Positions 1 through 64,000 of a DNA stretch of 64,000 nucleotides are shown one piece after another. The position numbers and the translations under genes are program-made. How positions within the stretch are numbered: position 1 is the stretch's first letter; every line of letters starts with the position of its first letter. Location of the stretch: the NCBI GenBank assembly GCA_017627975.1, contig JAGAFT010000091.1, positions 62,001-126,000 on the forward strand, given 5' to 3'. The notes beneath the pieces are model-generated. The model was not told the DNA's origin and ran no database searches. It worked only from the letters and a program-made list of their open reading frames with translations. This stretch comes from Oscillospiraceae bacterium (lineage in GTDB: Bacteria; Bacillota_A; Clostridia; Oscillospirales; Oscillospiraceae).

Positions 1-1
1 C

Positions 2-829
2 ATGAAAAAATTGTTTTCCCTCACGCTGATTCTGCTTCTGGCGATCATGCTGCTGTCAGGTGCTTCGGCCATGGCGGAATCCACGCAGGAACTGCCGTAT
101 TATGTGTCAGACACTGCGGGGCTGACATCGTCGGACCAGTGGCAGAAGCTGGAATCCGCGGCAGAGAGTGTTTCGGAGCGCTACGGCTGCGGCGTTTATG
201 TCGTCACGCTGCAGGACTTTCGGGATTACGGCAGCTACAGCAGCATTCGGACCTTTTCAGAAGACTTCTATAACCGTTATCGGATGGGGCTCGGGCAGAA
301 CCGCAACGGAATCCTGCTGGTGCTGAGCATGGCGGAGAGAGACTACTGCCTGATCGCTTACGGAAGCGACGCGCATTACGCATTCACGGATTACGGAAAA
401 GAGGTTCTGGAAAACGGCTTTCTGGATGACTTCCGCCGGAATGACTGGAATGCTGGCTTTGCGGATTATATCAGCGGCTGTGAACAGCTGCTTGCCCGCG
501 CCGCGGAAGGAAACCCGGTGGATGTGCAGATGGACAGCAGAAGCGGCATCCCCTCGGAGCTCAGCACCGGCATCATCGTCGGGGTTCCTCTGCTGGTAAG
601 CTTCGGCGCCTGTGAAGGCATGAGACGGCGGATGAAACCGGTGAAGCCGCAGAGCCGGGCGGACGAGTATATTGTTCCGGGCGGCATCCACTTCAGCCTG
701 AAACGGGACGTGTTTCTCAACCGGACGGTTTCGAGGACCGTAATCCGGACGGAAAACAGGGATTCCTCTTTCCACGGCGGTACGACCGTAAATTCCGGGG
801 GCTTCTCCGGACACAGCGGAAAGTTCTGA
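2..829 (+). CDS. TPM-domain secreted or membrane-anchored protein
   Basis: The 275-residue product opens with a clear signal peptide (MKKLFSLTLILLLAIMLLSG, cleavage near ASAMA). It continues as a TPM domain at about residues 30-165, with the conserved run GLGQNRNGILLVLS and the family's typical D-Y-G-x-G/S turn. A hydrophobic segment at about 187-205 probably anchors it in the membrane. The tail is Ser/Gly-rich and ends GGFSGHSGKF, as in many TPM proteins. Family members have been linked to phosphatase activity and photosystem repair; the function in Firmicutes is unsettled. The ATG is two bases inside the window, so an upstream ribosome site cannot be judged. Confidence 0.8.
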   Translation: MKKLFSLTLILLLAIMLLSGASAMAESTQELPYYVSDTAGLTSSDQWQKLESAAESVSERYGCGVYVVTLQDFRDYGSYSSIRTFSEDFYNRYRMGLGQNRNGILLVLSMAERDYCLIAYGSDAHYAFTDYGKEVLENGFLDDFRRNDWNAGFADYISGCEQLLARAAEGNPVDVQMDSRSGIPSELSTGIIVGVPLLVSFGACEGMRRRMKPVKPQSRADEYIVPGGIHFSLKRDVFLNRTVSRTVIRTENRDSSFHGGTTVNSGGFSGHSGKF

Positions 830-838
830 ACATAGGAA

Positions 839-883
839 ATCATAGAGAAAAGAGCTGCATTTTGCGGCTCTTTTCTCTATGAT
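839..883 (+). terminator. Rho-independent terminator-type hairpin
   Basis: A 17-bp perfect stem (839-855 with 867-883) has an 11-nt loop and sits 10 bases after the TPM stop codon. The distal arm contains the T-run. It separates the TPM gene from the scp operon promoter. Confidence 0.8.
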
Positions 884-897
884 ATGTGAATTCTATC

Positions 898-926
898 TTG
901 TATTCCGGTATGAGATTTGGTATTAT
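898..926 (+). promoter_or_regulatory. Sigma-A type promoter of the scpAB operon
   Basis: The -35 box TTGTAT (898-903) and -10 box TATTAT (921-926) are separated by 17 bases. Transcription would start near 933. This excludes the TTG at 917 as the start codon of the next gene and supports GTG 965. Confidence 0.65.
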
Positions 927-964
927 ATTTAAATAGCGAATCGAAACGGAAAAGGGGGAAGACG

Positions 965-1642
965 GTGGACGCACTGCGCTCAATCTGGGAGGGGTTTGAT
1001 TTCACATATCTGCTCAGTATCCTGCTGGGCGTCATTCCTTCACTGGTCTGCATTACCCTCCATGAGCTTTCTCACGGGCTTGTTGCGTACCGCCTCGGTG
1101 ACGACACCGCAAAACGGGCCGGAAGGCTCACCCTGAACCCCCTGAAGCATCTTGATCCCATGGGCTTGCTGATGATGCTGGTCTTCCGGTTCGGCTGGGC
1201 GAAACCCGTCCCGGTCAACATGATGAATTTCAAAAACCCGAAGAGAGGGATGGCGGTAACCGCGCTGGCCGGCCCCGGGTGCAATCTTCTGATCACGGTT
1301 GTTTTTCTGTTTCTGTACGGCGCTCTTCTGACGCCGCTCTCGGGCAGTGAAGCCGGGAAGACGATTCTGGAGCTGCTGGAGCTGACCGCATACATCAGTC
1401 TCGGATTCTGTATCTTCAACCTGATTCCGGTTCCGCCTCTTGACGGGTCCAAAATCCTGTTTTCCGCCCTGTCCGATTCCGCATACTGGAAGCTGATGCG
1501 ATATGAACGCTACGGCTCCATCGCGCTGATCGCGCTGGTATGGACCGGCGTCCTCGGCCGCCCGCTCAGCCGGCTGATCCGAGACGTTTTCGGTTTCCTG
1601 TTTCCGATCGCGCAGGCAGCATTTCATCTGATGAATGGATAA
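965..1642 (+). CDS. Site-2 protease family (M50) membrane metallopeptidase
   Basis: This is a 225-residue integral membrane protein with the zinc motif H33-E-L-S-H37 in its first membrane helix. Near the C-terminal half is the family's second signature (NLIPVPPLDGSKI), whose Asp is the third metal ligand. It probably cleaves membrane-embedded substrates. The GTG at 965 is chosen because a strong Shine-Dalgarno (AAGGGGG at 952-958) precedes it and the predicted transcript begins after the longer TTG start. Small M50 peptidases of this type often sit directly before scpA in Clostridia. The gap to scpA is 7 bases, so the genes are co-transcribed. Confidence 0.88.
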   Translation: MDALRSIWEGFDFTYLLSILLGVIPSLVCITLHELSHGLVAYRLGDDTAKRAGRLTLNPLKHLDPMGLLMMLVFRFGWAKPVPVNMMNFKNPKRGMAVTALAGPGCNLLITVVFLFLYGALLTPLSGSEAGKTILELLELTAYISLGFCIFNLIPVPPLDGSKILFSALSDSAYWKLMRYERYGSIALIALVWTGVLGRPLSRLIRDVFGFLFPIAQAAFHLMNG

Positions 1643-1649
1643 GGTTTGA

Positions 1650-2450
1650 ATGGAAAATCCAAGTTTTCGCCTGGAGGGGATTGTCCGGGAGAAGGACAGC
1701 ATGCAGGATTTTGAAGGCCCGCTGAGTCTGATCCTGATGCTCCTTCAGAAGAATAAAATCGAGATACGGGACCTGAGTGTTTCCGATATTCTGGATCAGT
1801 ATCTGGAATATCTGGATCGGATGCAGAGCCTGGATCTGGAAATTGCCAGTGAATTTGTCCAGATGGCGGCGCATCTGCTCTATCTGAAGACCAGAACGCT
1901 TCTGACCACCGAAGAAGAGGTCAGCGAACTGGAACTGCTGATGCAGTCTCTGGAACAGCTGCAGGCGAGAGACCGCTTTGCGGCGATGGCGCTGGTGCTT
2001 CCGCAGCTGAAGTCCGCTTCCGAAAAGGGCTTCCTTTATATGACAAAGCCGCCGGAGCCCATGCCGACCACGAAAAGGGAATATGCCTATCACCATGAGC
2101 CGGTGGACCTGCTGAAAGCGATGCTCGGGATCTGGAGCCGCGGTACGGCCTCAAATCCCGAATCGGAGCGGCGTCTGTTTGCCGCCATGCCGCGCCGGAT
2201 CGTCTACAGCGTCAGGGACAAGGGACTGGAAATCATCAACCGGCTGCGTAAAGGGCCACAGTCGCTGGCCGGACTTTACGGAAGATGCAACACGAGTTCC
2301 GAAGTCGTTGCAACCTTTGTGGCGGTGCTGGAGCTCTGCCGATCCGGCAATCTGACCTTTGAACGGGTCGAAGAGCAGGTCATACTCCATTTTTCCGGTT
2401 CTGACACCGAAATTGAAAAGGTATTGGAGAGTTTTGAGGAAGAATCATGA
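1650..2450 (+). CDS. scpA: Segregation and condensation protein A
   Basis: This is the kleisin subunit of the Smc-ScpAB condensin that compacts and resolves the origin region of the chromosome. The 266-residue length is normal for the family. The N-terminal signature FEGPLSLILMLLQKNKIEI, with the following alpha-helical stretch, binds the Smc neck. The C-terminal winged helix (about 200-266) should bind the Smc head. The stop overlaps the scpB start by four bases (ATGA), giving translational coupling and matched subunit supply. Confidence 0.96.
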   Translation: MENPSFRLEGIVREKDSMQDFEGPLSLILMLLQKNKIEIRDLSVSDILDQYLEYLDRMQSLDLEIASEFVQMAAHLLYLKTRTLLTTEEEVSELELLMQSLEQLQARDRFAAMALVLPQLKSASEKGFLYMTKPPEPMPTTKREYAYHHEPVDLLKAMLGIWSRGTASNPESERRLFAAMPRRIVYSVRDKGLEIINRLRKGPQSLAGLYGRCNTSSEVVATFVAVLELCRSGNLTFERVEEQVILHFSGSDTEIEKVLESFEEES

Positions 2451-3064
2451 CGGATTTAAAGGCCGCTCTGGAAGCGGTGCTGTTTGCCGCCGGAGAAAGC
2501 GTACCGGTTGGAAGGCTTTCGCTTGTGTTTGCGGTGGAGCAGGATGAGGTTTTACAGGCAGCAAAAGAACTGTCTGATGAATACGACCGCGGCGGGAGAG
2601 GAATCCGCCTGCTGCGGATGGACAACAAGCTGCAGCTTTGTTCCGCGCCGGAGTATGCACAGCTGATCGTGAAAACCCTGGAACAGCGCAAGCCGCCGAT
2701 GCTGTCGCAGTCGGCGCTGGAAACACTGGCGATCGTTGCCTACTATCAGCCGGTAACCCGCGCGGTGATTGAAAAGATGCGCGGGGTGGACAGCAGCTAT
2801 ACCGTTTCGGCACTGCAGGACCGCGGCCTGATTGAGGCCTGCGGAAAGCTGGAAGCACCGGGCAGACCGACACTCTATGCGACGACGGATGCCTTCCTGA
2901 GAGTGATGGGGATCGAGACGCTGCAGCAGCTTCCTCCGCTTCCGGAGGTACAGGGCAGCGAGGGAACCGAACAGCTGAGAAAGAGCATTGCAAAAATACA
3001 GGAACAGGACAGCGAACAGCAGACGTTTTTCGATGATACCGAGACGAAGAACACAGGAGCGTGA
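2447..3064 (+). CDS. scpB: Segregation and condensation protein B
   Basis: This is the kite-type partner of ScpA in bacterial condensin. The 205-residue protein has two winged-helix domains. The recognisable core is SQSALETLAIVAYYQPVTR followed by a conserved Arg/Gly turn and ALQDRGLIEACGK. The C-terminal 30 residues are acidic and Gln-rich, as usual for the family. The start codon lies inside the scpA stop (ATGA), so translation is coupled. smc itself is not in this window. Confidence 0.96.
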   Translation: MTDLKAALEAVLFAAGESVPVGRLSLVFAVEQDEVLQAAKELSDEYDRGGRGIRLLRMDNKLQLCSAPEYAQLIVKTLEQRKPPMLSQSALETLAIVAYYQPVTRAVIEKMRGVDSSYTVSALQDRGLIEACGKLEAPGRPTLYATTDAFLRVMGIETLQQLPPLPEVQGSEGTEQLRKSIAKIQEQDSEQQTFFDDTETKNTGA

Positions 3065-3070
3065 TGCGAT

Positions 3071-3973
3071 ATGATCGGGTGGATTATTCTCGGGGTATTG
3101 GTCGGACTGATCACCTTGATCATGCTGATCCCGATCGGGGCGGACCTGCGATATGAGGACGAGGTTATCCGCGTTTCTGCGAAAGCGGCCGGCATCAAGT
3201 TTCAGCTGATCCCCCGAAAAAAGAGCAAGCCGAAAGAGGAGAAACCGAAGGAAGAACCAAAGCCCGAAACCCAGCCGAAGGAAGAAAAACCCAAAAAGCA
3301 GAAAAAGGAACGCTCGCTGTCGCTGAATGCCGAAGAAATCATCGACCTTTTGAAGGTCGTGCTGAAAGGCTTCGGACGCTTCGGCAGAAAATTCAAGGTG
3401 GAGCGGTTTGTCCTGCACTGGACCGCAGCGGGATGTGATCCTTATCTGGTGGCGAGGACATTCTCGGTTGTGAACGCGGGGCTTTCCCAGCTTGCCCCAA
3501 TCTGCACCGAACGCTTCCACTGTCGGGACAGCAGTGTATGGACAGATATCGACTTTGTCAGCGACCGCATGTTTTTTGAATTTGGCCTGACCATGACCAT
3601 TCGAATCGGCCAAATTGTCGGCACCGGACTTCGAATCGGCGCCGGAGCGCTGATGATCCTGCTTCGCAGCAAGAAACGGGTAAAGCGCGAGAAGAAGGAA
3701 GAGGAGCAGGCGCTGAACAAGTGGCTGGCAGAACATCCGGAGGATGCCGCGCGCTATCAGGCGGAGCTGGAAGCGCAGAAAGCCGCGGAACAGGAAGCCC
3801 TGCAGAAGCTGCAGGAACAGCCGGCGGACACTTCGGAGGAACCGAAACAGCCGGAGCTTCCGGAAAACACGGATGCGTCGAAAACGACGGAGACCGGAGA
3901 AGTGCCTTCGCTGCCCGAACCGGAGGGAGATACAGCCGGGGATACGGCGGCCGGGGAAGCGGAAAAGCCCTGA
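3071..3973 (+). CDS. DUF2953 domain protein (YtfI-like), sporulation-locus neighbour of gerW
   Basis: A single N-terminal membrane helix (about residues 3-24) is followed by a DUF2953-like region interrupted by a highly charged Lys/Glu/Pro linker (about 48-85). Residues 95-200 carry the conserved core (KVVLKGFGRFGRKF, RTFSVVNAGLSQLAP). The last 90 residues are Gln/Glu/Pro-rich low complexity. In Bacillus subtilis the DUF2953 gene ytfI lies directly before ytfJ/gerW, and the same order is kept here. The biochemical role is unknown. The start ATG has an AGGAG about 10 bases upstream. Confidence 0.8.
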   Translation: MIGWIILGVLVGLITLIMLIPIGADLRYEDEVIRVSAKAAGIKFQLIPRKKSKPKEEKPKEEPKPETQPKEEKPKKQKKERSLSLNAEEIIDLLKVVLKGFGRFGRKFKVERFVLHWTAAGCDPYLVARTFSVVNAGLSQLAPICTERFHCRDSSVWTDIDFVSDRMFFEFGLTMTIRIGQIVGTGLRIGAGALMILLRSKKRVKREKKEEEQALNKWLAEHPEDAARYQAELEAQKAAEQEALQKLQEQPADTSEEPKQPELPENTDASKTTETGEVPSLPEPEGDTAGDTAAGEAEKP

Positions 3974-4045
3974 CAGACGGAGAAATCCGTCAAACGGATC
4001 AGAAAGATATTTCAGGATTGTCATAAAGGAAAGGAAGTATATCAG

Positions 4046-4435
4046 ATGGAGAATACAAATCCGATTGGCGAACTCATGCAGGCGACCATGGACAACGTCA
4101 AAAACATGCTGAAAGTCGACACCGTCGTCGGTGAGCCGATTTATACGCCGGACGGAATTACACTGGTTCCGATCTCCCGGGTCAGCGTCGGCTTTGGCGG
4201 CGGCGGAGTTGAGTTTACCGGAAAGAAGATCGGCGGAGATCGGCCCTACGGCGGCGGAAACGCCACCGGTGTTAAAATCGATCCCATCGGTTTCCTCGTG
4301 ATCAAGGACGGTGTGATCCGGATGATCAACGTCACGCCGCCGGCAAGCAACACGGTGGACCGTCTCATTGATATGGTCCCGCAGGTCATCGACAGAGTCG
4401 ACAGCTTCATCGAAAAGCAGAAGAACGCAACCTGA
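4046..4435 (+). CDS. gerW: GerW/YtfJ family spore protein
   Basis: The 129-residue protein matches the YtfJ family: an N-terminal amphipathic helix, then the core VVGEPIYTPDGITLVPISRV, a Gly-rich turn (FGGGGVEF), and FLVIKDGVIRMINV. In B. subtilis GerW/YtfJ is needed for the spore germination response to L-alanine and is made in the forespore. Its presence implies that the host can sporulate. A strong AAGGAAG precedes the start. Its stop codon shares a base with the next gene's start. Confidence 0.93.
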   Translation: MENTNPIGELMQATMDNVKNMLKVDTVVGEPIYTPDGITLVPISRVSVGFGGGGVEFTGKKIGGDRPYGGGNATGVKIDPIGFLVIKDGVIRMINVTPPASNTVDRLIDMVPQVIDRVDSFIEKQKNAT

Positions 4436-5151
4436 TGGCAGAACGCCTCCAAAAGATTATTGCCGAATCCGGACTGATGTCCCGCAGAGCCGCGGAGCTT
4501 GCCATCTCGGAAGGACGCGTGTGGGTAAACGGTCATCCGGCCAGACTGGGGGACCGGGCGGAAAGCGACGACAGAATCACCCTCGACGGAGAAGCGCTTC
4601 CCGTCAAGGAAGAGAAGCGGTATTACATGCTGAACAAACCGCGGGGATATGTCTGTTCTCTGCACGATGAGCAGGGAAGAAAATCGGTTCGGGAGCTTCT
4701 GCCGGCCTCAGCCGGGAGAGTTTATCCGGTGGGACGGCTGGATCTCATGTCCGAAGGCCTGCTCCTCATGACCAACGACGGTTCTTTTGCAAACCGTGTC
4801 ATGCATCCGTCCTCCAGGATCCTGAAGACCTATCGCACCCGGGTGGAAGGAGAAGGACTTGACGCCGGGATTGCCCGGATGCGGGAGCCGTTTGAACTGG
4901 ACGGGGTATCGATACAGGCGGTCGAGCTACGGGTCCTGAAAAAAACGGACCGGGCCGCGGTGCTGGACATTACCATCGGAGAAGGGCGAAATCGGGAAAT
5001 CCGCCGGATGTGTGAAGAAGCAGGGCTGCGTGTTGCCCGACTGACCAGAATCGCAGAGGGCGGCTTGCTTCTCGGAGATCTCCCGAGCGGCAGATTCCGT
5101 CCACTGAGCGAGGAAGAGATCGCCTCGGTGATGGGAGAGAGCGCAACATGA
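4435..5151 (+). CDS. RluB/RsuA-family 23S/16S rRNA pseudouridine synthase
   Basis: This enzyme isomerises uridine to pseudouridine in rRNA. An S4 RNA-binding domain (residues 1-60) is followed by the catalytic domain, whose signature GRLDLMSEGLLLMTNDG contains the nucleophilic Asp. The later motif EGRNREIRRM is typical of the RsuA/RluB/RluE/RluF group. The 238-residue length fits RluB of Firmicutes, but the exact target base cannot be read from sequence. The start overlaps the gerW stop by one base and the stop overlaps the next start by four. Confidence 0.92.
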   Translation: MAERLQKIIAESGLMSRRAAELAISEGRVWVNGHPARLGDRAESDDRITLDGEALPVKEEKRYYMLNKPRGYVCSLHDEQGRKSVRELLPASAGRVYPVGRLDLMSEGLLLMTNDGSFANRVMHPSSRILKTYRTRVEGEGLDAGIARMREPFELDGVSIQAVELRVLKKTDRAAVLDITIGEGRNREIRRMCEEAGLRVARLTRIAEGGLLLGDLPSGRFRPLSEEEIASVMGESAT

Positions 5152-6389
5152 AAGCGGACATTATTGTTGTCGGTGCGGGACCGGCCGGTATGATGGCGGC
5201 ATATGCGGCCGCAGATCAGGGCGCTTCGGTGCTGCTGCTCGAAAAGAACGACAAAACCGGAAAGAAACTCCGCATCACAGGAAAGGGACGCTGTAACCTT
5301 ACGAACAACAGCGACGTCCGGGAAGTCCTGGCAAATATTCCGGGGGACGGCCGGTTCCTCTACAGCGCGCTTACGGCGTTCCCGCCGGAGCGCGTGATGG
5401 CGTTTTTTGAGGAACACGGTCTTCCTTTGAAAACCGAGCGCGGAAAAAGGGTTTTCCCGCAATCGGACCGGGCAAACGATGTTGCCAATCTCATGCAGAA
5501 ACTCTGCCGGGAGAGCGGTGTCACGATTCTGCAGAAGGAAGCAAAGGGAATCTCTCTTCGCGAGGGGACGGTCTGCGGGGTCAAGACCGCGGAGGAGACG
5601 ATCGCCTGCAAGGCCTGTGTTGTCTGTACGGGCGGGCTGTCCTATCCGCTGACGGGGTCAACCGGAGACGGATATCGCTTTGCAAAGGCGGCCGGACATA
5701 CGGTAACGCCGCTTCGACCGTCGCTGGTCCCGCTGGAGAGTCCGGATCCCTGCTGCATGAGACTGCAGGGGCTTTCCCTGAAAAATGTAGAGCTTAGGGT
5801 GTATGAGGATAACAAACTGCTCTGCAGGGAGCAGGGAGAGATGCTTTTCACACATTTCGGCGTATCAGGACCGCTGGTTTTGTCCGCTTCATCCAGAATG
5901 CGGCATTTTGACACGGCGGCCTACCGGCTGGAGATTGATCTGAAGCCTGCGCTGGATGAAAAGACACTTGATTTGCGGATTCAGAGGGATCTGAAAAAAT
6001 ATCAGAACAAAGAATTTCGCAATGCCCTCTTCGACCTGGTTCCGCATGCGCTGATTCCGGAGCTTGTCCGTCTTGCGGAGATACCCGAAACTATCAGGGC
6101 GAATGAAGTCACCAGAGAGATGAGGCACCGTCTGCTCCGCAGTCTGAAAGCGTTTCCGATTGAGGTATCCGGAACGAGGCCGTATGCGGAAGCAATCGTT
6201 ACAGCCGGCGGTGTCAGTACAAAAGAAATCGACCCCAGAAGCATGCAATCCAAGCTGATCCAAGGTCTGTATTTTGCCGGAGAAGTGATGGATCTGGATG
6301 CGTATACGGGTGGGTTCAACTTGCAGATTGCCTGGAGTACCGGGCGGCTTGCCGGTATTTCTGCGGCAAAAGCCTGCGGAAAAGAATAA
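5148..6389 (+). CDS. HI0933/YtfP-family FAD-dependent oxidoreductase (aminoacetone oxidase-like)
   Basis: The 413-residue flavoprotein begins with the FAD-binding loop VGAGPAGMMAAYAAA. It carries family blocks GKKLRITGKGRCNLTNN (about 39-55), CTGGLSYPLTGSTGDGY, THFGVSGPLVL, and the C-terminal GLYFAGEVMDLDAYTGGFNL. These define the HI0933/YhiN/YtfP group. Enzymes of this family have been annotated as aminoacetone oxidase or BaiN-like; the substrate is not established here. It lies in the same ytf-like neighbourhood as gerW. Its start overlaps the upstream stop (ATGA). Confidence 0.88.
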   Translation: MKADIIVVGAGPAGMMAAYAAADQGASVLLLEKNDKTGKKLRITGKGRCNLTNNSDVREVLANIPGDGRFLYSALTAFPPERVMAFFEEHGLPLKTERGKRVFPQSDRANDVANLMQKLCRESGVTILQKEAKGISLREGTVCGVKTAEETIACKACVVCTGGLSYPLTGSTGDGYRFAKAAGHTVTPLRPSLVPLESPDPCCMRLQGLSLKNVELRVYEDNKLLCREQGEMLFTHFGVSGPLVLSASSRMRHFDTAAYRLEIDLKPALDEKTLDLRIQRDLKKYQNKEFRNALFDLVPHALIPELVRLAEIPETIRANEVTREMRHRLLRSLKAFPIEVSGTRPYAEAIVTAGGVSTKEIDPRSMQSKLIQGLYFAGEVMDLDAYTGGFNLQIAWSTGRLAGISAAKACGKE

Positions 6390-6410
6390 TGGAAACGGAA
6401 TGAGGAAACT

Positions 6411-7106
6411 ATGAGCGATATTATTTCCATCGCAATTGACGGGCCATCCGGTGCCGGAAAAAGCAGCCTTGCCAGACGGTGTGCGGCGGCCTTCGGCATC
6501 CTCTATGCGGATACCGGCGCAATTTATCGCACGGTAGGGCTGGCGGCTGTCCGTGCCGGAATAGACCGAAAGGACGAGGATGCGGTCGCCGGGCTTCTGC
6601 CGACGCTTCAGATCGAGATGAAATACGGCAGGGACGGAGAACAGAGAATGTATCTCAACGGCGAAGACGTCTCGGAGGCGATTCGGATGCCGGAGATTTC
6701 CATTGCCGCCTCGGACGTGTCGGCTCTTCCGGCGGTAAGGCAGTTCCTTCTGGAAATGCAGCGAAGCCTTGCGCGATCCCAGAGCGTCCTGATGGACGGA
6801 AGAGATATCGGAACGGTTGTACTGCCGAATGCGGATCTCAAGGTGTTCCTGACCGCGAGTGCGGAAGAACGGGCACGTAGAAGAGTTCTGCAGCTGCAGG
6901 AAAAGGGCGTAATCGAGGATTATGATCAGGTCCTGAAGGAAATCCGTTATCGGGACGAGCAGGATATGAACCGTGAAACGGCGCCGCTGAAACAGGCGGA
7001 GGACGCCGTGCTGCTGGATACGACAGAGCTGAGCTATGACGAAAGCTTTGCCGCGCTGAGCCAGTTGATTCTCGAACGATTTTGCATTCGGCCTCTGGCG
7101 GATTGA
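6411..7106 (+). CDS. cmk: Cytidylate kinase
   Basis: This kinase phosphorylates CMP/dCMP using ATP in pyrimidine nucleotide supply. The Walker A motif GPSGAGKSS lies at about residues 10-18. Typical Cmk blocks follow: YADTGAIYRTVGLAA, DGRDIGTVVLPNA, and the lid segment DEQDMNRETAPLKQA. The 231-residue length is slightly above the usual 220-225. cmk directly before ispH-rpsA is a widespread Clostridia arrangement. Confidence 0.97.
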   Translation: MSDIISIAIDGPSGAGKSSLARRCAAAFGILYADTGAIYRTVGLAAVRAGIDRKDEDAVAGLLPTLQIEMKYGRDGEQRMYLNGEDVSEAIRMPEISIAASDVSALPAVRQFLLEMQRSLARSQSVLMDGRDIGTVVLPNADLKVFLTASAEERARRRVLQLQEKGVIEDYDQVLKEIRYRDEQDMNRETAPLKQAEDAVLLDTTELSYDESFAALSQLILERFCIRPLAD

Positions 7107-7116
7107 ACGGAAAAAG

Positions 7117-9273
7117 ATGAAGGAACTCAGAGTAGCAGAGAGCGCGGGGTTCTGCTTCGGTGTTCGCCGGTCCGTGGAGATGGCAGAAGCGATGCTGCAG
7201 GATGGACCGTGTGCCAGCTTCGGTATGCTGATCCACAACACCGATGTTGTGCAGGAACTTGCCAGGCACGGAATGCGCACTGTGGAGAACGTAGAGGAGG
7301 TCACGGAGGGAGAACGGGTTTTAATCCGGGCTCACGGTGTGCCGCCTCAGACGCTGGAAGCGCTGAAGGCTCGAAACGCGGTCGTACAGGATGCGACCTG
7401 TCCCAAAGTCATGCATATTCACCGCATTGTGGAACAGGCGAGCGACAAGGGCAGATTTGTCATCATCATCGGGATGAAGCAGCATCCGGAGGTAGAAGCT
7501 ATTTCGGCCAGATGTGAGCATTGTGTCATCCTGGAAAGCGCCGCCGAAACAGAGATCTGGCTCGAATCTCACAAAATGATGTGGGACAGTCCGATTACCG
7601 TGGTGGTGCAGACGACGCAGACAAAAAATAATTTCGACGAATGCGTAAAAGTGATAAAAAAAAGATGTACAAATGCAGAAATTTCTGATACAATATGCTT
7701 TGCAACATCTACGCGGCAGGAAGAGGCCGCAGCGCTGTCTCAAGTTTGTGATGCCATGATTGTGATCGGCGGGCGACACAGTGCGAACAGTCTGCACCTT
7801 GCGGAGATTTGCCGTCAAAGCTGTGAGAACGTCCAGTTCATCGAGAGACCGGAGGAATTGGATTTTTCAATTATTAAACAATCCCCGGTTGTCGGGCTCA
7901 CTGCGGGTGCATCAACGCCTGCGTGGATCATTAAGGAGGTAGTAAACAAAATGAGTGACGAAGTCAGAGTCGAAGAAATCCAGGAAGAGGCAACGGTAGC
8001 AGAAGCGCCGGTTGCTGAAGCAGCAGAAGTACCGGCAGAAGAACCGGTCGCAGAAAAAGTTGCGGCAGAAGCTCCCGCGGCAGAGAAGGAGCTCAGCTTC
8101 GATGAAATGCTGGAAGAGACCCTGAAGACCATATATAATGGCGAAAAGGTAAGCGGAACCGTCGTGTCGATCACCGGGACGGAAGTCAGTGTAGATCTGG
8201 GTGCCAAGTACTCCGGATTTATCCCGACAACGGAATTCACGGAATCCGGAATGAAGGTCGAGGATGCTGTTAAGGTCGGTGATACGATCGAAGCAATCGT
8301 TGTTCGTGTAAACGACGTGGAAGGCACGGCGATGCTCTCCAAGCGCCGCCTCGATGCCGCCAAGGCGTGGACCGATGTGGAAGATGCCGTTGAGAGCAAT
8401 GCAATTCTTGAAGGTACTGTGACCGAAGAGAACAAGGGCGGCGTTGTCGTGAACGTATCCGGCGTCCGTGTGTTTGTCCCGGCCAGCCAGACCGATCTGC
8501 CCCGTGAGGCCGAGCTTTCCCAGCTCCTTCACAAAACCGTGCGTCTGCGCATCACCGAGGTCAACCGTGCCCGGAAACGTGTTGTCGGTTCCATCCGCCG
8601 CGTTGCCCAGGCGGAGCGCCGTGAGCGTGTTGAGAAGCTCTGGAACGAGATGGAAGTCGGCAAAAAGTATCATGGTGTTGTAAAGTCCCTGACCAGCTAC
8701 GGCGCTTTTGTCGATATTGGCGGCGTAGACGGCATGGTTCATGTCTCCGAGCTGAGCTGGGGCCGTATTCACCAGCCCTCTGAGGTCGTTTCCGTCGGTG
8801 ATGAGATTGACGTTTATGTCATCAACTTTGACCGTGAGAAGAGAAAGATCTCCCTCGGTTACAAAGATCCGGATGCCAATCCCTGGACCATGTTCACCAG
8901 CCGCTATGCCGTCGGTGATACAGCCGAGGTCAAGATTGTGAAGCTGATGAGCTTTGGCGCCTTTGCAGAGGTGCTGCCCGGTGTGGACGGCCTGATTCAT
9001 ATCAGCCAGATTGCGGATCACCGCATTGAAAAGCCCGAGGATGTCCTGCGTGTCGGCGACGTTGTAGAGGCAAAGATCACGGCGATTGACGAAGAGAAGC
9101 ACAAGATCTCTCTCTCCATCCGCGCTCTGCTCAACGAAGCCAAGGCTGCTGTTGAAGAAGAAGCTGAAGAAGCTTCCGATGACGAAGATGACGGAGAGGA
9201 TGCCCTCGTCTATGAGGTTTCCGCAGACGGACAGGCAACCGGTGATGCGGCTGCATTCAGCGTTGAGGAATAA
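7117..9273 (+). CDS. ispH-rpsA: Fused IspH (HMB-PP reductase) and ribosomal protein S1
   Basis: This is one 718-residue chain. Residues 1-283 are IspH, which reduces HMB-PP to IPP/DMAPP. The three [4Fe-4S] cysteines sit in GFCFGVRRS, DATCPK and ICFATSTRQ, and GASTPAWII lies at its end. Residues 284-335 are an Ala/Glu/Pro linker. About 336-685 hold four S1 RNA-binding repeats (GTVVSITG, EGTVTEENKGG, GVVKSLTSYGAF, VKIVKLMSFGAF). The tail is acidic. The fusion is common in Clostridia. A near-perfect Shine-Dalgarno and in-frame ATG occur inside it (see 7933-7953), so free S1 is probably also made. Confidence 0.95.
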   Translation: MKELRVAESAGFCFGVRRSVEMAEAMLQDGPCASFGMLIHNTDVVQELARHGMRTVENVEEVTEGERVLIRAHGVPPQTLEALKARNAVVQDATCPKVMHIHRIVEQASDKGRFVIIIGMKQHPEVEAISARCEHCVILESAAETEIWLESHKMMWDSPITVVVQTTQTKNNFDECVKVIKKRCTNAEISDTICFATSTRQEEAAALSQVCDAMIVIGGRHSANSLHLAEICRQSCENVQFIERPEELDFSIIKQSPVVGLTAGASTPAWIIKEVVNKMSDEVRVEEIQEEATVAEAPVAEAAEVPAEEPVAEKVAAEAPAAEKELSFDEMLEETLKTIYNGEKVSGTVVSITGTEVSVDLGAKYSGFIPTTEFTESGMKVEDAVKVGDTIEAIVVRVNDVEGTAMLSKRRLDAAKAWTDVEDAVESNAILEGTVTEENKGGVVVNVSGVRVFVPASQTDLPREAELSQLLHKTVRLRITEVNRARKRVVGSIRRVAQAERRERVEKLWNEMEVGKKYHGVVKSLTSYGAFVDIGGVDGMVHVSELSWGRIHQPSEVVSVGDEIDVYVINFDREKRKISLGYKDPDANPWTMFTSRYAVGDTAEVKIVKLMSFGAFAEVLPGVDGLIHISQIADHRIEKPEDVLRVGDVVEAKITAIDEEKHKISLSIRALLNEAKAAVEEEAEEASDDEDDGEDALVYEVSADGQATGDAAAFSVEE
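7933..7953 (+). promoter_or_regulatory. Internal ribosome binding site and ATG for a stand-alone S1 protein
   Basis: AAGGAGGT (7933-7940), complementary to the anti-SD of 16S rRNA, lies ten bases before an in-frame ATG at 7951 (codon 279 of the fusion). Initiation here would yield a 440-residue S1-only product beginning MSDEVRVEEI. It sits exactly at the IspH/S1 boundary. Confidence 0.7.
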
Positions 9274-9303
9274 ACCTGTAACACAGTTAAACAGAATGTA
9301 TGA

Positions 9304-9337
9304 CGGAACCCCCGGGGACAAATCCCCGGGGGTTCCG
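9304..9337. terminator. Strong GC-rich hairpin between convergent genes
   Basis: A perfect 15-bp stem (9304-9318 with 9323-9337) has a CAAA loop. It lies 30 bases after the ispH-rpsA stop and is followed 18 bases later by a T-rich run. It probably ends both the plus-strand operon and the convergent minus-strand gene, although no U-tract directly abuts the stem. Confidence 0.6.
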
Positions 9338-9432
9338 CTATCTGATAATTTGTTTTTCATGACCGATCGAGATTTACAGGAGCAGCGGAATACACAAAAG
9401 GCTTGTCAATTATATAATATAAATACGAAAGC

Positions 9433-11157
9433 TTATTGCGTGGCCGCAGGATCGCCTGCAGTGGAATCGGTCTGGACAGAGGCGGCTGAGTCAGCCGGTG
9501 CGGTCTGAACCTGTGTCGGAACAGTTCCGGCAGAAGAAGCATCGGCTGCAGGCTGAGAAGAGGCTTCGACCGTTGGGGCGTTCATTGCCTGCCTTGCAGC
9601 TTCTTCCGCTTTTTTGGCCTCAAATGCAGCTGCAGTGGGATCCTCACTGGTAAGGAACTGAGAGAAGATATAGCCCTTTTCGTTCTGTACCGCGACATGG
9701 GTCCATTCGCCGGTTACACCGAGAACCTGTACCTGCTGGCCGTTTTGCATACTGTCGATGACTGCGCCTTCCAAAGAGGGAGATTTGCGGAAGCGAACTT
9801 CCGTTCCTTTTACGTAAGCGTATACCACCCTGCCGCTGTCTCCGTTGTCGCGTCCGGTTACATCCGATTCCTTTTCTTCGGGTACTTCAGAAACATAAAA
9901 CAGAATCAGGTCATTCGCGTCTTCCGAAAGGGTCAGATACTGATTTGTATCAATTGTGATTGTTCGTTTGCTGTTGGGGCGCATCGTGATCTTGACCGGA
10001 CCGTCATCTTCTTCGGCATCGGCAGGCCCCCCGGGAGCGCTGAGCTCAGCGGCAACGACTTCGGCGGTACCGGAGTCTGGCCCGTCGGCACCGGCTGTAG
10101 GGGTGGAAGCAGAGTCCTGTGATGCATCGGTCAAAGGATCCGGGGACATGTCCGGAGATGCTTCCGGTGAGGGAGATGGGGAAGCGGAAGGTGAAGATGA
10201 AGCAGAAGGTGAAGCAGATGGTGAAGCAGAAGGTGAAGGGGACGGCTTCGCCGCGTTTTTATCGGTTCCAATGGTAAGCTCCACAGGGATGGAGTTGTTG
10301 TTCAGAACATCGTACACACCGTATGGGACACGAAATTCGATGACCGATCCTTCCTCACCGTGGGCTTTGGTCCGTGTCCCGTATTTGCCGGTTACATCCC
10401 AGGAGAGTACCAAATAATTGATAACAGGCGTGTCCCGGTCAACTTCTGTGCTTTCTTTTCGTGGGAGATGAATCACAACAAACAGAACAAGAAGAAAAGC
10501 AACACCGATGACAACCCACGGACTGACAGACCAAACATTTTTGGCCCAGCGTTTCAGTGTTCTGCTGCTGATTCTGCGCTTTTTGGGAGAAGAAGCAGAT
10601 TCGGCGGAATCTGAAAATGCGGGATCGGGATCATCGGGGAGCGATGCACCGAGTTCTTCGCGGCATTTTCGCAAAAGTGCGTGCTCAAAATAAGCAATCC
10701 GAAGCAAACCGGCATCGCTCCGTTCCGGGATTTCGAGCTGACGGGCGAGTTCCTGAACAGAGTCTGCGCTTGCCTCCGGAAACAAGGTCTTGACCAGCAT
10801 CCCGATTGGGACGAAACGGATTTCTCCCTCGTGACCGAAGCGATCAAGCAGGACCCGAAGAAACTGAAGAGCGGTCGGTTCCGCGACGACCGTCTGGCCG
10901 ATCAGAATACGCGAGATGCTGCCAGCAACCTGCTCCGCCTGATAATACCCGGATTCCGCAGAAAAATCGGTGTCGGACTCTGAAGCAATCCGGACCACCG
11001 CTTCCTGTATAACCAGGTCATCTTCAATCTGCAGCATGGAGACCGAGGAAATGGCATTGAACGCAGGGTTCGGCCCGGTGGTACGGACGTCAAGAACATA
11101 ATAATCCGAGAGGGAAGCAATGTCGGATGCCTTTTTGATTTGCTTGTATGTGATCAT
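9433..11157 (-). CDS. Single-pass membrane protein: decayed DnaQ-like exonuclease domain inside, SH3b domain outside
   Basis: The chain has 574 residues. Residues 15-170 look like a DEDDh (DnaQ/epsilon-type) exonuclease fold: YYVLDVRTTGPNP mirrors the family's DxETTG motif, GQTVVAEPTALQFL the second block, and LFPEASADSVQELARQLEIP the third. The catalytic residues are gone (motif I E is R25, motif II D is lost, no HxAxxD), so it is presumably not a nuclease. One membrane helix spans 211-231. Outside come a beta-rich region (245-300), a Pro/Ser repeat (304-336), and an SH3b domain (about 444-505: YVKGTEVRFRKSP, QVQVLGVTGEW, GYIFSQFL) before an Ala-rich tail. A GGAGG precedes the ATG. Function unknown. 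Confidence 0.75.
   Translation of the reverse strand: MITYKQIKKASDIASLSDYYVLDVRTTGPNPAFNAISSVSMLQIEDDLVIQEAVVRIASESDTDFSAESGYYQAEQVAGSISRILIGQTVVAEPTALQFLRVLLDRFGHEGEIRFVPIGMLVKTLFPEASADSVQELARQLEIPERSDAGLLRIAYFEHALLRKCREELGASLPDDPDPAFSDSAESASSPKKRRISSRTLKRWAKNVWSVSPWVVIGVAFLLVLFVVIHLPRKESTEVDRDTPVINYLVLSWDVTGKYGTRTKAHGEEGSVIEFRVPYGVYDVLNNNSIPVELTIGTDKNAAKPSPSPSASPSASPSASSSPSASPSPSPEASPDMSPDPLTDASQDSASTPTAGADGPDSGTAEVVAAELSAPGGPADAEEDDGPVKITMRPNSKRTITIDTNQYLTLSEDANDLILFYVSEVPEEKESDVTGRDNGDSGRVVYAYVKGTEVRFRKSPSLEGAVIDSMQNGQQVQVLGVTGEWTHVAVQNEKGYIFSQFLTSEDPTAAAFEAKKAEEAARQAMNAPTVEASSQPAADASSAGTVPTQVQTAPADSAASVQTDSTAGDPAATQ
10161..10252 (-). repeat. Pro/Ser-Ala short tandem repeat encoding a surface linker
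   Basis: Imperfect hexamer-scale repeats (read on the plus strand as GAAGGTGAAG/GCAGATGGTG variants) encode alternating Pro-Ser and Ala-Ser-Pro-Ser units at residues 304-336 of the membrane protein. This is a low-complexity extracellular linker, likely length-variable between strains. Confidence 0.7.
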
Positions 11158-11188
11158 GAATACCTCCAGCCAAAAAGGACAGAAGAGA

Positions 11189-12076
11189 TCAGAATGAGAT
11201 TCCGAGAAGATGAATCAGCAATCCGAAAACAACTGCCAGCAGGTAGAGAAGAAGTGTAATACGCAGGTTTTCCTTCTGATCCGGATTTACGCGAAAGAGA
11301 ATCAAAAGGCCGACGCCGGCGCCGTCCAGCAGACCTGCGATCAGATGACTTGCGGGCAGCACGCCGTGGAGGTACATCTGTGTCAGCAGGACGGAAGCGC
11401 CGCAGTTCGGAATCAGGCCGATCAGCGCAGAGAGGAACATGCCGCTGATCGGGCGCGAAGAAACAACGTCGGTCAGGCGGTCCTCCCCGAGAAAAAGAAA
11501 GGCAAGATTCAAAACAACCGTGATTGCAAAAACAAAAAGTATAATATGAAGGGTATGCTTCAATGCGGAGCCGACAATGCTGCCGCTTTCACAGTGACAG
11601 TGCTCTTTCTCACACAGCCGCTCGATCTGGAAATCTTCTCCGTCCTCCGGCTGACCGGTTTTCCGGCTGCTGCGAATATGGCAGAAGCCGTCGATTAAGA
11701 AACCGCAGAGAATTCCGATGATCAGCTTGACCAGGAGCAGCTTCAGCATTTTTGTAACCGGGACAGCTTCAGAAATCATGATCGGGATCATCTCGTCCGA
11801 GGTGGAGAGAAAGATAGCGATCAGCGTACCCAGAGAAATTGCACGTCCGGCATAGAGATTGGAGGCGGCAGCAGAAAAACCGCATTGGGGGACTGCCCCC
11901 AAAAGACCGCCCCAGAAAGGTCCCATCCATCCGGCCCGCTTGACCAGGTCCCGGACCCGATCCTCGGTATGGCTTTCCAGGTACTCCATAATCAGATAGG
12001 TAACAAACAGGAACGGAAGAATTTTCAGAGAATCAAATAGTGCGTCAAGTAAAGCCTCAAACAAAGCGTCAAACAT
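11189..12076 (-). CDS. ArsP_2-family putative heavy-metal/manganese exporter
   Basis: The 295-residue polytopic protein consists of two homologous membrane halves. Each half carries the family's Pro/Cys-Gly turn: GAVPQCGFSAAASNLYAGRAIS in the first and GLIPNCGASVLLTQMYL in the second. Between them is a cytosolic loop with a His/Cys cluster (CEKEHCHCES), a plausible metal-sensing or metal-delivery site. This matches the putative 10-TM efflux family often labelled 'putative manganese transporter' or 'arsenic efflux protein'. The cation is not determined here. It ends 31 bases before the next minus-strand gene, so the two may be co-transcribed. Confidence 0.82.
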   Translation of the reverse strand: MFDALFEALLDALFDSLKILPFLFVTYLIMEYLESHTEDRVRDLVKRAGWMGPFWGGLLGAVPQCGFSAAASNLYAGRAISLGTLIAIFLSTSDEMIPIMISEAVPVTKMLKLLLVKLIIGILCGFLIDGFCHIRSSRKTGQPEDGEDFQIERLCEKEHCHCESGSIVGSALKHTLHIILFVFAITVVLNLAFLFLGEDRLTDVVSSRPISGMFLSALIGLIPNCGASVLLTQMYLHGVLPASHLIAGLLDGAGVGLLILFRVNPDQKENLRITLLLYLLAVVFGLLIHLLGISF

Positions 12077-12164
12077 GGCAACCCCTCAGGAACGAAGATA
12101 GTGTATTATACGTCAGCTGTCAGGGCATTTCAAGTAACAGTTTGTAAATCCAAGAAATTCTCTA

Positions 12165-12193
12165 TTGAATTTTATTGACGGATGTGATATAGT
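12165..12193 (+). promoter_or_regulatory. Promoter of tRNA-Gly
   Basis: The -35 box TTGAAT (12165-12170), 17-base spacer and -10 box TATAGT (12188-12193) place the transcript start about 14 bases before the mature tRNA 5' end. Confidence 0.6.
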
Positions 12194-12213
12194 AACTAAG
12201 CTATAAGAGAAAT

Positions 12214-12287
12214 GCGGATGTAGTTCATCGGTAGAACTCCGGCTTCCCAAGCCGATAAGGTGGGTTCGACTCCCATCATCCGCTCCA
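12214..12287 (+). tRNA. tRNA-Gly (anticodon CCC)
   Basis: The acceptor stem GCGGATG (12214-12220) pairs with CATCCGC (12277-12283). The D arm is GTTC...GAAC, the anticodon loop TTCCCAA gives anticodon CCC (codon GGG), and the T arm carries GGGTTCGACTCCC. The discriminator is T and CCA (12285-12287) is genome-encoded. One pair at the top of the anticodon stem is C-A. Confidence 0.95.
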
Positions 12288-12296
12288 TGGTATGAG

Positions 12297-12326
12297 ACCC
12301 GCCTGGCTGATTGCCCGGCGGGTTTT
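12297..12326 (+). terminator. Terminator of the tRNA transcript
   Basis: ACCCGCC (12297-12303) pairs with GGCGGGT (12317-12323), with further pairing inside, followed by a short T-run. It lies 10 bases after the CCA end. Confidence 0.75.
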
Positions 12327-12376
12327 CATTACGTATTGACCTGTCATCCGGATCAGGGGAAAACCCTCCTTTCGGT

Positions 12377-12405
12377 TGAAGAATCGATGTACCTGTGCTA
12401 TAATC
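12377..12405 (+). promoter_or_regulatory. Promoter of the GNAT gene
   Basis: The -35 box TTGAAG (12377-12382), 17 bases, and a perfect -10 box TATAAT (12400-12405) lie 43 bases before the start codon. Confidence 0.7.
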
Positions 12406-12448
12406 ATTGCACTTCTCATAAAAAATATCATATTACAGGGAGAAAACG

Positions 12449-12940
12449 ATGCAAATCCGGCATGCAGCAGAAGAAGACTTTCCCCGGATGATGGAGATCT
12501 ATGCTTATGCAAGACAGTTTATGGCCGACCACGGCAATCCGAATCAGTGGGGACCTACCAATTGGCCGCCCGAAGCGCTGATTCATCAGGATATTGCGCA
12601 GGGATGCAGCTATGTCTGTGAAGAGAACGGCCGGGTCATCGGCGTGTTCTTCTTTACCAGCGGGAAAGACATCGAACCGACCTATCGGATGATCGAAGAT
12701 GGGGACTGGAGAGATGAGGAACCCTACGGCGTTGTCCACCGGATTGCGGGAGACGGCTCCAGAAAGGGGATCGGTGCGTTTTGTATCAATTGGGCTTTTG
12801 AGCAGTGCGGCCATCTGCGCATCGATACCCATTCTGACAACGTGGTGATGCAGAAGCTCCTGGACAAGCTCGGCTTTGAGAAACGGGGCGTCATCCACGT
12901 GATGGAGGATGACTACCCCCGCTTTGCCTATGAGAAATAA
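12449..12940 (+). CDS. GNAT-family N-acetyltransferase
   Basis: The 163-residue protein has the GNAT fold: beta-1 MQIRHAAEEDFPRMMEIYAY, the central strand GRVIGVFFF, and the acetyl-CoA loop region GDGSRKGIGAFCINWA. The C-terminal block IDTHSDNVVMQKLLDKLGF is typical of acyl-CoA N-acyltransferases. The substrate (small molecule or protein) cannot be told. AGGGAG precedes the ATG. It has its own promoter and stands alone. A similar enzyme type is usually annotated only as 'GNAT family'. Confidence 0.88.
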   Translation: MQIRHAAEEDFPRMMEIYAYARQFMADHGNPNQWGPTNWPPEALIHQDIAQGCSYVCEENGRVIGVFFFTSGKDIEPTYRMIEDGDWRDEEPYGVVHRIAGDGSRKGIGAFCINWAFEQCGHLRIDTHSDNVVMQKLLDKLGFEKRGVIHVMEDDYPRFAYEK

Positions 12941-13026
12941 AGCGATCCATTTGACAAAAAAGGAATTCCTGCCATCATGAGATCGGATCAAGCATTACGG
13001 TGTGCCGGAGAAAAGAGAGACACGAT

Positions 13027-14256
13027 ATGAAGACAGAGAGACCATACCCGCAGCTCATCATAACAAAAAAGGGCAGCAGGAGCGTTCAGGCGGGACATCC
13101 CTGGATCTATGACGAAGAAGTTCTTACGCCGCAGGACCAACTGGAGAACGGCTGCCTGGTGGATGCCGTTACGGAAAACGGACGATATCTCGGCACCGGG
13201 CTTCTGAGCCGGAAGAGCAGAATCCGTGTCCGGATCCTGTCCCAGAATGCCAACGACCGCTATGATGAAGCCTTCTGGAGACGGCGGATTCAATATGCCT
13301 GGAATTACAGGAAGATCGTCATGGGAGAGGATGTCAGCTGCTGTCGGCTGATCTTCGGCGAAGCGGACGGCTTTCCGGGGCTGACGGTGGACCGATTCTC
13401 CGATCTGCTGTCGGTACAGTGCCTTTCCTACGGAATGGAGAAGAGGAAAAGTCTGATCTATCCGCTGCTGCTTGAGGTGCTGGCGGAAGACGGACAGATG
13501 ATCCGCGGAATCTTTGAGAGGAACGACAACGCCCTGCGGGAACGGGAAGGTCTTCAACAGGGGAAAGACTGGTTCTGCTGCCCTGGACTGGAGATCCGGG
13601 GGGTTCCGAAGACCGAGATCACGGAGAACGGGATTCGCTATCTCGTGGATGTAGAAAACGGACAGAAGACGGGTTTTTTTCTGGACCAGAAGTATAACCG
13701 GCTTGCCGTCGGGCGGATTTCCAAAGGTCTTCGCGTTCTCGACTGTTTCACACATACGGGCTCTTTTGCGCTGAATGCCGCAGCGGGAGGAGCGAGCCAT
13801 GTTACGGCGGTGGATGTTTCGGAGAGCGCGGTGAAACTTGCAAAAGAAAATGCCGAGCGAAACGGCCTGCAGGACAGAATCGATTTTCTGGCGGCAGATG
13901 TGTTTGACCTTCTTCCAAAGCTGGCCGCGACAGGACAGAAACCCTATGACCTGATTGTTCTGGACCCGCCTGCCTTCACCAAATCGCGTAAAACCGCATC
14001 GAATGCCGAGCGAGGTTATCACGAAATCAACTATCGCGCCATGAAGCTGCTGCCGAGAGGCGGCTATCTCGCAACTGCCAGCTGCAGCCATTTCATGCCG
14101 TCGGCTCAGTTCGAAGCCATGCTGCGCAGTGCCGCTGCGGATGCAGGAGTCAGTCTGCGGCAGATCGAAGTGCGGCAGCAGGCTCCGGATCATCCGATTT
14201 TGTGGAATGTACCTGAAACAGATTATCTGAAGTTTTATCTGTTTCAGGTTGTGTAA
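13027..14256 (+). CDS. RlmI-like class I SAM-dependent rRNA (cytosine-5) methyltransferase
   Basis: The 409-residue enzyme has an N-terminal PUA domain (about 1-75, ending in the conserved GHPWIYDEEV and SRIRVRIL stretch), an EEHUD-like middle domain, and a Rossmann methyltransferase domain. The last includes VLDCFTHTGSFALNAA (SAM loop), VTAVDVSESAV, LIVLDPPAF (catalytic block) and ATASCSHFM. E. coli RlmI with this architecture methylates C1962 of 23S rRNA; the target here is inferred only by family. I use ATG 13027 rather than the in-frame GTG at 13000, because the family begins a few residues before the PUA domain. The ribosome site is weak either way. Confidence 0.88.
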   Translation: MKTERPYPQLIITKKGSRSVQAGHPWIYDEEVLTPQDQLENGCLVDAVTENGRYLGTGLLSRKSRIRVRILSQNANDRYDEAFWRRRIQYAWNYRKIVMGEDVSCCRLIFGEADGFPGLTVDRFSDLLSVQCLSYGMEKRKSLIYPLLLEVLAEDGQMIRGIFERNDNALREREGLQQGKDWFCCPGLEIRGVPKTEITENGIRYLVDVENGQKTGFFLDQKYNRLAVGRISKGLRVLDCFTHTGSFALNAAAGGASHVTAVDVSESAVKLAKENAERNGLQDRIDFLAADVFDLLPKLAATGQKPYDLIVLDPPAFTKSRKTASNAERGYHEINYRAMKLLPRGGYLATASCSHFMPSAQFEAMLRSAAADAGVSLRQIEVRQQAPDHPILWNVPETDYLKFYLFQVV

Positions 14257-14280
14257 GGTAATTCGTTCATGATTCTTCCA

Positions 14281-14309
14281 TTGATTTGACGGGAATTTTC
14301 CTGTATGAT
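14281..14309 (+). promoter_or_regulatory. Promoter of the serine hydrolase/lipoprotein pair
   Basis: The -35 box TTGATT (14281-14286), 17 bases, and -10 box TATGAT (14304-14309) place the transcript start near 14316. The start codon GTG 14337 follows AGAGGAG (14318-14324). Confidence 0.7.
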
Positions 14310-14336
14310 ACGGGTTCAGAGGAGCGACGACCGACT

Positions 14337-15416
14337 GTGAGACGGAATGCAAGAATGCGTTTTCTCCTTGTTCTGGCGGTGTTTATGCTGCTGGAAGGGA
14401 TTGGCCACGCATGGGCGGATTCGGCGCCTTCCGTGATCCGCGCTGAAGAGATCGAAGGCTTGTTTGATGCCTACCTGTCGGAGAACGATCTCAATCCGGA
14501 CCTGATCTCTGTGGCCTATGAGCTGCCGGCTTCGGGAGAGAGATGGTACCACCTGGAGGACCGGTGGTATTATTCCGCCAGTCTCTACAAAGTCCCGCTG
14601 ATGCTGCTGCTTGCCGAACGGGAATATTTGGGAGAGCTGACAAAAGATTCCGAGATCAACGGCATGACCCTGGAAGAGATTGAAGAAGAGGTTCTTGTAT
14701 CCTCCAATAACCCTGTTGCCTATTCCACCATGCTTTCGATTGCGCAGCCGGATGCCTGCAGAAGAATGTTCTGCAGGTACTCCGATCTGCCCGAGGAGTA
14801 TTATACCTGGGACTTTTATGGCGGAAGCTTTTTTACGGCGCGGTTTATGACGGATGTAATGGGGACCCTCTATCGGAATGAGGAGGAATTTCCCCGGATC
14901 ACGGAATGCCTGAAGCGTGCTCAGCCGAATCACTACTTCCGACTGAAGCTGGGGGACCGCTGGGAGATCGCACAGAAATACGGAACCTATCAGGACGAAG
15001 ACGGAACGGACTGGAACCATACCAGCGGGATTGTATATACACCGCAGCCGTTCATTCTGACGGTGATGACACGATACGGCGGAATCTCAGAGACGATCAT
15101 CGGCGATCTTGCAAGCCTGTTCTGTGATTACACCCTTGGGCTTGAAGGCCGGCTTCGTTCAATGGAAGAAACAGAGCAGCTGATTGAAGCCCTGCCTTCC
15201 GAACCCCTGCCTATGCCGCCCGCCCTGCAGGACATGGCGGACGAAAGCAGTGTGATTTCAGCCCCGGAAGCTTCAGAAATAAAGGAAGCGGATCCATTGA
15301 TCGGACGGCCTGCGCTGATTGGCGCAGCGCTTGGCGTGGAACTTGTGCTTTCAGGGCTGGCACTCCGGAAGAGGCATCGTCATGCCAAGGAAATTAAACG
15401 ACGGAGAAAACGTTGA
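14337..15416 (+). CDS. Secreted, membrane-tethered beta-lactamase-fold serine hydrolase
   Basis: The 359-residue protein starts with a signal peptide (residues 1-28). The class A beta-lactamase/PBP-like triad can be followed: SxxK as S82-L-Y-K85 in YYSASLYKVPLM, SxN as S123-N-N125 in VLVSSNNPVA, and KYG where KTG is expected (QKYGTYQDEDGT). The enzyme stretch GIVYTPQPFILTVMT completes the fold. A C-terminal hydrophobic segment (about 310-332) with a basic tail suggests tethering to the membrane. It could be a peptidoglycan-acting or other esterase; beta-lactam resistance should not be assumed. It is likely co-transcribed with the lipoprotein 27 bases downstream. Confidence 0.8.
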   Translation: MRRNARMRFLLVLAVFMLLEGIGHAWADSAPSVIRAEEIEGLFDAYLSENDLNPDLISVAYELPASGERWYHLEDRWYYSASLYKVPLMLLLAEREYLGELTKDSEINGMTLEEIEEEVLVSSNNPVAYSTMLSIAQPDACRRMFCRYSDLPEEYYTWDFYGGSFFTARFMTDVMGTLYRNEEEFPRITECLKRAQPNHYFRLKLGDRWEIAQKYGTYQDEDGTDWNHTSGIVYTPQPFILTVMTRYGGISETIIGDLASLFCDYTLGLEGRLRSMEETEQLIEALPSEPLPMPPALQDMADESSVISAPEASEIKEADPLIGRPALIGAALGVELVLSGLALRKRHRHAKEIKRRRKR

Positions 15417-15443
15417 AACGGATTAAAATGTGAGGCACTTGTC

Positions 15444-16268
15444 TTGAATCATAAAAAAAGCCTGAAAAAATGCATATGCTGGCTTTTGATCCTGTGCTGC
15501 TGCCTGTTTTGTACAGGCTGTGCATCAGGCGGGACCGGTTACGGGGTCAAAGCCGTGATGACGCTGGTAGACCAGGAGTATTCCATCGCATTTCGCAATG
15601 ACGACCCCACGGCCTATTATGTAATCGGTGCGATCCAGGCTCTGGACGAGGAAGGAAAACTCAGCGAGCTCTGCACCAAATGGTTTGGCCAGCGTATCAT
15701 TTCCTTCCCGCGGACCAATATCCGGCTGGATGAGCTCCCGCCGACGGATTACCGGGATTTTATCATCGGACTTGATATCAACTCATTCCCGCTTGCTTAT
15801 TCCTCCAACGGCGAGTACTGGGGCTTCGATGTTGAGTTTGCCATCGCGGTGGCGGAAAAGCTGGGCTGGCACATCAAGATGCAGCCGATTGAAAAAGAGA
15901 ATGTGTATATCGAGCTGTCCTCCGGAAACATTGACTGTGCCTGGGGCGGCCTGGCGCTGGATCCTGACGAGATTGAGCAACGGGTGTACTCCCGTTACGG
16001 CCCCTATGTGGAAAACGACATCGTTGTTGCGGTACGCGCCAACAGCTATACCATGAACAAGATGATGCTTTCCGGGAAGAAGATGGTTATGCCGTCTACC
16101 CCGGAAGCCATGGCGGCGCTGAACACCGACCAGAAGCTCATCAAGCGTCTCGGCCAGATCACTCGACTGGCCGGGGGAACGACGGAGTGTTTTGCACAGC
16201 TCTATGCCGGAAAATGCGACGCCGTACTGACAGACAGTACCGCACTATATTATTTCAACAGTCATTAA
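15444..16268 (+). CDS. Solute-binding lipoprotein (SBP_bac_3-like) with apparent circular permutation
   Basis: A lipoprotein signal ends in the lipobox LFCTGC (Cys26). Residues 36-82 (DQEYSIAFRNDDP... LSELCTKWFG) look like the piece that normally closes an SBP_bac_3 fold. Residues 104-274 supply the normal beginning and middle (RDFIIGLDINSFPLAYS, GEYWGFDVEFAIAVAEKLGW, LSSGNIDCAWGGL, LYAGKCDAVLTDS) and then stop where that closing piece would be expected. The order is therefore that of a circular permutant. No permease or ATPase gene is nearby. The TTG start has GAGG about 9 bases upstream. The ligand is unknown; an amino acid is typical of the family. Confidence 0.78.
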   Translation: MNHKKSLKKCICWLLILCCCLFCTGCASGGTGYGVKAVMTLVDQEYSIAFRNDDPTAYYVIGAIQALDEEGKLSELCTKWFGQRIISFPRTNIRLDELPPTDYRDFIIGLDINSFPLAYSSNGEYWGFDVEFAIAVAEKLGWHIKMQPIEKENVYIELSSGNIDCAWGGLALDPDEIEQRVYSRYGPYVENDIVVAVRANSYTMNKMMLSGKKMVMPSTPEAMAALNTDQKLIKRLGQITRLAGGTTECFAQLYAGKCDAVLTDSTALYYFNSH

Positions 16269-16274
16269 AAAGCC

Positions 16275-16323
16275 ATATGAACACACACCCCTGACAAAAC
16301 GTGTCAGGGGTGTGTGTTCATAT
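16275..16323. terminator. Bidirectional terminator hairpin
   Basis: A 22-bp perfect stem (16275-16296 with 16302-16323) has a 5-nt loop and lies between the convergent lipoprotein and cupin genes. The stem is extended by flanking CC/GG pairs. Confidence 0.75.
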
Positions 16324-16344
16324 ATGGGAACGCAGTAAAAGAGT

Positions 16345-16692
16345 TTACTTGAAGAGAATCAGCGCGATTGCTTCCAGTGTCTCTTCACCGATGTTCTTTA
16401 AGGAATGCCCTTCACCGTCGTCGACAAAGGTGACATCCCCGGGGCCGACGGTTACAAGTGTCCCGTTGTCGTTGTACTCGCCTTTTCCTTTCAGGATATA
16501 GTAAGTCTCGCCGTCTCCGTGATGGATGTGCCAGCCGACCTCACAGCCGGGAGCCAGATAGAGATGATTGAAGACACGGCCCTTGTCATACATCTCGGCA
16601 TTGCTCTCAAGAATCAGGCGCATTCTGGCCATACCTTCACCGTCGAACATTTTCTTTTCCACGTACTTGGCTTCATTGTTATAGCGTACCAT
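16345..16692 (-). CDS. Small single-domain cupin
   Basis: The 115-residue protein is one cupin barrel. Motif 1 is GWHIHHGDGETYYILKGKG, with His-x-His and Glu as metal ligands, and motif 2 is GDVTFVDDGEGHSLKN, with the fourth ligand His. Such mini-cupins act as sugar isomerases, dioxygenases or ligand sensors. Nothing here identifies the substrate. It is monocistronic, with an AT-rich upstream region. Confidence 0.88.
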   Translation of the reverse strand: MVRYNNEAKYVEKKMFDGEGMARMRLILESNAEMYDKGRVFNHLYLAPGCEVGWHIHHGDGETYYILKGKGEYNDNGTLVTVGPGDVTFVDDGEGHSLKNIGEETLEAIALILFK

Positions 16693-16871
16693 TTGAATCC
16701 CTCACAATCAAAGAATGATGTTAACGATAATTATAAAAGAGAATCTGTAAAATATCAACCATGAAACAGAATAAAATCAACTTGAAATCGCAATTTCTCA
16801 CAAATTTTCACTTTAAGGCGCCATTTTCATTTTTATTTTACAATTTATTTCCAATTTCTAAAAAAAAAAGC

Positions 16872-16900
16872 TTTTCAAAACGCTTTTTTTCATATATATT
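16872..16900 (+). promoter_or_regulatory. Putative promoter of the S1-domain gene
   Basis: The -35 box TTTTCA (16872-16877), 17 bases, and -10 box TATATT (16895-16900) lie in the AT-rich stretch 16693-16975. That stretch otherwise holds poly-A/T tracts and the palindrome at 16911-16942. Confidence 0.45.
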
Positions 16901-16910
16901 ATGAGCAATC

Positions 16911-16942
16911 TCAAAGAATGATCAAATTTGATTGTTCTTTGA
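16911..16942. promoter_or_regulatory. 32-base palindrome downstream of the promoter (candidate operator)
   Basis: TCAAAGAA (16911-16918) is mirrored by TTCTTTGA (16935-16942) around a central ATCAAATTTGAT palindrome; only two TG dinucleotides break the symmetry. It starts about 10 bases after the -10 box and ends 33 bases before the start codon. It could be a repressor site or a leader hairpin. Confidence 0.5.
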
Positions 16943-16975
16943 TGTCCAGCATATCTAGGATGGAGCTGATCTACC

Positions 16976-17416
16976 GTGGCAATTGAAGTTGGCAGTATTC
17001 AGGAGGGGAAGGTTACAGGCATCATGAATTTTGGCGCTTTTGTCTCGCTTCCGGGCGGGAAAAGCGGCCTGGTTCATATTTCTGAGATTTCCAATACGTT
17101 TGTAAAAGATGTTCATGATCATCTTAACGTCGGCCAGATGGTAAAGGTTAAGGTGCTCGAAATCAACGAGCAGGGTAAAATCAATCTTTCGATCAAGCGT
17201 GCGCTGGCAGAGGAGAAGAAGGAACCGGAACGTGAAGCGGCTCCGCCTCCGGTTGCTCCCAGCAAACCTGTGATGACGGAAGTAGGGGTGGTTGCCCCCC
17301 CGACCGGCGATTTGAGTTTTGAGGAAAAGCTGAAGAAGTTTATGCAGGCTTCCGACAGCAAGAACGCGGACAAACGGCGGAATACCGAGCGTAAGCAGCA
17401 TGCCAGACGCAAGTAA
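16976..17416 (+). CDS. YabR-like S1 RNA-binding domain protein
   Basis: This 146-residue protein has one S1 domain at residues 1-72 (VGSIQEGKVTGIMNFGAFVS, GLVHISEISNTFVKDVHDHL, INLSIKRAL). A Pro/Glu linker and a basic tail follow (FEEKLKKFMQASDS...RRNTERKQHARRK). The tail has the same FEQKMxKFL...KRNTE pattern as B. subtilis YabR, which lies beside divIC. Here it stands alone. It probably binds RNA or the ribosome. The start is GTG, with a weak upstream GGA, and the promoter and palindrome lie just ahead. Confidence 0.88.
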   Translation: MAIEVGSIQEGKVTGIMNFGAFVSLPGGKSGLVHISEISNTFVKDVHDHLNVGQMVKVKVLEINEQGKINLSIKRALAEEKKEPEREAAPPPVAPSKPVMTEVGVVAPPTGDLSFEEKLKKFMQASDSKNADKRRNTERKQHARRK

Positions 17417-17460
17417 GCCTGGGGTGCAAAGCACGCGAACGAATAAGTTCTGAAACAAGA

Positions 17461-17504
17461 CAGGCATCCTTCCGCATGAGCAAATCATGCAGGGAGGATG
17501 CCTG
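17461..17504. terminator. Bidirectional terminator hairpin
   Basis: CAGGCATCCT (17461-17470) pairs with AGGATGCCTG (17495-17504), with inner pairing GCATGA/TCATGC. It lies between the convergent S1-domain gene and the repeat protein gene. Confidence 0.75.
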
Positions 17505-17521
17505 TGTGTTCTGATGCAGGT

Positions 17522-18871
17522 TCAGCGCGGCAGAAAGTCGCAGCTGCTAAGCGGGTTCCACGTTGTGTCATAACGGTGATAGACAAAATGACCGTTATTC
17601 AGCGCCGCCATATAGTAGCCGGTTTCGAGCTCGGTGACAAACATCGTATCACCGAGTTCGCAGGGTAAATCAATGCTGTATTCCTGGTCCGGACCGAAGC
17701 TGAGTCGAAGCAGCGCCGAGCCCCTGGTCAGAATGACCCGGGTGAAGGTGGACAGGGCCGTAGAGCTCTGACCGATCGTAAAAGGAAGAAGACCGGGGTC
17801 TCCGGAATAGAGCTCCCAGTAGCCACAGTAGGGGAGATACAGGTTCAGCAGTTCCTGCCAACGGTCACGGTCAGGGAATACCCCTTCAAAGGAATGAAGC
17901 CAGGCCTGTGCCCCCGGAAGATCACCGGTGCTGCAAAGCATGAAGAAATCACGGGTATAGTCGGTGGCCTCGGCAATCCGCTGCGGGTAGGAAGCGCTGT
18001 CTCCATAATCGCCGAGGGAGCGAAACAGCTCCGCCAGGGCATCCTTCAGCAGCATCAGGTTGGCGGATGGAGCATCCTCAAGGCGGATGTCAGATTTGTC
18101 CTTGCCGCAGGCTGCTCTCAGTTCATCGACAAAACTGCTGCCGAGCCGAAGCGCCTCGGCAGTGGAGAGAGAAAAGATGCTGGTCTCGTTCGAATCAGTG
18201 GAGATGAGAGCATAGATGCGGCTCACATCGTAGCGGGAAAGAAACTGATACAGTGCGACAGCTTTCCGATAAAGGCATTCTGTGGCCATGGCTTTGCTGT
18301 CGGAAAAATCGTCCAGGCTTTCAAAAGCGGAGTGCGCTTCACTGTAGGCGCCGGATTCGAGCAGAGCAAAAGCACGGTCATAGGTCTCCTGATGCTGAAG
18401 TCGAAGCGCCTCCTCTGCCTGATCGTGCAGCATACGGACTTCCCGATCGACGCCTGCCTGACATTCTTCGGCACGGGAGGGGCTGTCTTTATAATCACCG
18501 AGAGCGTTAAAAGCCTCGCCCGCTGCACGATAAAGCAGCATGGCGACGGTTGTGTCCTCGCTGAGATCCTCTGCGGAGTATCCGGCAGTTTCCAGCATCG
18601 AGATGTCACCGGATTCCGCTGCGTTCATCAGCCTGTCGGCCTCAATGTAGGGGATTTCGCGGTTCAGTATGGTTTCACTGTCCCGATACAGTGGGATATC
18701 GGACAAAAGCTCCTGTGCGGCGGAGAGATCTCCTTCGTGCAGCGCATTCAACGCACTGCGGTAATGATGTTCACGGTAGACAGCACCGGGTACAGCCGCA
18801 ATCAGAAGAACCAGCAGCAAAATCGCCGGGATAATGAAGATGAGGTATTTTTTCTGAAGGAGCTTTTTCAT
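17522..18871 (-). CDS. Membrane-anchored helical-repeat (TPR-like) protein of unknown function
   Basis: The 449-residue protein has one N-terminal membrane helix (about 9-30). Then come at least four helical repeats of the 'A-x-x-L...G-D/Y...DS' type (ALHEGDLSAAQELL, AFNALGDYKDSPSRAEEC, LLESGAYSEAHSAFESL, LFRSLGDYGDSASYPQRI). They resemble the degenerate TPR-like repeats common in secreted Clostridia proteins. The last 110 residues are predicted beta-rich (FTIGQSSTALSTFTRVIL) and may form a small ligand domain. The gene is divergent from rpiB. I recognise no family with a known role. Confidence 0.7.
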   Translation of the reverse strand: MKKLLQKKYLIFIIPAILLLVLLIAAVPGAVYREHHYRSALNALHEGDLSAAQELLSDIPLYRDSETILNREIPYIEADRLMNAAESGDISMLETAGYSAEDLSEDTTVAMLLYRAAGEAFNALGDYKDSPSRAEECQAGVDREVRMLHDQAEEALRLQHQETYDRAFALLESGAYSEAHSAFESLDDFSDSKAMATECLYRKAVALYQFLSRYDVSRIYALISTDSNETSIFSLSTAEALRLGSSFVDELRAACGKDKSDIRLEDAPSANLMLLKDALAELFRSLGDYGDSASYPQRIAEATDYTRDFFMLCSTGDLPGAQAWLHSFEGVFPDRDRWQELLNLYLPYCGYWELYSGDPGLLPFTIGQSSTALSTFTRVILTRGSALLRLSFGPDQEYSIDLPCELGDTMFVTELETGYYMAALNNGHFVYHRYDTTWNPLSSCDFLPR

Positions 18872-18969
18872 CGGAAATACCGCCTCCTATGTATCCTTTC
18901 TGTATATATGCAGTATACCATGCAAAACCGAGACTTGCAACGAGATTTCATAATTTCTGCGGCACTTCG

Positions 18970-18998
18970 TTGACATTGAAACTTAAAATGACTATAAT
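18970..18998 (+). promoter_or_regulatory. Consensus sigma-A promoter of rpiB
   Basis: A perfect TTGACA (18970-18975), 17 bases, and a perfect TATAAT (18993-18998) indicate strong, constitutive expression of rpiB and probably the gene after it. Confidence 0.85.
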
Positions 18999-19031
18999 TG
19001 CTTTACCACTATTGTTATGGAGGATTCAACA

Positions 19032-19460
19032 ATGATTGCGATTGGTTCCGATCACGGCGGCTATGCACTGAAGCAGGCTGTGATGAAACATCTTGAAACC
19101 AGAGGCGAACAGTATCACGATTTCGGTACTTACAGCGAAGCAAGCTGCGATTATCCCGATTACGGCCGAGCAGTGGCGGAAGCTGTCGCGAGCGGAGAGT
19201 ATCAGTATGGGATCATCATCTGTGGAACAGGCATCGGTATTTCCATTACGGCCAACAAGGTCCGTGGAATTCGCGCGGCACTTTGCGGAGACTGTTTTTC
19301 CGCCGAGGCGACCAGACTTCACAATGATGCAAATATTCTTGCAATGGGCGCCCGCGTTGTCGGAGAGGGGCTGGCGCTGAAGATCGTGGATACGTTCCTG
19401 GATACCCCGTTTTCAAACGACGAACGCCATATCCGCCGGATTTCCAAGATTGAGCCGTGA
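19032..19460 (+). CDS. rpiB: Ribose-5-phosphate isomerase B
   Basis: The 142-residue enzyme interconverts ribose-5-phosphate and ribulose-5-phosphate in the pentose phosphate pathway. Signature blocks are IAIGSDHGGYALK at the N-terminus, YGIIICGTGIGISITANKV (active-site Cys and phosphate loop), and GARVVGEGLALKIVDTFL. I use ATG 19032, which has GGAGG eight bases upstream; the longer ATG at 19017 overlaps that ribosome site and adds residues not seen in the family. It has its own consensus promoter. Confidence 0.96.
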   Translation: MIAIGSDHGGYALKQAVMKHLETRGEQYHDFGTYSEASCDYPDYGRAVAEAVASGEYQYGIIICGTGIGISITANKVRGIRAALCGDCFSAEATRLHNDANILAMGARVVGEGLALKIVDTFLDTPFSNDERHIRRISKIEP

Positions 19461-19489
19461 ATTGAGCGTTCCGAAAAGGAGTAGATTCA

Positions 19490-20677
19490 TTGGCAAAGAA
19501 CTCTGATTTTTATCGAGGGAGAAGACAGCGCAGAAACTACTGGCTGATTCCGTTTATTCTGCTGATCGGCCTGATTACGCTGCTGATTGTGCTTTTCTAC
19601 GGACTGCAGAAATACGCGGTCATCAGAGACGACACAGTGAAAGTCGTCTTCTCTGACTCCGATGAAACGGTCAATTCTGAAACAACGACGGCAGCAGGCA
19701 CGAATATGGTGTTTGATTCCGTGGTTCCTGAAATCGTCTTTCAGCCTCCGGATTATTCCCGCGTGGTGGCAACGGCAGGAAGAAATGTGAAACCGCTCCG
19801 TGCTGTTTTTATCAGCGCCGAAGAGATCGGAGAGAGAAGACTGCAGGATGCCGCGGCAAATTTGGTCGACGGCAATGCCCTGATGCTCGAGATGAAGCCG
19901 AGAAGCGGCCAACTGATGTGGAATTCCAAAGCTTCTCTCGCCTACAGCTACGGCCTTTCGACCGACAATGACTTTACCAACTCCCTCCCGAAGTTGATCC
20001 CCGCACTCAAGACCAGAGAAGATGGGAAGACTGTCTATATGGTCGCACAGATCAGTTGCTTCATTGATGAAATGCTCGCGTCCCGAAGCACGCAGTACGC
20101 ACTGCGAACGGAGACCGGGTTTAACTACAGCGATGAAAACGGTTCCTGGCTGGATCCCTACAACGCTGACCTGCGCAACTATATTATCGAACTGATCCGG
20201 GAGCTGTATGACATGGGTTTTGATGAAGTGGTCCTGGCCGATGTGATGCACCCGGTGGGCGCTACGGTCCAGAACGCAGAGGGGGAGAACATCAAGGCCA
20301 AGTTCCTCTATACCAGAGAGATGTCCTATGACCCGGATCCGGTTACGGCGATCTGCGGATTTGCCGTGTACGTGGCGAACGAACTGAAGGACAAGCCGGG
20401 ACTTCTTTCCATCTATACCGACAGTCCGCAGTCTCTGGTTCGAAACAATGAAGACAGCGGACAAAACGCCGTCCTGTTCATGAAAATATATGACCGCGTT
20501 TTCTATCGGACCGACCGCTATACCTATACCTACAATCTGCAGGATATGCAGGGAAGCGTGCCCTACGGAAACGTTCAGGACCGCTTTGTCCCGGTGGTAA
20601 TCAACCTGATCCCGCATGACAACAGTTCCTGGGTCTATATCGAACAGATTGCCGAGGGGGAAGCGGGGAATACGTAA
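19490..20677 (+). CDS. Membrane-anchored putative glycoside-hydrolase-like (DUF4015) protein
   Basis: This 395-residue protein has a basic N-terminus and one membrane helix (about 17-42). The exported part resembles the DUF4015 putative glycosyl hydrolase (TIM-barrel) family: LRAVFISAEEIGERRLQDAAANLVDGN, then NALMLEMKPRSG, then DPYNADLRNYIIELIRELYDMGFDEVVLAD, and finally VPVVINLIPHDNSSW. Catalytic acids could be in the LEMK and LADVMHP strands. The start is TTG with AAAAGGAG upstream. It follows rpiB by 29 bases and probably shares its transcript. The substrate is unknown; a cell-wall or exopolysaccharide glycan is a guess. Confidence 0.7.
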   Translation: MAKNSDFYRGRRQRRNYWLIPFILLIGLITLLIVLFYGLQKYAVIRDDTVKVVFSDSDETVNSETTTAAGTNMVFDSVVPEIVFQPPDYSRVVATAGRNVKPLRAVFISAEEIGERRLQDAAANLVDGNALMLEMKPRSGQLMWNSKASLAYSYGLSTDNDFTNSLPKLIPALKTREDGKTVYMVAQISCFIDEMLASRSTQYALRTETGFNYSDENGSWLDPYNADLRNYIIELIRELYDMGFDEVVLADVMHPVGATVQNAEGENIKAKFLYTREMSYDPDPVTAICGFAVYVANELKDKPGLLSIYTDSPQSLVRNNEDSGQNAVLFMKIYDRVFYRTDRYTYTYNLQDMQGSVPYGNVQDRFVPVVINLIPHDNSSWVYIEQIAEGEAGNT

Positions 20678-20705
20678 GAACTTGAGGCAATTCGGTCAGT
20701 TTGAT

Positions 20706-20734
20706 TTGACATTGCAGCACATTCAGTGTAAAAT
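20706..20734 (+). promoter_or_regulatory. Promoter of nfnAB
   Basis: TTGACA (20706-20711), 17 bases, and TAAAAT (20729-20734) lie upstream of a strong AAAAGGAG ribosome site. Confidence 0.75.
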
Positions 20735-20799
20735 TCATATGTATGACCGATGGGCGGACCGCCGACTCGGTCAATCAACACGGCAAAAGGAGTACAGCC

Positions 20800-21666
20800 A
20801 TGTATAAGGTAGTAACCAAGAGATATCTGAATGATGCCAAGAGCATCTGTCTTTTCGAAATCGAGGCGCCGCTTGTGGCAAAGCATGCCCAAGCCGGACA
20901 GTTTGTGGTTTTTCGTCTGGACGAACAGGGTGAGCGTGTTCCGGTATCCGTTGCCGGCTATGATCGCGAGAAAGGAACCGTCACCGTGATGGTCCAGGCC
21001 GCCGGAAAGACGACCAAAATGCTCCATACGGTGGAACAGGGCGATTATATCTCGGACTTTGTCGGCCCGCTCGGCAAGGCCACAGAGATGGAAGGCCTGA
21101 AGAAGGTCTGTGTCGTCGGCGGCGGTGTCGGCTGCGCCATTGCGTATCCGATTGCCAAGGAAATGCACGCCAGAGGGATTGACGTGACCTTTATCGGCGG
21201 TTTCCGCAGCGCCGATATTGTGATCCTGAAGGAAGAACTGAAAGCTGCGTCCGATAAGCTCATCATGTGCACGGACGACGGCACCTACGGCGAGAAGGGC
21301 TTTACCACGGTGTTCCTGAAGAATGAAATCGAAGCGAACATCAAAGAAGGAAAGCCCCAGTTTGACCGCGTCATTGCCATCGGCCCGGACATTATGATGA
21401 AATTCCTCGCGGACGTGACCCGCCCTTACGGAATCAAGACCATCATCTCTCTCGACCCGATCATGGTGGACGGCACCGGCATGTGCGGATGCTGCCGTGT
21501 GATCGTCGGCGGCGAGACGAAGTTTGCATGTGTCGACGGCCCGGACTTTGATGCCCATGAGGTCGACTTTGACAGTCTGCTGAAGCGCGCTGCGTTTTAC
21601 AAGGATGAGCAGGATGAAGCGGCCAAACACATCTGCAAGATCACAGGAGGAAAGAGAAATGGCTAA
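20800..21666 (+). CDS. nfnA: NADH-dependent ferredoxin:NADP+ oxidoreductase small subunit (NfnA-type)
   Basis: The 288-residue protein has a ferredoxin-reductase layout. An FAD-binding beta-barrel (1-95; AGQFVVFRLDEQGERVPVSVAG) is followed by an NAD-binding domain (VCVVGGGVGCAIAYPIAKEM) and a C-terminal [2Fe-2S] site (DGTGMCGCCRV...CVDGP). With the adjacent large subunit it matches NfnAB/SudAB, which bifurcates electrons between NADPH, NAD+ and ferredoxin. I chose ATG 20800 because of the AAAAGGAG site; the in-frame ATG at 20743 adds 19 unrelated residues. It overlaps nfnB by eight bases. Confidence 0.9.
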   Translation: MYKVVTKRYLNDAKSICLFEIEAPLVAKHAQAGQFVVFRLDEQGERVPVSVAGYDREKGTVTVMVQAAGKTTKMLHTVEQGDYISDFVGPLGKATEMEGLKKVCVVGGGVGCAIAYPIAKEMHARGIDVTFIGGFRSADIVILKEELKAASDKLIMCTDDGTYGEKGFTTVFLKNEIEANIKEGKPQFDRVIAIGPDIMMKFLADVTRPYGIKTIISLDPIMVDGTGMCGCCRVIVGGETKFACVDGPDFDAHEVDFDSLLKRAAFYKDEQDEAAKHICKITGGKRNG

Positions 21667-23062
21667 TCTGAAGGTCAATATGAGCATGACAAAGAACGAA
21701 ATGCCCGAGCAGGACCCTGTTGTCCGCGCCGGCAATTTCGATGAAGTTGCTCTTGGATATGATGCAGAGACCGCGATGAAGGAAGCTGCCCGCTGCCTGG
21801 ACTGCAAAAACAGTCCCTGCCGCAGCGGCTGCCCGGTGAGCGTGAAGATTCCCCGCTTCCTTGAAAAGGTCCGTGACGGTGATTTCGACGCGGCTTATGA
21901 CATCATCACCAGTACCAACTCTCTGCCTGCGGTCTGCGGCCGTGTGTGTCCCCAGGAGAAGCAGTGCGAGTCCAAGTGCGTCCGCGGCCTGAAAGGCGAG
22001 TCCGTAGGCATCGGCCGTCTGGAGCGCTTTGTGGCGGACTATCACATGGCGAAGAAGGATAAGCCGGAGCCGACTGCGCCCGAGTCCAACGGCCACCGCA
22101 TCGCGGTGATCGGTTCCGGTCCTGCCGGTCTGACTTGCGCGGGTGATCTGCGCAAGATGGGTTATGACGTAACCATTTTCGAAGCCTTCCACAAATCGGG
22201 CGGTGTGCTGGTTTACGGTATTCCGCAGTTCCGTCTGCCGAAGGAAATTGTTGCCGCGGAAATCGAAAACCTGACCAAGATGGGCGTCAAGATTGTAAAC
22301 AATGCCATCATTGGCAAGTCCATCACCGTGGACGAGCTTTTTGAGGAAGGCTTTGAAGCGGTGTTCATCGGCTCGGGAGCCGGTCTGCCGCAGTTCCTGC
22401 ATATCCCGGGAGAGAACCTTCTGGGAGTCTACAGCGCCAATGAGCTTCTGACCCGTACCAATCTTATGAAGGCGTACCGTGACGACTACGACACACCCAT
22501 CAAGCACTTTCACCGTGTTGCCGTGGTCGGTGCCGGAAACGTTGCAATGGACGCCGCGCGTGTGGCAAAGCGCCTCGGAGCCGAACATGTTTACATCACC
22601 TATCGCCGCGGCCGCGACGAGCTGCCTGCCCGTAAGGAGGAAGTCGAGCATGCGGAAGCCGAGGGGATCGAGTTCAATCTGCTGAACAACCCCTGTGCCA
22701 TCCACGGCGATGAGGACGGCCATGTCACCGGGATCGAACTGATCCGCCAGGAGCTGGGCGAGCCGGATGAAAAAGGCCGCCGCAAACCGGTCGCGGTACC
22801 TGATTCCAACTGGGTCCTGGATGTGGACACCGTGATTATCGCAATCGGCACAAGCCCGAACCCGCTGATCCGCAACACCACGGAAGGCTTGACCTTTACC
22901 CGCAAAGGCGGCATTGAGGCGGATGAGGGCGGCGTGACCTCCCGTCCGGGCATCTTTGCAGGCGGCGACGCGGTCACCGGTTCGGCAACGGTTATTCTGG
23001 CCATGGGCGCCGGAAAAGCCGGAGCCAAGAGCATTGACGAGTACATCAAAAGCAAGAAATAA
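21659..23062 (+). CDS. nfnB: NfnB/GltA-type large subunit (NADPH-dependent)
   Basis: The 467-residue protein begins with two cysteine clusters for [4Fe-4S] centres (CLDCKNSPCRSGCPVSVKIP and CGRVCPQEKQCESKCVRG). FAD and NADPH Rossmann loops follow (IGSGPAGLTCAGDLRKMGY; VVGAGNVAMDAARVAKRLG), with GIFAGGDAVTGSATVILAM near the end. Alone, such proteins are annotated as NADPH-dependent glutamate synthase small chain (gltA-like). Next to nfnA and without gltB, NfnB is the better reading. It starts within the nfnA stop behind AGGAGG. Confidence 0.92.
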   Translation: MANLKVNMSMTKNEMPEQDPVVRAGNFDEVALGYDAETAMKEAARCLDCKNSPCRSGCPVSVKIPRFLEKVRDGDFDAAYDIITSTNSLPAVCGRVCPQEKQCESKCVRGLKGESVGIGRLERFVADYHMAKKDKPEPTAPESNGHRIAVIGSGPAGLTCAGDLRKMGYDVTIFEAFHKSGGVLVYGIPQFRLPKEIVAAEIENLTKMGVKIVNNAIIGKSITVDELFEEGFEAVFIGSGAGLPQFLHIPGENLLGVYSANELLTRTNLMKAYRDDYDTPIKHFHRVAVVGAGNVAMDAARVAKRLGAEHVYITYRRGRDELPARKEEVEHAEAEGIEFNLLNNPCAIHGDEDGHVTGIELIRQELGEPDEKGRRKPVAVPDSNWVLDVDTVIIAIGTSPNPLIRNTTEGLTFTRKGGIEADEGGVTSRPGIFAGGDAVTGSATVILAMGAGKAGAKSIDEYIKSKK

Positions 23063-23122
23063 CAAATCGTTTACTTGACAGATCACCGGTGCTGTGATAT
23101 TGTCTGTCAAGGATAGTTAGGC

Positions 23123-23150
23123 GGGCGCCTGTGGTTTCCCACGGGTGCCC
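23123..23150 (+). terminator. Hairpin after nfnB
   Basis: GGGCGCCTGTGG (23123-23134) pairs with CCACGGGTGCCC (23139-23150), including two G-U pairs and a 4-nt loop. A CCTTTT tract follows. Probable terminator. Confidence 0.5.
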
Positions 23151-23188
23151 ACTCCTTTTCATAGAATGGTAAGAGGATGTGATTATCA

Positions 23189-24556
23189 GTGAACTATGAT
23201 GTCATCATTGTCGGCGCAGGTCCGGGAGGAATCTACACTGCTTATGAATTGATGAAGAGCAGGCTGAAGGTAGCCGTCTTTGAACTCGGCCGGCCGCTGA
23301 ATCAGCGCAAGTGCCCCATTGACGGGAAAAAGGTGAAATCCTGCATCCGCTGTCCGGTCTGCAGCATTATGAGCGGCTTCGGCGGCGCGGGCGCCTTTTC
23401 GGACGGAAAGTACAACATTACAAATCAGTTCGGCGGTACGCTCTTCGAGTATACCGGAAAAGAAGAAGCGCTGGATCTGATGCGCTATGTGGATCAGATT
23501 AACCTGGATCACGGCGGAGAGGGAACCCGGCTGTATTCCACAGCAAATACCAAGATCAAGAGAATGTGCCTGGAAAATGGCCTGCATCTGCTGGATGCAC
23601 AGGTGCGGCATCTCGGAACGGACATCAATTACGTCGTGCTGGAAAACCTGTATAACGAGATGAAGGATCATGTGGAGTTCTTCTTCAACTCCCCGGTCAG
23701 CACAGTCAATAAATCGGAGGACGGCTACGAAGTCCATGTGGGGGAGAAGGTCTATTCCTGCCGGAATCTGGTCCTTTCGGTCGGACGCAGCGGCAGCAAA
23801 TGGCTGGAGAATGTGTGCCAGAGCCTGGATCTTCCGACGAATTCCAACCGTGTTGACATCGGTGTCCGGGTGGAGCTGCCCGCCGATGTTTTTGCGCACC
23901 TGACGGATGAACTGTACGAAAGCAAGATCGTTTACCGGACACAGAAGTTTGAAGATCTGGTCCGGACCTTCTGCATGAATCCCCACGGTGTTGTGGTCAA
24001 CGAAAACACCAACGGCATCGTGACGGTAAACGGCCACAGCTATGAAGATCCGGCCAGGCACACGGAGAACACCAATTTCGCACTCCTGGTTTCAAAGCAT
24101 TTTTCGATCCCCTTCAAAGACTCCAACGGCTACGGTGAGAGTATTGCTCGTCTTTCAAACATGCTCGGGGGAGGCGTGATTGTGCAGCGCTTCGGCGATC
24201 TTGTCCGCGGGAGACGCTCGACCCCTGCCCGCATCCGGGACAGCTTTGTTACCCCGACGCTTGCCGCAACCCCCGGCGACCTCAGCCTTGTGATCCCGAA
24301 GCGGATTCTGGACGGAATTATTGAGATGATCTATGCCCTGGACAAGATCGCCCCGGGTACGGCGAACGACGATACGCTTCTCTACGGTGTTGAGGTAAAG
24401 TTCTATAATATGGAAGTACAGATTGACGAACATCTTGAGACGCGAAACAAGGGACTCTATGTGATCGGTGACGGATCGGGCGTGACACACTCGCTGTCGC
24501 ATGCGTCGGCCAGCGGCGTCTTTGTGGCACGGCGGATTATGGAGACGCTGTCGTGA
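23189..24556 (+). CDS. COG2509-type FAD-dependent dehydrogenase
   Basis: The 455-residue flavoprotein has an N-terminal Rossmann loop (VIIVGAGPGGIYTAYELMK). It has a cysteine-rich insertion (KCPIDGKKVKSCIRCPVCS) followed by GFGGAGAFSDGKYN, and ends LYVIGDGSGVTHSLSHASASG, typical of COG2509. The family is 'uncharacterised FAD-dependent dehydrogenase'; the Cys cluster may bind iron-sulfur or zinc. The start is GTG 23189, weakly supported by GAGG upstream. Its stop overlaps the next start (GTGA). Confidence 0.82.
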   Translation: MNYDVIIVGAGPGGIYTAYELMKSRLKVAVFELGRPLNQRKCPIDGKKVKSCIRCPVCSIMSGFGGAGAFSDGKYNITNQFGGTLFEYTGKEEALDLMRYVDQINLDHGGEGTRLYSTANTKIKRMCLENGLHLLDAQVRHLGTDINYVVLENLYNEMKDHVEFFFNSPVSTVNKSEDGYEVHVGEKVYSCRNLVLSVGRSGSKWLENVCQSLDLPTNSNRVDIGVRVELPADVFAHLTDELYESKIVYRTQKFEDLVRTFCMNPHGVVVNENTNGIVTVNGHSYEDPARHTENTNFALLVSKHFSIPFKDSNGYGESIARLSNMLGGGVIVQRFGDLVRGRRSTPARIRDSFVTPTLAATPGDLSLVIPKRILDGIIEMIYALDKIAPGTANDDTLLYGVEVKFYNMEVQIDEHLETRNKGLYVIGDGSGVTHSLSHASASGVFVARRIMETLS

Positions 24557-26286
24557 GAGGCAGACACGAGACGGTCCGAGGCAAACATGAAGCGCCGAGC
24601 TCCTCGGCCAGCCGGAATAGCACAGCTCCTTCGGTGAAGGAGACTTCCGAGCAGACGAGAGAGACGACCAATACCCTTTGTGAAGCATCAAGCGGGAAAA
24701 AACAGAACTTCATGCACGGCGCGGCGATTCTTACCGTCGGTGTTGTGATCATGAAGCTGCTCGGCGCAATCTATAAGGTCCCGCTTGGGAATATTCTCGG
24801 GGACTACGGCTACGGAATCTTTCTTGCAACTTATAACGTCTATAACATTTTCTTCACGCTCTCCACGGCCGGACTGCCCGTTGCGCTTTCCAGACTGATT
24901 GCGGAAGCGGACGCCCGCGGGCAAGAGTCGCTGAAGGAAAAAACCTTCCGCGCTGCCATCGTGACCTTTGCGGCGATCGGCATGGTCTTCTCGCTGATCA
25001 TGTTTTTCGGAAACCAGTGGCTTGCCACGGCCTATCTCGTAAAACCGGATGCGGCACTGAGCGTGAGGGCCATGGCACCGGCCATCCTGCTGGTCTGTCT
25101 GGTCTCCGCGTACCGCGGATACTGTCAGGGCAACGGAAATATGATCCCGACCACGGTGGACGAGGTGCTGGAGGTCCTTTTCAAGGTCATTTCTGGTCTT
25201 GCCATTTCCGCGTTGCTGGTGCATGCCGGAAGGGGACTGCCGGAGGCTTCCGCAGGCGCTATTCTGGGCGTCTCCATCGGTTCGGTGATCTCGCTTGGCT
25301 ACATGATCGTCTATAAGCACCGGAACTATCGTCGGATGTCTGTCGGTGAGGAAGTAAAAGACAGCGGTCTGAAGATTGCCGGAACCATTCTGAAGATCGG
25401 CATTCCGATTTCCCTCGGAGCAAGCATCATGGCAATTCTGAGCTCGCTGGACCCCGGAATCTGTCACAGCCGTCTGGCAGCGGCCGGCTTCTCCGAGCAT
25501 GAGGCGGGCGTTCTCTTCGGTGTTTACGGCAAGGTACAGACCCTCTTTAATCTCCCTGCTGCCTTTATGACCCCGCTCACCATCGCCATTGTCCCGGCGG
25601 TCGCCGGCGCCATTGCGAAGGGGAACCGGAGGGAAGCGGAGAAGACCTCTGAAGATGCCATGCGCATGGCTTCCGTGATCTCAATGCCGATGGGGGTCGG
25701 ATTGGCCGTGCTGGCTTTCCCGATCGTGAATGTACTCTATCCGAACAGCCATTCTGCCGGTCCCGGCCTTCTTCGGATCATGGGTCTCGCGTCATTCTTC
25801 GTCTGCATCGTCCTGATGGAAAACGCGATCCTGCAGGCCTCGGGGAGAGAGCGCCTGCCCATGATTGCCCTGATCACGGGCTCTCTGGTAAAAATCGCCG
25901 TAAACTGGGTTATCATCGTGAACCCTTCGATCAATATCTACGGCGCTCCGGTGGGGACCCTGATTGGGTATTTCTGCATGGCCGCGCTGGATTACATCTT
26001 TATCCGCCGCGCACTGAACCAGAACCCGAATCTTCTCAAAGCCTTTGGAAAACCGTTTTTCTGCAGCCTCGCCATGGGAGGCTCGGCCTTTCTGATATAC
26101 CGTTTGGCCGATCTGGTCCTGCACGGAGCGGGAAAAATTGGGCTGGCTCTGGGGATGATGCTCTCGATTGCGGTGGCGGTCGCGGTATATATGCTTGCCG
26201 TGATCCGGACACGCTGTATCACCGGCGAGGATCTTCAGATGATCCCGGGCGGTGCCAAGGTCGGAAGAATCCTTCATATTCAGTGA
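24553..26286 (+). CDS. SpoVB/MurJ-like polysaccharide flippase with a Ser/Thr-rich N-terminal extension
   Basis: The 577-residue polytopic protein (about 14 helices) belongs to the oligosaccharide/lipid flippase (MVF/PST-like) group. The stretch GAAILTVGVVIMKLLGAIYKV starts the first helix, with GLPVALSRLIAEA and RGYCQGNGNMIPT later. SpoVB proteins act in spore cortex assembly; MurJ-like members flip lipid II. Before the first helix is a 50-residue hydrophilic Ser/Thr/Glu-rich extension that I do not recognise. The start is GTG overlapping the previous stop (GTGA). Confidence 0.85.
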   Translation: MRGRHETVRGKHEAPSSSASRNSTAPSVKETSEQTRETTNTLCEASSGKKQNFMHGAAILTVGVVIMKLLGAIYKVPLGNILGDYGYGIFLATYNVYNIFFTLSTAGLPVALSRLIAEADARGQESLKEKTFRAAIVTFAAIGMVFSLIMFFGNQWLATAYLVKPDAALSVRAMAPAILLVCLVSAYRGYCQGNGNMIPTTVDEVLEVLFKVISGLAISALLVHAGRGLPEASAGAILGVSIGSVISLGYMIVYKHRNYRRMSVGEEVKDSGLKIAGTILKIGIPISLGASIMAILSSLDPGICHSRLAAAGFSEHEAGVLFGVYGKVQTLFNLPAAFMTPLTIAIVPAVAGAIAKGNRREAEKTSEDAMRMASVISMPMGVGLAVLAFPIVNVLYPNSHSAGPGLLRIMGLASFFVCIVLMENAILQASGRERLPMIALITGSLVKIAVNWVIIVNPSINIYGAPVGTLIGYFCMAALDYIFIRRALNQNPNLLKAFGKPFFCSLAMGGSAFLIYRLADLVLHGAGKIGLALGMMLSIAVAVAVYMLAVIRTRCITGEDLQMIPGGAKVGRILHIQ

Positions 26287-26298
26287 ACTTATTCTCTC

Positions 26299-26341
26299 AA
26301 AAGACATCCTGTACCGTGTTTTACGGTACAGGATGTCTTTT
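26299..26341. terminator. Bidirectional terminator
   Basis: A perfect 19-bp stem (26299-26317 with 26323-26341) has a 5-nt loop and A/T tails on both sides. It lies between the convergent flippase and WYL regulator genes. Confidence 0.9.
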
Positions 26342-26374
26342 CGCTCTTGAGCTGTGGGAATGGTAGTACGGTGT

Positions 26375-27358
26375 TTACAGATATGTTTCCGAAAGCCGTC
26401 TGGCAACGGTTTTCATTTCTTCCAGAACCTCTTCCGGTCCGGTGATACGGAGGTCACTGCCGAGGGAAGTCACCCATCCAAAGAAATGGGGGCTGGTTAT
26501 GACATCGACATGGGCACGGAACCGGTCTGCATCCAGAGGGATAATGGAAATATCCTTCCCAAAGCGGTCGATTAAGGCGCCGACCATGTGGTTTTGCCCT
26601 TCCAGGGTAACGCGCACCATCTCCCCGCCGTACATCCCGAACAGGCTCTTGGTGTACTTGGCAGCGTTAAATTCCTTGAACTGTTTCTTCCCTTCGCGGG
26701 GAATGTCGGAAATGGACAGCCGGATGATCTTGTCGACACGATAGTGCTTGATCTTTTGACCATCGAAGGCAACCAGATAGTAGTTCTCATCGTCCCACAT
26801 CAGACACCAGGGACTGATCTGGTACCAGGCGCCGTTGCGGCGGAGCTCCTGCTTTTTGCTGACGGTCCACTGAAAGTACTGAAAACGGATCTGACGGTCG
26901 GCATTGATTGCCTCGTGCAGCATATCGACGTTGTAGTAGATGCTCTCATTCATGGCCTTGATCCGGTCGGTGATCAGCACCTGGCGATGAAGATGTTTGG
27001 CTTCATGGATGCTCACCATGGACTCCAGCTTCTTGATCAGTTCGCGGGATTTCTTTTCCGTAATGAATTTGGATGACTGGACCGCATCGACAAGCAGCTT
27101 CAGTTCAGGAAGCTCAAAGGTGCGTGTGGCCAGGTGATAATAAACCTGTCTGCCTGATTGTTCTTTCAGAATCTCCAGTCCGTACTTTTCCAGTGCGTCG
27201 AAGTCCGTATAGAGCGTCTTCCGATCCGCATTGACACTGTAAGCCTCGAGTTTTGCAATGATCTCCTGCAGTGACAGCGCATGAGAATCGTCTGTTTCCT
27301 CGGAGAGAATCTTGACGAGATAGAGCATTTTGAGCTTCTGATTATCACCGGCCGCCAT
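26375..27358 (-). CDS. WYL-domain transcriptional regulator
   Basis: The 327-residue protein has an N-terminal winged helix (about 1-75; KMLYLVKILSEETDDSHALSLQ, then DRKTLYTDFDALEKYGLEI) followed by a WYL ligand-sensing domain (QISPWCLMWDDENYYLVAFD, KIKHYRVDKI). A WCX-type C-terminal block includes RVTLEGQNHMVGALIDRFG. WYL regulators often respond to nucleic acid or nucleotide ligands and act in defence or DNA-damage contexts. Nothing of that kind lies nearby. The start at 27358 has GGAGG upstream; longer in-frame starts run into the promoter. Confidence 0.9.
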   Translation of the reverse strand: MAAGDNQKLKMLYLVKILSEETDDSHALSLQEIIAKLEAYSVNADRKTLYTDFDALEKYGLEILKEQSGRQVYYHLATRTFELPELKLLVDAVQSSKFITEKKSRELIKKLESMVSIHEAKHLHRQVLITDRIKAMNESIYYNVDMLHEAINADRQIRFQYFQWTVSKKQELRRNGAWYQISPWCLMWDDENYYLVAFDGQKIKHYRVDKIIRLSISDIPREGKKQFKEFNAAKYTKSLFGMYGGEMVRVTLEGQNHMVGALIDRFGKDISIIPLDADRFRAHVDVITSPHFFGWVTSLGSDLRITGPEEVLEEMKTVARRLSETYL

Positions 27359-27388
27359 CGTGATGCCTCCAGAATCAAAGATAGAAAG

Positions 27389-27417
27389 AGTATAGCAGAA
27401 GGGGAAGAAAAACACAA
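27389..27417 (-). promoter_or_regulatory. Promoter of the WYL regulator
   Basis: On the minus strand, -35 box TTGTGT (27412-27417) and -10 box TATACT (27389-27394) are 17 bases apart. The -35 box overlaps the 3' arm of the hairpin that follows cysS. Confidence 0.65.
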
Positions 27418-27447
27418 GCACCTGCCTCGGCTGTGAGACAGGCGCCT
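27416..27447 (-). terminator. Terminator after the cysS operon
   Basis: A 13-bp stem with G-U pairs (27416-27428 with 27435-27447) is followed, on the minus strand, by a T-rich run. It lies 31 bases after the cysS stop. Confidence 0.6.
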
Positions 27448-27477
27448 GTTTCTTGTCATTGTTTCTTTCGCTACGGG

Positions 27478-28947
27478 TCAAACTCTCTTCCACACAACGC
27501 CGCCGGGGAGATCGGTGAGTTCGATCCCCATCGCGCGGAGCTCTTCACGAATCTGGTCGGCAAGGGCAAAATCCTTTGACTTCTTTGCCGCACGGCGTGC
27601 TTCGATCTTGGCGGTGACTTCCGCGTCTTCTTCGCCGCTTTCCGAGACGATAGAGAAGCTGCCGGCGGCGGAGGAAGCCTTTGCCGCGTCAGCTTTTTTC
27701 AGCTCTTCGCGTTTTTCGTCCGCCTTCTCGATGAGGCTGAGACTCAGCACCCTGTCGAGATCGGCGATGAGAGCCAGCTTGGTGGCGTCGTTGGTTTTGG
27801 CTTTCAGTACATCATAGAGGGCAGTTACGCCGAGAGAGGTGTTGAGATCGTTGTCCATGGCGGCCTTGAACTTAGCGGTGAGTTCATCAAACACCGCCTG
27901 ATCCACGGCCTCACCGTCGGCCGGATTCATCCCTGCAATACGGGTGATCAGCTTCCGATAAGCACCCTGGGCGTTGTCCAGATTTTCCCACGTGAACACC
28001 AGGGACTTGCGGTAATGACTCTGCAGGCAGAAGAAGCGGTAGCTCAGAGGGTCATAGCCCTTCTCTTCCAGCAGGGAAACGGTCAGAAACTCTCCGCTGG
28101 ACTTGGACATCTTGCCGGAAGAGGTGTTGAGATGCAGCACATGAACCCACCAGTTGCACCACTTGTGGCCCAGATAGCTCTCGGACTGGGCGATCTCATT
28201 GGTGTGATGAGGGAAGGCATTGTCGATGCCGCCGCAGTGGATATCCAGATCTTCACCAAGGTGCTTCATGGAGATGCCGCTGCACTCAATGTGCCAGCCG
28301 GGATATCCGACGCCCCACGGAGAATCCCATTTCAGTGCCTGATCCTCGAACTTGGACTTCGTGAACCACAGAACAAAATCGTTGCGGTTGCGCTTGTTGG
28401 TATCTTCCTCGACGCCCTCGCGCACACCGACATCCAGATCGTCCGCGTTGAAGTCGTTGAACACATAGTAGCTGTCCAGCTTCGAAGTGTCAAAGTAGAC
28501 GTTTCCTCCGGCGAAATAGGCATAACCGGTATCCATGAGCTTGGAGATAATCTTGATGTATTCGTCGATGCAGTTGGTGGCGGGCTCCACTACGTCGGGC
28601 CGCTTGATGTTCAGCTTGCGGCAGTCGTCAAAAAAGGCGTCGGTATAGAACTGGGCAATCTCCATGACGCTCTTGTGCTCGCGGCGGGCACCCTTGAGCA
28701 TCTTGTCTTCGCCCTCGTCCGCATCGGAGGTGAGATGTCCCACATCCGTGATGTTCATGACACGCTTAACGGGATATCCGACATAACGAAGATACTTCTC
28801 CAGTACGTCTTCCATGATGTAGGAGCGGAGATTGCCGATATGGGCATAGTGGTAGACCGTCGGACCGCAGGTGTACATCTTGACGATGTCCGGATGATTC
28901 GGGACGAACAGCTCTTTCTTTCTGCTTGCAGAGTTGTACAGATACAT
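27478..28947 (-). CDS. cysS: Cysteinyl-tRNA synthetase
   Basis: The 489-residue class I synthetase charges tRNA-Cys. HIGH appears as HIGN in YTCGPTVYHYAHIGNLRSY, and KMSKS is present in GKMSKSSGEF. Zinc-site residues occur in MYTCGPTV and GYPGWHIECSGIS. The C-terminal half has DALR and anticodon-binding helices with a Lys/Glu/Ala-rich insertion (DEKREELKKADAAKA). In B. subtilis cysS is followed by mrnC, rlmB and rae1/yacP. Here it follows pgsA, and the Rae1-like domain is instead fused to a GTPase at 35271. Confidence 0.97.
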   Translation of the reverse strand: MYLYNSASRKKELFVPNHPDIVKMYTCGPTVYHYAHIGNLRSYIMEDVLEKYLRYVGYPVKRVMNITDVGHLTSDADEGEDKMLKGARREHKSVMEIAQFYTDAFFDDCRKLNIKRPDVVEPATNCIDEYIKIISKLMDTGYAYFAGGNVYFDTSKLDSYYVFNDFNADDLDVGVREGVEEDTNKRNRNDFVLWFTKSKFEDQALKWDSPWGVGYPGWHIECSGISMKHLGEDLDIHCGGIDNAFPHHTNEIAQSESYLGHKWCNWWVHVLHLNTSSGKMSKSSGEFLTVSLLEEKGYDPLSYRFFCLQSHYRKSLVFTWENLDNAQGAYRKLITRIAGMNPADGEAVDQAVFDELTAKFKAAMDNDLNTSLGVTALYDVLKAKTNDATKLALIADLDRVLSLSLIEKADEKREELKKADAAKASSAAGSFSIVSESGEEDAEVTAKIEARRAAKKSKDFALADQIREELRAMGIELTDLPGGVVWKRV

Positions 28948-28965
28948 GGTTTTGCTTCCTTTCTG

Positions 28966-29487
28966 TCAGTCGATGTCCCGGAAGACATCTTTGTTTTTCA
29001 TAAAGTATTCCGCACCGCTGTAGACGGTGGTCAGGAGAATCAGTCCCGTACAGATCAGATCCAGGCGCGGAGAAGGGAAGACCGTCATCAGGCCCAGCGC
29101 TATCATCGTAACGGCAGTCTTAATCTTTCCGGACCAGGCTGCCGCAATGACACGGTGCTGCTCAACGGCAATGAGACGAAGGCCCGAGACCGCAAACTCC
29201 CGAAACAGCACAATCGCCACAGCCCAGCCGGGCATCTGCCCATTGTCTACGAAGTAGCACATCGCTGCCAGCACAAGCATCTTGTCCGCCAGAGGGTCCA
29301 TGAATTTGCCGAAATTCGTAATCTGGTTGTAATGCCGCGCGATATAACCGTCAAGCAGATCCGACAGGCATGCCGCAATGTAGACAATAAGCGCAGGGAC
29401 CGCAAGGCCGCGATAGGCAAGAATCAGCCAGACAGGGATCAGTATGATCCGCAATACTGTTATTTTATTCGCCGTGGTCTTTAACAC
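28966..29487 (-). CDS. pgsA: CDP-diacylglycerol-glycerol-3-phosphate 3-phosphatidyltransferase
   Basis: The 173-residue membrane protein makes phosphatidylglycerophosphate, the first committed step to phosphatidylglycerol. The CDP-alcohol phosphotransferase signature is intact: DLLDGYIARHYNQITNFGKF followed by MDPLADK, i.e. DG-x2-AR-x8-G-x3-D-x3-D. Four or more membrane helices follow. It lies 18 bases upstream of cysS and 15 bases after rimO, inside a tight minus-strand operon. Confidence 0.95.
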   Translation of the reverse strand: MLKTTANKITVLRIILIPVWLILAYRGLAVPALIVYIAACLSDLLDGYIARHYNQITNFGKFMDPLADKMLVLAAMCYFVDNGQMPGWAVAIVLFREFAVSGLRLIAVEQHRVIAAAWSGKIKTAVTMIALGLMTVFPSPRLDLICTGLILLTTVYSGAEYFMKNKDVFRDID

Positions 29488-29502
29488 GGACCAATCATCT
29501 CC

Positions 29503-30843
29503 CTATCCCTCAATACAGGTGCCGAACAGCACACCGTTTTCCGCCCGTTCAATCCGGACACGGACGATCTCGCCGGGACGGACATCGCCGCCCACAACGG
29601 CAAAGGAATCAATCTCGGGCGAATCGGCCCAGGTCCGTCCGACCATCAGACCGCCGTCCTCTTCCCATGGGCCTTCGATCAGAACGTCCAGCTCCCGGTT
29701 GACCTGTGCCTCGGCAAATGCGTCCAGGATTTGCCCCTGCAGCTCAAGTACCTGATCGGCGCGCCGGGAGGCCTCCTCCGCGTCGCAGTGTTCCATGCGA
29801 GCTGCCGGTGTCCCTTCCTCAGGAGAAAAGGGGAACACACCGACCCGCTCAATCTTGACTTCTTTTATATAGTTCAGCAGCTCCTCAAATTCGGCCTCAC
29901 CCTCACCGGGAAGCCCTGTGATGAGGCTGGTCCGCAGTACAAGATTCGGTATTCTTTGCCGAAGCGTCTGCAGCAGAACACGGATCTCATCTCCGGTTCC
30001 GCGCCGGTTCATCCGTTTCAGAATGTCGTTGTTGATATGCTGGATCGGAATGTCAAGATATTTTACTACTTTGCTGTTGCGTGCAATCTCATCAATCAGC
30101 TCATCGTCAAACTGATCCGGGTAGAGATAGTGGAGCCGAATCCAGCGCAGTTCCGGAATCTCCGAAAGACGGCGGATCAGTTCCGAAAGACAGCGCTTTC
30201 CGTACCGATCTGTACCGTATCGGGTAATGTCCTGGGCGATCACAATGAGCTCCTTCACACCCGAAGCCACAAGATCCTCGGCCTCGCGGACAACTGCTTC
30301 CAGCTCTCGGGAGCGATATCTTCCGCGGATAAAGGGAATGGCGCAGAAGGCGCAGAAGTTATCACAGCCCTCCGCAATCCGCAGCCAGGCCCAGCCCGGA
30401 CCGGTGGAGACATCCCGCGGCGTCTCATCCACAGGTGCGCTCTGGTCTCCGAAGGCACGGTAGTTCTGATGGGACAGGACCGCTTCGGCCGCCTTTACAA
30501 TCTCGCCAAAGCTTCCAACCCCGAGCACTGCGTCAATCTCAGGAAGCTCTTTTTGAATTTCGTCCTGATAGCGCTCGGAAAGACAGCCTGTCACAATGAT
30601 GCCGCCGAGTCTGCCCTCCGCTTTGAGCTGTGCATGCTCAAGGATACAGTCGATGGCCTCGGATTTGGCTGCGTCGATAAAGCCACAGGTGTTGATAATG
30701 GCCAGGTCCGCCCCATCCGAGTCCGCCACAGGCGTAAAACCGGCCTCACGCATCAGATGATGCATCTGTTCGCTGTTCACCAGGTTCTTGGCGCATCCCA
30801 GCGAAACAAGAGAAAATGTTTTTTGACAGAACTGTTCTCTCAT
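29503..30843 (-). CDS. rimO: Ribosomal protein S12 methylthiotransferase
   Basis: The 446-residue radical SAM enzyme adds a methylthio group to an aspartate of S12. The UPF0004 domain is at the N-terminus (SLGCAKNLVNSEQMHHLM), with cluster Cys residues. The radical SAM triad sits in AEGCDNFCAFCAIPFIRG, and a TRAM domain lies at the C-terminus (about 380-446). I use the ATG at 30843, which has AGGAA upstream. The longer reading adds 51 residues that are not part of the family. Confidence 0.95.
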   Translation of the reverse strand: MREQFCQKTFSLVSLGCAKNLVNSEQMHHLMREAGFTPVADSDGADLAIINTCGFIDAAKSEAIDCILEHAQLKAEGRLGGIIVTGCLSERYQDEIQKELPEIDAVLGVGSFGEIVKAAEAVLSHQNYRAFGDQSAPVDETPRDVSTGPGWAWLRIAEGCDNFCAFCAIPFIRGRYRSRELEAVVREAEDLVASGVKELIVIAQDITRYGTDRYGKRCLSELIRRLSEIPELRWIRLHYLYPDQFDDELIDEIARNSKVVKYLDIPIQHINNDILKRMNRRGTGDEIRVLLQTLRQRIPNLVLRTSLITGLPGEGEAEFEELLNYIKEVKIERVGVFPFSPEEGTPAARMEHCDAEEASRRADQVLELQGQILDAFAEAQVNRELDVLIEGPWEEDGGLMVGRTWADSPEIDSFAVVGGDVRPGEIVRVRIERAENGVLFGTCIEG

Positions 30844-30859
30844 TGTACGTTCCTGTTTC

Positions 30860-31354
30860 TTATTCCTCATCGTTCCATGAGCATTGCACATTTTCCAGTG
30901 CCCGGCGGATTTCGTCCCAGGAATAGCCGCGGCGAGACATGGATGCCGATACCTTCCGAACTTCGTCCCGGTCATCCGGGTTCCGAAGCTTGGCACGGAT
31001 CAGGCGCTCCAGTGTGCCGGCCATCTGCGGCATCTCTTCCAAGGCCTCCTCACGGAGGTCTTTCGGTATTCCTCTTCGGGAGAGCTCAGACAGAGCCCGT
31101 TTTGCTCCGTATCCTTTGCGGACACAGCTGCGCACCACCGAGGCGGCATAGGCCCTGTCGTTCAGAAAGCCGAGCTCTTCCAGCCGGTTCAGCACTTCGT
31201 CCAGCTCCGCATCCCCGCAGCCGGTCTTTTGCTTCAGCTTGTCGGCCAGTTCCTTCCGCGAATGCGCCCGGAAACTCAGCAGGCTGACCGCTTTTTCCAG
31301 CAGAGGATTCTTTTCCGCTGCTTTGGGGGCATGGTTTTTATCCTCAATCCTCAT
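30860..31354 (-). CDS. recX: Regulatory protein RecX
   Basis: The 164-residue all-helical protein restrains RecA filament growth and activity. Three-helix RecX repeats show as ALSLLSFRAHSRKELADKLKQK-type helices (here AVSLLSFRAHSRKELADKL), LEELGFLNDRAYAASVVRS, and RRGYSWDEIRRALEN. The length is usual. recA is not in the window. It sits between prmC (27 bases) and rimO (16 bases). Confidence 0.93.
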   Translation of the reverse strand: MRIEDKNHAPKAAEKNPLLEKAVSLLSFRAHSRKELADKLKQKTGCGDAELDEVLNRLEELGFLNDRAYAASVVRSCVRKGYGAKRALSELSRRGIPKDLREEALEEMPQMAGTLERLIRAKLRNPDDRDEVRKVSASMSRRGYSWDEIRRALENVQCSWNDEE

Positions 31355-31381
31355 TTGTCGTGGAAATTTTCAGCTTGTTTA

Positions 31382-32242
31382 TTATTCTTCCAGCCGCCCG
31401 ATGACCACACGGTCAGTACCGCCGCTGTCCTGGCGGAACTCTGCCTCGGCGAAGCCGCCTTCCAGAAGCATGGCGCGCACAGGTTCTGCTTCACCCTCGC
31501 CGACTTCAAAGAAGATCAGGCCGCCGGGCTTCAAAACGGAGCGCCAGTACTTGATGATTCCCTTGTAGAACTTCAGACCGTCTTCACCGCCGTCCAGCGC
31601 CCAAATGGGTTCGTGGTCGCGTACAGAGGGATCCAGGCCCATAATCTCGCCGCTGGCAATGTAGGGGGGATTGGAAACGATCACATCAAACTGTCCCATC
31701 CCCATGGGGGGAGAGGCCAGGGCATCTGCCTGCAGGCAAAGTACTCTGGAGTTCAGGCGGTTCATGGTCACATTCTCCCGGCAGACCTGCAGAGCGCTGG
31801 CGCTGATATCCACCGCCACCAGCTTTGTCGCCGGAAGCTCTTTGGCAATCGCACAGGCAATACATCCGCTGCCGCAGCAGAGGTCCAGTACCCGCGCGTC
31901 CATTTTCCGGCCGGTGAGAAACTCTTTAACCGCGTCAATAAGAACCTCGGTGTCCATGCGCGGAATCAGCACATCCGGTGTAATCACCATCGGCAGACCA
32001 TAGAATTCCCATGTGCCTGTAATATAGGCCACAGGTTCTCCGGCAAGACGACGGTCCACATAGGACGAAACCCGGTCCACCACTTCTTCTGTGGTATAGA
32101 GGTTTAAATCCCGCAGCAGCTCGGCTACCGGTTTTCCGGCAGCATGAGCCACAAGAAGTCTCGATTCCAGCTGATAGCCGGGGATCTCCGCCTGCATCAG
32201 CCTCTTCCGGGTCATCAGGGTCAGATCATTGTAAGTTCTCAA
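31382..32242 (-). CDS. prmC: Peptide chain release factor N5-glutamine methyltransferase
   Basis: The 286-residue SAM-dependent enzyme methylates the Gln of the GGQ motif in RF1/RF2. An N-terminal helical domain (about 1-75) binds the release factor. The methyltransferase domain has VLDLCCGSGCIACAIAKEL (SAM loop) and VSNPPYIAS (catalytic NPPY). prfA is usually next to prmC, but here the neighbours are recX and the YqhQ-type gene. Confidence 0.96.
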   Translation of the reverse strand: MRTYNDLTLMTRKRLMQAEIPGYQLESRLLVAHAAGKPVAELLRDLNLYTTEEVVDRVSSYVDRRLAGEPVAYITGTWEFYGLPMVITPDVLIPRMDTEVLIDAVKEFLTGRKMDARVLDLCCGSGCIACAIAKELPATKLVAVDISASALQVCRENVTMNRLNSRVLCLQADALASPPMGMGQFDVIVSNPPYIASGEIMGLDPSVRDHEPIWALDGGEDGLKFYKGIIKYWRSVLKPGGLIFFEVGEGEAEPVRAMLLEGGFAEAEFRQDSGGTDRVVIGRLEE

Positions 32243-32272
32243 GTGTCTGTCCTCGTTCCTGTTGTGATTGGT

Positions 32273-33235
32273 TCAGGCGCCCCAGGCGTCGGAACCCTTT
32301 TCGTCCGGAATCACCAGCTCCATGGCCCGAATGGCGCATTCAATCATGCTGTCGTCCGGCTCGTTGGTCGTGATCCGCTGCAGCCACTTTCCGGGAGCGG
32401 AGAGAATTGCCGAGAGCGTGTTATCGTGCAGACCGCACCAGCGGTTGATCTCATAGCTGATTCCGACAACCACCGGCAGAAGCAGCAGATGCACGCCCAC
32501 TCGCGCAAAAGGATTGGCCACGCGGACGGTGGCATTGACCAGAATGCTTACCAGCACCACCACCAGCAGAAAGCTTGTGCCGCATCGAGGGTGGAAACGG
32601 CTTTCCGGACGGACGTTTTCCACCGTAAGGGGTTTGCCGTGCTCATAGCAGAAAATGGTCTTATGTTCCGCACCGTGATAAGAAAAGAGGCGCTTGATGT
32701 CCTTCATATGAGCCACCAGCGACATATAAATCAGAAGGATTGCAACCTTTGTAAGGCCCTCGGCAAAGTTCCTCACAAGATAGCTTTGCGTCAGAGGCTT
32801 GATTGCCGCAACGATGAAGGTGGGAAGAAAGATAAACAGAAACACGCTCAGTGCAATGCCGAGGACCACGGCAACGTAAATGATGAGTTTCTCTGCCTTT
32901 TCTGCGGGGAAGTGTTCGCTGATCCATTTGTCAATCTTGTCCGGGTCCCCCTGTTCTTCCAGCGGAACAAGGCTTGCGGAGTACATCAGGGCCTGCATGC
33001 CCTTGACCATTGAGTCAATAAAGGTGACGCAGCCGCGTACCAGAGGCCAGCCGAAGAAGGGATACTTTTCTCGCAGCAGGTGCAGGTCCTCAACTTTTTC
33101 GGTGAGTCCATCCTCTGTCCGGCAGACAATCGCCTGCTTCCGCGGACCACGCATCAGAATACCCTCGATCAGGGCCTGACCGCCGATGGAGGTCTTAAAT
33201 CCGCAGCTTGTGACTTTTTCATGTTTTCCAGCCAT
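32273..33235 (-). CDS. DUF1385 (YqhQ-like) membrane protein
   Basis: The 320-residue protein has the DUF1385 opening (KTSIGGQALIEGILMRGP). Multiple membrane helices follow (VVLGIALSVFLFIFLPTFIVAA), with the conserved YHGAEHKTIFCYEHG and SRFHPRCGTSFLLVVVL. The His/Glu/Cys pattern suggests metal binding. A YqhQ family gene directly before prmC is a familiar Firmicute arrangement. I use ATG 33235 with TTGGAG upstream. Confidence 0.88.
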   Translation of the reverse strand: MAGKHEKVTSCGFKTSIGGQALIEGILMRGPRKQAIVCRTEDGLTEKVEDLHLLREKYPFFGWPLVRGCVTFIDSMVKGMQALMYSASLVPLEEQGDPDKIDKWISEHFPAEKAEKLIIYVAVVLGIALSVFLFIFLPTFIVAAIKPLTQSYLVRNFAEGLTKVAILLIYMSLVAHMKDIKRLFSYHGAEHKTIFCYEHGKPLTVENVRPESRFHPRCGTSFLLVVVLVSILVNATVRVANPFARVGVHLLLLPVVVGISYEINRWCGLHDNTLSAILSAPGKWLQRITTNEPDDSMIECAIRAMELVIPDEKGSDAWGA

Positions 33236-33322
33236 AGTGTTCTCCAAAGTGAAGGAATTTACGAGTTGAGTCTCGCGGTTTGCGATACCGGATGCGATCC
33301 GGCATCATCTGTTAACCTGTGT

Positions 33323-33342
33323 TTCAGCCCGTGCGGGCTGAA
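33323..33342 (-). terminator. Short hairpin after the histidine kinase gene
   Basis: A perfect 8-bp stem (TTCAGCCC, 33323-33330, with GGGCTGAA, 33335-33342) has a GTGC loop and lies just after the kinase stop. There is no U-tract, so it may only be a partial terminator or stability element. Confidence 0.4.
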
Positions 33343-33345
33343 GTA

Positions 33346-34341
33346 TCAGGGCCTGGTGCTGATGGGGAGAGATAGGATGACCATGCATCCGCCGCCGTCG
33401 GCGTTGCGGATGTCCATCTTTCCCTTGTGGCGGGTGATGATCTCGTCGCAGACTGCCAGACCAATGCCGGTACCGCGGTTCTTCGAGCTGCCCTTGTAGA
33501 ACTTCTCCTTGACATGTGGAAGCTCCGCCTCGGGAATCCCGTTTCCGTAATCCCGGAAACAGATCTTCACATAGCCTCCGTCGCGTTCCAGACTGACATC
33601 AATGATCTTGCCGTCTCCGCCGTGGATCATCGCATTGTCCAGCAGATTTAGAAACACCTGCTTCAGACGCTCGGAATCGCCGGGGATCATGGGAATATCT
33701 TCATCCGGCGATTTGTAGTTGACATCCATCCCGGCCTGCTTCATGAGCTTGCCATAAGTGAACAGCGCATCTTCCAGCTCTTCGGCAATGTCGATCATTC
33801 CGATCCGAAGATTGAAGCGTCCGTCCTGAATCCGGGTGAACTCCAGCAGTTCCGTCACCATCCCGGTCAGGCGTTCCGCCTCCTTGGAAATGATGTTGAT
33901 GCCGCGCAGGGAATCGCCCTGCACCGCAGGGTCAAATTTGATGGTCTCACTCCAACCCGTGATGGCCGTCAGCGGTGTGCGCAGTTCATGAGAGACCTGG
34001 GAAATAAAGTCCGTCCGGGCCTTTTCCGCCTGGGCGACCTTCTCTGACATGTCATTGATGGCGTCGGTCAGCTGACCGATTTCGTTGTCACTGCGGTCTT
34101 CCAGCTTGCTGCCGTAACTCCCGGAGGCGATTTCGGCCGCAAACTCCGTCAGCCGGTCAATGGGCTCCGAGACATTCTTCCAGAACCAGAAGAGCAGATA
34201 GATCATGTAAAAACAGATCAGCACGAGGACACAGACAGCCAGAATCATGTAATCGCGTGTGACCGCCCAAATGCTCAGCAGCATGAGGATCAGCGCGGCG
34301 ATGACCGAAACTGTCAGCTGTGTCCGAAGATTCTTAAACAT
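33346..34341 (-). CDS. Sensor histidine kinase with almost no extracellular domain
   Basis: The 331-residue kinase has two adjacent membrane helices (about 8-27 and 32-53) with only a few residues between them. A HAMP domain (about 55-105) follows. The HisKA phosphoacceptor is in VSHELRTPLTAITGW, and the HATPase block has NLLDNAMIHGG (N box), DYGNGIPE (G1) and GTGIGLAVCDEI (G2). With the OmpR-type regulator upstream it forms a two-component pair. The near absence of a periplasmic loop points to a cue in the membrane or cytoplasm. Confidence 0.93.
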   Translation of the reverse strand: MFKNLRTQLTVSVIAALILMLLSIWAVTRDYMILAVCVLVLICFYMIYLLFWFWKNVSEPIDRLTEFAAEIASGSYGSKLEDRSDNEIGQLTDAINDMSEKVAQAEKARTDFISQVSHELRTPLTAITGWSETIKFDPAVQGDSLRGINIISKEAERLTGMVTELLEFTRIQDGRFNLRIGMIDIAEELEDALFTYGKLMKQAGMDVNYKSPDEDIPMIPGDSERLKQVFLNLLDNAMIHGGDGKIIDVSLERDGGYVKICFRDYGNGIPEAELPHVKEKFYKGSSKNRGTGIGLAVCDEIITRHKGKMDIRNADGGGCMVILSLPISTRP

Positions 34342-34415
34342 AAACGTGTACTTCCTGAAACGATAGTTCTTACCGGTCCGTTAAAGCGCAATCAGCCCGG
34401 ACAGTGTGCCGCGGA

Positions 34416-35105
34416 TCAGTAGCCCCACTTATAACCGTAGCCCCAGACCGTGGTGATGTATTCCGGCTCGGTAGGGTCGGATTCAATCTTTATGCGCAGA
34501 CGGCGGATGTTCACGTCGACGGTCTTGAGCTCGCCGCTGAAATCCGAGCCCCAGACTGCGCTGAGAATGTCTTCGCGGCTCATGGCCTTGCCGGGGTTTT
34601 CCATAAACAGCTTCATCAGCTGATACTCGATCTGGGTGAGCTTGAGACGCTGGCCGTCCTTCTCAAGAGTGCGGTTGCGCGGATTAAGCACGAAAGGACC
34701 GCTGACCAGCTCGACGTTGGCCGAATCCTCTTCATCGGCGCCGAGACGGCGAACCAGAGCGTCCACACGTGCGGTGAGCTCCGCCGGAGAGAAGGGCTTT
34801 GTTACATAATCGTCCGCGCCGGTCATGAGCCCCGTGACCTTGTCGATCTCCTGACTCTTGGCAGTGAGCATAATAATGCCCATTTTGGACCCGGAGGCGC
34901 GAATTCTGCGACATACCTCAAAACCGTCTATATCTGGCAGCATAACGTCGAGCAGGGCAAGGCAGATGTCCGGATTGGCCTTGACCTTTTCGAGCGCCTC
35001 TGTTCCGGTGGCGGCTTCAATCGGCTCGTATCCGCTGCGGCGAAGGTTGATCACGACAAAACTGCGGATATTGCTTTCGTCTTCCATGACCAGTATTTTC
35101 TTCAT
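34416..35105 (-). CDS. OmpR/PhoB-family response regulator
   Basis: The 229-residue regulator has a receiver domain whose phospho-acceptor is D53 in LALLDVMLPDID, with the usual MEDE acidic pocket and the TKPF lysine. The winged-helix DNA-binding domain (about 130-229) ends DVNIRRLRIKIESDPTEPEY followed by TVWGYGYKW, the classic OmpR C-terminus. It is transcribed with the kinase 74 bases downstream. The GGAGGG upstream of the ATG is strong. Confidence 0.95.
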   Translation of the reverse strand: MKKILVMEDESNIRSFVVINLRRSGYEPIEAATGTEALEKVKANPDICLALLDVMLPDIDGFEVCRRIRASGSKMGIIMLTAKSQEIDKVTGLMTGADDYVTKPFSPAELTARVDALVRRLGADEEDSANVELVSGPFVLNPRNRTLEKDGQRLKLTQIEYQLMKLFMENPGKAMSREDILSAVWGSDFSGELKTVDVNIRRLRIKIESDPTEPEYITTVWGYGYKWGY

Positions 35106-35158
35106 CTTGTTATCCCTCCTGATCTCCCGAAAGAGACATGGTTACAAACTGACAAGTA

Positions 35159-35167
35159 ATTATAACA
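35159..35167 (-). promoter_or_regulatory. Extended -10 promoter of the two-component operon
   Basis: On the minus strand the sequence TGTTATAAT gives an extended -10 (TG-n-TATAAT). No good -35 is present, which fits the extended -10 class. Confidence 0.55.
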
Positions 35168-35234
35168 TAGTTCAATCAAAAATGGTAGTCAAAGTTTCAG
35201 AAAAAAGAAAAACGGATGAAAAAACTTTGCATGC

Positions 35235-35263
35235 TTGCATCGGATGAGGAAAACTGTTAGAAT
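35235..35263 (+). promoter_or_regulatory. Promoter of the GTPase-NYN gene, predicted leaderless
   Basis: The -35 box TTGCAT (35235-35240), 17 bases, and an extended -10 box TG-T-TAGAAT (boxes end at 35263) leave only seven bases before ATG 35271. No Shine-Dalgarno is found at a usable distance. The mRNA would start at or next to the AUG. Confidence 0.6.
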
Positions 35264-35270
35264 TCGTCCC

Positions 35271-37901
35271 ATGGATAAGAAAAAGAGAATTGCCCTGAGC
35301 ATCACGGCGCACGTCGACGCGGGAAAGACCACGCTGGCCGAAGCCATGCTCTTCGAGGCGGGACAACTGAAAAAACGGGGAAGAGTGGATCACCGCGATT
35401 CCGTGCTGGACTATGAGGATTTTGAGAGAAACCGGGGAATCACGGCGTTTTCAAAGCAGGCGGTCTTCTCCTACGGTTTGACGGAATTCAGTCTGATCGA
35501 CACGCCGGGACATGCGGATCTTTTTGCTGAGACCAGACGGGGCCTGCGTGTGCCGGATGCGGCGATCCTCGTGATCAGCGGCAGTGAGGGAATCCAGGCC
35601 GATACCGGTGTGATCTGGGAGCTTCTGCGGACACGGGAGATTCCCACCTGGATCTTTGTGTCCAAAATGGATCTTGCCTGCGGCAGCCGGGAAGCGCTTT
35701 TTTCGGAACTGAAGGAAAGACTTTCAGACGCCGTTGTCGACTTCTCAGCTCCCGTCGAAACGATCTTTGAAAAAGCAGCTGAACTGGATGAAGCCTGCCT
35801 TGACGTTTATCTGGAACATGGTGCAATCCCGGATGACGTCCTCGCCGGTGCGATCATGGCCGGAAGGGTTTTTCCGTGCTTTTTCGGCTCGGGCCTGCAG
35901 CTGACCGGCGTGAAGGAATTTCTTGACGGACTGGACCGCTGGACGCTTGCGCGCTCATGGCCGGACCGCTTTTCCGCTTTATGCTATAAGATCAGCCGGG
36001 ACGCCCGGGGCCAGCGGCTGACACAAGTCAAGATTACCGGCGGCAGTCTGTCCGTACGGGATCCGCTGCAGTATCGGACCGCGGACGGTGCCCTCAGGGA
36101 AGAAAAGGTCACCGGAATCCGGATCTACTCCGGGGCACGGTATGAGACGGTCGAGCGGGCGGAAGCAGGGCAGGTCTGCAGCCTGCTCGGCCTTACCGGA
36201 ACCGCGGCCGGCTGTGTTCTGGGCGAAGAGAACGAAGTACAGCAGGAGAGCGTGGAATCCGTTCGGAGATATATCCTGCGCTTTGAAACCAGGCAGGACC
36301 CGGTAATCCTGCTGGAACAGCTCAGACAATTGAGCGAGGAGCTGCCGGAGCTCTCGCCGCGAGCCGGCCGGGACGGAATCAGTGTCTGCCTCTCGGGCAG
36401 GATGCAGGGAGAAATGCTGAAAGCTCTGCTTCTGGAGCGTTTTGGACTTCGTGCCAGTCCGGAGGAAGGACAGCTTATTTATAAGGAGACTGTCACAAAA
36501 AAGGTGGAGGGAGTCGGCCATTTTGAACCGCTCCGCCATTACGCCGAGGTTCATCTGGTTCTGGAACCCCTTCCGCCGGGCAGCGGAAACGTACTGGAGT
36601 CCGGCTGCCCCGAAGATACCCTGAATCGAAACTGGCAGAATCTGATTCTGGACGCCCTCTGTCATGAGACGCTTCCGGGCGTTCTGGCCGGGGCAGAACT
36701 GACGGATACACGCATCTGTCTGGTCAGCGGCAGGGCGCATCCAAAGCACACCGAGGGCGGTGATTTCAGGGAAGCGGCCCGAAGGGCACTGCGACACGGG
36801 CTGATGCAGGCCGAATGCCGCCTGCTGGAGCCGGTCTACCATTTTGAAGTAAAACTTCCAAGCGAGCAGCTGGGCCGTGCCATCGGAGATTTCCGCGCCA
36901 TGCATGCACAACTGGACAGTCCCCGACAGGAAGAGCGCTTCAGCACCTTGAGCGGGGAAGTGTTTGTCAGCGAATTCGGCGATTATCCGGAGACGCTTCT
37001 TTCCTACACCCACGGATTCGGAAAGGTAACCGTGCACCCGGCGGGATACCGCCCCTGCCACAATGAGGCGGAGGTTTTGGAACAGATCGGCTACCTGGCA
37101 GAACGGGATACGGAGTGGCCTGCGGACTCCGTCTTCTGCGCACATGGCGGGGGCTACGTGGTCCCGTGGCAGGAAGTGACACAGTACATGCACCTTCCCT
37201 CCTTCCTGGAAGAACGGAGCCGCCGTGCCCAGAGCGAGGCTGCGCTGCACCGGCTGCAGCGGATCGACGATCGGGAACTGGAAGCCATCATGCTCAAAGA
37301 GTTCGGCCCGATCCGCCGCCCCTCTGTCGGATCCGCTCTGAACGAAGAGAAGAGCCGCGATGGAAAGAGGAAAGCACCCGAAGAGCAGGCGGAAGGAAAG
37401 ACGACCGTTATTCTGGACGGGTATAACTTCATTTTTGCCGAACCGGAACTGAAAGTACTTGCTTCGGATCATCTGGGCGCTGCCAGAGAACGCCTGATGG
37501 ACCGTCTATCCAACTACAGCGGGTTTACCGGGAGAGAAGTGATTCTGGTGTTTGACGGTTTCCGAACCGCCGGAAATCCCGGTTCGCGCAGCGCGCATGC
37601 CAACATCCGCGTAGCGTTTACACCCGAAGGAGAGAGCGCCGACGCGTATATCGAACGGCTGGCCTCCGAAATCGGGAAAAACGACCGGGTTTCGGTGGTG
37701 ACCGGGGACACTATGATCCGCATCTCGGCAATGCGCTCCGGTGTGCTGCGCATTTCTCCGAATGAATTCAGGCTGGAGCTGGAAGAAGCGGAAAAACATC
37801 TGCAGGAAATTCTGATGAAGAGCAATTTCCTGGCTCATCAGACCAGCGGCGACGAGGCCGGGACGGTAAAACAGGAAAAGAAAGAGAAAACGAAACCATG
37901 A
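35271..37901 (+). CDS. TetM/EF-G-like translational GTPase fused to a Rae1/YacP-type NYN endoribonuclease
   Basis: The 876-residue chain begins with a translation-factor GTPase: P-loop AHVDAGKTT (13-21), switch RGIT, DTPGHADLFAE, and S131-K-M-D134 as an unusual G4 (normally NKxD). Domains II-V follow the TetM pattern (ELTDTRICLVSG; LEPVYHFEVKLPSEQLGRAI). The domain IV tip is HPKHTEGGDF (490-499), unlike TetM's YSPVSTPADF. A charged linker (about 670-708) leads to a NYN nuclease (710-850) with acids D716 (ILDGYN), D762 (VFDGF), E788/D791 (ESADAYIE) and D813 (VTGD), the Rae1/YacP pattern. Its stop overlaps pepT (ATGA). Probable ribosome-bound mRNA cleavage factor; this is inference. Confidence 0.85.
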   Translation: MDKKKRIALSITAHVDAGKTTLAEAMLFEAGQLKKRGRVDHRDSVLDYEDFERNRGITAFSKQAVFSYGLTEFSLIDTPGHADLFAETRRGLRVPDAAILVISGSEGIQADTGVIWELLRTREIPTWIFVSKMDLACGSREALFSELKERLSDAVVDFSAPVETIFEKAAELDEACLDVYLEHGAIPDDVLAGAIMAGRVFPCFFGSGLQLTGVKEFLDGLDRWTLARSWPDRFSALCYKISRDARGQRLTQVKITGGSLSVRDPLQYRTADGALREEKVTGIRIYSGARYETVERAEAGQVCSLLGLTGTAAGCVLGEENEVQQESVESVRRYILRFETRQDPVILLEQLRQLSEELPELSPRAGRDGISVCLSGRMQGEMLKALLLERFGLRASPEEGQLIYKETVTKKVEGVGHFEPLRHYAEVHLVLEPLPPGSGNVLESGCPEDTLNRNWQNLILDALCHETLPGVLAGAELTDTRICLVSGRAHPKHTEGGDFREAARRALRHGLMQAECRLLEPVYHFEVKLPSEQLGRAIGDFRAMHAQLDSPRQEERFSTLSGEVFVSEFGDYPETLLSYTHGFGKVTVHPAGYRPCHNEAEVLEQIGYLAERDTEWPADSVFCAHGGGYVVPWQEVTQYMHLPSFLEERSRRAQSEAALHRLQRIDDRELEAIMLKEFGPIRRPSVGSALNEEKSRDGKRKAPEEQAEGKTTVILDGYNFIFAEPELKVLASDHLGAARERLMDRLSNYSGFTGREVILVFDGFRTAGNPGSRSAHANIRVAFTPEGESADAYIERLASEIGKNDRVSVVTGDTMIRISAMRSGVLRISPNEFRLELEEAEKHLQEILMKSNFLAHQTSGDEAGTVKQEKKEKTKP

Positions 37902-39112
37902 GAGCATATGAAAGACTGCTGAAATACGTAAGCATCCACACATCGAGCAAAGAAGGGGAGAAGACGACCCCTTCCACAGAGCGCCAGAAAGACCTGAGCA
38001 GGATTCTGGCAGATGAGATGATCGCCATGGGCCTGCAGGAAGTCTATGTGGATGAAAATGCCTATACCTATGGTGTTTTGCCCGCTGCTGAGGGAATGGA
38101 GGATAAGCCCTGCATCGGGCTGATCGCCCATCTGGATACCATCCCGGATGAGGACTTTCCGGGCTTTGGGGTCAAGCCGCAGCTTGTTGCGAACTATGAC
38201 GGAGGTGCGCTGGCGCTTGGTGAAAGCGGGCGGGTCCTGTCTCCGGATCAGTTTCCGGATCTGAAAACGCTTTGCGGCCATACTCTGATCACAACCGACG
38301 GAACGACGGTCCTCGGCGCAGACGACAAGGCGGGTATTGCCGAAATCCTGACGGCCTGTGAGATCCTGAAGAAGGAAAACCTGTCCCACGGGAGAGTGGC
38401 GCTGTGCTTCCCGCCGGACGAAGAAATCGGGCACGGTGCTGCCCTGATGCAGTTGGAGCGCCTCGGCGCAGCGTTTGCCTTTACGGTGGACGGGGGAGAT
38501 CCGGCGGAAGTGAATTTCGAGACGTTCAACGCGGCGTCTGCCGATGTCGTGCTGCACGGGGTGAATGTGCATCCCGGCGAAGCAAAGGGAAAAATGCGCA
38601 ATGCAGCCCATCTGGCAATGGAGTTTGACGCGCTTCTGCCGGCCGCCGAGCGCCCGGAACGGACGGAGGGACATGAGGGCTTTTTCCACCTGACTTCCAT
38701 GAAAGGCGATGTGGAAAAGGCGGAACTCCATTATATTCTGCGGGATCACGACGCCGCGCATTTCAACGTGCGAAAGACGATGCTGGCGCAGGCGGCAAAA
38801 TACATGTGCGAACGCTATGGGGAGGGAGCGGCAGAGCTTACGATCCGCGACCAGTACAGAAACATGGAAGAGGTGTTATGCCGGCACCGTGACATCATTG
38901 CACGCACGGACGAAGCCATCCGGAAAGCAGGACTGGAGCCGAAGCACGTTCCGATCCGCGGAGGCACCGATGGAGCGCAGTTATCTTTCCGCGGCCTGCC
39001 CTGTCCGAACCTCGGCACAGGCGGAGCGGGCTTCCACGGACCTTTTGAGCATATCTCCGCAGAGAACATGGACAAGGTCGTGGAGATCCTGATCCATCTT
39101 CTCACCGCGTAA
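37898..39112 (+). CDS. pepT: Peptidase T (tripeptide aminopeptidase)
   Basis: The 404-residue M20-family di-zinc aminopeptidase removes the N-terminal residue from tripeptides. Zinc ligand blocks are IAHLDTIPD, VLGADDKAGIAEI, FPPDEEIGHGA and the C-terminal GPFEHISAENM. The family's dimerisation stretch VNVHPGEAKGKMRNA is present. The start lies inside the stop of the GTPase-nuclease gene (ATGA), so translation is coupled. Pairing a tripeptidase with a putative ribosome-rescue factor is odd and may reflect clearing of short abortive peptides; that link is a guess. Confidence 0.95.
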   Translation: MRAYERLLKYVSIHTSSKEGEKTTPSTERQKDLSRILADEMIAMGLQEVYVDENAYTYGVLPAAEGMEDKPCIGLIAHLDTIPDEDFPGFGVKPQLVANYDGGALALGESGRVLSPDQFPDLKTLCGHTLITTDGTTVLGADDKAGIAEILTACEILKKENLSHGRVALCFPPDEEIGHGAALMQLERLGAAFAFTVDGGDPAEVNFETFNAASADVVLHGVNVHPGEAKGKMRNAAHLAMEFDALLPAAERPERTEGHEGFFHLTSMKGDVEKAELHYILRDHDAAHFNVRKTMLAQAAKYMCERYGEGAAELTIRDQYRNMEEVLCRHRDIIARTDEAIRKAGLEPKHVPIRGGTDGAQLSFRGLPCPNLGTGGAGFHGPFEHISAENMDKVVEILIHLLTA

Positions 39113-39177
39113 ACCCGTCAGATCGCCTGAAAATCCGATGCGGCAGACCGGAGCTGATTCCGGCGGTGAAACAGAAA

Positions 39178-39207
39178 GCAGGGTCGCTCCTTTGGGAGCG
39201 ACCCTGC
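39178..39207. terminator. Bidirectional terminator
   Basis: A perfect 13-bp stem (39178-39190 with 39195-39207) with a TTTG loop lies between the convergent pepT and FMN oxidase genes. Confidence 0.75.
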
Positions 39208-39234
39208 CGGTTTGAAGAGGGGGAAAGACGAAAA

Positions 39235-40254
39235 TCAGCCCTGCCAGATCTTATCGGAAGTGATGTCCTTCAGCGTGGCGGCACCGCACATGGTCATCGT
39301 GCTCTTGAGTTCGCCGATGATCTTATCCATATAAACCCGGTAGCCTTCTTCTCCGGCTCCGTAAATGGCCGTGAGAACCGGACGGCCGATCAGCACGCCG
39401 TCCGCACCGAGCGCCAAGGCACGGAAAATGTCCAAACCGGAACGGATCCCGCCGTCGACGAGAATGGTGATCTTACCCTTGACCTGGCGGACAATGGAGG
39501 GGAGAACCTCGGCCGTAGAGGGGACACCGCCCTGTACACGGCCGCCGTGGTTGGACACGACGATGGCCGCGGCCCCGGCGTCGACCGCCTTCTGGGCTCC
39601 GGCCGGGGTCATGATGCCCTTAATGACAAAGGGCATTTTGGCATAGGAGGTGATTTCCCTCATTTCCTCGACGGACTTGCTTCCCGCATTGGGATTCATC
39701 GCCTTCAAAAAGGGAAGACCGGCTCCGTCAACGTCCATGCCGGCGGCAAAGATGTGGTTCTCGTTGAGAATATCGAGCTTTTCAAAAACGGCTTCCTTGT
39801 TCCAGGGCTTGATGATCGGCATGCCGACACCGTCGACCTTGATCATGTCCTGCACGGAAGCTTTCATGATCTCCGGGTTAACCCCGTCGCCGGTCAGCGC
39901 CATCAGACCGTATTCATAAGCGGCCTTGATAAGAATGGAGTTGTAGACGATATCATTGTACTTCGGACCGTAGTGCAGGTCGATGGCCCCGAGGGGAGCC
40001 ATAAAGATCGGTGCGGCAAACTTCCGTCCAAACAGCTTAAAGGAGATATCCGGATCGGTATTCGGACAGAGCGTGTCCATGTTGACGCAGATTTCCTGCC
40101 ATTTGTCAAAGTTGCGGGCGGCAACATTGCCGGGTGCTTTGCTGCCGGGACCGGGCATGGAATTGGCGCAGGCACGGCCGTTGCACACGGGACAGGCTTT
40201 GCAGTACGGTCCGACACATTCACAGGCCGCGGCGAGAACTTCATTATAATTCAT
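39235..40254 (-). CDS. FMN-dependent alpha-hydroxy-acid oxidizing protein with a cysteine-rich N-terminus
   Basis: The 339-residue enzyme has a TIM-barrel FMN domain. It carries the catalytic SNHGGR (His and Arg), MAPLGAIDLHYGPKYN near the start, and LVDGGIRSGLDIFRALALGADGVLIGRP at the phosphate site. Family members oxidise L-lactate, glycolate or related acids. The first 30 residues hold six cysteines (C11, C13, C18, C21, C24, C29; motif CKACPVCNGRAC), which could bind an iron-sulfur cluster or zinc and are not part of classical lactate oxidases. The substrate is unknown. Confidence 0.87.
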   Translation of the reverse strand: MNYNEVLAAACECVGPYCKACPVCNGRACANSMPGPGSKAPGNVAARNFDKWQEICVNMDTLCPNTDPDISFKLFGRKFAAPIFMAPLGAIDLHYGPKYNDIVYNSILIKAAYEYGLMALTGDGVNPEIMKASVQDMIKVDGVGMPIIKPWNKEAVFEKLDILNENHIFAAGMDVDGAGLPFLKAMNPNAGSKSVEEMREITSYAKMPFVIKGIMTPAGAQKAVDAGAAAIVVSNHGGRVQGGVPSTAEVLPSIVRQVKGKITILVDGGIRSGLDIFRALALGADGVLIGRPVLTAIYGAGEEGYRVYMDKIIGELKSTMTMCGAATLKDITSDKIWQG

Positions 40255-40315
40255 TACAGATCACTCCAAACGTGTAATTTGACCGGGGACCGGACTTATT
40301 ATCAGGCATGGCGGA

Positions 40316-41212
40316 TCAAAAGTCAAGACCGCTTCCGTCAAAAATCGGAATGTTTTCCTCGCCGACGGAAGAGAGCTCCTGCCAGAATCCGTCCTGCAGA
40401 CGGCGGGCATGCAGATAGTGGATCAGGTTCTCGTTCTCTTCCGCTGTGACCGTGCGGCAGAGTTCGGGAAACCTGGCTTCCAGACCGGGCATGGGCGTAT
40501 ATTGGCTCATGAGAGAAAAGAGAACGGTCCCCGGCGAAAAGCTGTCGGCAACATAGTCAATGACGTCCATGCTTTCGGCACTGTGACCCGGAAGAATCAG
40601 GTGCCGGATGATGACACCGCTCTGCAGCAGCCCGGCGTCATCAAAACGGCAGGAACCGCGCTGCCGGACCATCTCGGAGATGGCTGCGGAGGCGACCTCC
40701 GGGTAATCCGCCGCGGCGGAATAGCGTTTCGCCGTGTCGGAATTCAGGTATTTCAGATCCGGCATATAGACCTGTACAAGTCCCTCCAGAAGGCGCAGCG
40801 TTTCCGCTTTTTCGTATCCGGAACTGTTCCAGACAACCGGAATGCCGAGCTCCAGTCCGTCCAGTGCTTCGGCGATCACGCGGGTAAAGTGCGTCGGTGT
40901 AACAAGCTCAATATTATGGACGCCCTGATCCCGCAGGCGCAGCATCAGCGTGCGAAGCTCGGAAACGGAAAGAATTCTCCCGACACTCTTCCGGCTGATT
41001 TCACGGTTCTGACAGAAAACACAGCGGAGATTGCAGCCGGAGAAGAAAATAGTTCCGGCACCGCGCGTCCCGCTGATGCAGGGCTCTTCTCCGTAGTGCG
41101 GCGCGGCGCGGATGACACGCGGCAGCATAGGACTGACACAGACACCGCCGCCGGCATTTCCGGTACGCTGCGCCTGACAGGCCCGGGGGCAATCGCTGCA
41201 TATTTGCTCCAT
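40316..41212 (-). CDS. PflA-like radical SAM protein (COG1313 type)
   Basis: The 298-residue protein has the radical SAM cysteines in SGCNLRCVFCQN (CxxxCxxC), and an N-terminal Cys pair (CSDCPRACQA) as in PflX/COG1313 members. Downstream blocks include VTPTHFTRVIAEAL, GIPVVWNSSGYE and VQVYMPDLKYL, typical of that group. It probably activates a glycyl-radical enzyme or modifies an unknown target; no glycyl-radical enzyme gene is in the window. It has its own promoter (41283-41311) and GGAGG at its start. Confidence 0.86.
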   Translation of the reverse strand: MEQICSDCPRACQAQRTGNAGGGVCVSPMLPRVIRAAPHYGEEPCISGTRGAGTIFFSGCNLRCVFCQNREISRKSVGRILSVSELRTLMLRLRDQGVHNIELVTPTHFTRVIAEALDGLELGIPVVWNSSGYEKAETLRLLEGLVQVYMPDLKYLNSDTAKRYSAAADYPEVASAAISEMVRQRGSCRFDDAGLLQSGVIIRHLILPGHSAESMDVIDYVADSFSPGTVLFSLMSQYTPMPGLEARFPELCRTVTAEENENLIHYLHARRLQDGFWQELSSVGEENIPIFDGSGLDF

Positions 41213-41282
41213 AGATACCTCCGAATGCGAAAAGATTCACATGCATGGGCAAAATGACAAAAAAAAGTACTTGCCGGGAGCA

Positions 41283-41311
41283 ATTATACCGTAGATTTGT
41301 ACATTATGCAA
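41283..41311 (-). promoter_or_regulatory. Promoter of the radical SAM gene
   Basis: On the minus strand, -35 box TTGCAT (41306-41311) and a perfect -10 box TATAAT (41283-41288) are 17 bases apart. The intergenic region is shared with the divergent pgk operon. Confidence 0.75.
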
Positions 41312-41357
41312 GAATCGAATAAAAGTTAGAAAAAACAATACATTTTTTGAAAAAATG

Positions 41358-41366
41358 TGGTAAAAT
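41358..41366 (+). promoter_or_regulatory. Extended -10 promoter candidate of the glycolytic operon
   Basis: TGG-TAAAAT (TG-n-TAAAAT) lies about 70 bases before the pgk start, in a very AT-rich stretch. No convincing -35 is seen at the right distance. Confidence 0.45.
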
Positions 41367-41436
41367 ACCTTCGAAAAGCAACCAATCCAGCACAAACAGC
41401 TTTACTTATTTATTATCATTTTCAGGAGGTCAAGAA

Positions 41437-42627
41437 ATGAATTACAACAAGAAGACAATCTATGACGTAGACGTCAAGGGCAAGAAGGTTCTGCTCCGCT
41501 GTGACTTCAATGTTCCTCAGAACAAGGAAACCGGCGAGATCACCAGCAACAAGCGTATCGTAGCAGCTCTGCCGACCATCCGCTATCTGCTGGACAACGG
41601 CGCCGCTGTCATCGCATGCTCTCACCTTGGCAAACCCAAGGGCGAGTGGAAGACCAAACTCACGCTGGCTCCGGTCGCACAGCGGCTTTCCGAGCTCCTC
41701 GGTCAGGAAGTAATCTTTGCCAAGGACATCATCGGTGAAGATGCCCATGCCAAGGCGGCCGCACTGCAGCCCGGTCAGATCATGCTGCTTGAGAACCTTC
41801 GCTTTGACATTCGCGAAGAGAAGAACGACGCCGACTTTGCAAAGGCTCTGGCCGATATGGCAGAGATCTTTGTTTCCGATGCTTTCGGTACCGTGCATCG
41901 CGCTCATGCCTCCACTGCCGGCGTTGCCGCATACCTGCCTGCCTATTCCGGCCTGCTGGTCGACAAGGAACTGAGCATCATGGGCAAGGCTCTTGATGAC
42001 CCGAAGCGTCCCTTCGTCGCCGTCCTCGGCGGTGCGAAAGTTTCCGACAAGATTGCCGTTATCAACAACCTGCTGGAAAAGGCCGACACCATCATCATCG
42101 GCGGCGGTATGGCTTATACCTTCCTGAAGGCCCAGGGCAAGGAAATCGGCAAGTCCCTGCTGGAGGAAGACAGACTGGACTATGCCCGCGAAATGATCCA
42201 GAAGGCTGCCGACAAGGGCGTGAAGTTCCTGCTTCCGGTTGACCATCTCTGCGCAGCCGAGTTCTCCGCCACGGCCGAACCGGTCCTCGCCGAAGACGAC
42301 ATCCCCGCAGACCTCATGGGCATGGACATCGGCCCGAAGACCGCAGAGCTCTATGCCGCAGCGGTAAAGGGTGCCGGTACCATCGTGTGGAACGGACCCA
42401 TGGGCGTGTTTGAGTTTGACGCATTCGCCGGCGGCACGAAAGCCATGGCGAAGGCCCTGGCCGAGTCCGGCGCGGTGACAATCGTCGGCGGCGGCGACTC
42501 CGCTTCCGCAGTCGAAAAGCTCGGCTTCGCCGACAAGGTGACCCATATCTCCACCGGCGGCGGCGCTTCTCTGGAATTCCTTGAGGGCAAGGAGCTTCCG
42601 GGTGTTGCCTGCCTGCTGGACAAGTAA
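41437..42627 (+). CDS. pgk: Phosphoglycerate kinase
   Basis: The 396-residue glycolytic enzyme transfers a phosphate from 1,3-bisphosphoglycerate to ADP. It has RCDFNVPQ (substrate site), HLGKPKGEW (Lys of the basic patch), [14 protein letters not shown] and the nucleotide loop [16 protein letters not shown] 41437 is preceded by a strong AGGAGGT (41424-41430). It is first in a pgk-tpiA-gpmI-tmk operon, with a GC-biased codon style typical of highly expressed genes here. Confidence 0.97.
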
Positions 42628-42666
42628 AGCAAACAAAAAGAACTATTTTTAAGGAGTTTTACAGAT

Positions 42667-43440
42667 ATGAACAGAAAGTACCGCAAAACCGTTATCGCCG
42701 GCAACTGGAAAATGAACCAGCTGGTTTCCGGCGTAAAGCCCTTCATGGAAGAGCTCAAGGAGAATCTCCCCAAGACCCGCAGCTGTGACGTTGTGCTCTG
42801 CACGCCGGCTGTCATGATCCCGACGATGGTGAAGGCGGGAAAGGATTGCCGTGTTGCCGCCGGCGGCGAGGATGTCTCGAAGTACGAGAAGGGTGCCTAT
42901 ACCGGTGAGATCTCCGCCGATATGCTGGCGGACGCCGGTGCAAAGTACTGCATCGTCGGTCACTCCGAACGCAGAGAGTATCACCATGAAAGCGACGCAC
43001 TGGTCAATGAGAAGGCCAAGGCTCTGCTAAACAAGGGCATCATCCCGATCATCTGCGTTGGTGAGAGCCTGGAGCAGCGTGAGAAGAACCTGACCATGGA
43101 ATACATCGCCTACCAGGTCTGTGCCGCGCTGTCCGGCATTGACGGAACGCAGGTCCGCCGCTGTGTCATCGCCTATGAACCCATCTGGGCCATCGGCACC
43201 GGTAAGACCGCGACCGCAGAGCAGGCAGAAGAGGTCTGCTGTGAAATCCGTGCCGTCATCCGCAAGCTTTACGGTGCCAGAAGCGCCCGCGCCGTCAGCA
43301 TCCTCTACGGCGGAAGCATGAATGCCAAGAACGCGGCTGAGCTGCTGGCACAGCCCGATATCGACGGCGGCCTGATCGGCGGCGCTTCCCTGAAGCCGGC
43401 TGATTTCGCCACCATCGTCGCCGCAACGGCCCAGGAGTAA
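42667..43440 (+). CDS. tpiA: Triosephosphate isomerase
   Basis: The 257-residue TIM barrel interconverts DHAP and glyceraldehyde-3-phosphate. Active-site blocks are AGNWKMNQ (Asn/Lys), VGHSERREYH (His) and AYEPIWAIGTGKTAT (Glu plus mobile loop). The phosphate loop LYGGSMNAKNAAEL and GGLIGGASLKPADF complete the fold. AAGGAG lies upstream. It is 39 bases after pgk. Confidence 0.97.
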   Translation: MNRKYRKTVIAGNWKMNQLVSGVKPFMEELKENLPKTRSCDVVLCTPAVMIPTMVKAGKDCRVAAGGEDVSKYEKGAYTGEISADMLADAGAKYCIVGHSERREYHHESDALVNEKAKALLNKGIIPIICVGESLEQREKNLTMEYIAYQVCAALSGIDGTQVRRCVIAYEPIWAIGTGKTATAEQAEEVCCEIRAVIRKLYGARSARAVSILYGGSMNAKNAAELLAQPDIDGGLIGGASLKPADFATIVAATAQE

Positions 43441-43447
43441 TCTGACG

Positions 43448-44977
43448 ATGAAGGCAGCGATTAAGAACCGCGCGGTTCTGATCATTATGGATGGCTACGG
43501 CATTGCCCCTCCCACAGCGGGCAATGCCATTGCCCAGGCAAAAAAACCCAATCTGGACGAGCTTTTTGCCAAATATCCCAACTCCCAGCTTCAGGCCTCC
43601 GGCCTGGATGTCGGTCTCCCGGCCGGCCAGATGGGGAACTCCGAAGTCGGACATACCAATATCGGTGCCGGCCGTGTTGTGTTCCAGATCCTCCCGAAGA
43701 TTTCCAAAGAGATCGAGGAAGGAAAGTTCTTTCAAAACCCCGTCTATCTCAAGGCGATCCGTGACGCAAAGGAGAACGGAAAGGCGCTGCACATCCTCGG
43801 GCTTCTGTCCGACGGCGGCGTACACAGCCACCTGACGCATATCTTCGCCATGCTGGAAATGGCCAAACGGGAAGGCGTTGAAAAGGTCTTTGTCCACTGC
43901 TTCCTGGATGGGCGCGATGTTCCGCCCACCAGCGGAGCCGGTTTTGTCCGTGCGCTGCAGGAAAAGTGCGACGAGCTCGGCAATGCCCGGATTGCAACCG
44001 TGCAGGGACGTTTCTGGGGGATGGACCGCGATAAGCGCTGGGACCGTGTTGAGGCCGGATATGATGCCATCGTCCGCGGCATCGGTGTGGAGGACCCGGA
44101 TGCGGTCCATGCTGTGGAAGCAAGCTATGCCGAGAACGTAACGGACGAGTTTGTCAAGCCGATCGTAGTCTGCCGCGAAGGTATGATTAACACCGGAGAC
44201 AGCGTGATCTTCATGAACTTCCGTCCGGATCGCGCACGCGAGATGACCTGGGCGCTGAATCTGCCGGACTTCGACGGATTTGAGAGAAAGAAGACCGTTT
44301 ATCCGCTCTCGTATGTCTGCACGGCGCAATACGATGAAAACCTCACACTGCCCATCGCGTACCCGCCCGAAGAGATCGTGAATACCATCGGTGACCTTGT
44401 CAGCGAGCAGGGGCTGAAGCAGTTCCGCGTCGCGGAGACCGAGAAGTATGCGCATGTGACCTTCTTCTTCAACGGCGGGGTGGAGAAGCAGACCGAAGGG
44501 GAGGACCGCTGCCTGGTTCCCTCTCCGAAAGAATATGCCACCTATGACCTTATCCCGCAGATGAGCGCGGAAAAGGTCTGTGATAAGGTTGTGGAAGCGC
44601 TGCAGTCTGAGAAATATGACCTGATCGTCTGCAACTTTGCCAACTGTGACATGGTCGGGCATACCGGCATCATGGACGCGGCCATCAAGGCAGTGGAGAC
44701 GGTGGATGCCTGCATGGGACGGATCGCCGCAGAGATCGAGAAACATCCGGATACCGTTCTGCTGGTGACAGCGGACCACGGCAATGCTGACTGCATGTTC
44801 GATGAGACGGGCAAGGTCAACACTGCCCACACCACGAATCCGGTACCCTTCCTGGTAACAAAGGAAGGGGCATCCCTGAAAGATGGACGGCTTGCCGATA
44901 TTGCGCCCACGATCCTGCAGATCATGGGCCTGAAGCAGCCGAAGGAGATGACCGGCAAATCGCTCCTCAGCGAATGA
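43448..44977 (+). CDS. gpmI: 2,3-bisphosphoglycerate-independent phosphoglycerate mutase
   Basis: The 509-residue di-manganese enzyme isomerises 3- and 2-phosphoglycerate. Metal and catalytic blocks are IMDGYGIA, GQMGNSEVGHTNIGAG (Ser nucleophile), GLLSDGGVHSH, FMNFRPDRAREM, NFANCDMVGHTG and VTADHGNAD. The length is normal. It starts 7 bases after tpiA, whose final codons provide the AGGAG ribosome site. Confidence 0.97.
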   Translation: MKAAIKNRAVLIIMDGYGIAPPTAGNAIAQAKKPNLDELFAKYPNSQLQASGLDVGLPAGQMGNSEVGHTNIGAGRVVFQILPKISKEIEEGKFFQNPVYLKAIRDAKENGKALHILGLLSDGGVHSHLTHIFAMLEMAKREGVEKVFVHCFLDGRDVPPTSGAGFVRALQEKCDELGNARIATVQGRFWGMDRDKRWDRVEAGYDAIVRGIGVEDPDAVHAVEASYAENVTDEFVKPIVVCREGMINTGDSVIFMNFRPDRAREMTWALNLPDFDGFERKKTVYPLSYVCTAQYDENLTLPIAYPPEEIVNTIGDLVSEQGLKQFRVAETEKYAHVTFFFNGGVEKQTEGEDRCLVPSPKEYATYDLIPQMSAEKVCDKVVEALQSEKYDLIVCNFANCDMVGHTGIMDAAIKAVETVDACMGRIAAEIEKHPDTVLLVTADHGNADCMFDETGKVNTAHTTNPVPFLVTKEGASLKDGRLADIAPTILQIMGLKQPKEMTGKSLLSE

Positions 44978-44981
44978 GCGC

Positions 44982-45653
44982 ATGAAGGGCAAACTGATTG
45001 TCATTGAAGGACTCGACGGCAGCGGCAAGGCGACACAGGCAAAACGCCTTGCCGCTGCTCTTCAGCAAAGTGGGGAACGGGTCCGTGAAATTTCCTTCCC
45101 CAATTATGACAGCGATTCATCCGCTCTGGTCAAAATGTATCTCTCCGGTGCTTTCGGAACACAGCCCGGAGACGTGAACGCCTATGCGGCTTCCAGCTTC
45201 TACGCCGTCGACCGATATGCCGGCATGAAACAGGACTGGGGCAGCTTTTACGACGAGGGCGGCATCCTGATTGCCGATCGCTATACCACCTCAAACGCGG
45301 TTCATCAGTGCTGCAAGCTTCCGCGGGACGGGTGGGATGATTATCTTGACTGGCTGTTTGACTTTGAGTACAGATTGCTGAGACTGCCCGAGCCGGATCT
45401 TGTGATTTATCTGCGGCTTGCGCTTGAGACCAGCCAGCGGCTGATGAGCGAGCGCTATCACGGGGATGAGAAGAAAAAGGATATCCATGAAAGCAATGTA
45501 TCCTATCTTGAGCAGGCGCATCTTGCCGCCGATTACTGTGCGGCTCAATACGGCTGGAAAACCGTGGAATGCGCCGGAGCAGACGGGCTTCGGGGAATCG
45601 AGGAGATCGGCACCGAGGTTTTGAAGCTCGTGTCAAGTGAGATTTTGCCGTAA
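44982..45653 (+). CDS. tmk: Thymidylate kinase-like deoxynucleoside monophosphate kinase
   Basis: The 223-residue P-loop kinase has the Walker A-type GLDGSGKATQAKRLAAAL and the DRY block (LIADRYTTSNAVHQ) found in Tmk. The nucleotide site FPNYDSDSSALVKMYL follows. It differs from E. coli-type Tmk in the larger Trp/Tyr-rich middle (WDDYLDWLFDFEYRLL), the Clostridia variant. It probably makes dTDP. It begins 4 bases after gpmI and closes the operon. Confidence 0.88.
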   Translation: MKGKLIVIEGLDGSGKATQAKRLAAALQQSGERVREISFPNYDSDSSALVKMYLSGAFGTQPGDVNAYAASSFYAVDRYAGMKQDWGSFYDEGGILIADRYTTSNAVHQCCKLPRDGWDDYLDWLFDFEYRLLRLPEPDLVIYLRLALETSQRLMSERYHGDEKKKDIHESNVSYLEQAHLAADYCAAQYGWKTVECAGADGLRGIEEIGTEVLKLVSSEILP

Positions 45654-45665
45654 AAAAGATATACT

Positions 45666-45699
45666 CAAAACCGGCTTCTTGACAAGGAAGCCGGTTTTG
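45666..45699 (+). terminator. Terminator of the glycolytic operon
   Basis: CAAAACCGGCTTC (45666-45678) pairs with GAAGCCGGTTTTG (45687-45699); the distal arm ends in the T-run. Its loop and 3' arm overlap the hisZ promoter. Confidence 0.85.
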
Positions 45700-45707
45700 C
45701 ATATAAT
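45679..45707 (+). promoter_or_regulatory. Consensus promoter of hisZG inside the terminator hairpin
   Basis: A perfect TTGACA (45679-45684), 17 bases, and a perfect TATAAT (45702-45707). The -35 lies in the loop of the terminator and the spacer is its 3' arm. Confidence 0.8.
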
Positions 45708-45744
45708 CTGTTTGCAATTCTTTATTTTGGTAAAGTGGTGAAGT

Positions 45745-46839
45745 ATGGAAATCTCTTTGAAAGCAGATGAAAAACTGCTCTTTTCACTTCGGGAGCTGTA
45801 TCGCCGATACGGATACCGAAGCTTTCGGATGAGCAAGTTTGAAAAATACGAACTGTATGCCGGCAACAAAGATTTTCTGGTGAGCGACCGTGTGATCACG
45901 TTCAACGACACCAACGGAGAGCTTCTGGCACTGAAGCCGGATGTGACGCTCTCCATTGTCCGCAACGCTTCCTTCCGCCCCGGATACAAGCAGAAGCTCT
46001 ATTATCATGAAAACGTCTATCGGCCTGCGGGCAGTTCCCACCAGTTTCGCGAAATTATGCAGTGCGGTCTGGAGTGCATCGGAGATCTGGACAACTATGA
46101 TGTGTATGAGGTGCTCCACCTGGCGGCCGAGAGCCTCAGGGCAATTTCGAAGCACAGTGTCCTGAGTGTGTCGCACCTCGGGATCCTGAAGAGCCTCTTT
46201 TCGGCCATCGGCGCCGGAGAAAGGGCGCAGGGAGAAGTGCTGAGGCTGATTGCCGCACGTAACGAGCATGAACTGGCCGAACTCTTTCGGCAGCAGGGCT
46301 GGGCCGAGGAAAGATTCTCGGAGCTGCGCGCGCTGCTCGGACTCCGCTGCAGTCTCAAAGAGCTTCCGGAGAAGCTGGGGTCCCTTAGGCTCGGCTGGCT
46401 TGACCCTGCGGTTCGACAGGAACTCGGCGAGCTGAGCGCGCTCTGTGCAGGGGAGGACAGCGTGCTCTGGTTTGATCTCTCCGTCATCAACGATATCCAT
46501 TATTATAACGGAATTGTCTTTCAGGGCTTTGTGCGGGAAATTGCAGAGAAGGTGATCTCTGGCGGGCGTTATGACAGCCTCCTGAAACGAATGAACCGAA
46601 AGGGCAGTGCCATCGGCTTTGCGGTATATCTCGGGATTCTGGACCAGCTGCTGCGCACAAATGAAACAAATGATGCGGATGTTCTGCTGCTGTACGATGA
46701 AAACACACCGCTGACTTTGGTGCGGGATACCGCGAAGGAGCTGCAGCGCTCCGGCCGTTCGGTCAGTGCACAGCGCAGCGCGGATGCCGGACGGTATGGT
46801 GAGACCGTAGACCTCCGGGGAGGTGAGAAGGATGCTTGA
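45745..46839 (+). CDS. hisZ: ATP phosphoribosyltransferase regulatory subunit
   Basis: The 364-residue HisRS-like paralogue partners the short HisG and lacks synthetase activity. Typical segments are LRELYRRYGYRSFRMSKFEK, LLALKPDVTLSIVRNA (motif 2-like), YYHENVYRPAGSSHQFREIM, and later SGGRYDSLLKRMN. The class II core is present without full aminoacylation motifs. It overlaps hisG by eight bases. No other his gene lies in the window. Confidence 0.93.
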   Translation: MEISLKADEKLLFSLRELYRRYGYRSFRMSKFEKYELYAGNKDFLVSDRVITFNDTNGELLALKPDVTLSIVRNASFRPGYKQKLYYHENVYRPAGSSHQFREIMQCGLECIGDLDNYDVYEVLHLAAESLRAISKHSVLSVSHLGILKSLFSAIGAGERAQGEVLRLIAARNEHELAELFRQQGWAEERFSELRALLGLRCSLKELPEKLGSLRLGWLDPAVRQELGELSALCAGEDSVLWFDLSVINDIHYYNGIVFQGFVREIAEKVISGGRYDSLLKRMNRKGSAIGFAVYLGILDQLLRTNETNDADVLLLYDENTPLTLVRDTAKELQRSGRSVSAQRSADAGRYGETVDLRGGEKDA

Positions 46840-47449
46840 TATTGCACTGCCGAAAGGCCGTCTCGGCGACCGGGTCTACGGCATGCTGAAGCAGGCGGGC
46901 TATGAGTGCCCGGCCATTGAGCAGCCGGACCGCCGTCTGATCTTTGAAAACCCGGAGACAGGTGTACGTTACTTCTGGGTTAAGCCCTCTGATGTCACCA
47001 TCTATGTCGAACGTGGTGCCGCGGACATCGGGATTGCAGGGAAGGACATTCTGCTGGAGAACCGTCCGGAGCTCTATGAGCTGCTGGATCTGAAAACGGG
47101 GATCTGCCGCATGGCCGTGGCCGGACCGGAAGGCTTTGTGGATAACCGAGAGAGAACACTTCGTGTGGCAACCAAGTTCCCTTATATCGCCGGGAATTTC
47201 TATGCCGGCAAATCCCGTGATGTGGAACTGATCAAGCTCAACGGCTCCATCGAGCTGGCCCCGATCCTCGGCCTTTCCGATGTGATTGTCGATATCGTGG
47301 AGACCGGGAAAACCCTCAAAGAAAACGGCCTGACCGTGCTGGAGACGGTTTGTCCCATCAGTGCGCGGCTGGTGGCAAATCCAGCCAGCTTCCGTTTCAA
47401 GACAGAAGAAATCAATCTGCTGGTTCAAAAACTGGCAGAGCAGATTTAA
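46832..47449 (+). CDS. hisG: ATP phosphoribosyltransferase, short form
   Basis: The 205-residue enzyme starts histidine synthesis from ATP and PRPP. It is the short form that needs HisZ. Blocks include IALPKGRLGDRVYGMLKQAG, GAADIGIAGKDILLE, FAP-type anion loop VATKFPYIAGNFY, and the PRPP-site DVIVDIVETGKTLKENGLTV. ATG 46832, with GGAGG upstream, lies inside the end of hisZ, so the subunits are translationally coupled. Confidence 0.96.
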   Translation: MLDIALPKGRLGDRVYGMLKQAGYECPAIEQPDRRLIFENPETGVRYFWVKPSDVTIYVERGAADIGIAGKDILLENRPELYELLDLKTGICRMAVAGPEGFVDNRERTLRVATKFPYIAGNFYAGKSRDVELIKLNGSIELAPILGLSDVIVDIVETGKTLKENGLTVLETVCPISARLVANPASFRFKTEEINLLVQKLAEQI

Positions 47450-47456
47450 AACAGAT

Positions 47457-47497
47457 AAAGGGAATGAGCACATCGATTAAATGCGCTCATTCCCTTT
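47457..47497. terminator. Bidirectional terminator
   Basis: A 13-bp stem AAAGGGAATGAGC/GCTCATTCCCTTT (47457-47469 with 47485-47497) lies between the convergent hisG and zinc-ribbon genes. Confidence 0.85.
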
Positions 47498-47526
47498 ATG
47501 GTTTTATACCTGACTTGAAAACCGGC

Positions 47527-47781
47527 TCAACTCATCGATTCCACAAGCCAGTCGGCGATCCCTTCTTCGGAGACGTTCATACCTTTGGATTGGAGGCCTT
47601 TGGCCAGAAACGCCGCGGTTTCATTTAAATTCAGTCCCTTCAGATGCGTGAAGTTCGTCGAGTTCAATTCACCGCCTTCAGTTGTGCGGCCTTCAATATA
47701 GCCGCAGTTATAGCACATGTTGAGAGGAATCTTACGATGAGAATCAAGTTCCATTTCGCTTCCGCAGCGCGGACATTTCAT
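47527..47781 (-). CDS. Small zinc-ribbon protein next to hpf
   Basis: The 84-residue protein opens with a zinc ribbon (MKCPRCGSEMELDSHRK and MCYNCGYIEG; two CxxC pairs). It continues as a helical stretch (LNETAAFLAKGLQSKGMNV) ending ADWLVESMS. I recognise no named family. It follows hpf by 32 bases on the same strand and may share its transcript, suggesting a ribosome- or stress-related role. The GGAGG before the ATG supports real expression. Confidence 0.7.
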   Translation of the reverse strand: MKCPRCGSEMELDSHRKIPLNMCYNCGYIEGRTTEGGELNSTNFTHLKGLNLNETAAFLAKGLQSKGMNVSEEGIADWLVESMS

Positions 47782-47813
47782 AGGGAAAAACCTCCTGTTA
47801 ATAGTTGTTCTTT

Positions 47814-48383
47814 TCAGTCAGCGTCCAGGCCGTCGTCGCAGATCAGTCCGTACCCGCCCTGACGCCTTTTATAGACAACCGCGATCGCGTCGTCTGCATC
47901 CATGTTCCGGAAGACAAAAAATTCATGATCCAGCAGATTCATCTGCAGAATGGCTTCTTCCGCGGACATGGGTTTAATCGAGAAGCGCTTGGAACGCACG
48001 ATCTTGAACTCATCCGCAGGTTCATCCTCGGCGGGAGCAAATACCGTCGTTGCGGCAGCGGCGTCCTTCTCCAGCGCGCCTTCACGCAGCCTCTTTTCCA
48101 GGCGGGTCTTATTACGGCGGATCTGCCGCTCAATTGCAGCGACACCGGAATCAACGGATGCGTACATGTCGCTGGTCAGCTCACTGGCTCTGTAGTAGGT
48201 ACCGTTGTTATGAATTGTGATCTCAGCCCGGAAGCGTCCGCGTTCCAGGCTGAAGGTGACAAAGGCTTCGGCCTCGGTCTTAAAGAAGCGGTCGAGCTTT
48301 GAGATCTTTTTGGTGGCGTAAGCTCTCAGATCTTCAGAGGAATCCATTCGTTTTTCAGCGAAGGTAAACTTCATATCTGGCAA
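47814..48383 (-). CDS. hpf: Ribosome hibernation promoting factor, long form
   Basis: The 189-residue protein has the N-terminal HPF/RaiA domain (MKFTFAEKRMDSSEDLRAYA, then KISKLDRFF, FRAEITIHNNGTYYRA) and a C-terminal domain (about 130-189; SMSAEEAILQMNLLDHEFFVFRNM). The C-terminal domain is diagnostic of long HPF, which makes 100S ribosome dimers in one protein. An 8-bp hairpin stands just upstream of AAGGAG, in the leader (48392-48410). Confidence 0.95.
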   Translation of the reverse strand: MPDMKFTFAEKRMDSSEDLRAYATKKISKLDRFFKTEAEAFVTFSLERGRFRAEITIHNNGTYYRASELTSDMYASVDSGVAAIERQIRRNKTRLEKRLREGALEKDAAAATTVFAPAEDEPADEFKIVRSKRFSIKPMSAEEAILQMNLLDHEFFVFRNMDADDAIAVVYKRRQGGYGLICDDGLDAD

Positions 48384-48391
48384 CTCCTTTC

Positions 48392-48410
48392 CGAGGGTAT
48401 CCTACCCTCG
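48392..48410 (-). promoter_or_regulatory. Hairpin in the hpf leader
   Basis: CGAGGGTA/TACCCTCG (48392-48399 with 48403-48410) forms an 8-bp stem with a 3-nt loop immediately upstream of the hpf Shine-Dalgarno. It could stabilise the mRNA or tune initiation. Confidence 0.5.
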
Positions 48411-48533
48411 TTCATATATTAACATATTTTCAGCAGAAAGAGAAGAGCGAATTTCATTTTTAATGAAAAATTATCAAAGCCGGGATCAGCAGAAAACATT
48501 TCGCAAATCGGACAACAAAGCATGCCGAACTAC

Positions 48534-48562
48534 TTGCCAAATGAGGTGAAATGGGATAGAAT
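48534..48562 (+). promoter_or_regulatory. Promoter of rsmI
   Basis: The -35 box TTGCCA (48534-48539), 17 bases, and -10 box TAGAAT (48557-48562) lie 32 bases before the ATG. Confidence 0.65.
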
Positions 48563-48594
48563 ACCTTCATTATTACTGTGTAACGGAGAATAAT

Positions 48595-49473
48595 ATGCAG
48601 CAAACAGAAACCGGCTGTCTTTATATCGTCGCAACGCCGATCGGAAATTCGGCGGACCTCTCCCCGCGGGGGAGAAAGATTCTGGAAGAAGCGGACCTGA
48701 TCGCCGCGGAGGATACCCGGCGTTCCATGGTGCTTCTCAACAAGCTGGAGATTAGAAACCGCCTGGTCTCGAACCACAAGTTTAACGAACATGGAAAAGC
48801 GAACTGGTTTGTACAGCAGATGCAGGAGGGCAAGAATGTCGCGGTAATCACCGATGCGGGGACGCCCTGCATCTCCGATCCGGGAAACGAGCTGATCAAA
48901 GCCGCCATCGATGCGGGGATTCGCGTCGTCGGAATCCCCGGATGCTGCGCGGCGGTTAACGCGCTTTCCGTTTCGGGCTTTGATCTCAGCACCTTCGCTT
49001 TTCTGGGCTTCTTTCCGAGAGAGAATGCCGAACGAATCCGTCTCCTGGAACTCATGCGCCAGGACAAGTCCGCAAAGACCTTCGCCCTCTATGAATCGCC
49101 CAAGCGCATTATGAGTTTTGTGGATTTCATGATTGAGGCGGATGCCCGATGCAGTCTCTGCCTGATGAATGACATGACGAAGCTGCACGAGATGAGTTTT
49201 CGCGGGACCCCGGCACAGGTGAAGGAACAGCTGCTCGAAAAGGGCAATTATGAAAAGGGTGAGTATGCCATCGTTCTGGAACTGGATGAGGATTATCGCT
49301 ACCAGAAGCAAGAGCATGTCGTCTCTCCAGAGGCCATGCTGGTGGAGGCCATGATGGCGGGCAGGGATGTCAAGAGCGCGATTGCCGCCCTGCTGGAAGA
49401 CCGGAACAATTCTTACAGCAAGAATGAACTGAAAGCGGCATCTCTGCACCTGAAAAAGATGTTCGGGGCATAA
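48595..49473 (+). CDS. rsmI: 16S rRNA (cytidine-1402-2'-O)-methyltransferase
   Basis: The 292-residue tetrapyrrole-methylase-fold enzyme is RsmI. Its opening is LYIVATPIGNSADLSPRGRKI, then EEADLIAAEDTRRS, VISDAGTPCISDPG-type loop (VITDAGTPCISDPGNELI) and FLGFFPRENAERI. It adds the 2'-O-methyl at C1402 in the decoding centre with RsmH. GGAG lies upstream. It has its own promoter. A clostripain-type gene follows but is separate. Confidence 0.95.
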   Translation: MQQTETGCLYIVATPIGNSADLSPRGRKILEEADLIAAEDTRRSMVLLNKLEIRNRLVSNHKFNEHGKANWFVQQMQEGKNVAVITDAGTPCISDPGNELIKAAIDAGIRVVGIPGCCAAVNALSVSGFDLSTFAFLGFFPRENAERIRLLELMRQDKSAKTFALYESPKRIMSFVDFMIEADARCSLCLMNDMTKLHEMSFRGTPAQVKEQLLEKGNYEKGEYAIVLELDEDYRYQKQEHVVSPEAMLVEAMMAGRDVKSAIAALLEDRNNSYSKNELKAASLHLKKMFGA

Positions 49474-49583
49474 GCTGCCGAATAAACGCTTTCGGATCGT
49501 CAGACAGCAACAGAGCGGAAAAAGCGCAGGAAAACATTGTATTGTCAATCAGGATCCCTGATTCAGAAAGAGGATGATGTTAC

Positions 49584-52112
49584 ATGGAAAACAGACCAAC
49601 CGGACACAGAAAAAATGTCAGCGGACGCGGCAAATCCGTCTACCGTCGCGGAGAAGGGCTCGGTACCGGACCGGTAACGGGCAGCAGACCCGATAACTTC
49701 GGCTCCAACACCCAGAGTATCCACGAGACCGGAAGAAAAACCTACGGGCGGAACGTAAAACGCGGCGGCGGAGCCCTGTCTCTGCTTGCCATTGTCGTGC
49801 TGCTTCTTTTCGGCGGAGGGAATCTGCTTGGCGGCGATTCGGACAGCTATACCTACTCCACCCAGACGCCGACACCGACCGCTTATGTCAGTACCTCGAC
49901 GCCCACCCCGCGTCCGACCGCAACGCCGCGACCCACGGCAACCCCGCGGCCGACCGGCAATATCGATTTTGGCATCTCTCCGAACAGCTTCCAGAATATC
50001 ACCGGCGGAAACTCCGATACACCGGCCGGAAACACCGATACGGTCACGGTGGATAACACCGTATCGGAGGGAGCCCGCGACAAGTACACCGTGATTCGCG
50101 GCGACGGCAGCGACAAGGTTACCATCATGATCTACATGTGCGGCACGGACCTTGAATCCCGCAGCAGCATGGCCACCAAGGATCTGGTGGAAATGACCAA
50201 AGCGAGACTTTCCAACAACGTCCGCATCATCGTCTACACCGGCGGCTGTGCCCGCTGGAACAATTCGGTGGTCTCCTCCGACCGGAACCAGATCTATGAG
50301 ATAAAGAACGGCGGCCTTGAGCGCCTGGCAGCCGATATGGGCAACGCGTCCATGACCGACCCGAAGACCCTCGCGAGCTTTATCCAGTGGTGCTCGCTGC
50401 GCTATCCGGCCAACCGGAACGAGCTGATTCTATGGGACCACGGCGGCGGCAGCGTTTCTGGCTACGGCTATGACGAAAAGAATCCGCGCAGCGGCAGCAT
50501 GTCCCTGGCGGGCCTCGATCAGGCCTTAAAGGAAGGCGGCGTCACCTTCGATTTCATCGGCTTTGACGCATGCCTGATGGCGACCTTGGAAACCGGACTC
50601 ATGCTGGACGATTACGCCGACTACATGATTGCCTCGGAGGAAACCGAGCCGGGCATCGGCTGGTACTACACCAACTGGCTGAACAGACTGTGCGCCAATC
50701 CCGGCATGCCCACGGTCGAAATCGGCAAGAACATCGTTGATGACTTTGTCTCGACCTGTGCGGCGCAGACGCGCGGCCAGAGCGCCACGCTCTCCGTTGT
50801 GGACCTTGCGGAGCTTTCCAATTCCGTCCCCAAGCCGCTGAAGAACTTCTCCAAGTCTCTGACCAAACTGATCCAGGAGGATGAATACAGACAGATCTCC
50901 ACCGCTCGCAACAACACCCGTGAGTTCGCCCGCAGCTCCGTCATTGACCAGATCGACTTGATCCACTTTGCAAACAATCTCGGCACCTCACAGGGGAAGA
51001 ACCTTGTCAAAGCCCTGCAAAAGGCCATCAAGTACAACAAGACCTCCAGCAACATGTCGAATGCCTACGGCCTGTCCATCTATTTCCCATACCGCAAGAC
51101 CAGCAAGGTTGATTCGGCGTGCAACACTTATGACGCGATCGGCATGGACGAGAGCTATGCCGAGGCCATCCGCGCCTTTGCCAGCCTCGAGGTCAGCGGC
51201 CAGGCGGCTTCCGGCGTCAACGGGTACAGCATGCCGTCGATCCTGACGGGGGGCTACGGTAGCTCCTCCGCCGGCGATATGGAAATGATCTCTGAACTGC
51301 TCAATGCCTTCCTGGGCGGCGGATATACCACCGTTCCCGGCTATTCCTCCGGCAATACCGGCTTCTTTACGGGCCGCGCACTGAACGACGAAGAAACTGC
51401 AGAGTATATTGCGGCCAACAGCTTTGACCCGACCTGGCTGGTTTGGAACACCAATTCCGCCGGACAGGAGTGCATCACACTGCCCGAAGAACAGTGGGAT
51501 CTGGTGGAAAGCCTGGAGTATAATCTGTTCTATGACGACGGAAACGGGTATATTGACCTCGGCCTGGATACGGTCTTTGACTTCGACGACAACGGAAATC
51601 TTCTTGCTCCGCAAGACAATGCCTGGCTTGCCATCAACGGTCAGCCCGTGGCGTTCCGGCATGAGCTTACCATCGGAGAAGGGGATGAGGCCATTATCAC
51701 CGGCTATGTCCCCGCACTTCTGAACGACGAGAGAGTCAATATCCTGATCTCCTTTGATCCGGAGCATCCCGATGGCACAATCACGGGCCTTCGCCGCGTG
51801 TATTCTGAGAATGAAACCGAAACCGTTGCCAAAGGAGTTCCGGCCATTACGGATGAGATTCCCGCGGCGGATGTGGACTGGGCGGACGATGAGAGTGTTT
51901 TCTGGAAGGTCGGAGACAAGCTTGACTTCATCTGTGACTACTACAGCTATACCGGTGTCTATGAAGACAGTTATCTTCTGGGCGATCCGATGACGGTTAC
52001 GGAAGATATGACCATCTCCTATGTGGACCTGGGCGACGGAAACCTCCGTCAGAGCTTCCGCTTTACGGATCTATACCAGCAGAGCTACTGGACACCTGCG
52101 CTCTACCGTTAA
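49584..52112 (+). CDS. Clostripain (C11) family cysteine peptidase, predicted type II membrane protein
   Basis: The 842-residue protein has a 60-residue basic hydrophilic head, one membrane helix (62-80), and then a Pro/Thr-rich stalk with repeated TPRPTA units (95-125). The C11 caspase-like domain carries His286 (LILWDHGGG) and Cys330 (FIGFDACLMAT). C-terminal regions of beta-type (about 590-842) may bind substrate. Clostripain prefers Arg at P1; specificity here is inferred. The orientation would place the enzyme outside, anchored by its N-terminus. AGAGGA lies upstream. Confidence 0.9.
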   Translation: MENRPTGHRKNVSGRGKSVYRRGEGLGTGPVTGSRPDNFGSNTQSIHETGRKTYGRNVKRGGGALSLLAIVVLLLFGGGNLLGGDSDSYTYSTQTPTPTAYVSTSTPTPRPTATPRPTATPRPTGNIDFGISPNSFQNITGGNSDTPAGNTDTVTVDNTVSEGARDKYTVIRGDGSDKVTIMIYMCGTDLESRSSMATKDLVEMTKARLSNNVRIIVYTGGCARWNNSVVSSDRNQIYEIKNGGLERLAADMGNASMTDPKTLASFIQWCSLRYPANRNELILWDHGGGSVSGYGYDEKNPRSGSMSLAGLDQALKEGGVTFDFIGFDACLMATLETGLMLDDYADYMIASEETEPGIGWYYTNWLNRLCANPGMPTVEIGKNIVDDFVSTCAAQTRGQSATLSVVDLAELSNSVPKPLKNFSKSLTKLIQEDEYRQISTARNNTREFARSSVIDQIDLIHFANNLGTSQGKNLVKALQKAIKYNKTSSNMSNAYGLSIYFPYRKTSKVDSACNTYDAIGMDESYAEAIRAFASLEVSGQAASGVNGYSMPSILTGGYGSSSAGDMEMISELLNAFLGGGYTTVPGYSSGNTGFFTGRALNDEETAEYIAANSFDPTWLVWNTNSAGQECITLPEEQWDLVESLEYNLFYDDGNGYIDLGLDTVFDFDDNGNLLAPQDNAWLAINGQPVAFRHELTIGEGDEAIITGYVPALLNDERVNILISFDPEHPDGTITGLRRVYSENETETVAKGVPAITDEIPAADVDWADDESVFWKVGDKLDFICDYYSYTGVYEDSYLLGDPMTVTEDMTISYVDLGDGNLRQSFRFTDLYQQSYWTPALYR

Positions 52113-52175
52113 ATCCGGTTACAGTGAAAATCACAGAGCGGAATACAGACCACACAAGCGTATAAACGGATAAAA

Positions 52176-52220
52176 GAAAAACATCTGCGGTGATGACACA
52201 ATCATGCTGCAGATGTTTTC
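52176..52220. terminator. Terminator between clostripain and RluA genes
   Basis: GAAAAACATCTGC pairs with GCAGATGTTTTC across a 20-nt loop (52176-52188 with 52209-52220), followed by T-rich DNA. Confidence 0.65.
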
Positions 52221-52285
52221 TTCTGTTTCTTGAACCGAACCATCACGGACGGAAAGCTTGAAAGAGCGAGGATAGCAAGGAAAGA

Positions 52286-53257
52286 TCAATTCGATGGCGC
52301 AAAATATTTGGCGACAAAGTCGATGCTTTCCCGGTCAACGGAAAACTCTTTCCCACGGAGGTAATTGAGATGACCTGCGTCGGTGGGAAAATCGAAGCAC
52401 AGCCGCCAGGAGTAAAGCGCCTGGCCGTCTTCGTGATAGCGGCGGTTGACCGCCTCGCGGCCGTATTTCCCGTCGCCGAGAAGGGGCCAGCCTGCGTGCG
52501 CCATCTGAACACGGATCTGATGGGTTCGACCGGTCAGAAGCCGGCATTCCACCAGGGAAAGCCCGCCGCGGGACATAAGAACCCGATATTCGGTGACGGC
52601 GCTTCGGGAGCCCGGCTCGGGCTTGGCCTTGACAAAGACCTGGTTTTTGACCGCGTCCTTAAAAAGCTCATTCTCCAGACGGCCTTTGTCGGGCTTCGGA
52701 CGTCCGCAGACCGCGCAGAGATAGTATTTTTCGATCTCCCTGTCGCGAATTTTCTCGTTCAGAATACGGAGTGCTTCGGCATTCTTGGCCGCAATGACGA
52801 TGCCGCCGGTGTTTCGGTCGATGCGGTTGCAGAGGGCGGGGGTAAAGGAATGCTCCTCCTTCGGACGCCATTCACCCTTCTGCGCCAGATAGGCCTGAAT
52901 GTTGGCGATCAGGGTGTTGTAGTCCCATTTGCCGGCACTGTGACAGAGCACACCGGGCTTTTTATCGGCGAGAAGGATGTTCTCATCCTCATATAAGATG
53001 CTGAGCCGGGGCTTGGCGATCTTCAGCCAGGCGTTGTCCTCTCTCGGTGCCTCGAAAAACTCGTCGTTGATATACAGGGTCAGCACATCGCCATCGGACA
53101 GGCGGAGATCCCGCTTGGCAGGCTTCCCGTTGACCTTGATTCGCTTGAGACGGATATACTTCTGCAGAAGACTGTCCGGAAGCAAGGGAACGGCTTTGGC
53201 AACGAAACGATCAAGCCGCTGCCCGGAGTCATTTTTTCCCGCGGTAAGCTCTTTCAT
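52286..53257 (-). CDS. RluA-family pseudouridine synthase
   Basis: The 323-residue enzyme has an N-terminal S4 domain (about 1-75, LLQKYIRLKRIKVNGKPAKR) and a catalytic domain with NRIDRNTGGIVIAAKN, in which Asp is the nucleophile. LLTGRTHQIRVQMAHAGWPL follows, as in RluA/RluC/RluD. The exact 23S site cannot be told. It stands alone on the minus strand with TGGAG upstream. Confidence 0.92.
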   Translation of the reverse strand: MKELTAGKNDSGQRLDRFVAKAVPLLPDSLLQKYIRLKRIKVNGKPAKRDLRLSDGDVLTLYINDEFFEAPREDNAWLKIAKPRLSILYEDENILLADKKPGVLCHSAGKWDYNTLIANIQAYLAQKGEWRPKEEHSFTPALCNRIDRNTGGIVIAAKNAEALRILNEKIRDREIEKYYLCAVCGRPKPDKGRLENELFKDAVKNQVFVKAKPEPGSRSAVTEYRVLMSRGGLSLVECRLLTGRTHQIRVQMAHAGWPLLGDGKYGREAVNRRYHEDGQALYSWRLCFDFPTDAGHLNYLRGKEFSVDRESIDFVAKYFAPSN

Positions 53258-53290
53258 GCGTGTTCTCCATTGTGTGTTATGATCAAGCGG

Positions 53291-53348
53291 AAAAGCCGGG
53301 TAACCGGCTTTTCGACGAACAGAACTCCCTCCCGGTTCGGGGAGGGAG
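53291..53348 (-). terminator. Double hairpin after the DUF4342 gene
   Basis: The stems CTCCCTCC/GGAGGGAG (53325-53348 region) and AAAAGCCGG/CCGGCTTTT (53291-53299 with 53304-53312) lie in tandem downstream of the gene on the minus strand. The second has an A/T tract as in intrinsic terminators. Confidence 0.7.
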
Positions 53349-53374
53349 CGGTGTTTCTGACAGGAACAGGGGAC

Positions 53375-53776
53375 TTATTTGTTCTCGTCGGTCTCGTCGA
53401 CTTCTTTTACCTCGGCATCCACAACGTCATCATCCCGCTTGATGTCGACGCTGATGGAGACAGGGATGTTCTCCTTGACCTTTTCGACGGCGTCTGCGGC
53501 AAAGCTGCGGACCTTCTGGTTGCTCTCCTCATCCATGACATTGACGATGCCGCCGTCTGACTTGATGACCTCAACCGTGCAGCCCAGACCGATGGTGGCA
53601 AGAACAGCCGCCAGCGTGACCCACTTTGCAGCGGCCAGACCGACAACCGCGCCCACGGCACCGACACTTACCGGAATGTTCAGAATCTGCTGGCCCTTCC
53701 GGCACACGACGATACGGGAGACATTCCCTTTCTTCACAAGTTCCTTGATCTTATCAATGACGCTCTGTACATCCAT
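53375..53776 (-). CDS. DUF4342-domain small membrane-associated protein
   Basis: The 133-residue protein matches DUF4342: a UBA-like helical N-terminus (MDVQSVIDKIKELVKKGNVS), the core VVCRKGQQILNIPVSVG, and a hydrophobic stretch (VGAVVGLAAAKWVTLAAVLATI) that may be a membrane hairpin. A charged acidic tail follows. Function unknown. It stands alone, with an extended -10 promoter (TGC-TATAAT) near 53856-53864. Confidence 0.8.
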   Translation of the reverse strand: MDVQSVIDKIKELVKKGNVSRIVVCRKGQQILNIPVSVGAVGAVVGLAAAKWVTLAAVLATIGLGCTVEVIKSDGGIVNVMDEESNQKVRSFAADAVEKVKENIPVSISVDIKRDDDVVDAEVKEVDETDENK

Positions 53777-53855
53777 ATCTTCATTTTCCTTTCTTTGAAC
53801 CGGCTGCGTTCGGGCTTTCTGGTCCGATACAGCCGATTCCTTATTTCTGGATGTG

Positions 53856-53864
53856 ATTATAGCA
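53856..53864 (-). promoter_or_regulatory. Extended -10 promoter of the DUF4342 gene
   Basis: On the minus strand TGC-TATAAT gives a strong extended -10 about 80 bases before the ATG. There is no clear -35. Confidence 0.55.
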
Positions 53865-53924
53865 TTACCGTGGAGTGGAAGCGTGAACAGATCGTGAACA
53901 GATTATAAAGAGAAGATGAAGGAA

Positions 53925-56309
53925 CTATTGCGTTTCAAGATATCTGGCGGCTGCTTTCAGCATGAGCTTCTTTGTCCCGTGCTCGTCAAAGCTGATTTCA
54001 AGAAGCTGATCGCCGCCCATTGGAGTCATTTTTGCGACGGTTCCGTCGCCGAAGGCGTTGTGATGCACACGCTGACCTACGGAGAGCTCCGGAAGGGAAA
54101 CGGCAGGGGGAGGCGCAGCTGTGCTGCGCTTTGCGGTGACAGCTCTCGGTGCCGTTCTGCTTCGGGCAAAGGACGGCGCGAAAGGCAGGCCGGATGCGCT
54201 GCGGGGACGCTGATCGGCCCAGGGATCTCTCTGACGCGGCGGCTCTTCCATGTCAAGACCGCTCTCTTCCAGAAAACGGCTTGGGCGGTTTGCTGTCGTC
54301 TTGCCGTATAGCATGCGCTGGCGCGCATGGGAGACGACAAGGCGGTTTTTTGCTCTGGTGAAGGCGACATAACAGAGGCGTCTTTCCTCCTCCATCTCAT
54401 CCTGCTCGCCGATGGAGCGCAGACCGGGAAAGAGTCCCTCCTCCATGCCAACGACATAAACGACGGGGAACTCCAGTCCTTTGGCGCTGTGGATTGTCAT
54501 GAGGATCACACTGTCCTCCTCACGGTCCATGCTGTCGACATCGGTATAGAGCGCGATGCTTGCAAGGTATCCGGACAGGGAAGTGTCACCGCTCTCGTTT
54601 TCATAGGCAAGAATGCTGCTTTTAAGCTCACGAACGTTGTCAATACGGCTTTCGTCACGTTCGTCTTTGGACTGCTCCAGCATGGTGATGTATCCGGTTT
54701 TTTCGAGCACGCGGTCATACAGCTCATCGGTGGTAAGCACTTCATCCTGCAGCTCACGGATCATTCGGGCGAATTCCCGCATGCGGACGGAGGCGCGGCT
54801 CAATTCGGGATAGGAATCGGCATGCTCCAGAACATCGAAGAGGGAAAGGGACTCATCCCTGGCAAGTGCCCGGGCGGACTCAACGCTCTTTTCCCCGATT
54901 CCGCGGGGCGGAGTATTGATTACCCGGAGAAGACGGATCTCGTCCTTCGGGTCGGCCACGACGCAGAGATAAGAGAGAATGTCTTTGACCTCGGTCCGAT
55001 CGAAGAAGCGTGCACCGCCGATCACACGGTAAGGAATTCCGGAGCGCTTGAGGGCAAATTCAAACTGACTGGACTGGGCATTTGTGCGGTAAAGAATGGC
55101 ATGGTCCCGCCAGCGCATTCCATGGGAGAAATCAGAAAGGATCGAGGCGGCGACAGAAGCGGCTTCCTCATGCTCGTCGCGTACAGAGAGAACCTGAACG
55201 GGATCTCCGCTTCCGAGGCCGGTCCAGAGTTCTTTGCCTTTGCGGGACCTGTTGTTGCGGATGACGTTGTTGGCCGCGTCGAGAATATGCTCGGTGCTGC
55301 GATAGTTCTGTTCCAGACGAATGGTCCGGCAGCCCTTGAACTGGTGCTCAAAGGAGAGAATGTTTTCAATGGTGGCGCCGCGGAAACGGTAGATGCTCTG
55401 GTCATCGTCACCGACGACGCAGAGATTGCGGTGCTGGTCGGCCAGAAGAGAAATCAGCAGATACTGCAGGTGGTTGGTATCCTGATACTCGTCTACCATG
55501 ATATACTCAAAGCGCCTCTGCCAGAACTCACGGCGATCCTCAAAGCGCTCCAGCAGAAGAACGGTATTGAGAATCAGGTCATCAAAGTCCATGGCGTTGG
55601 AAGAGAAGAGCCGGCGGCTGTATTCCGTATAGAGTTCCGCAATGCGGATGCTTCGTGCGTCATGGCTCTTCTGTGCATTCGCCGCGTATTCCTCCGGCAG
55701 AATCTTTTCGTCCTTGGCGCGGCTGATCGCGGAGAGAACCGAACGGGGCGGATAAACCTTCTCGTCCAGGTTCCGGTCTTTTAAGATACGCTTCATGAGA
55801 CTCAGACTGTCGCTGGTGTCATATATTCTGAAGCCGGAGCCATAGCCCAGCTTTTCAGCGTCGCGGCGCAGAATCCGGACACAGCAGGAGTGAAATGTGC
55901 AGGCCCAGATGTCTCCGGCCTCGGTGTCCAGACACTCCTCCAAGCGGTGCTTCAGCTCATCGGCGGCCTTGTTGGTAAAGGTGATGGCAAGAATCTTCCA
56001 CGGCGGGACTGGCCGGAGGACAGCATAGGGCTCGGCATCCGGACGGAGAGAACGCAGTGCCTGCAGGTCCTCTTCCGCTGCACCGAACGGAAGCTCATCC
56101 GAATCGGCGGCACCGCCGAAGCGGATCAGATTCTCAATACGCCGAATCAGGACGGTGGTTTTGCCGCTGCCGGCACCGGCCAGAATCAGGACCGGCCCCT
56201 CGGTTGCCAGAACCGCCTGACGCTGCATCGGGTTCAGATCAGAGAAATGATGATCCAGCCAGGCCTTTCGGGCGGCGGGATATTCAGTTTTCAGTATAGT
56301 TGTATTCAT
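53925..56309 (-). CDS. pcrA: UvrD/PcrA-type DNA helicase
   Basis: The 794-residue SF1A helicase acts in repair and replication restart. Motifs in order: LNPMQRQAVLATEGPVLILA with GAGSGKTT (I), TFTNKAADEL (Ia), DEYQDTN (II), GDDDQSIYRFRGA (III), VIGGARFFDRTEVKD (IV) and MTIHSAKGLEFPVV (V). VAFTRAKNRL (VI) closes the set. The C-terminal tail carries a Tudor-like PcrA region (GQRVHHNAFGDGTV). ATG 56309 has no visible Shine-Dalgarno. Confidence 0.94.
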   Translation of the reverse strand: MNTTILKTEYPAARKAWLDHHFSDLNPMQRQAVLATEGPVLILAGAGSGKTTVLIRRIENLIRFGGAADSDELPFGAAEEDLQALRSLRPDAEPYAVLRPVPPWKILAITFTNKAADELKHRLEECLDTEAGDIWACTFHSCCVRILRRDAEKLGYGSGFRIYDTSDSLSLMKRILKDRNLDEKVYPPRSVLSAISRAKDEKILPEEYAANAQKSHDARSIRIAELYTEYSRRLFSSNAMDFDDLILNTVLLLERFEDRREFWQRRFEYIMVDEYQDTNHLQYLLISLLADQHRNLCVVGDDDQSIYRFRGATIENILSFEHQFKGCRTIRLEQNYRSTEHILDAANNVIRNNRSRKGKELWTGLGSGDPVQVLSVRDEHEEAASVAASILSDFSHGMRWRDHAILYRTNAQSSQFEFALKRSGIPYRVIGGARFFDRTEVKDILSYLCVVADPKDEIRLLRVINTPPRGIGEKSVESARALARDESLSLFDVLEHADSYPELSRASVRMREFARMIRELQDEVLTTDELYDRVLEKTGYITMLEQSKDERDESRIDNVRELKSSILAYENESGDTSLSGYLASIALYTDVDSMDREEDSVILMTIHSAKGLEFPVVYVVGMEEGLFPGLRSIGEQDEMEEERRLCYVAFTRAKNRLVVSHARQRMLYGKTTANRPSRFLEESGLDMEEPPRQRDPWADQRPRSASGLPFAPSFARSRTAPRAVTAKRSTAAPPPAVSLPELSVGQRVHHNAFGDGTVAKMTPMGGDQLLEISFDEHGTKKLMLKAAARYLETQ

Positions 56310-56551
56310 GGCGGATATCCGATATACAGTCTTTATATTATTTTCAGTCTCTCCCAAGAGGAGAGAGTGAGATGCTCTGTTTCCTGCAAACAGTATCGGC
56401 AGAAAGTATATCATATTTTCATACAGGCATCAAGCAAGGAATCCGCTGATTTTTGCAATTGACAGATTGCAATTCACTTCATGTTGTGGTAACATAAAAC
56501 GAATTGCCCATTATAATGCCACAATACTGTAATTGGAGCGTCGAAACAGAT

Positions 56552-58147
56552 ATGCCCAGACTGAATGAAGAAATCAACAGAAGAAGAACGTTTGCGATCA
56601 TCTCGCACCCGGACGCAGGCAAAACAACTCTGACGGAAAAGCTCCTGCTCTACGGCGGAGCGATTCAGCTGGCCGGTTCGGTCAAGGGAAAAGCCATTGC
56701 CCGTCATGCTGTCTCCGACTGGATGGAGCTGGAAAAGCAGAGAGGAATTTCCATCACTTCTTCGGTAATGCAGTTTGAATATGACGGTTACTGCATTAAC
56801 ATTCTTGACACACCGGGTCACCAGGACTTTTCGGAGGACACCTATCGGACACTGATGGCGGCCGATTCGGCTGTGATGGTCATTGATGCGGCCAAAGGCA
56901 TCGAACCGCAGACCAGAAAGCTGTTCCGGATCTGCGCCATGCGGCATATCCCGATCTTTACATTTATTAACAAACTTGACCGCGAGGCTCGAAGCCCCTA
57001 CGACCTGCTGGAGGAACTGGAGAAGGAGTTCGGCATTGGGACCTATCCAATGAACTGGCCCATCGGCTGCGGGAGTGATTTCAAGGGTGTATATGATCGG
57101 CAGAATCAGCAGATTCTTGCGTTCCAGGAATATCACAGAGGACAGAACCGCATCTCGTCCGTAGCTTGCCGGCTTGATGAGACCGAAAAGCTGGACGAAC
57201 TGATCGGAGAACGCCTTCGCCGCACACTGGAAGACGACGTGGAACTCGTCGACGGAGCCGGTTATGACTTTGACCTTGAGGCAATCCGTGCCGGACTGCT
57301 CAGCCCGGTTTTCTTCGGGTCGGCCCTGAACAACTTCGGAGTGGAGCCGTTCCTCAAGAGTTTCCTTGAGATGACCATTCCGCCGCTTCCCCGTGTTTCC
57401 AACGGCGAGACAATTGACCCCTGTGCAGATTCGTTCTCGGCTTTTGTTTTCAAGATCCAGGCAAATATGAACAAGGCACACCGCGACCGTATCGCTTTCA
57501 TGCGAATTTGTTCCGGCCGCTTCCAGAGGGAGAAGGAATACTACCATGTGCAGGGGGCAAAGGCGTTGAGGCTGTCCCAGCCTCAGCAGCTTATGGCGTC
57601 TGACCGGTCCATCATCGACGAGGCCTTTGCGGGAGATATCATCGGCGTCTTCGATCCGGGGATCTTCTCCATCGGCGACACGGTCTGCGAAAAGGGCATG
57701 GATATCCGTTACGAGGGGATTCCGAGCTTTGCGCCGGAGCACTTTGCAGCGGTGGAACGCATCGACACCATGAAACGCAAACAGTTTGAGAAGGGGATCA
57801 TGCAGATTGCCCAGGAGGGTGCGATCCAGATCTTCCACGAGCCGCATACCGGTGTGGAGGAAATCCTGGTCAGTGTCGTGGGTGTGCTGCAGTTCGAGGT
57901 GCTGGAATACCGCTTGAAGACGGAATATGGAGTCGATATCCGGCGAAGAGATCTGCCCTATGAACTCATCCGCTGGGTTTCCGGGGATAATGTGGATATT
58001 CCGATGCTGAATCTGACAAGTGACACCAAGTGGGTACAGGATTTCAAGGGGAATAATCTTCTCTTGTTTACCTCCTCCTGGTGTGTGGACTGGGCGCTGC
58101 AGAAAAATCCGGGATTGGAACTGAAAGCATTTAATCACAATGATTAA
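56552..58147 (+). CDS. prfC: Peptide chain release factor 3
   Basis: The 531-residue translational GTPase recycles RF1/RF2. GTPase motifs: SHPDAGKTTLTEKLLL, EKQRGISITSSVMQF, DTPGHQDFSEDTYRT and NKLDREARSP. RF3-specific blocks follow (VRGAKALRL-type VQGAKALRLSQPQQL). A -10 box TATAAT at 56512-56517 implies a transcript start near 56524. That excludes the TTG at 56504 and ATG at 56516 and favours ATG 56552, which also gives the usual length. Confidence 0.95.
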   Translation: MPRLNEEINRRRTFAIISHPDAGKTTLTEKLLLYGGAIQLAGSVKGKAIARHAVSDWMELEKQRGISITSSVMQFEYDGYCINILDTPGHQDFSEDTYRTLMAADSAVMVIDAAKGIEPQTRKLFRICAMRHIPIFTFINKLDREARSPYDLLEELEKEFGIGTYPMNWPIGCGSDFKGVYDRQNQQILAFQEYHRGQNRISSVACRLDETEKLDELIGERLRRTLEDDVELVDGAGYDFDLEAIRAGLLSPVFFGSALNNFGVEPFLKSFLEMTIPPLPRVSNGETIDPCADSFSAFVFKIQANMNKAHRDRIAFMRICSGRFQREKEYYHVQGAKALRLSQPQQLMASDRSIIDEAFAGDIIGVFDPGIFSIGDTVCEKGMDIRYEGIPSFAPEHFAAVERIDTMKRKQFEKGIMQIAQEGAIQIFHEPHTGVEEILVSVVGVLQFEVLEYRLKTEYGVDIRRRDLPYELIRWVSGDNVDIPMLNLTSDTKWVQDFKGNNLLLFTSSWCVDWALQKNPGLELKAFNHND

Positions 58148-58161
58148 GAGGAGCGTTTCAC

Positions 58162-58797
58162 ATGGCCGAAGGCATTAAAATACAGATCTACAGAAACGAA
58201 ACGGCGGACAACCTGACAAAGAAGCTCGCGGATCCCGGGGAGAATGCAGATATTGGTTCCGCTGCTTCCGCTTCCGCTGCGCTTTCTGCCTCGATGCTGG
58301 CCCGCGCTGCGGTGCAGATCCGCGAGGCCGGAGGAGAAAACGAGAAGCTCGACTGGTATGTGCGAAACACGGAGATTCTCCGCAGCTATATGGTAAAGCT
58401 GATTGATGAGGATGTGAAATGCCGCGGACCGCTGCGCCGCGCCCTGAAGGAGGGCGATGACAGAACCGTTGAGGCTGCCAGACAATCGGCGGTGAGTATC
58501 TGCCTGGAGATTGTCAACATGATGGGCCAGTGCATCAATCTCGCAGGAGAGATGGCCGCTCTTGCCGGAGAAGAAGCGAAAGCGGAACTGGCGGCAGCGG
58601 CAGATCTGGCTTACGGCGCTTCAAAGGCGGCAGGCCGCTATATTCTGTATATGAGCAGCCTGAGCCCGGATGATACTTACCGTTATGTCATGAAGAGAGA
58701 GAACCAGCTGACCATGCAGGATCAGAAAGAGGCATACGAACGTGTCATTGCGGCGACGGAACCGGTCTCGGCCGAAAGCGGTAAGCAGGAAAGATAG
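58162..58797 (+). CDS. Cyclodeaminase/cyclohydrolase (FTCD_C) family-like protein
   Basis: The 211-residue all-helical protein resembles the formiminotransferase-cyclodeaminase C-terminal family. The block ADIGSAASASAALSASMLARAA lies where PGGGSVAALAGALG is usual, and AARQSAVSICLEIVNMMGQCI and EAKAELAAAADLAYGA come later. The Gly-rich loop is altered (DIGSAASAS), so activity on folate is uncertain. It follows prfC by 14 bases with AGAGGAG upstream, so the two are probably co-transcribed. I leave the symbol blank. Confidence 0.72.
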   Translation: MAEGIKIQIYRNETADNLTKKLADPGENADIGSAASASAALSASMLARAAVQIREAGGENEKLDWYVRNTEILRSYMVKLIDEDVKCRGPLRRALKEGDDRTVEAARQSAVSICLEIVNMMGQCINLAGEMAALAGEEAKAELAAAADLAYGASKAAGRYILYMSSLSPDDTYRYVMKRENQLTMQDQKEAYERVIAATEPVSAESGKQER

Positions 58798-58800
58798 AAC

Positions 58801-58829
58801 TTGCACTTTGAAATAATTTGAACTATAAT
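58801..58829 (+). promoter_or_regulatory. Promoter of the cdaA operon
   Basis: The -35 box TTGCAC (58801-58806), 17 bases, and a perfect TATAAT (58824-58829) precede the strong GAGGGG site of cdaA. Confidence 0.75.
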
Positions 58830-58864
58830 ACTTTAGTTACGTAATTACGCTTGAGGGGATAAAT

Positions 58865-59746
58865 ATGGACGCAATTGCCAACCTTCTCGGCACCGCTCTC
58901 AGCTATATTCAGACCATCGGCATCTGGGACGCCATTGATATTCTGATCGTTGCGTATCTGATCTACCAGGCAATCAATTTCGTGCGCAGAACGAATTCAA
59001 AAAATGTCGCACGCGGTATCCTGATCCTGGTCTTGCTGCTGATTCTGTCCTATCTGCTGGGCCTCACGATGCTGAATTTCCTGCTCAGAAGAGCGATGGA
59101 GCTCGGCCTGATTGCACTGGTGGTACTGTTTCAGCCTGAGCTTCGGCGAGTCCTGGAACGTGTGGGTAGCGGTTTTACTTCAAACAGAAGCATTTCCACG
59201 CCGGAACTGGAGACCGCAATTTCTCAGGTCGTACAGGCTTGTGTGGATATGTCGGCGTCTAAAACAGGCGCGCTGATTATTTTTGAACGTGCAGTTGACC
59301 TCGGCGCGATCATGACCACGGGAACCATTGTTAACGCGGATGTTACGTCAGAGCTGGTAAAGAACCTGTTTTACAACAAGGCGCCGCTGCATGACGGTGC
59401 CGTGATCATCCGCAACGCCCGAATTGCGGCTGCAGGCTGTGTTCTTCCGCTTACTCAGAGCAGAAACCTGAGCAAGGAACTCGGCATGCGGCACCGTGCC
59501 GGCATCGGTCTGAGCGAACAGTCCGACGCGGTAGTGATTATTGTTTCGGAAGAAACGGGCGCAATCTCCTTTGCTCTGGACGGTACGCTGAAGCGGCACC
59601 TGAACGGCGCGTCTCTGACCGAGCTGCTGCACCAGGAACTGATCGTAGACGAGAAGAAGCTAAGCTGGAAAGACCGGATCAAGGACACTTTCCTGCGTGT
59701 ATGGAAGAAGGACCGCGATGGAGCCGAAGAATCAGAAAACAACTAA
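58865..59746 (+). CDS. cdaA: Diadenylate cyclase
   Basis: The 293-residue membrane enzyme makes c-di-AMP from two ATP. Three N-terminal membrane helices (about 1-85) lead to the DAC domain, with the DGA motif in KAPLHDGAVIIRNARIAAAG and the RHR motif in GMRHRAGIGLSEQSDAVVII. c-di-AMP controls potassium and osmolyte balance and sporulation in Firmicutes. cdaR follows with a 29-base overlap. glmM, the usual third gene, is not present here. Confidence 0.96.
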   Translation: MDAIANLLGTALSYIQTIGIWDAIDILIVAYLIYQAINFVRRTNSKNVARGILILVLLLILSYLLGLTMLNFLLRRAMELGLIALVVLFQPELRRVLERVGSGFTSNRSISTPELETAISQVVQACVDMSASKTGALIIFERAVDLGAIMTTGTIVNADVTSELVKNLFYNKAPLHDGAVIIRNARIAAAGCVLPLTQSRNLSKELGMRHRAGIGLSEQSDAVVIIVSEETGAISFALDGTLKRHLNGASLTELLHQELIVDEKKLSWKDRIKDTFLRVWKKDRDGAEESENN

Positions 59747-60974
59747 ATCCAGCCATAAGATTCTGTGGATGCTTGTCTCCCTGCTGTCTTCGCTGGCAAT
59801 CTGGACCTATGTCGTCAGCACGGAAAACTCTGTTGTGACACAGATTTTCCGCGGAGTTCCGGTAGTACTTATAGGAGAGGATACTCTTCGCAGCTCCAGG
59901 AACCTCGTTGTGACAGACGTCGATACCAACAATGTCCGGGTGGAAATCCGCGGCCCGAGAAGAATCGTCGATTCGCTGAATTCACAGGATCTGACGGCCC
60001 AGATTGATGTAAGCAAGCTCACCAGAGCTGCCTATGCGTCGATGAAGTACAAACTGGTTTATCCGAATGGCGTAGACACGCGAAATCTGGCAGAGGTTTC
60101 CTACAGCCCGGAGACGGTCAACTTCGTTGTATCTACCCTGAACTCCGTTTCAATCCCGGTACGCGGCGGTTTTGAGGGAATGCTTGCGGACGGCTACACG
60201 GCCGAGTCGCCGATTTTTGAACCGAACAGCATTACCGTCACCGGTCCGGATGCATATCTGAGGGAAGTGTCCTACGCCTGGGTTGACTTCGGTGCAGGGC
60301 AGGTTGCCTCCAGTTCCATCACGGACGATGTTCCTTTCGTGCTGATGAACAGCAGCGGAACCGCGGTTTCCACCGAGCATCTGACCGCGTCGGAGGAGAC
60401 CATCACAGCGACTCTGCCTATTCTGCAGATCAAGGACATTCCGCTCTCGGTGGAACTGATCGAAGGATCCGGGGCTACAACGGCCAACACGATCGTATCC
60501 ATTACGCCGGACCGCATCACACTGGCAGGGGATTCGGCAATTCTGGACGGCATGAACCGAATCATTCTCAGCACGATCGACCTGACGGACTTCAAGAGCA
60601 GCTTTTCCGAGACTTATACGATTCCGTTTGATAATTCTCTGCGGAATATCAGCGGAATCACCGAAGCAAAGGTTGACGTGGAGATTGCCGGCCTGACCAC
60701 CTCCAATTTCAACCTGAAGAATATCTCGGTGATCAACACACCGGAGGGCGTCAACGCGGAGATCATGAGTGAGAATCTTGACGTCGTGATCCGCGGCACG
60801 GAAGAACAGCTGGCGGAGCTTGCGGCCGAAAACATTCGCGCTGTGGCCGATCTGACGGACTACAGAGAATCTACGGGACCTTACATGGTACCGGTCAAGA
60901 TCTATGTGGACGGCTTTGTCGATGTCGGCGCAGTCGGCGATTATCAGATCTCAGTGGACCTGAAACGTTCGTAA
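59718..60974 (+). CDS. cdaR: CdaA regulatory protein with YbbR domains
   Basis: The 418-residue protein has one N-terminal membrane helix (about 14-32) and four extracellular YbbR-type beta repeats: VVLIGEDTLRSSRNLVV, then SVSIPVRGGFEGMLADGY, IPLSVELIEGSGA and FNLKNISVINTPEGVN. It modulates CdaA activity. I take ATG 59718, inside cdaA, with AAGGACC upstream. The ORF could start seven codons earlier but has no better ribosome site. Confidence 0.92.
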   Translation: MEPKNQKTTKSSHKILWMLVSLLSSLAIWTYVVSTENSVVTQIFRGVPVVLIGEDTLRSSRNLVVTDVDTNNVRVEIRGPRRIVDSLNSQDLTAQIDVSKLTRAAYASMKYKLVYPNGVDTRNLAEVSYSPETVNFVVSTLNSVSIPVRGGFEGMLADGYTAESPIFEPNSITVTGPDAYLREVSYAWVDFGAGQVASSSITDDVPFVLMNSSGTAVSTEHLTASEETITATLPILQIKDIPLSVELIEGSGATTANTIVSITPDRITLAGDSAILDGMNRIILSTIDLTDFKSSFSETYTIPFDNSLRNISGITEAKVDVEIAGLTTSNFNLKNISVINTPEGVNAEIMSENLDVVIRGTEEQLAELAAENIRAVADLTDYRESTGPYMVPVKIYVDGFVDVGAVGDYQISVDLKRS

Positions 60975-60994
60975 ACCGCAGCGAGGAGAATGAA

Positions 60995-61396
60995 ATGACA
61001 CAGGATGCAATTGTAACAAAACTCCTCCCCAATTCCATGGCGGAAGTAGTCGTGACACGTTCCACGGCCTGCGGAAGCAACTGCGGGAACTGTGAAAGCT
61101 GCATCTTTCAGTCCGAGCTGAAGGCAGTTGCCAGGAATCGGATCAATGCCAGACCCGGACAGCGTGTGGTAATCGAGAGCCGCACATCAAAGGTGTTTTC
61201 TGCGGCTATTCTGGTATATATCATGCCGATGCTTCTCTTTGTCCTGGGATTTGCGATTGCTACCGTTCTGGGGGCATCGGAAGGACTTGCGATTATCGTA
61301 AGCTTTCTTGCCCTGATTCTTGCAGCGGTGATTCTTGTTCAGCAGCAGCGCCGCCAGAGCGCGGAACGCCAGATACAGTTTGAAATCATATCATAG
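60995..61396 (+). CDS. RseC/SoxR-reducing family membrane protein
   Basis: The 133-residue protein has a Cys-rich N-terminal part (TACGSNCGNCESCIF) and two membrane helices (about 70-92 and 96-115). This is the RseC pattern: a redox-active head followed by a membrane hairpin. RseC proteins assist the Rnf complex or SoxR reduction. Neither is visible here. It lies 20 bases after cdaR with GAGGAGA upstream. Confidence 0.85.
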   Translation: MTQDAIVTKLLPNSMAEVVVTRSTACGSNCGNCESCIFQSELKAVARNRINARPGQRVVIESRTSKVFSAAILVYIMPMLLFVLGFAIATVLGASEGLAIIVSFLALILAAVILVQQQRRQSAERQIQFEIIS

Positions 61397-61443
61397 GATT
61401 TCATTATTCAGAAAATAACGATGACAGGGGAATACAGAACGAA

Positions 61444-62322
61444 ATGATCAGGAGCATGACCGGTTACGGCAGTGCCAAAGGAACGGTAGCGGGGTTTGCC
61501 GTCACGGTTGAACTGCGGAGCGTGAACAACCGTTACCTTGATCTCGGCATCAAACTTCCGCGCGGATTTCTTTTCGCGGAAAGCGAGATCAAAAACTATA
61601 TCCAGAAAAGAGTTTTCCGCGGTAAAGTGGACTTTTTCTTAACGCTGGACACCGTGGAGAGTGATCAGACTCGGATCCGGGTGAATACGAGACTTGCAGA
61701 AGCGTATCGGAACGCAATTACGGAGATCGGACAGGATCTGGCGCTGCCGGCTTCTGTCTCGGCTCTGGACATTGCGCGTTTCTCGGATGTCCTCTCGCTG
61801 GAAAAGGAAGAGCTGGACCAGGATGCATTTCTGGAGCAGCTTCTGCCGCTGCTGGATGCCGCACTCTCCGACTTCAATGCCATGCGGACCAGAGAAGGCG
61901 AGAAGCTGGCGGAAGATCTGCTGCAAAAGGCGGATAAAATAGAAGAGATGGTCCAGGCTGTAGAATGTAAGGCACCCAATACCGTATCGGCTTATCGCGA
62001 ACGCCTGGAGGCAAAGCTGCGTGAGATCCTGAATGACAGTTCGGTTACAGAAGAGCGCGTCATTGCCGAGGCGGCGATCTTCGCCGACAGGGTAGCAACC
62101 GATGAAGAGACGGTGCGTCTGCACAGCCATTTGTCGCAGTTCCGCAAGCTGATGGCAGAGGGATCCCCCATCGGAAGAAAACTTGATTTCCTGATTCAGG
62201 AATTTAACCGGGAAGCAAATACCATTGGTTCCAAATGCCAGGATTCCGAGATCGCCTATCTCGTGGTAGAACTCAAATCGGAGATCGAGAAGATCAGAGA
62301 ACAGGTGCAGAACATTGAATAG
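61444..62322 (+). CDS. yicC: YicC-family endoribonuclease/stress protein
   Basis: The 292-residue protein has the YicC N-domain (IRSMTGYGSAKG, VELRSVNNRYLDLGIKLP) and the DUF1732 C-terminal signature (KLDFLIQEFNREANTIGSKC). E. coli YicC is an endoribonuclease that cuts the sRNA RyhB. In Firmicutes it often precedes remA-gmk-rpoZ-priA, as here. It overlaps remA by eight bases. Confidence 0.95.
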   Translation: MIRSMTGYGSAKGTVAGFAVTVELRSVNNRYLDLGIKLPRGFLFAESEIKNYIQKRVFRGKVDFFLTLDTVESDQTRIRVNTRLAEAYRNAITEIGQDLALPASVSALDIARFSDVLSLEKEELDQDAFLEQLLPLLDAALSDFNAMRTREGEKLAEDLLQKADKIEEMVQAVECKAPNTVSAYRERLEAKLREILNDSSVTEERVIAEAAIFADRVATDEETVRLHSHLSQFRKLMAEGSPIGRKLDFLIQEFNREANTIGSKCQDSEIAYLVVELKSEIEKIREQVQNIE

Positions 62323-62596
62323 CTTTTCGGATGTGACGCTGCTGTCGATCGGTTTCGGTAACTACATCGCAGCTGATAAAATTGTCTCGATTCTTTCGCC
62401 GGACTCCGCACCCATCAAGCGCATGATCACCGATGGGAGAGAACGGGGCCTGCTGGTGGACGCTTCTTTCGGAAGGAGCACCAGATCGGTAATCCTGATG
62501 AACAGCAATCATATGATTCTTTCAGCTTTGACGCCGGAGGAACTGGCGCAAAAGATGAAAAGCGAAACTGAAAACGGAGGATCACGCAACGAATGA
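62315..62596 (+). CDS. remA: RemA-family (DUF370) extracellular matrix regulator
   Basis: The 93-residue DNA-binding protein matches RemA: LLSIGFGNYIAADKIVSILSP, then KRMITDGRERGLLVDASFGR and RSVILMNSNHMILSAL. In Bacillus RemA activates biofilm matrix and osmoprotection genes. The start is TTG 62315, within the yicC stop; the family N-terminus fits. The stop overlaps gmk by four bases (ATGA). Confidence 0.93.
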   Translation: MNSFSDVTLLSIGFGNYIAADKIVSILSPDSAPIKRMITDGRERGLLVDASFGRSTRSVILMNSNHMILSALTPEELAQKMKSETENGGSRNE

Positions 62597-63192
62597 TCAA
62601 GAAGGGTAAACTCATCATTCTCTCCGGACCGTCCGGTACCGGAAAGAGCACCGTGGTGTTCAAAGCCATGGAAGGAAGAGCAGACCTGTGCTTTTCCACC
62701 TCTGTCACGACACGCCCTCCGCGCAGCGGAGAGGTTGACGGGAGAGAGTACTTCTTCATCGATCAGGCACGTTTTGACAAAATGGTCGAAAACAACGAAC
62801 TTCTGGAGCATGCATGCTATGTATCCAATTCGTACGGGACTCCGCGACCTTTTGTGGAATCCCAGCTCCTGAAAGGCATGAACGTGATTCTTGATATCGA
62901 AGTTCAAGGGGCCAGACAGGTGAAGGAAAAGATGCCGGAGGCCGTGACCATCTTCATCATGCCGCCGTCCATGGAAGAGCTTCGAAGCCGTCTGGAAGGA
63001 CGCGGGACAGACACACCGGAGGCCATCGATGCAAGAATCGCCCGGGCACGGGAAGAGATTCTTGAAGCGGACTTCTACGAGTATCTGATCGTGAATCAGG
63101 ATGTGGAAACCGCCGCAAATGAATTCAGCGCCATCATCTCCGCAGAGCAGTGCCGGTTTGACCCGCTGCTTGCAAAGAAGATTGCAGAATAA
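62593..63192 (+). CDS. gmk: Guanylate kinase
   Basis: The 199-residue enzyme phosphorylates GMP to GDP. The P-loop LSGPSGTGKSTV, the GMP-binding run TTRPPRSGEVDGREYFFI and the DIEVQGARQVKEKMPEAV stretch are intact. The length is normal. It starts within the remA stop (ATGA) and precedes rpoZ by 80 bases. Confidence 0.97.
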   Translation: MIKKGKLIILSGPSGTGKSTVVFKAMEGRADLCFSTSVTTRPPRSGEVDGREYFFIDQARFDKMVENNELLEHACYVSNSYGTPRPFVESQLLKGMNVILDIEVQGARQVKEKMPEAVTIFIMPPSMEELRSRLEGRGTDTPEAIDARIARAREEILEADFYEYLIVNQDVETAANEFSAIISAEQCRFDPLLAKKIAE

Positions 63193-63210
63193 GAACCGCC
63201 GCGCAATACA

Positions 63211-63235
63211 GACTTGAAAAAAGACGTTTCAAGTC
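63211..63235 (+). other. Hairpin between gmk and rpoZ
   Basis: GACTTGAAA (63211-63219) pairs with TTTCAAGTC (63227-63235) with a 7-nt loop. No T-run follows, so it may be a processing or stability element rather than a full terminator. Confidence 0.4.
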
Positions 63236-63272
63236 TATCATCTATTATTATAGAAAAGGAAATGATTGTATC

Positions 63273-63461
63273 ATGATGCTTTATCCCCCTGTGGCCGAAC
63301 TCGTAGAGAAAGTCGGCAGCCGCTATCAGCTTGTGAACCTTGTTGCCAGAAGAGCAAGAACGCTTTCCGCCGAGGCGGAAACCCATGAGATCACACTTGA
63401 GAAAAAGCCCGTTTCCACGGCGATCGACGAGGTTTATACCGGGAAACTGACCATCCAGTAA
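63273..63461 (+). CDS. rpoZ: RNA polymerase omega subunit
   Basis: The 62-residue protein folds around the beta-prime C-terminus and helps RNA polymerase assemble. Family core: LYPPVAELVEKVGSRYQLVNLVARRAR, including the conserved RYxLVxxxAxRAR motif. The Clostridia form is short, as here. AAAAGGA lies upstream; two adjacent ATGs make the exact start uncertain by one codon. Confidence 0.93.
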   Translation: MMLYPPVAELVEKVGSRYQLVNLVARRARTLSAEAETHEITLEKKPVSTAIDEVYTGKLTIQ

Positions 63462-63474
63462 TTTGCCGGGAGCC

Positions 63475-64000
63475 ATGTTCGCCAGAATTGCGGTATCGGC
63501 AGCGACCTACGCCATCGACAAACCGTACGATTATCGCATACCCGAAGAGCTTCTTCGAACCGTGCAGCCGGGAATCCGGGTGTTTGTTCCGTTCGGAAAA
63601 GGGAACCGAGTGACGGAAGGAATTGTGCTGTCCCTTTCAGAAGAGAGCAGCTATCCGGACTGCAAGGATATTATTCGGGCGGCGGATTCGGAACCGCTGA
63701 TCAGCAGGGAACAGCTGAGGCTTGCTCTTTTCATGCGGGAGCGCTACTTCTGCACCGTGTACGACGCGGTCAAAGTGATGCTTCCGGCAGGACTGTGGTT
63801 TGACCGGACAGGACGTCAGAAAACCCGGGACAAGACCCGGGAGATGGTGCGTCTTGCCATTCCGTCAGACGAAGCGGCAGCTTTCGTGGAAGCCCGCCGG
63901 GCCAAAGCGCCGAAACAGGCGGAGCTGGTCGATCTGCTCTGCAGTTTTGAGGTGCTTTCCAGCCTGGACCTGATGCAGTTCACCGGAGCCGGAAGAGCCA
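63475..64000 (+). CDS. priA: Primosomal protein N' (PriA), 3' end beyond the window
   Basis: Only the first 175 residues are in the window. The start MFARIAVSAATYAIDKPYDY matches the 3'-DNA-binding domain of PriA, with RIPEELLRTVQPGIRVFVPF and the Tyr/Phe contacts of that domain; the helicase motifs lie beyond 64000. PriA reloads the replisome at stalled forks. It follows rpoZ by 13 bases and continues the yicC-remA-gmk-rpoZ-priA order of Firmicutes. Confidence 0.92.
   Translation, partial: MFARIAVSAATYAIDKPYDYRIPEELLRTVQPGIRVFVPFGKGNRVTEGIVLSLSEESSYPDCKDIIRAADSEPLISREQLRLALFMRERYFCTVYDAVKVMLPAGLWFDRTGRQKTRDKTREMVRLAIPSDEAAAFVEARRAKAPKQAELVDLLCSFEVLSSLDLMQFTGAGRA

Follow-up and report, generated by a model that had tools for sequence, protein, structure and literature searches.

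Translational GTPases of the EF-G and Tet types bind the A-site side of the ribosome. What separates Tet proteins from EF-G is the set of loops at the domain IV tip (PMC4342817; for loop III also PMC4750697), and loop III of TetM has been called functionally the most important in the available text of PMC4750697. Rae1 (YacP) of Bacillus subtilis is described as an endoribonuclease of the ribosomal A site (PMC6613710). In 2015, Atkinson described Tet proteins from ten Clostridiales species that had gained an RNase domain of YacP-like NYN type and suggested that they may represent a new resistance mechanism (PMC4342817). A literature search, with subscription papers mostly outside it, returned only that paper for "NYN domain" and "ribosomal protection protein" together, gave no title on the fusion among its best-ranked later matches, and found no experiment on any fused protein. 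The fusion goes unmentioned in the available portions of PMC11780869 and PMC8161019.

Positions 35271-37901 (+) of the window, the whole 64,000-nucleotide stretch of Oscillospiraceae DNA analysed, hold one intact open reading frame of 876 residues with no internal stop; an alternative start is possible at 35244, which would give 885 residues. In the product, a GTPase of EF-G/Tet type (residues 1-642) is connected through a linker of 70 residues to an NYN nuclease of Rae1/YacP type (residues 713-853), which makes it a Tet-NYN fusion as defined by a Tet-type GTPase and a YacP-like NYN domain in one chain. An earlier note made from the sequence alone had claimed an intact single-chain fusion with an NYN domain of this type, and both claims hold, each half being verified with Pfam profiles, sequence matches to proteins of solved structure, and fold predictions. 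An assembly error is ruled out, as the fusion recurs across genome samples and is also present in the complete records of two named species, Agathobacter rectalis (NZ_CP143948.1) and Monoglobus pectinilyticus (NZ_OY725736.1).

The GTP-binding domain (residues 5-223; 35283-35939, +), assigned by motif positions, alignment, and the EF-Tu-type profile PF00009 (3.7e-40), has an intact P-loop at 13-20 and DTPGH at 77-81, with SKMD at 131-134 in place of NKxD, a trait of the window's clade. EF-G domains IV (400-514) and V (517-599) also exceed their Pfam cut-offs, and EF-G domain II falls slightly under its own (23.8 bits, cut-off 27). Beyond domain V lies a C-terminal extension (596-642; 37056-37196, +) common to unfused relatives, which stop near its end. 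The linker (643-712; 37197-37406, +) is predicted to be disordered at 679-708 and contains a short helix (665-684; 37263-37322, +; IDDRELEAIMxxEFGPIRRP), many columns of which are invariant or nearly so among 56 aligned proteins, nearly all of them at least 50% identical to the window protein; the motif is looser among distant fusions, and the structure model predicts a helix at 667-678 with low confidence. The nuclease domain (713-853; 37407-37829, +) scores 124.8 bits on the NYN_YacP profile (cut-off 24.6). The whole-protein model leaves the relative placement of the two halves undefined (pTM 0.64), and the 50 matches shown by its fold search were EF-G, EF-2, RF3, TetM, and spliceosomal GTPases. 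As all of these are GTPases, a separate model and fold search were made for the nuclease half, which has the Rae1 fold together with the conserved acids. Profile and fold checks of both halves thus return NYN for the C-terminal part and EF-G/Tet type for the GTPase.

The acids D716 (37416-37418), D762 (37554-37556), D791 (37641-37643), and D813 (37707-37709), all on the plus strand, are invariant in 104 of 104 NYN domains (51 fused and 53 free), as is E795. The earlier note had given the GTPase motifs and these acids at the correct residues, but had put E788, just ahead of D791, on a par with it, and E788 is less conserved. D716 is presumably catalytic, by analogy with NYN/PIN enzymes. In the window's clade, the nuclease carries TGD without the subsequent EQ.

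Free Rae1 has a conserved C-terminal tail, which includes the residues aligned to B. subtilis 164-166. Judged by eye, the tail motif is present in 49 of 52 free copies versus 3 of 50 fused ones. Because this motif was drawn by eye, a profile was built as a check from half of the free copies, with the held-out half as the test and a line at 8 bits chosen by the analyst. The line was reached by 25 of 26 held-out free copies (median 29 bits), which are interrelated and so do not count as independent successes, versus 6 of 50 fused copies (median -0.4); the window protein itself scored -0.4 bits. A control profile from an equal-size piece at the domain start recovered 26 of 26 free and 50 of 50 fused copies. 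A worn version of the tail is kept in one fused group (L049 to L105 type) and in no member of the window's clade. The tail counts omit nine loci that were contig-cut, duplicate or short, or very divergent, and the NYN tree described below omits seven. By these scores, fused nucleases have mostly lost the tail of free Rae1, a point that is new here. In B. subtilis, the R166P change in Rae1 was found alongside frameshifts among suppressors of efp loss, a class that, in the authors' interpretation, lacks the activity of YacO or of Rae1 (PMC6613710, available text); as a single missense change, R166P may simply unfold Rae1.

The fusion is widespread. Precomputed Pfam annotation places an NYN domain in 119 of the best 120 of 7994 scored relatives, which span 98% to ~50% identity; the sole exception among these best 120 is a near relative of 630 residues (P0031). 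Genome samples at the family, class, and phylum levels, which share a few genomes, were built from genomes with relatives, beginning at a Ruminococcaceae assembly (L002, G001). Copies were called fused or free by frame length (in the class sample, at least 840 residues for fused and at most 225 for free), with frame lengths and row handles compiled by hand. At 110 of 114 loci, NYN frames longer than 225 residues all carry the GTPase C-terminal region and shorter frames never do; the other four are matches below the cut-off.

The family sample has NYN in 92 of 150 genomes, and 87 of its 93 rows have frames of at least 814 residues. The other six are contig-edge pieces (four, of which two are too short to tell) or, by their coordinates, one gene split into two rows, and these 92 NYN-bearing genomes held no identifiable free Rae1. 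The class sample has NYN in 249 of 391 genomes, or 251 rows, with G001 and G023 taken from the family-sample results and second, sub-cut-off matches in G287, G352, and G393 excluded. These rows comprise 128 of fused length in 127 genomes, 108 of free length, 13 of middle length, one contig-cut fusion (G232), and one below the cut-off (G399); the free-length count includes a 190-residue row of G375 that is probably a cut fusion, as both pieces reach contig ends. A separate rae1 beside the fusion is clear in just one of the 249 NYN-bearing genomes (G480, with one copy of each). The phylum sample has NYN in 117 of 219 genomes, with 102 rows of free length, 12 fused, two of ~305 residues, and one below the cut-off; none of its genomes has two NYN matches. 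Among individual genomes, G284 (1.8 Mb; possibly a mixed assembly) has two distinct fused proteins (L070, L080). In L144 (G491) and L147 (G202), the GTPase and NYN portions are split between two frames that overlap, a pattern such as a frameshift or an error in sequencing would leave.

The fusion stands in for free Rae1 in the sampled genomes, a finding that is new here and bears out, at all three levels, the earlier note's suggestion that the organism uses it in place of the free enzyme. Simple arithmetic gives ~35 of the 391 class genomes expected to have both copies if the two were independent, versus the one observed. This comparison does not serve as a significance test, because one old event accounts for most of the pattern; with roughly a single fusion event behind it, the exclusivity does not amount to many independent tests. 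On balance, the fusion is rather likely to be the Rae1 of these Clostridia, a nuclease that cuts mRNA in a ribosome-dependent way and is docked by a GTPase of its own.

An unlikely alternative is that the NYN domain matures rRNA or tRNA while the GTPase positions it on ribosomal subunits during assembly or recycling, which would make the protein a ribosome-biogenesis factor. Its roots are an older proposal for YacP-like NYN domains in rRNA/tRNA maturation (quoted in the available text of PMC4342817) and the co-transcription of B. subtilis rae1 with a homologue of a 23S rRNA methyltransferase (PMC6613710), yet the latter source describes Rae1 as an A-site endoribonuclease. The distribution also fits poorly, since an NYN match is missing from 142 of the 391 class genomes, unlike what would be expected for a core maturation enzyme; this absence may mean either that the gene is dispensable or that it was missed through incomplete assemblies.

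The simplest reading of two phylogenies is that the Rae1-type fusion arose in one old event. All 23 fused rows of a 47-row GTPase tree form one clade with support 100, in a tree made by a quick method with two long-branch outgroup rows, one of three intended outgroup rows placed among the unfused, uneven letter composition, and L144, L145, L147, and five duplicate loci omitted. On the 104-row NYN tree, 2 changes suffice to explain the fused label, and shuffled labels required 35 on average (0 of 500 shuffles were as low). The branch parting fused from free domains has weak support (72), and a tree in which fused rows are held together is not rejected (p 0.58, fit slightly better). Repeated fusions found no support in either tree. 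One free NYN domain (G394, L062) nests inside the fused clade of the quick NYN tree. Its tail motif looks intact and the constrained tree is no worse, so the domain could equally well come from an unfused sister or from a fusion that broke up. The same genome (L149, L150) has this free NYN, which groups with fused domains, and an unfused GTPase on a different contig.

The GTPase half departs from canonical TetM at the tip of domain IV. Loop III (residues 487-499; 36729-36767, +) reads GRAHPKHTEGGDFR in the window protein and GLYYSPVSTPADFR in TetM and TetO; it is of the GxxHxKHTxGGDF type, and all 31 aligned relatives, fused and unfused, have GxxHxKHTxGGDFR. On NCBIfam models, the window protein scores 355.2 bits for general resistance (cut-off 775) and 224.1 for the M/W type (cut-off 1100), and the A. 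rectalis fusion, which carries a TetM-family annotation, scores 389 and 262 and fails both. All four fused proteins scored (P0001, P0024, P0034, and the A. rectalis copy) fall under the curated Tet cut-offs, which positive control L131 passes. One of four fusion genomes examined for a second match (G077) encodes a separate protein that passes the Tet(M/W) cut-offs, with 821 and 1228 bits. Given the sub-cut-off scores and the replaced loop III, tetracycline protection, and with it a canonical tetracycline-removing role, appears unlikely. The earlier note's label of TetM-like thus fails in the drug sense, and its mention of drug-bound ribosomes is unsupported.

These comparisons weigh directly on the 2015 suggestion that the protein is a tetracycline ribosomal protection protein with an added RNase aiding resistance. 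The top-scoring NCBIfam model and solved structures are indeed those of Tet proteins, some public records name members TetM/TetW/TetO/TetS family (two of four named rows among the best 120 of 7994), and the A. rectalis copy is on a record labelled "plasmid". The scores below the cut-offs that a true Tet(M/W) protein passes, the replacement of the TetM loop III, the presence of both protein kinds in G077, and a housekeeping neighbourhood conserved in the window's near relatives nevertheless make this role improbable. The point matters for resistance surveys, as some public records call fusions tetracycline-resistance proteins and the four scored here fail curated cut-offs. The A. rectalis DFI.5.28 gene (L132, 5983-8784 of NZ_CP143948.1) is on a 252-kb circular "plasmid" record, is annotated as tetracycline-resistance, adjoins a BrnT toxin/CopG antitoxin pair, and fails the resistance cut-offs.

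Downstream of the fusion gene is an M20-family peptidase gene (pepT-like; 37898-39112, +), the ATG of which overlaps the fusion stop by 4 bases (ATGA); the peptidase gene adjoins the fusion in near relatives L001-L003 too. Upstream, on the opposite strand, Pfam identifies genes for a response regulator, a histidine kinase, a DUF1385 protein, a PrmC-type methyltransferase, and a radical-SAM protein; the names pepT and rimO for neighbours are the analyst's reading. Among 13 neighbours compared, those adjacent to the fusion are kept in L002 and L003 and partly in L001, so that in near relatives the gene sits amid conserved housekeeping genes, and in seven distant loci none is kept save for one weak response-regulator match. 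The idea of an operon partner as a functional clue fell through, as neighbours are conserved in near relatives only. Promoter and terminator scans gave no more than chance, and one tRNA was the only RNA family found in the window. Across 28966-44977 of the window, most neighbours are 79-98% identical to those of L002, and the fusion (72%), the M20 peptidase (73%), and recX (60%) evolve faster. A strong 14-pair terminator-like hairpin lies past the peptidase gene at 39177-39208 (minus-strand reading), at a site count not above chance.

No defence or mobile genes were seen among the 13 neighbours (six assessed by Pfam, the rest by eye). A stress or defence device, in which the GTPase would sense ribosomes damaged by drugs or phages and the nuclease would stop translation, could explain why a ribosome-binding module and a nuclease share one chain and why presence is patchy, but the ordinary look of these neighbours and the apparent single origin followed by long retention make it very doubtful.

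Unfused relatives of the GTPase show how far the two halves depend on each other. A search of the 391 class genomes at E 1e-80, using the window protein as query, matched the GTPase in 163, of which 155 also have NYN and 8 lack it; a further 94 have NYN alone and 134 have neither. Unfused GTPases stop near residue 642 of the window protein and match it in loop III and in the C-terminal extension. They occur without NYN in at least seven class genomes (an eighth, G282, is contig-cut) and with free Rae1 in at least 12 by frame, with G219 and G486 in addition by score alone; G290 and G496 were removed from the unfused list because their NYN frames, of 481 and 585 residues, are too long for free Rae1. 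The unfused GTPase therefore lives beside Rae1 often but not always. The genomes that have it without NYN indicate that it has its own job and reject a strict dependence on Rae1, and the 94 NYN-bearing genomes without it at 1e-80 indicate that free Rae1 is independent of the GTPase. In 28 free-Rae1 genomes searched at 1e-45, 11 gave a GTPase match, one of a different kind (G605, 31%). At the same threshold, the GTPase was absent from all 20 genomes searched among the 58 NYN-less ones of the family sample. Matches on Ligilactobacillus salivarius plasmid records (H3-H15) are ~40% identical over 1-645 or 1-647, with the nuclease outside the match, and are annotated as TetM-family resistance.

Two independent activities joined without mechanistic meaning would accord with each half existing alone, in at least seven and in 94 class genomes, respectively, but is the least probable explanation, as the join and the linker helix persist over deep branches, the Rae1 tail is mostly lost, and both halves are gone in 20 of 20 losses searched.

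Under the favoured reading of a GTPase-docked Rae1, the GTP form of the GTPase half would bind the A-site side of the ribosome, as suggested by its family and fold, and the partly disordered 70-residue linker may let the NYN domain reach the decoding site. By analogy with B. subtilis Rae1, the nuclease would then cut mRNA on ribosomes with a long-empty A site; entry into the A site, the trigger, and the cut target are all inferred. The earlier note's proposal of delivery to the A site, with mRNA cleavage at that place, would thus be plausible. The GTPase may have assumed the anchoring job of the C-terminal tail, the loss of which is observed, and a fusion that arose once and displaced free Rae1 best fits the samples. 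A more detailed and more tentative version is that the GTPase reads the empty A site, hydrolyses GTP, and passes the tethered NYN domain to the decoding site. In this version, the fusion would have ousted free Rae1 a single time in Clostridia and rendered its ribosome-anchoring tail superfluous, and inspection of the ribosome would be combined with mRNA cleavage in one polypeptide. If true, a large part of Clostridia has swapped a free A-site nuclease for a GTPase-docked one, which would provide a natural experiment on nuclease recruitment and a handle on the role of the tail of free Rae1. Replacement, single origin, and tail loss together make the idea directly testable.

Compared with known systems, the protein shares the architecture of the Tet-NYN fusions of Atkinson (PMC4342817). 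The architecture has been known since 2015; new here are the replacement of free Rae1, the probable single origin, the tail loss in most fused nucleases, and the GTPase as a non-canonical TetM. That paper predates the A-site work on Rae1, and its available text does not treat replacement, single origin, or tail loss. B. subtilis Rae1/YacP (5MQ8, 5MQ9) is free, ~170 residues long, and has a tail conserved among free relatives, whereas the nuclease of the window protein is joined to a GTPase and has lost the tail. Tet(M) and Tet(O) differ from the fusion in the domain IV loop and the C-terminal end, and the fusion scores below their curated cut-offs and carries a nuclease. EF-G has the same domain layout and the G-x-x-H pattern of loop III in common with the fusion, but is 20-27% identical to the window protein in fold alignments and has no nuclease. 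The nearest GTPase relatives found are the unfused Tet-like GTPases (~645-690 residues), which are 37-45% identical and share loop III and the C-terminal extension, but unlike the fusion they end near residue 642, without the linker helix and without NYN.
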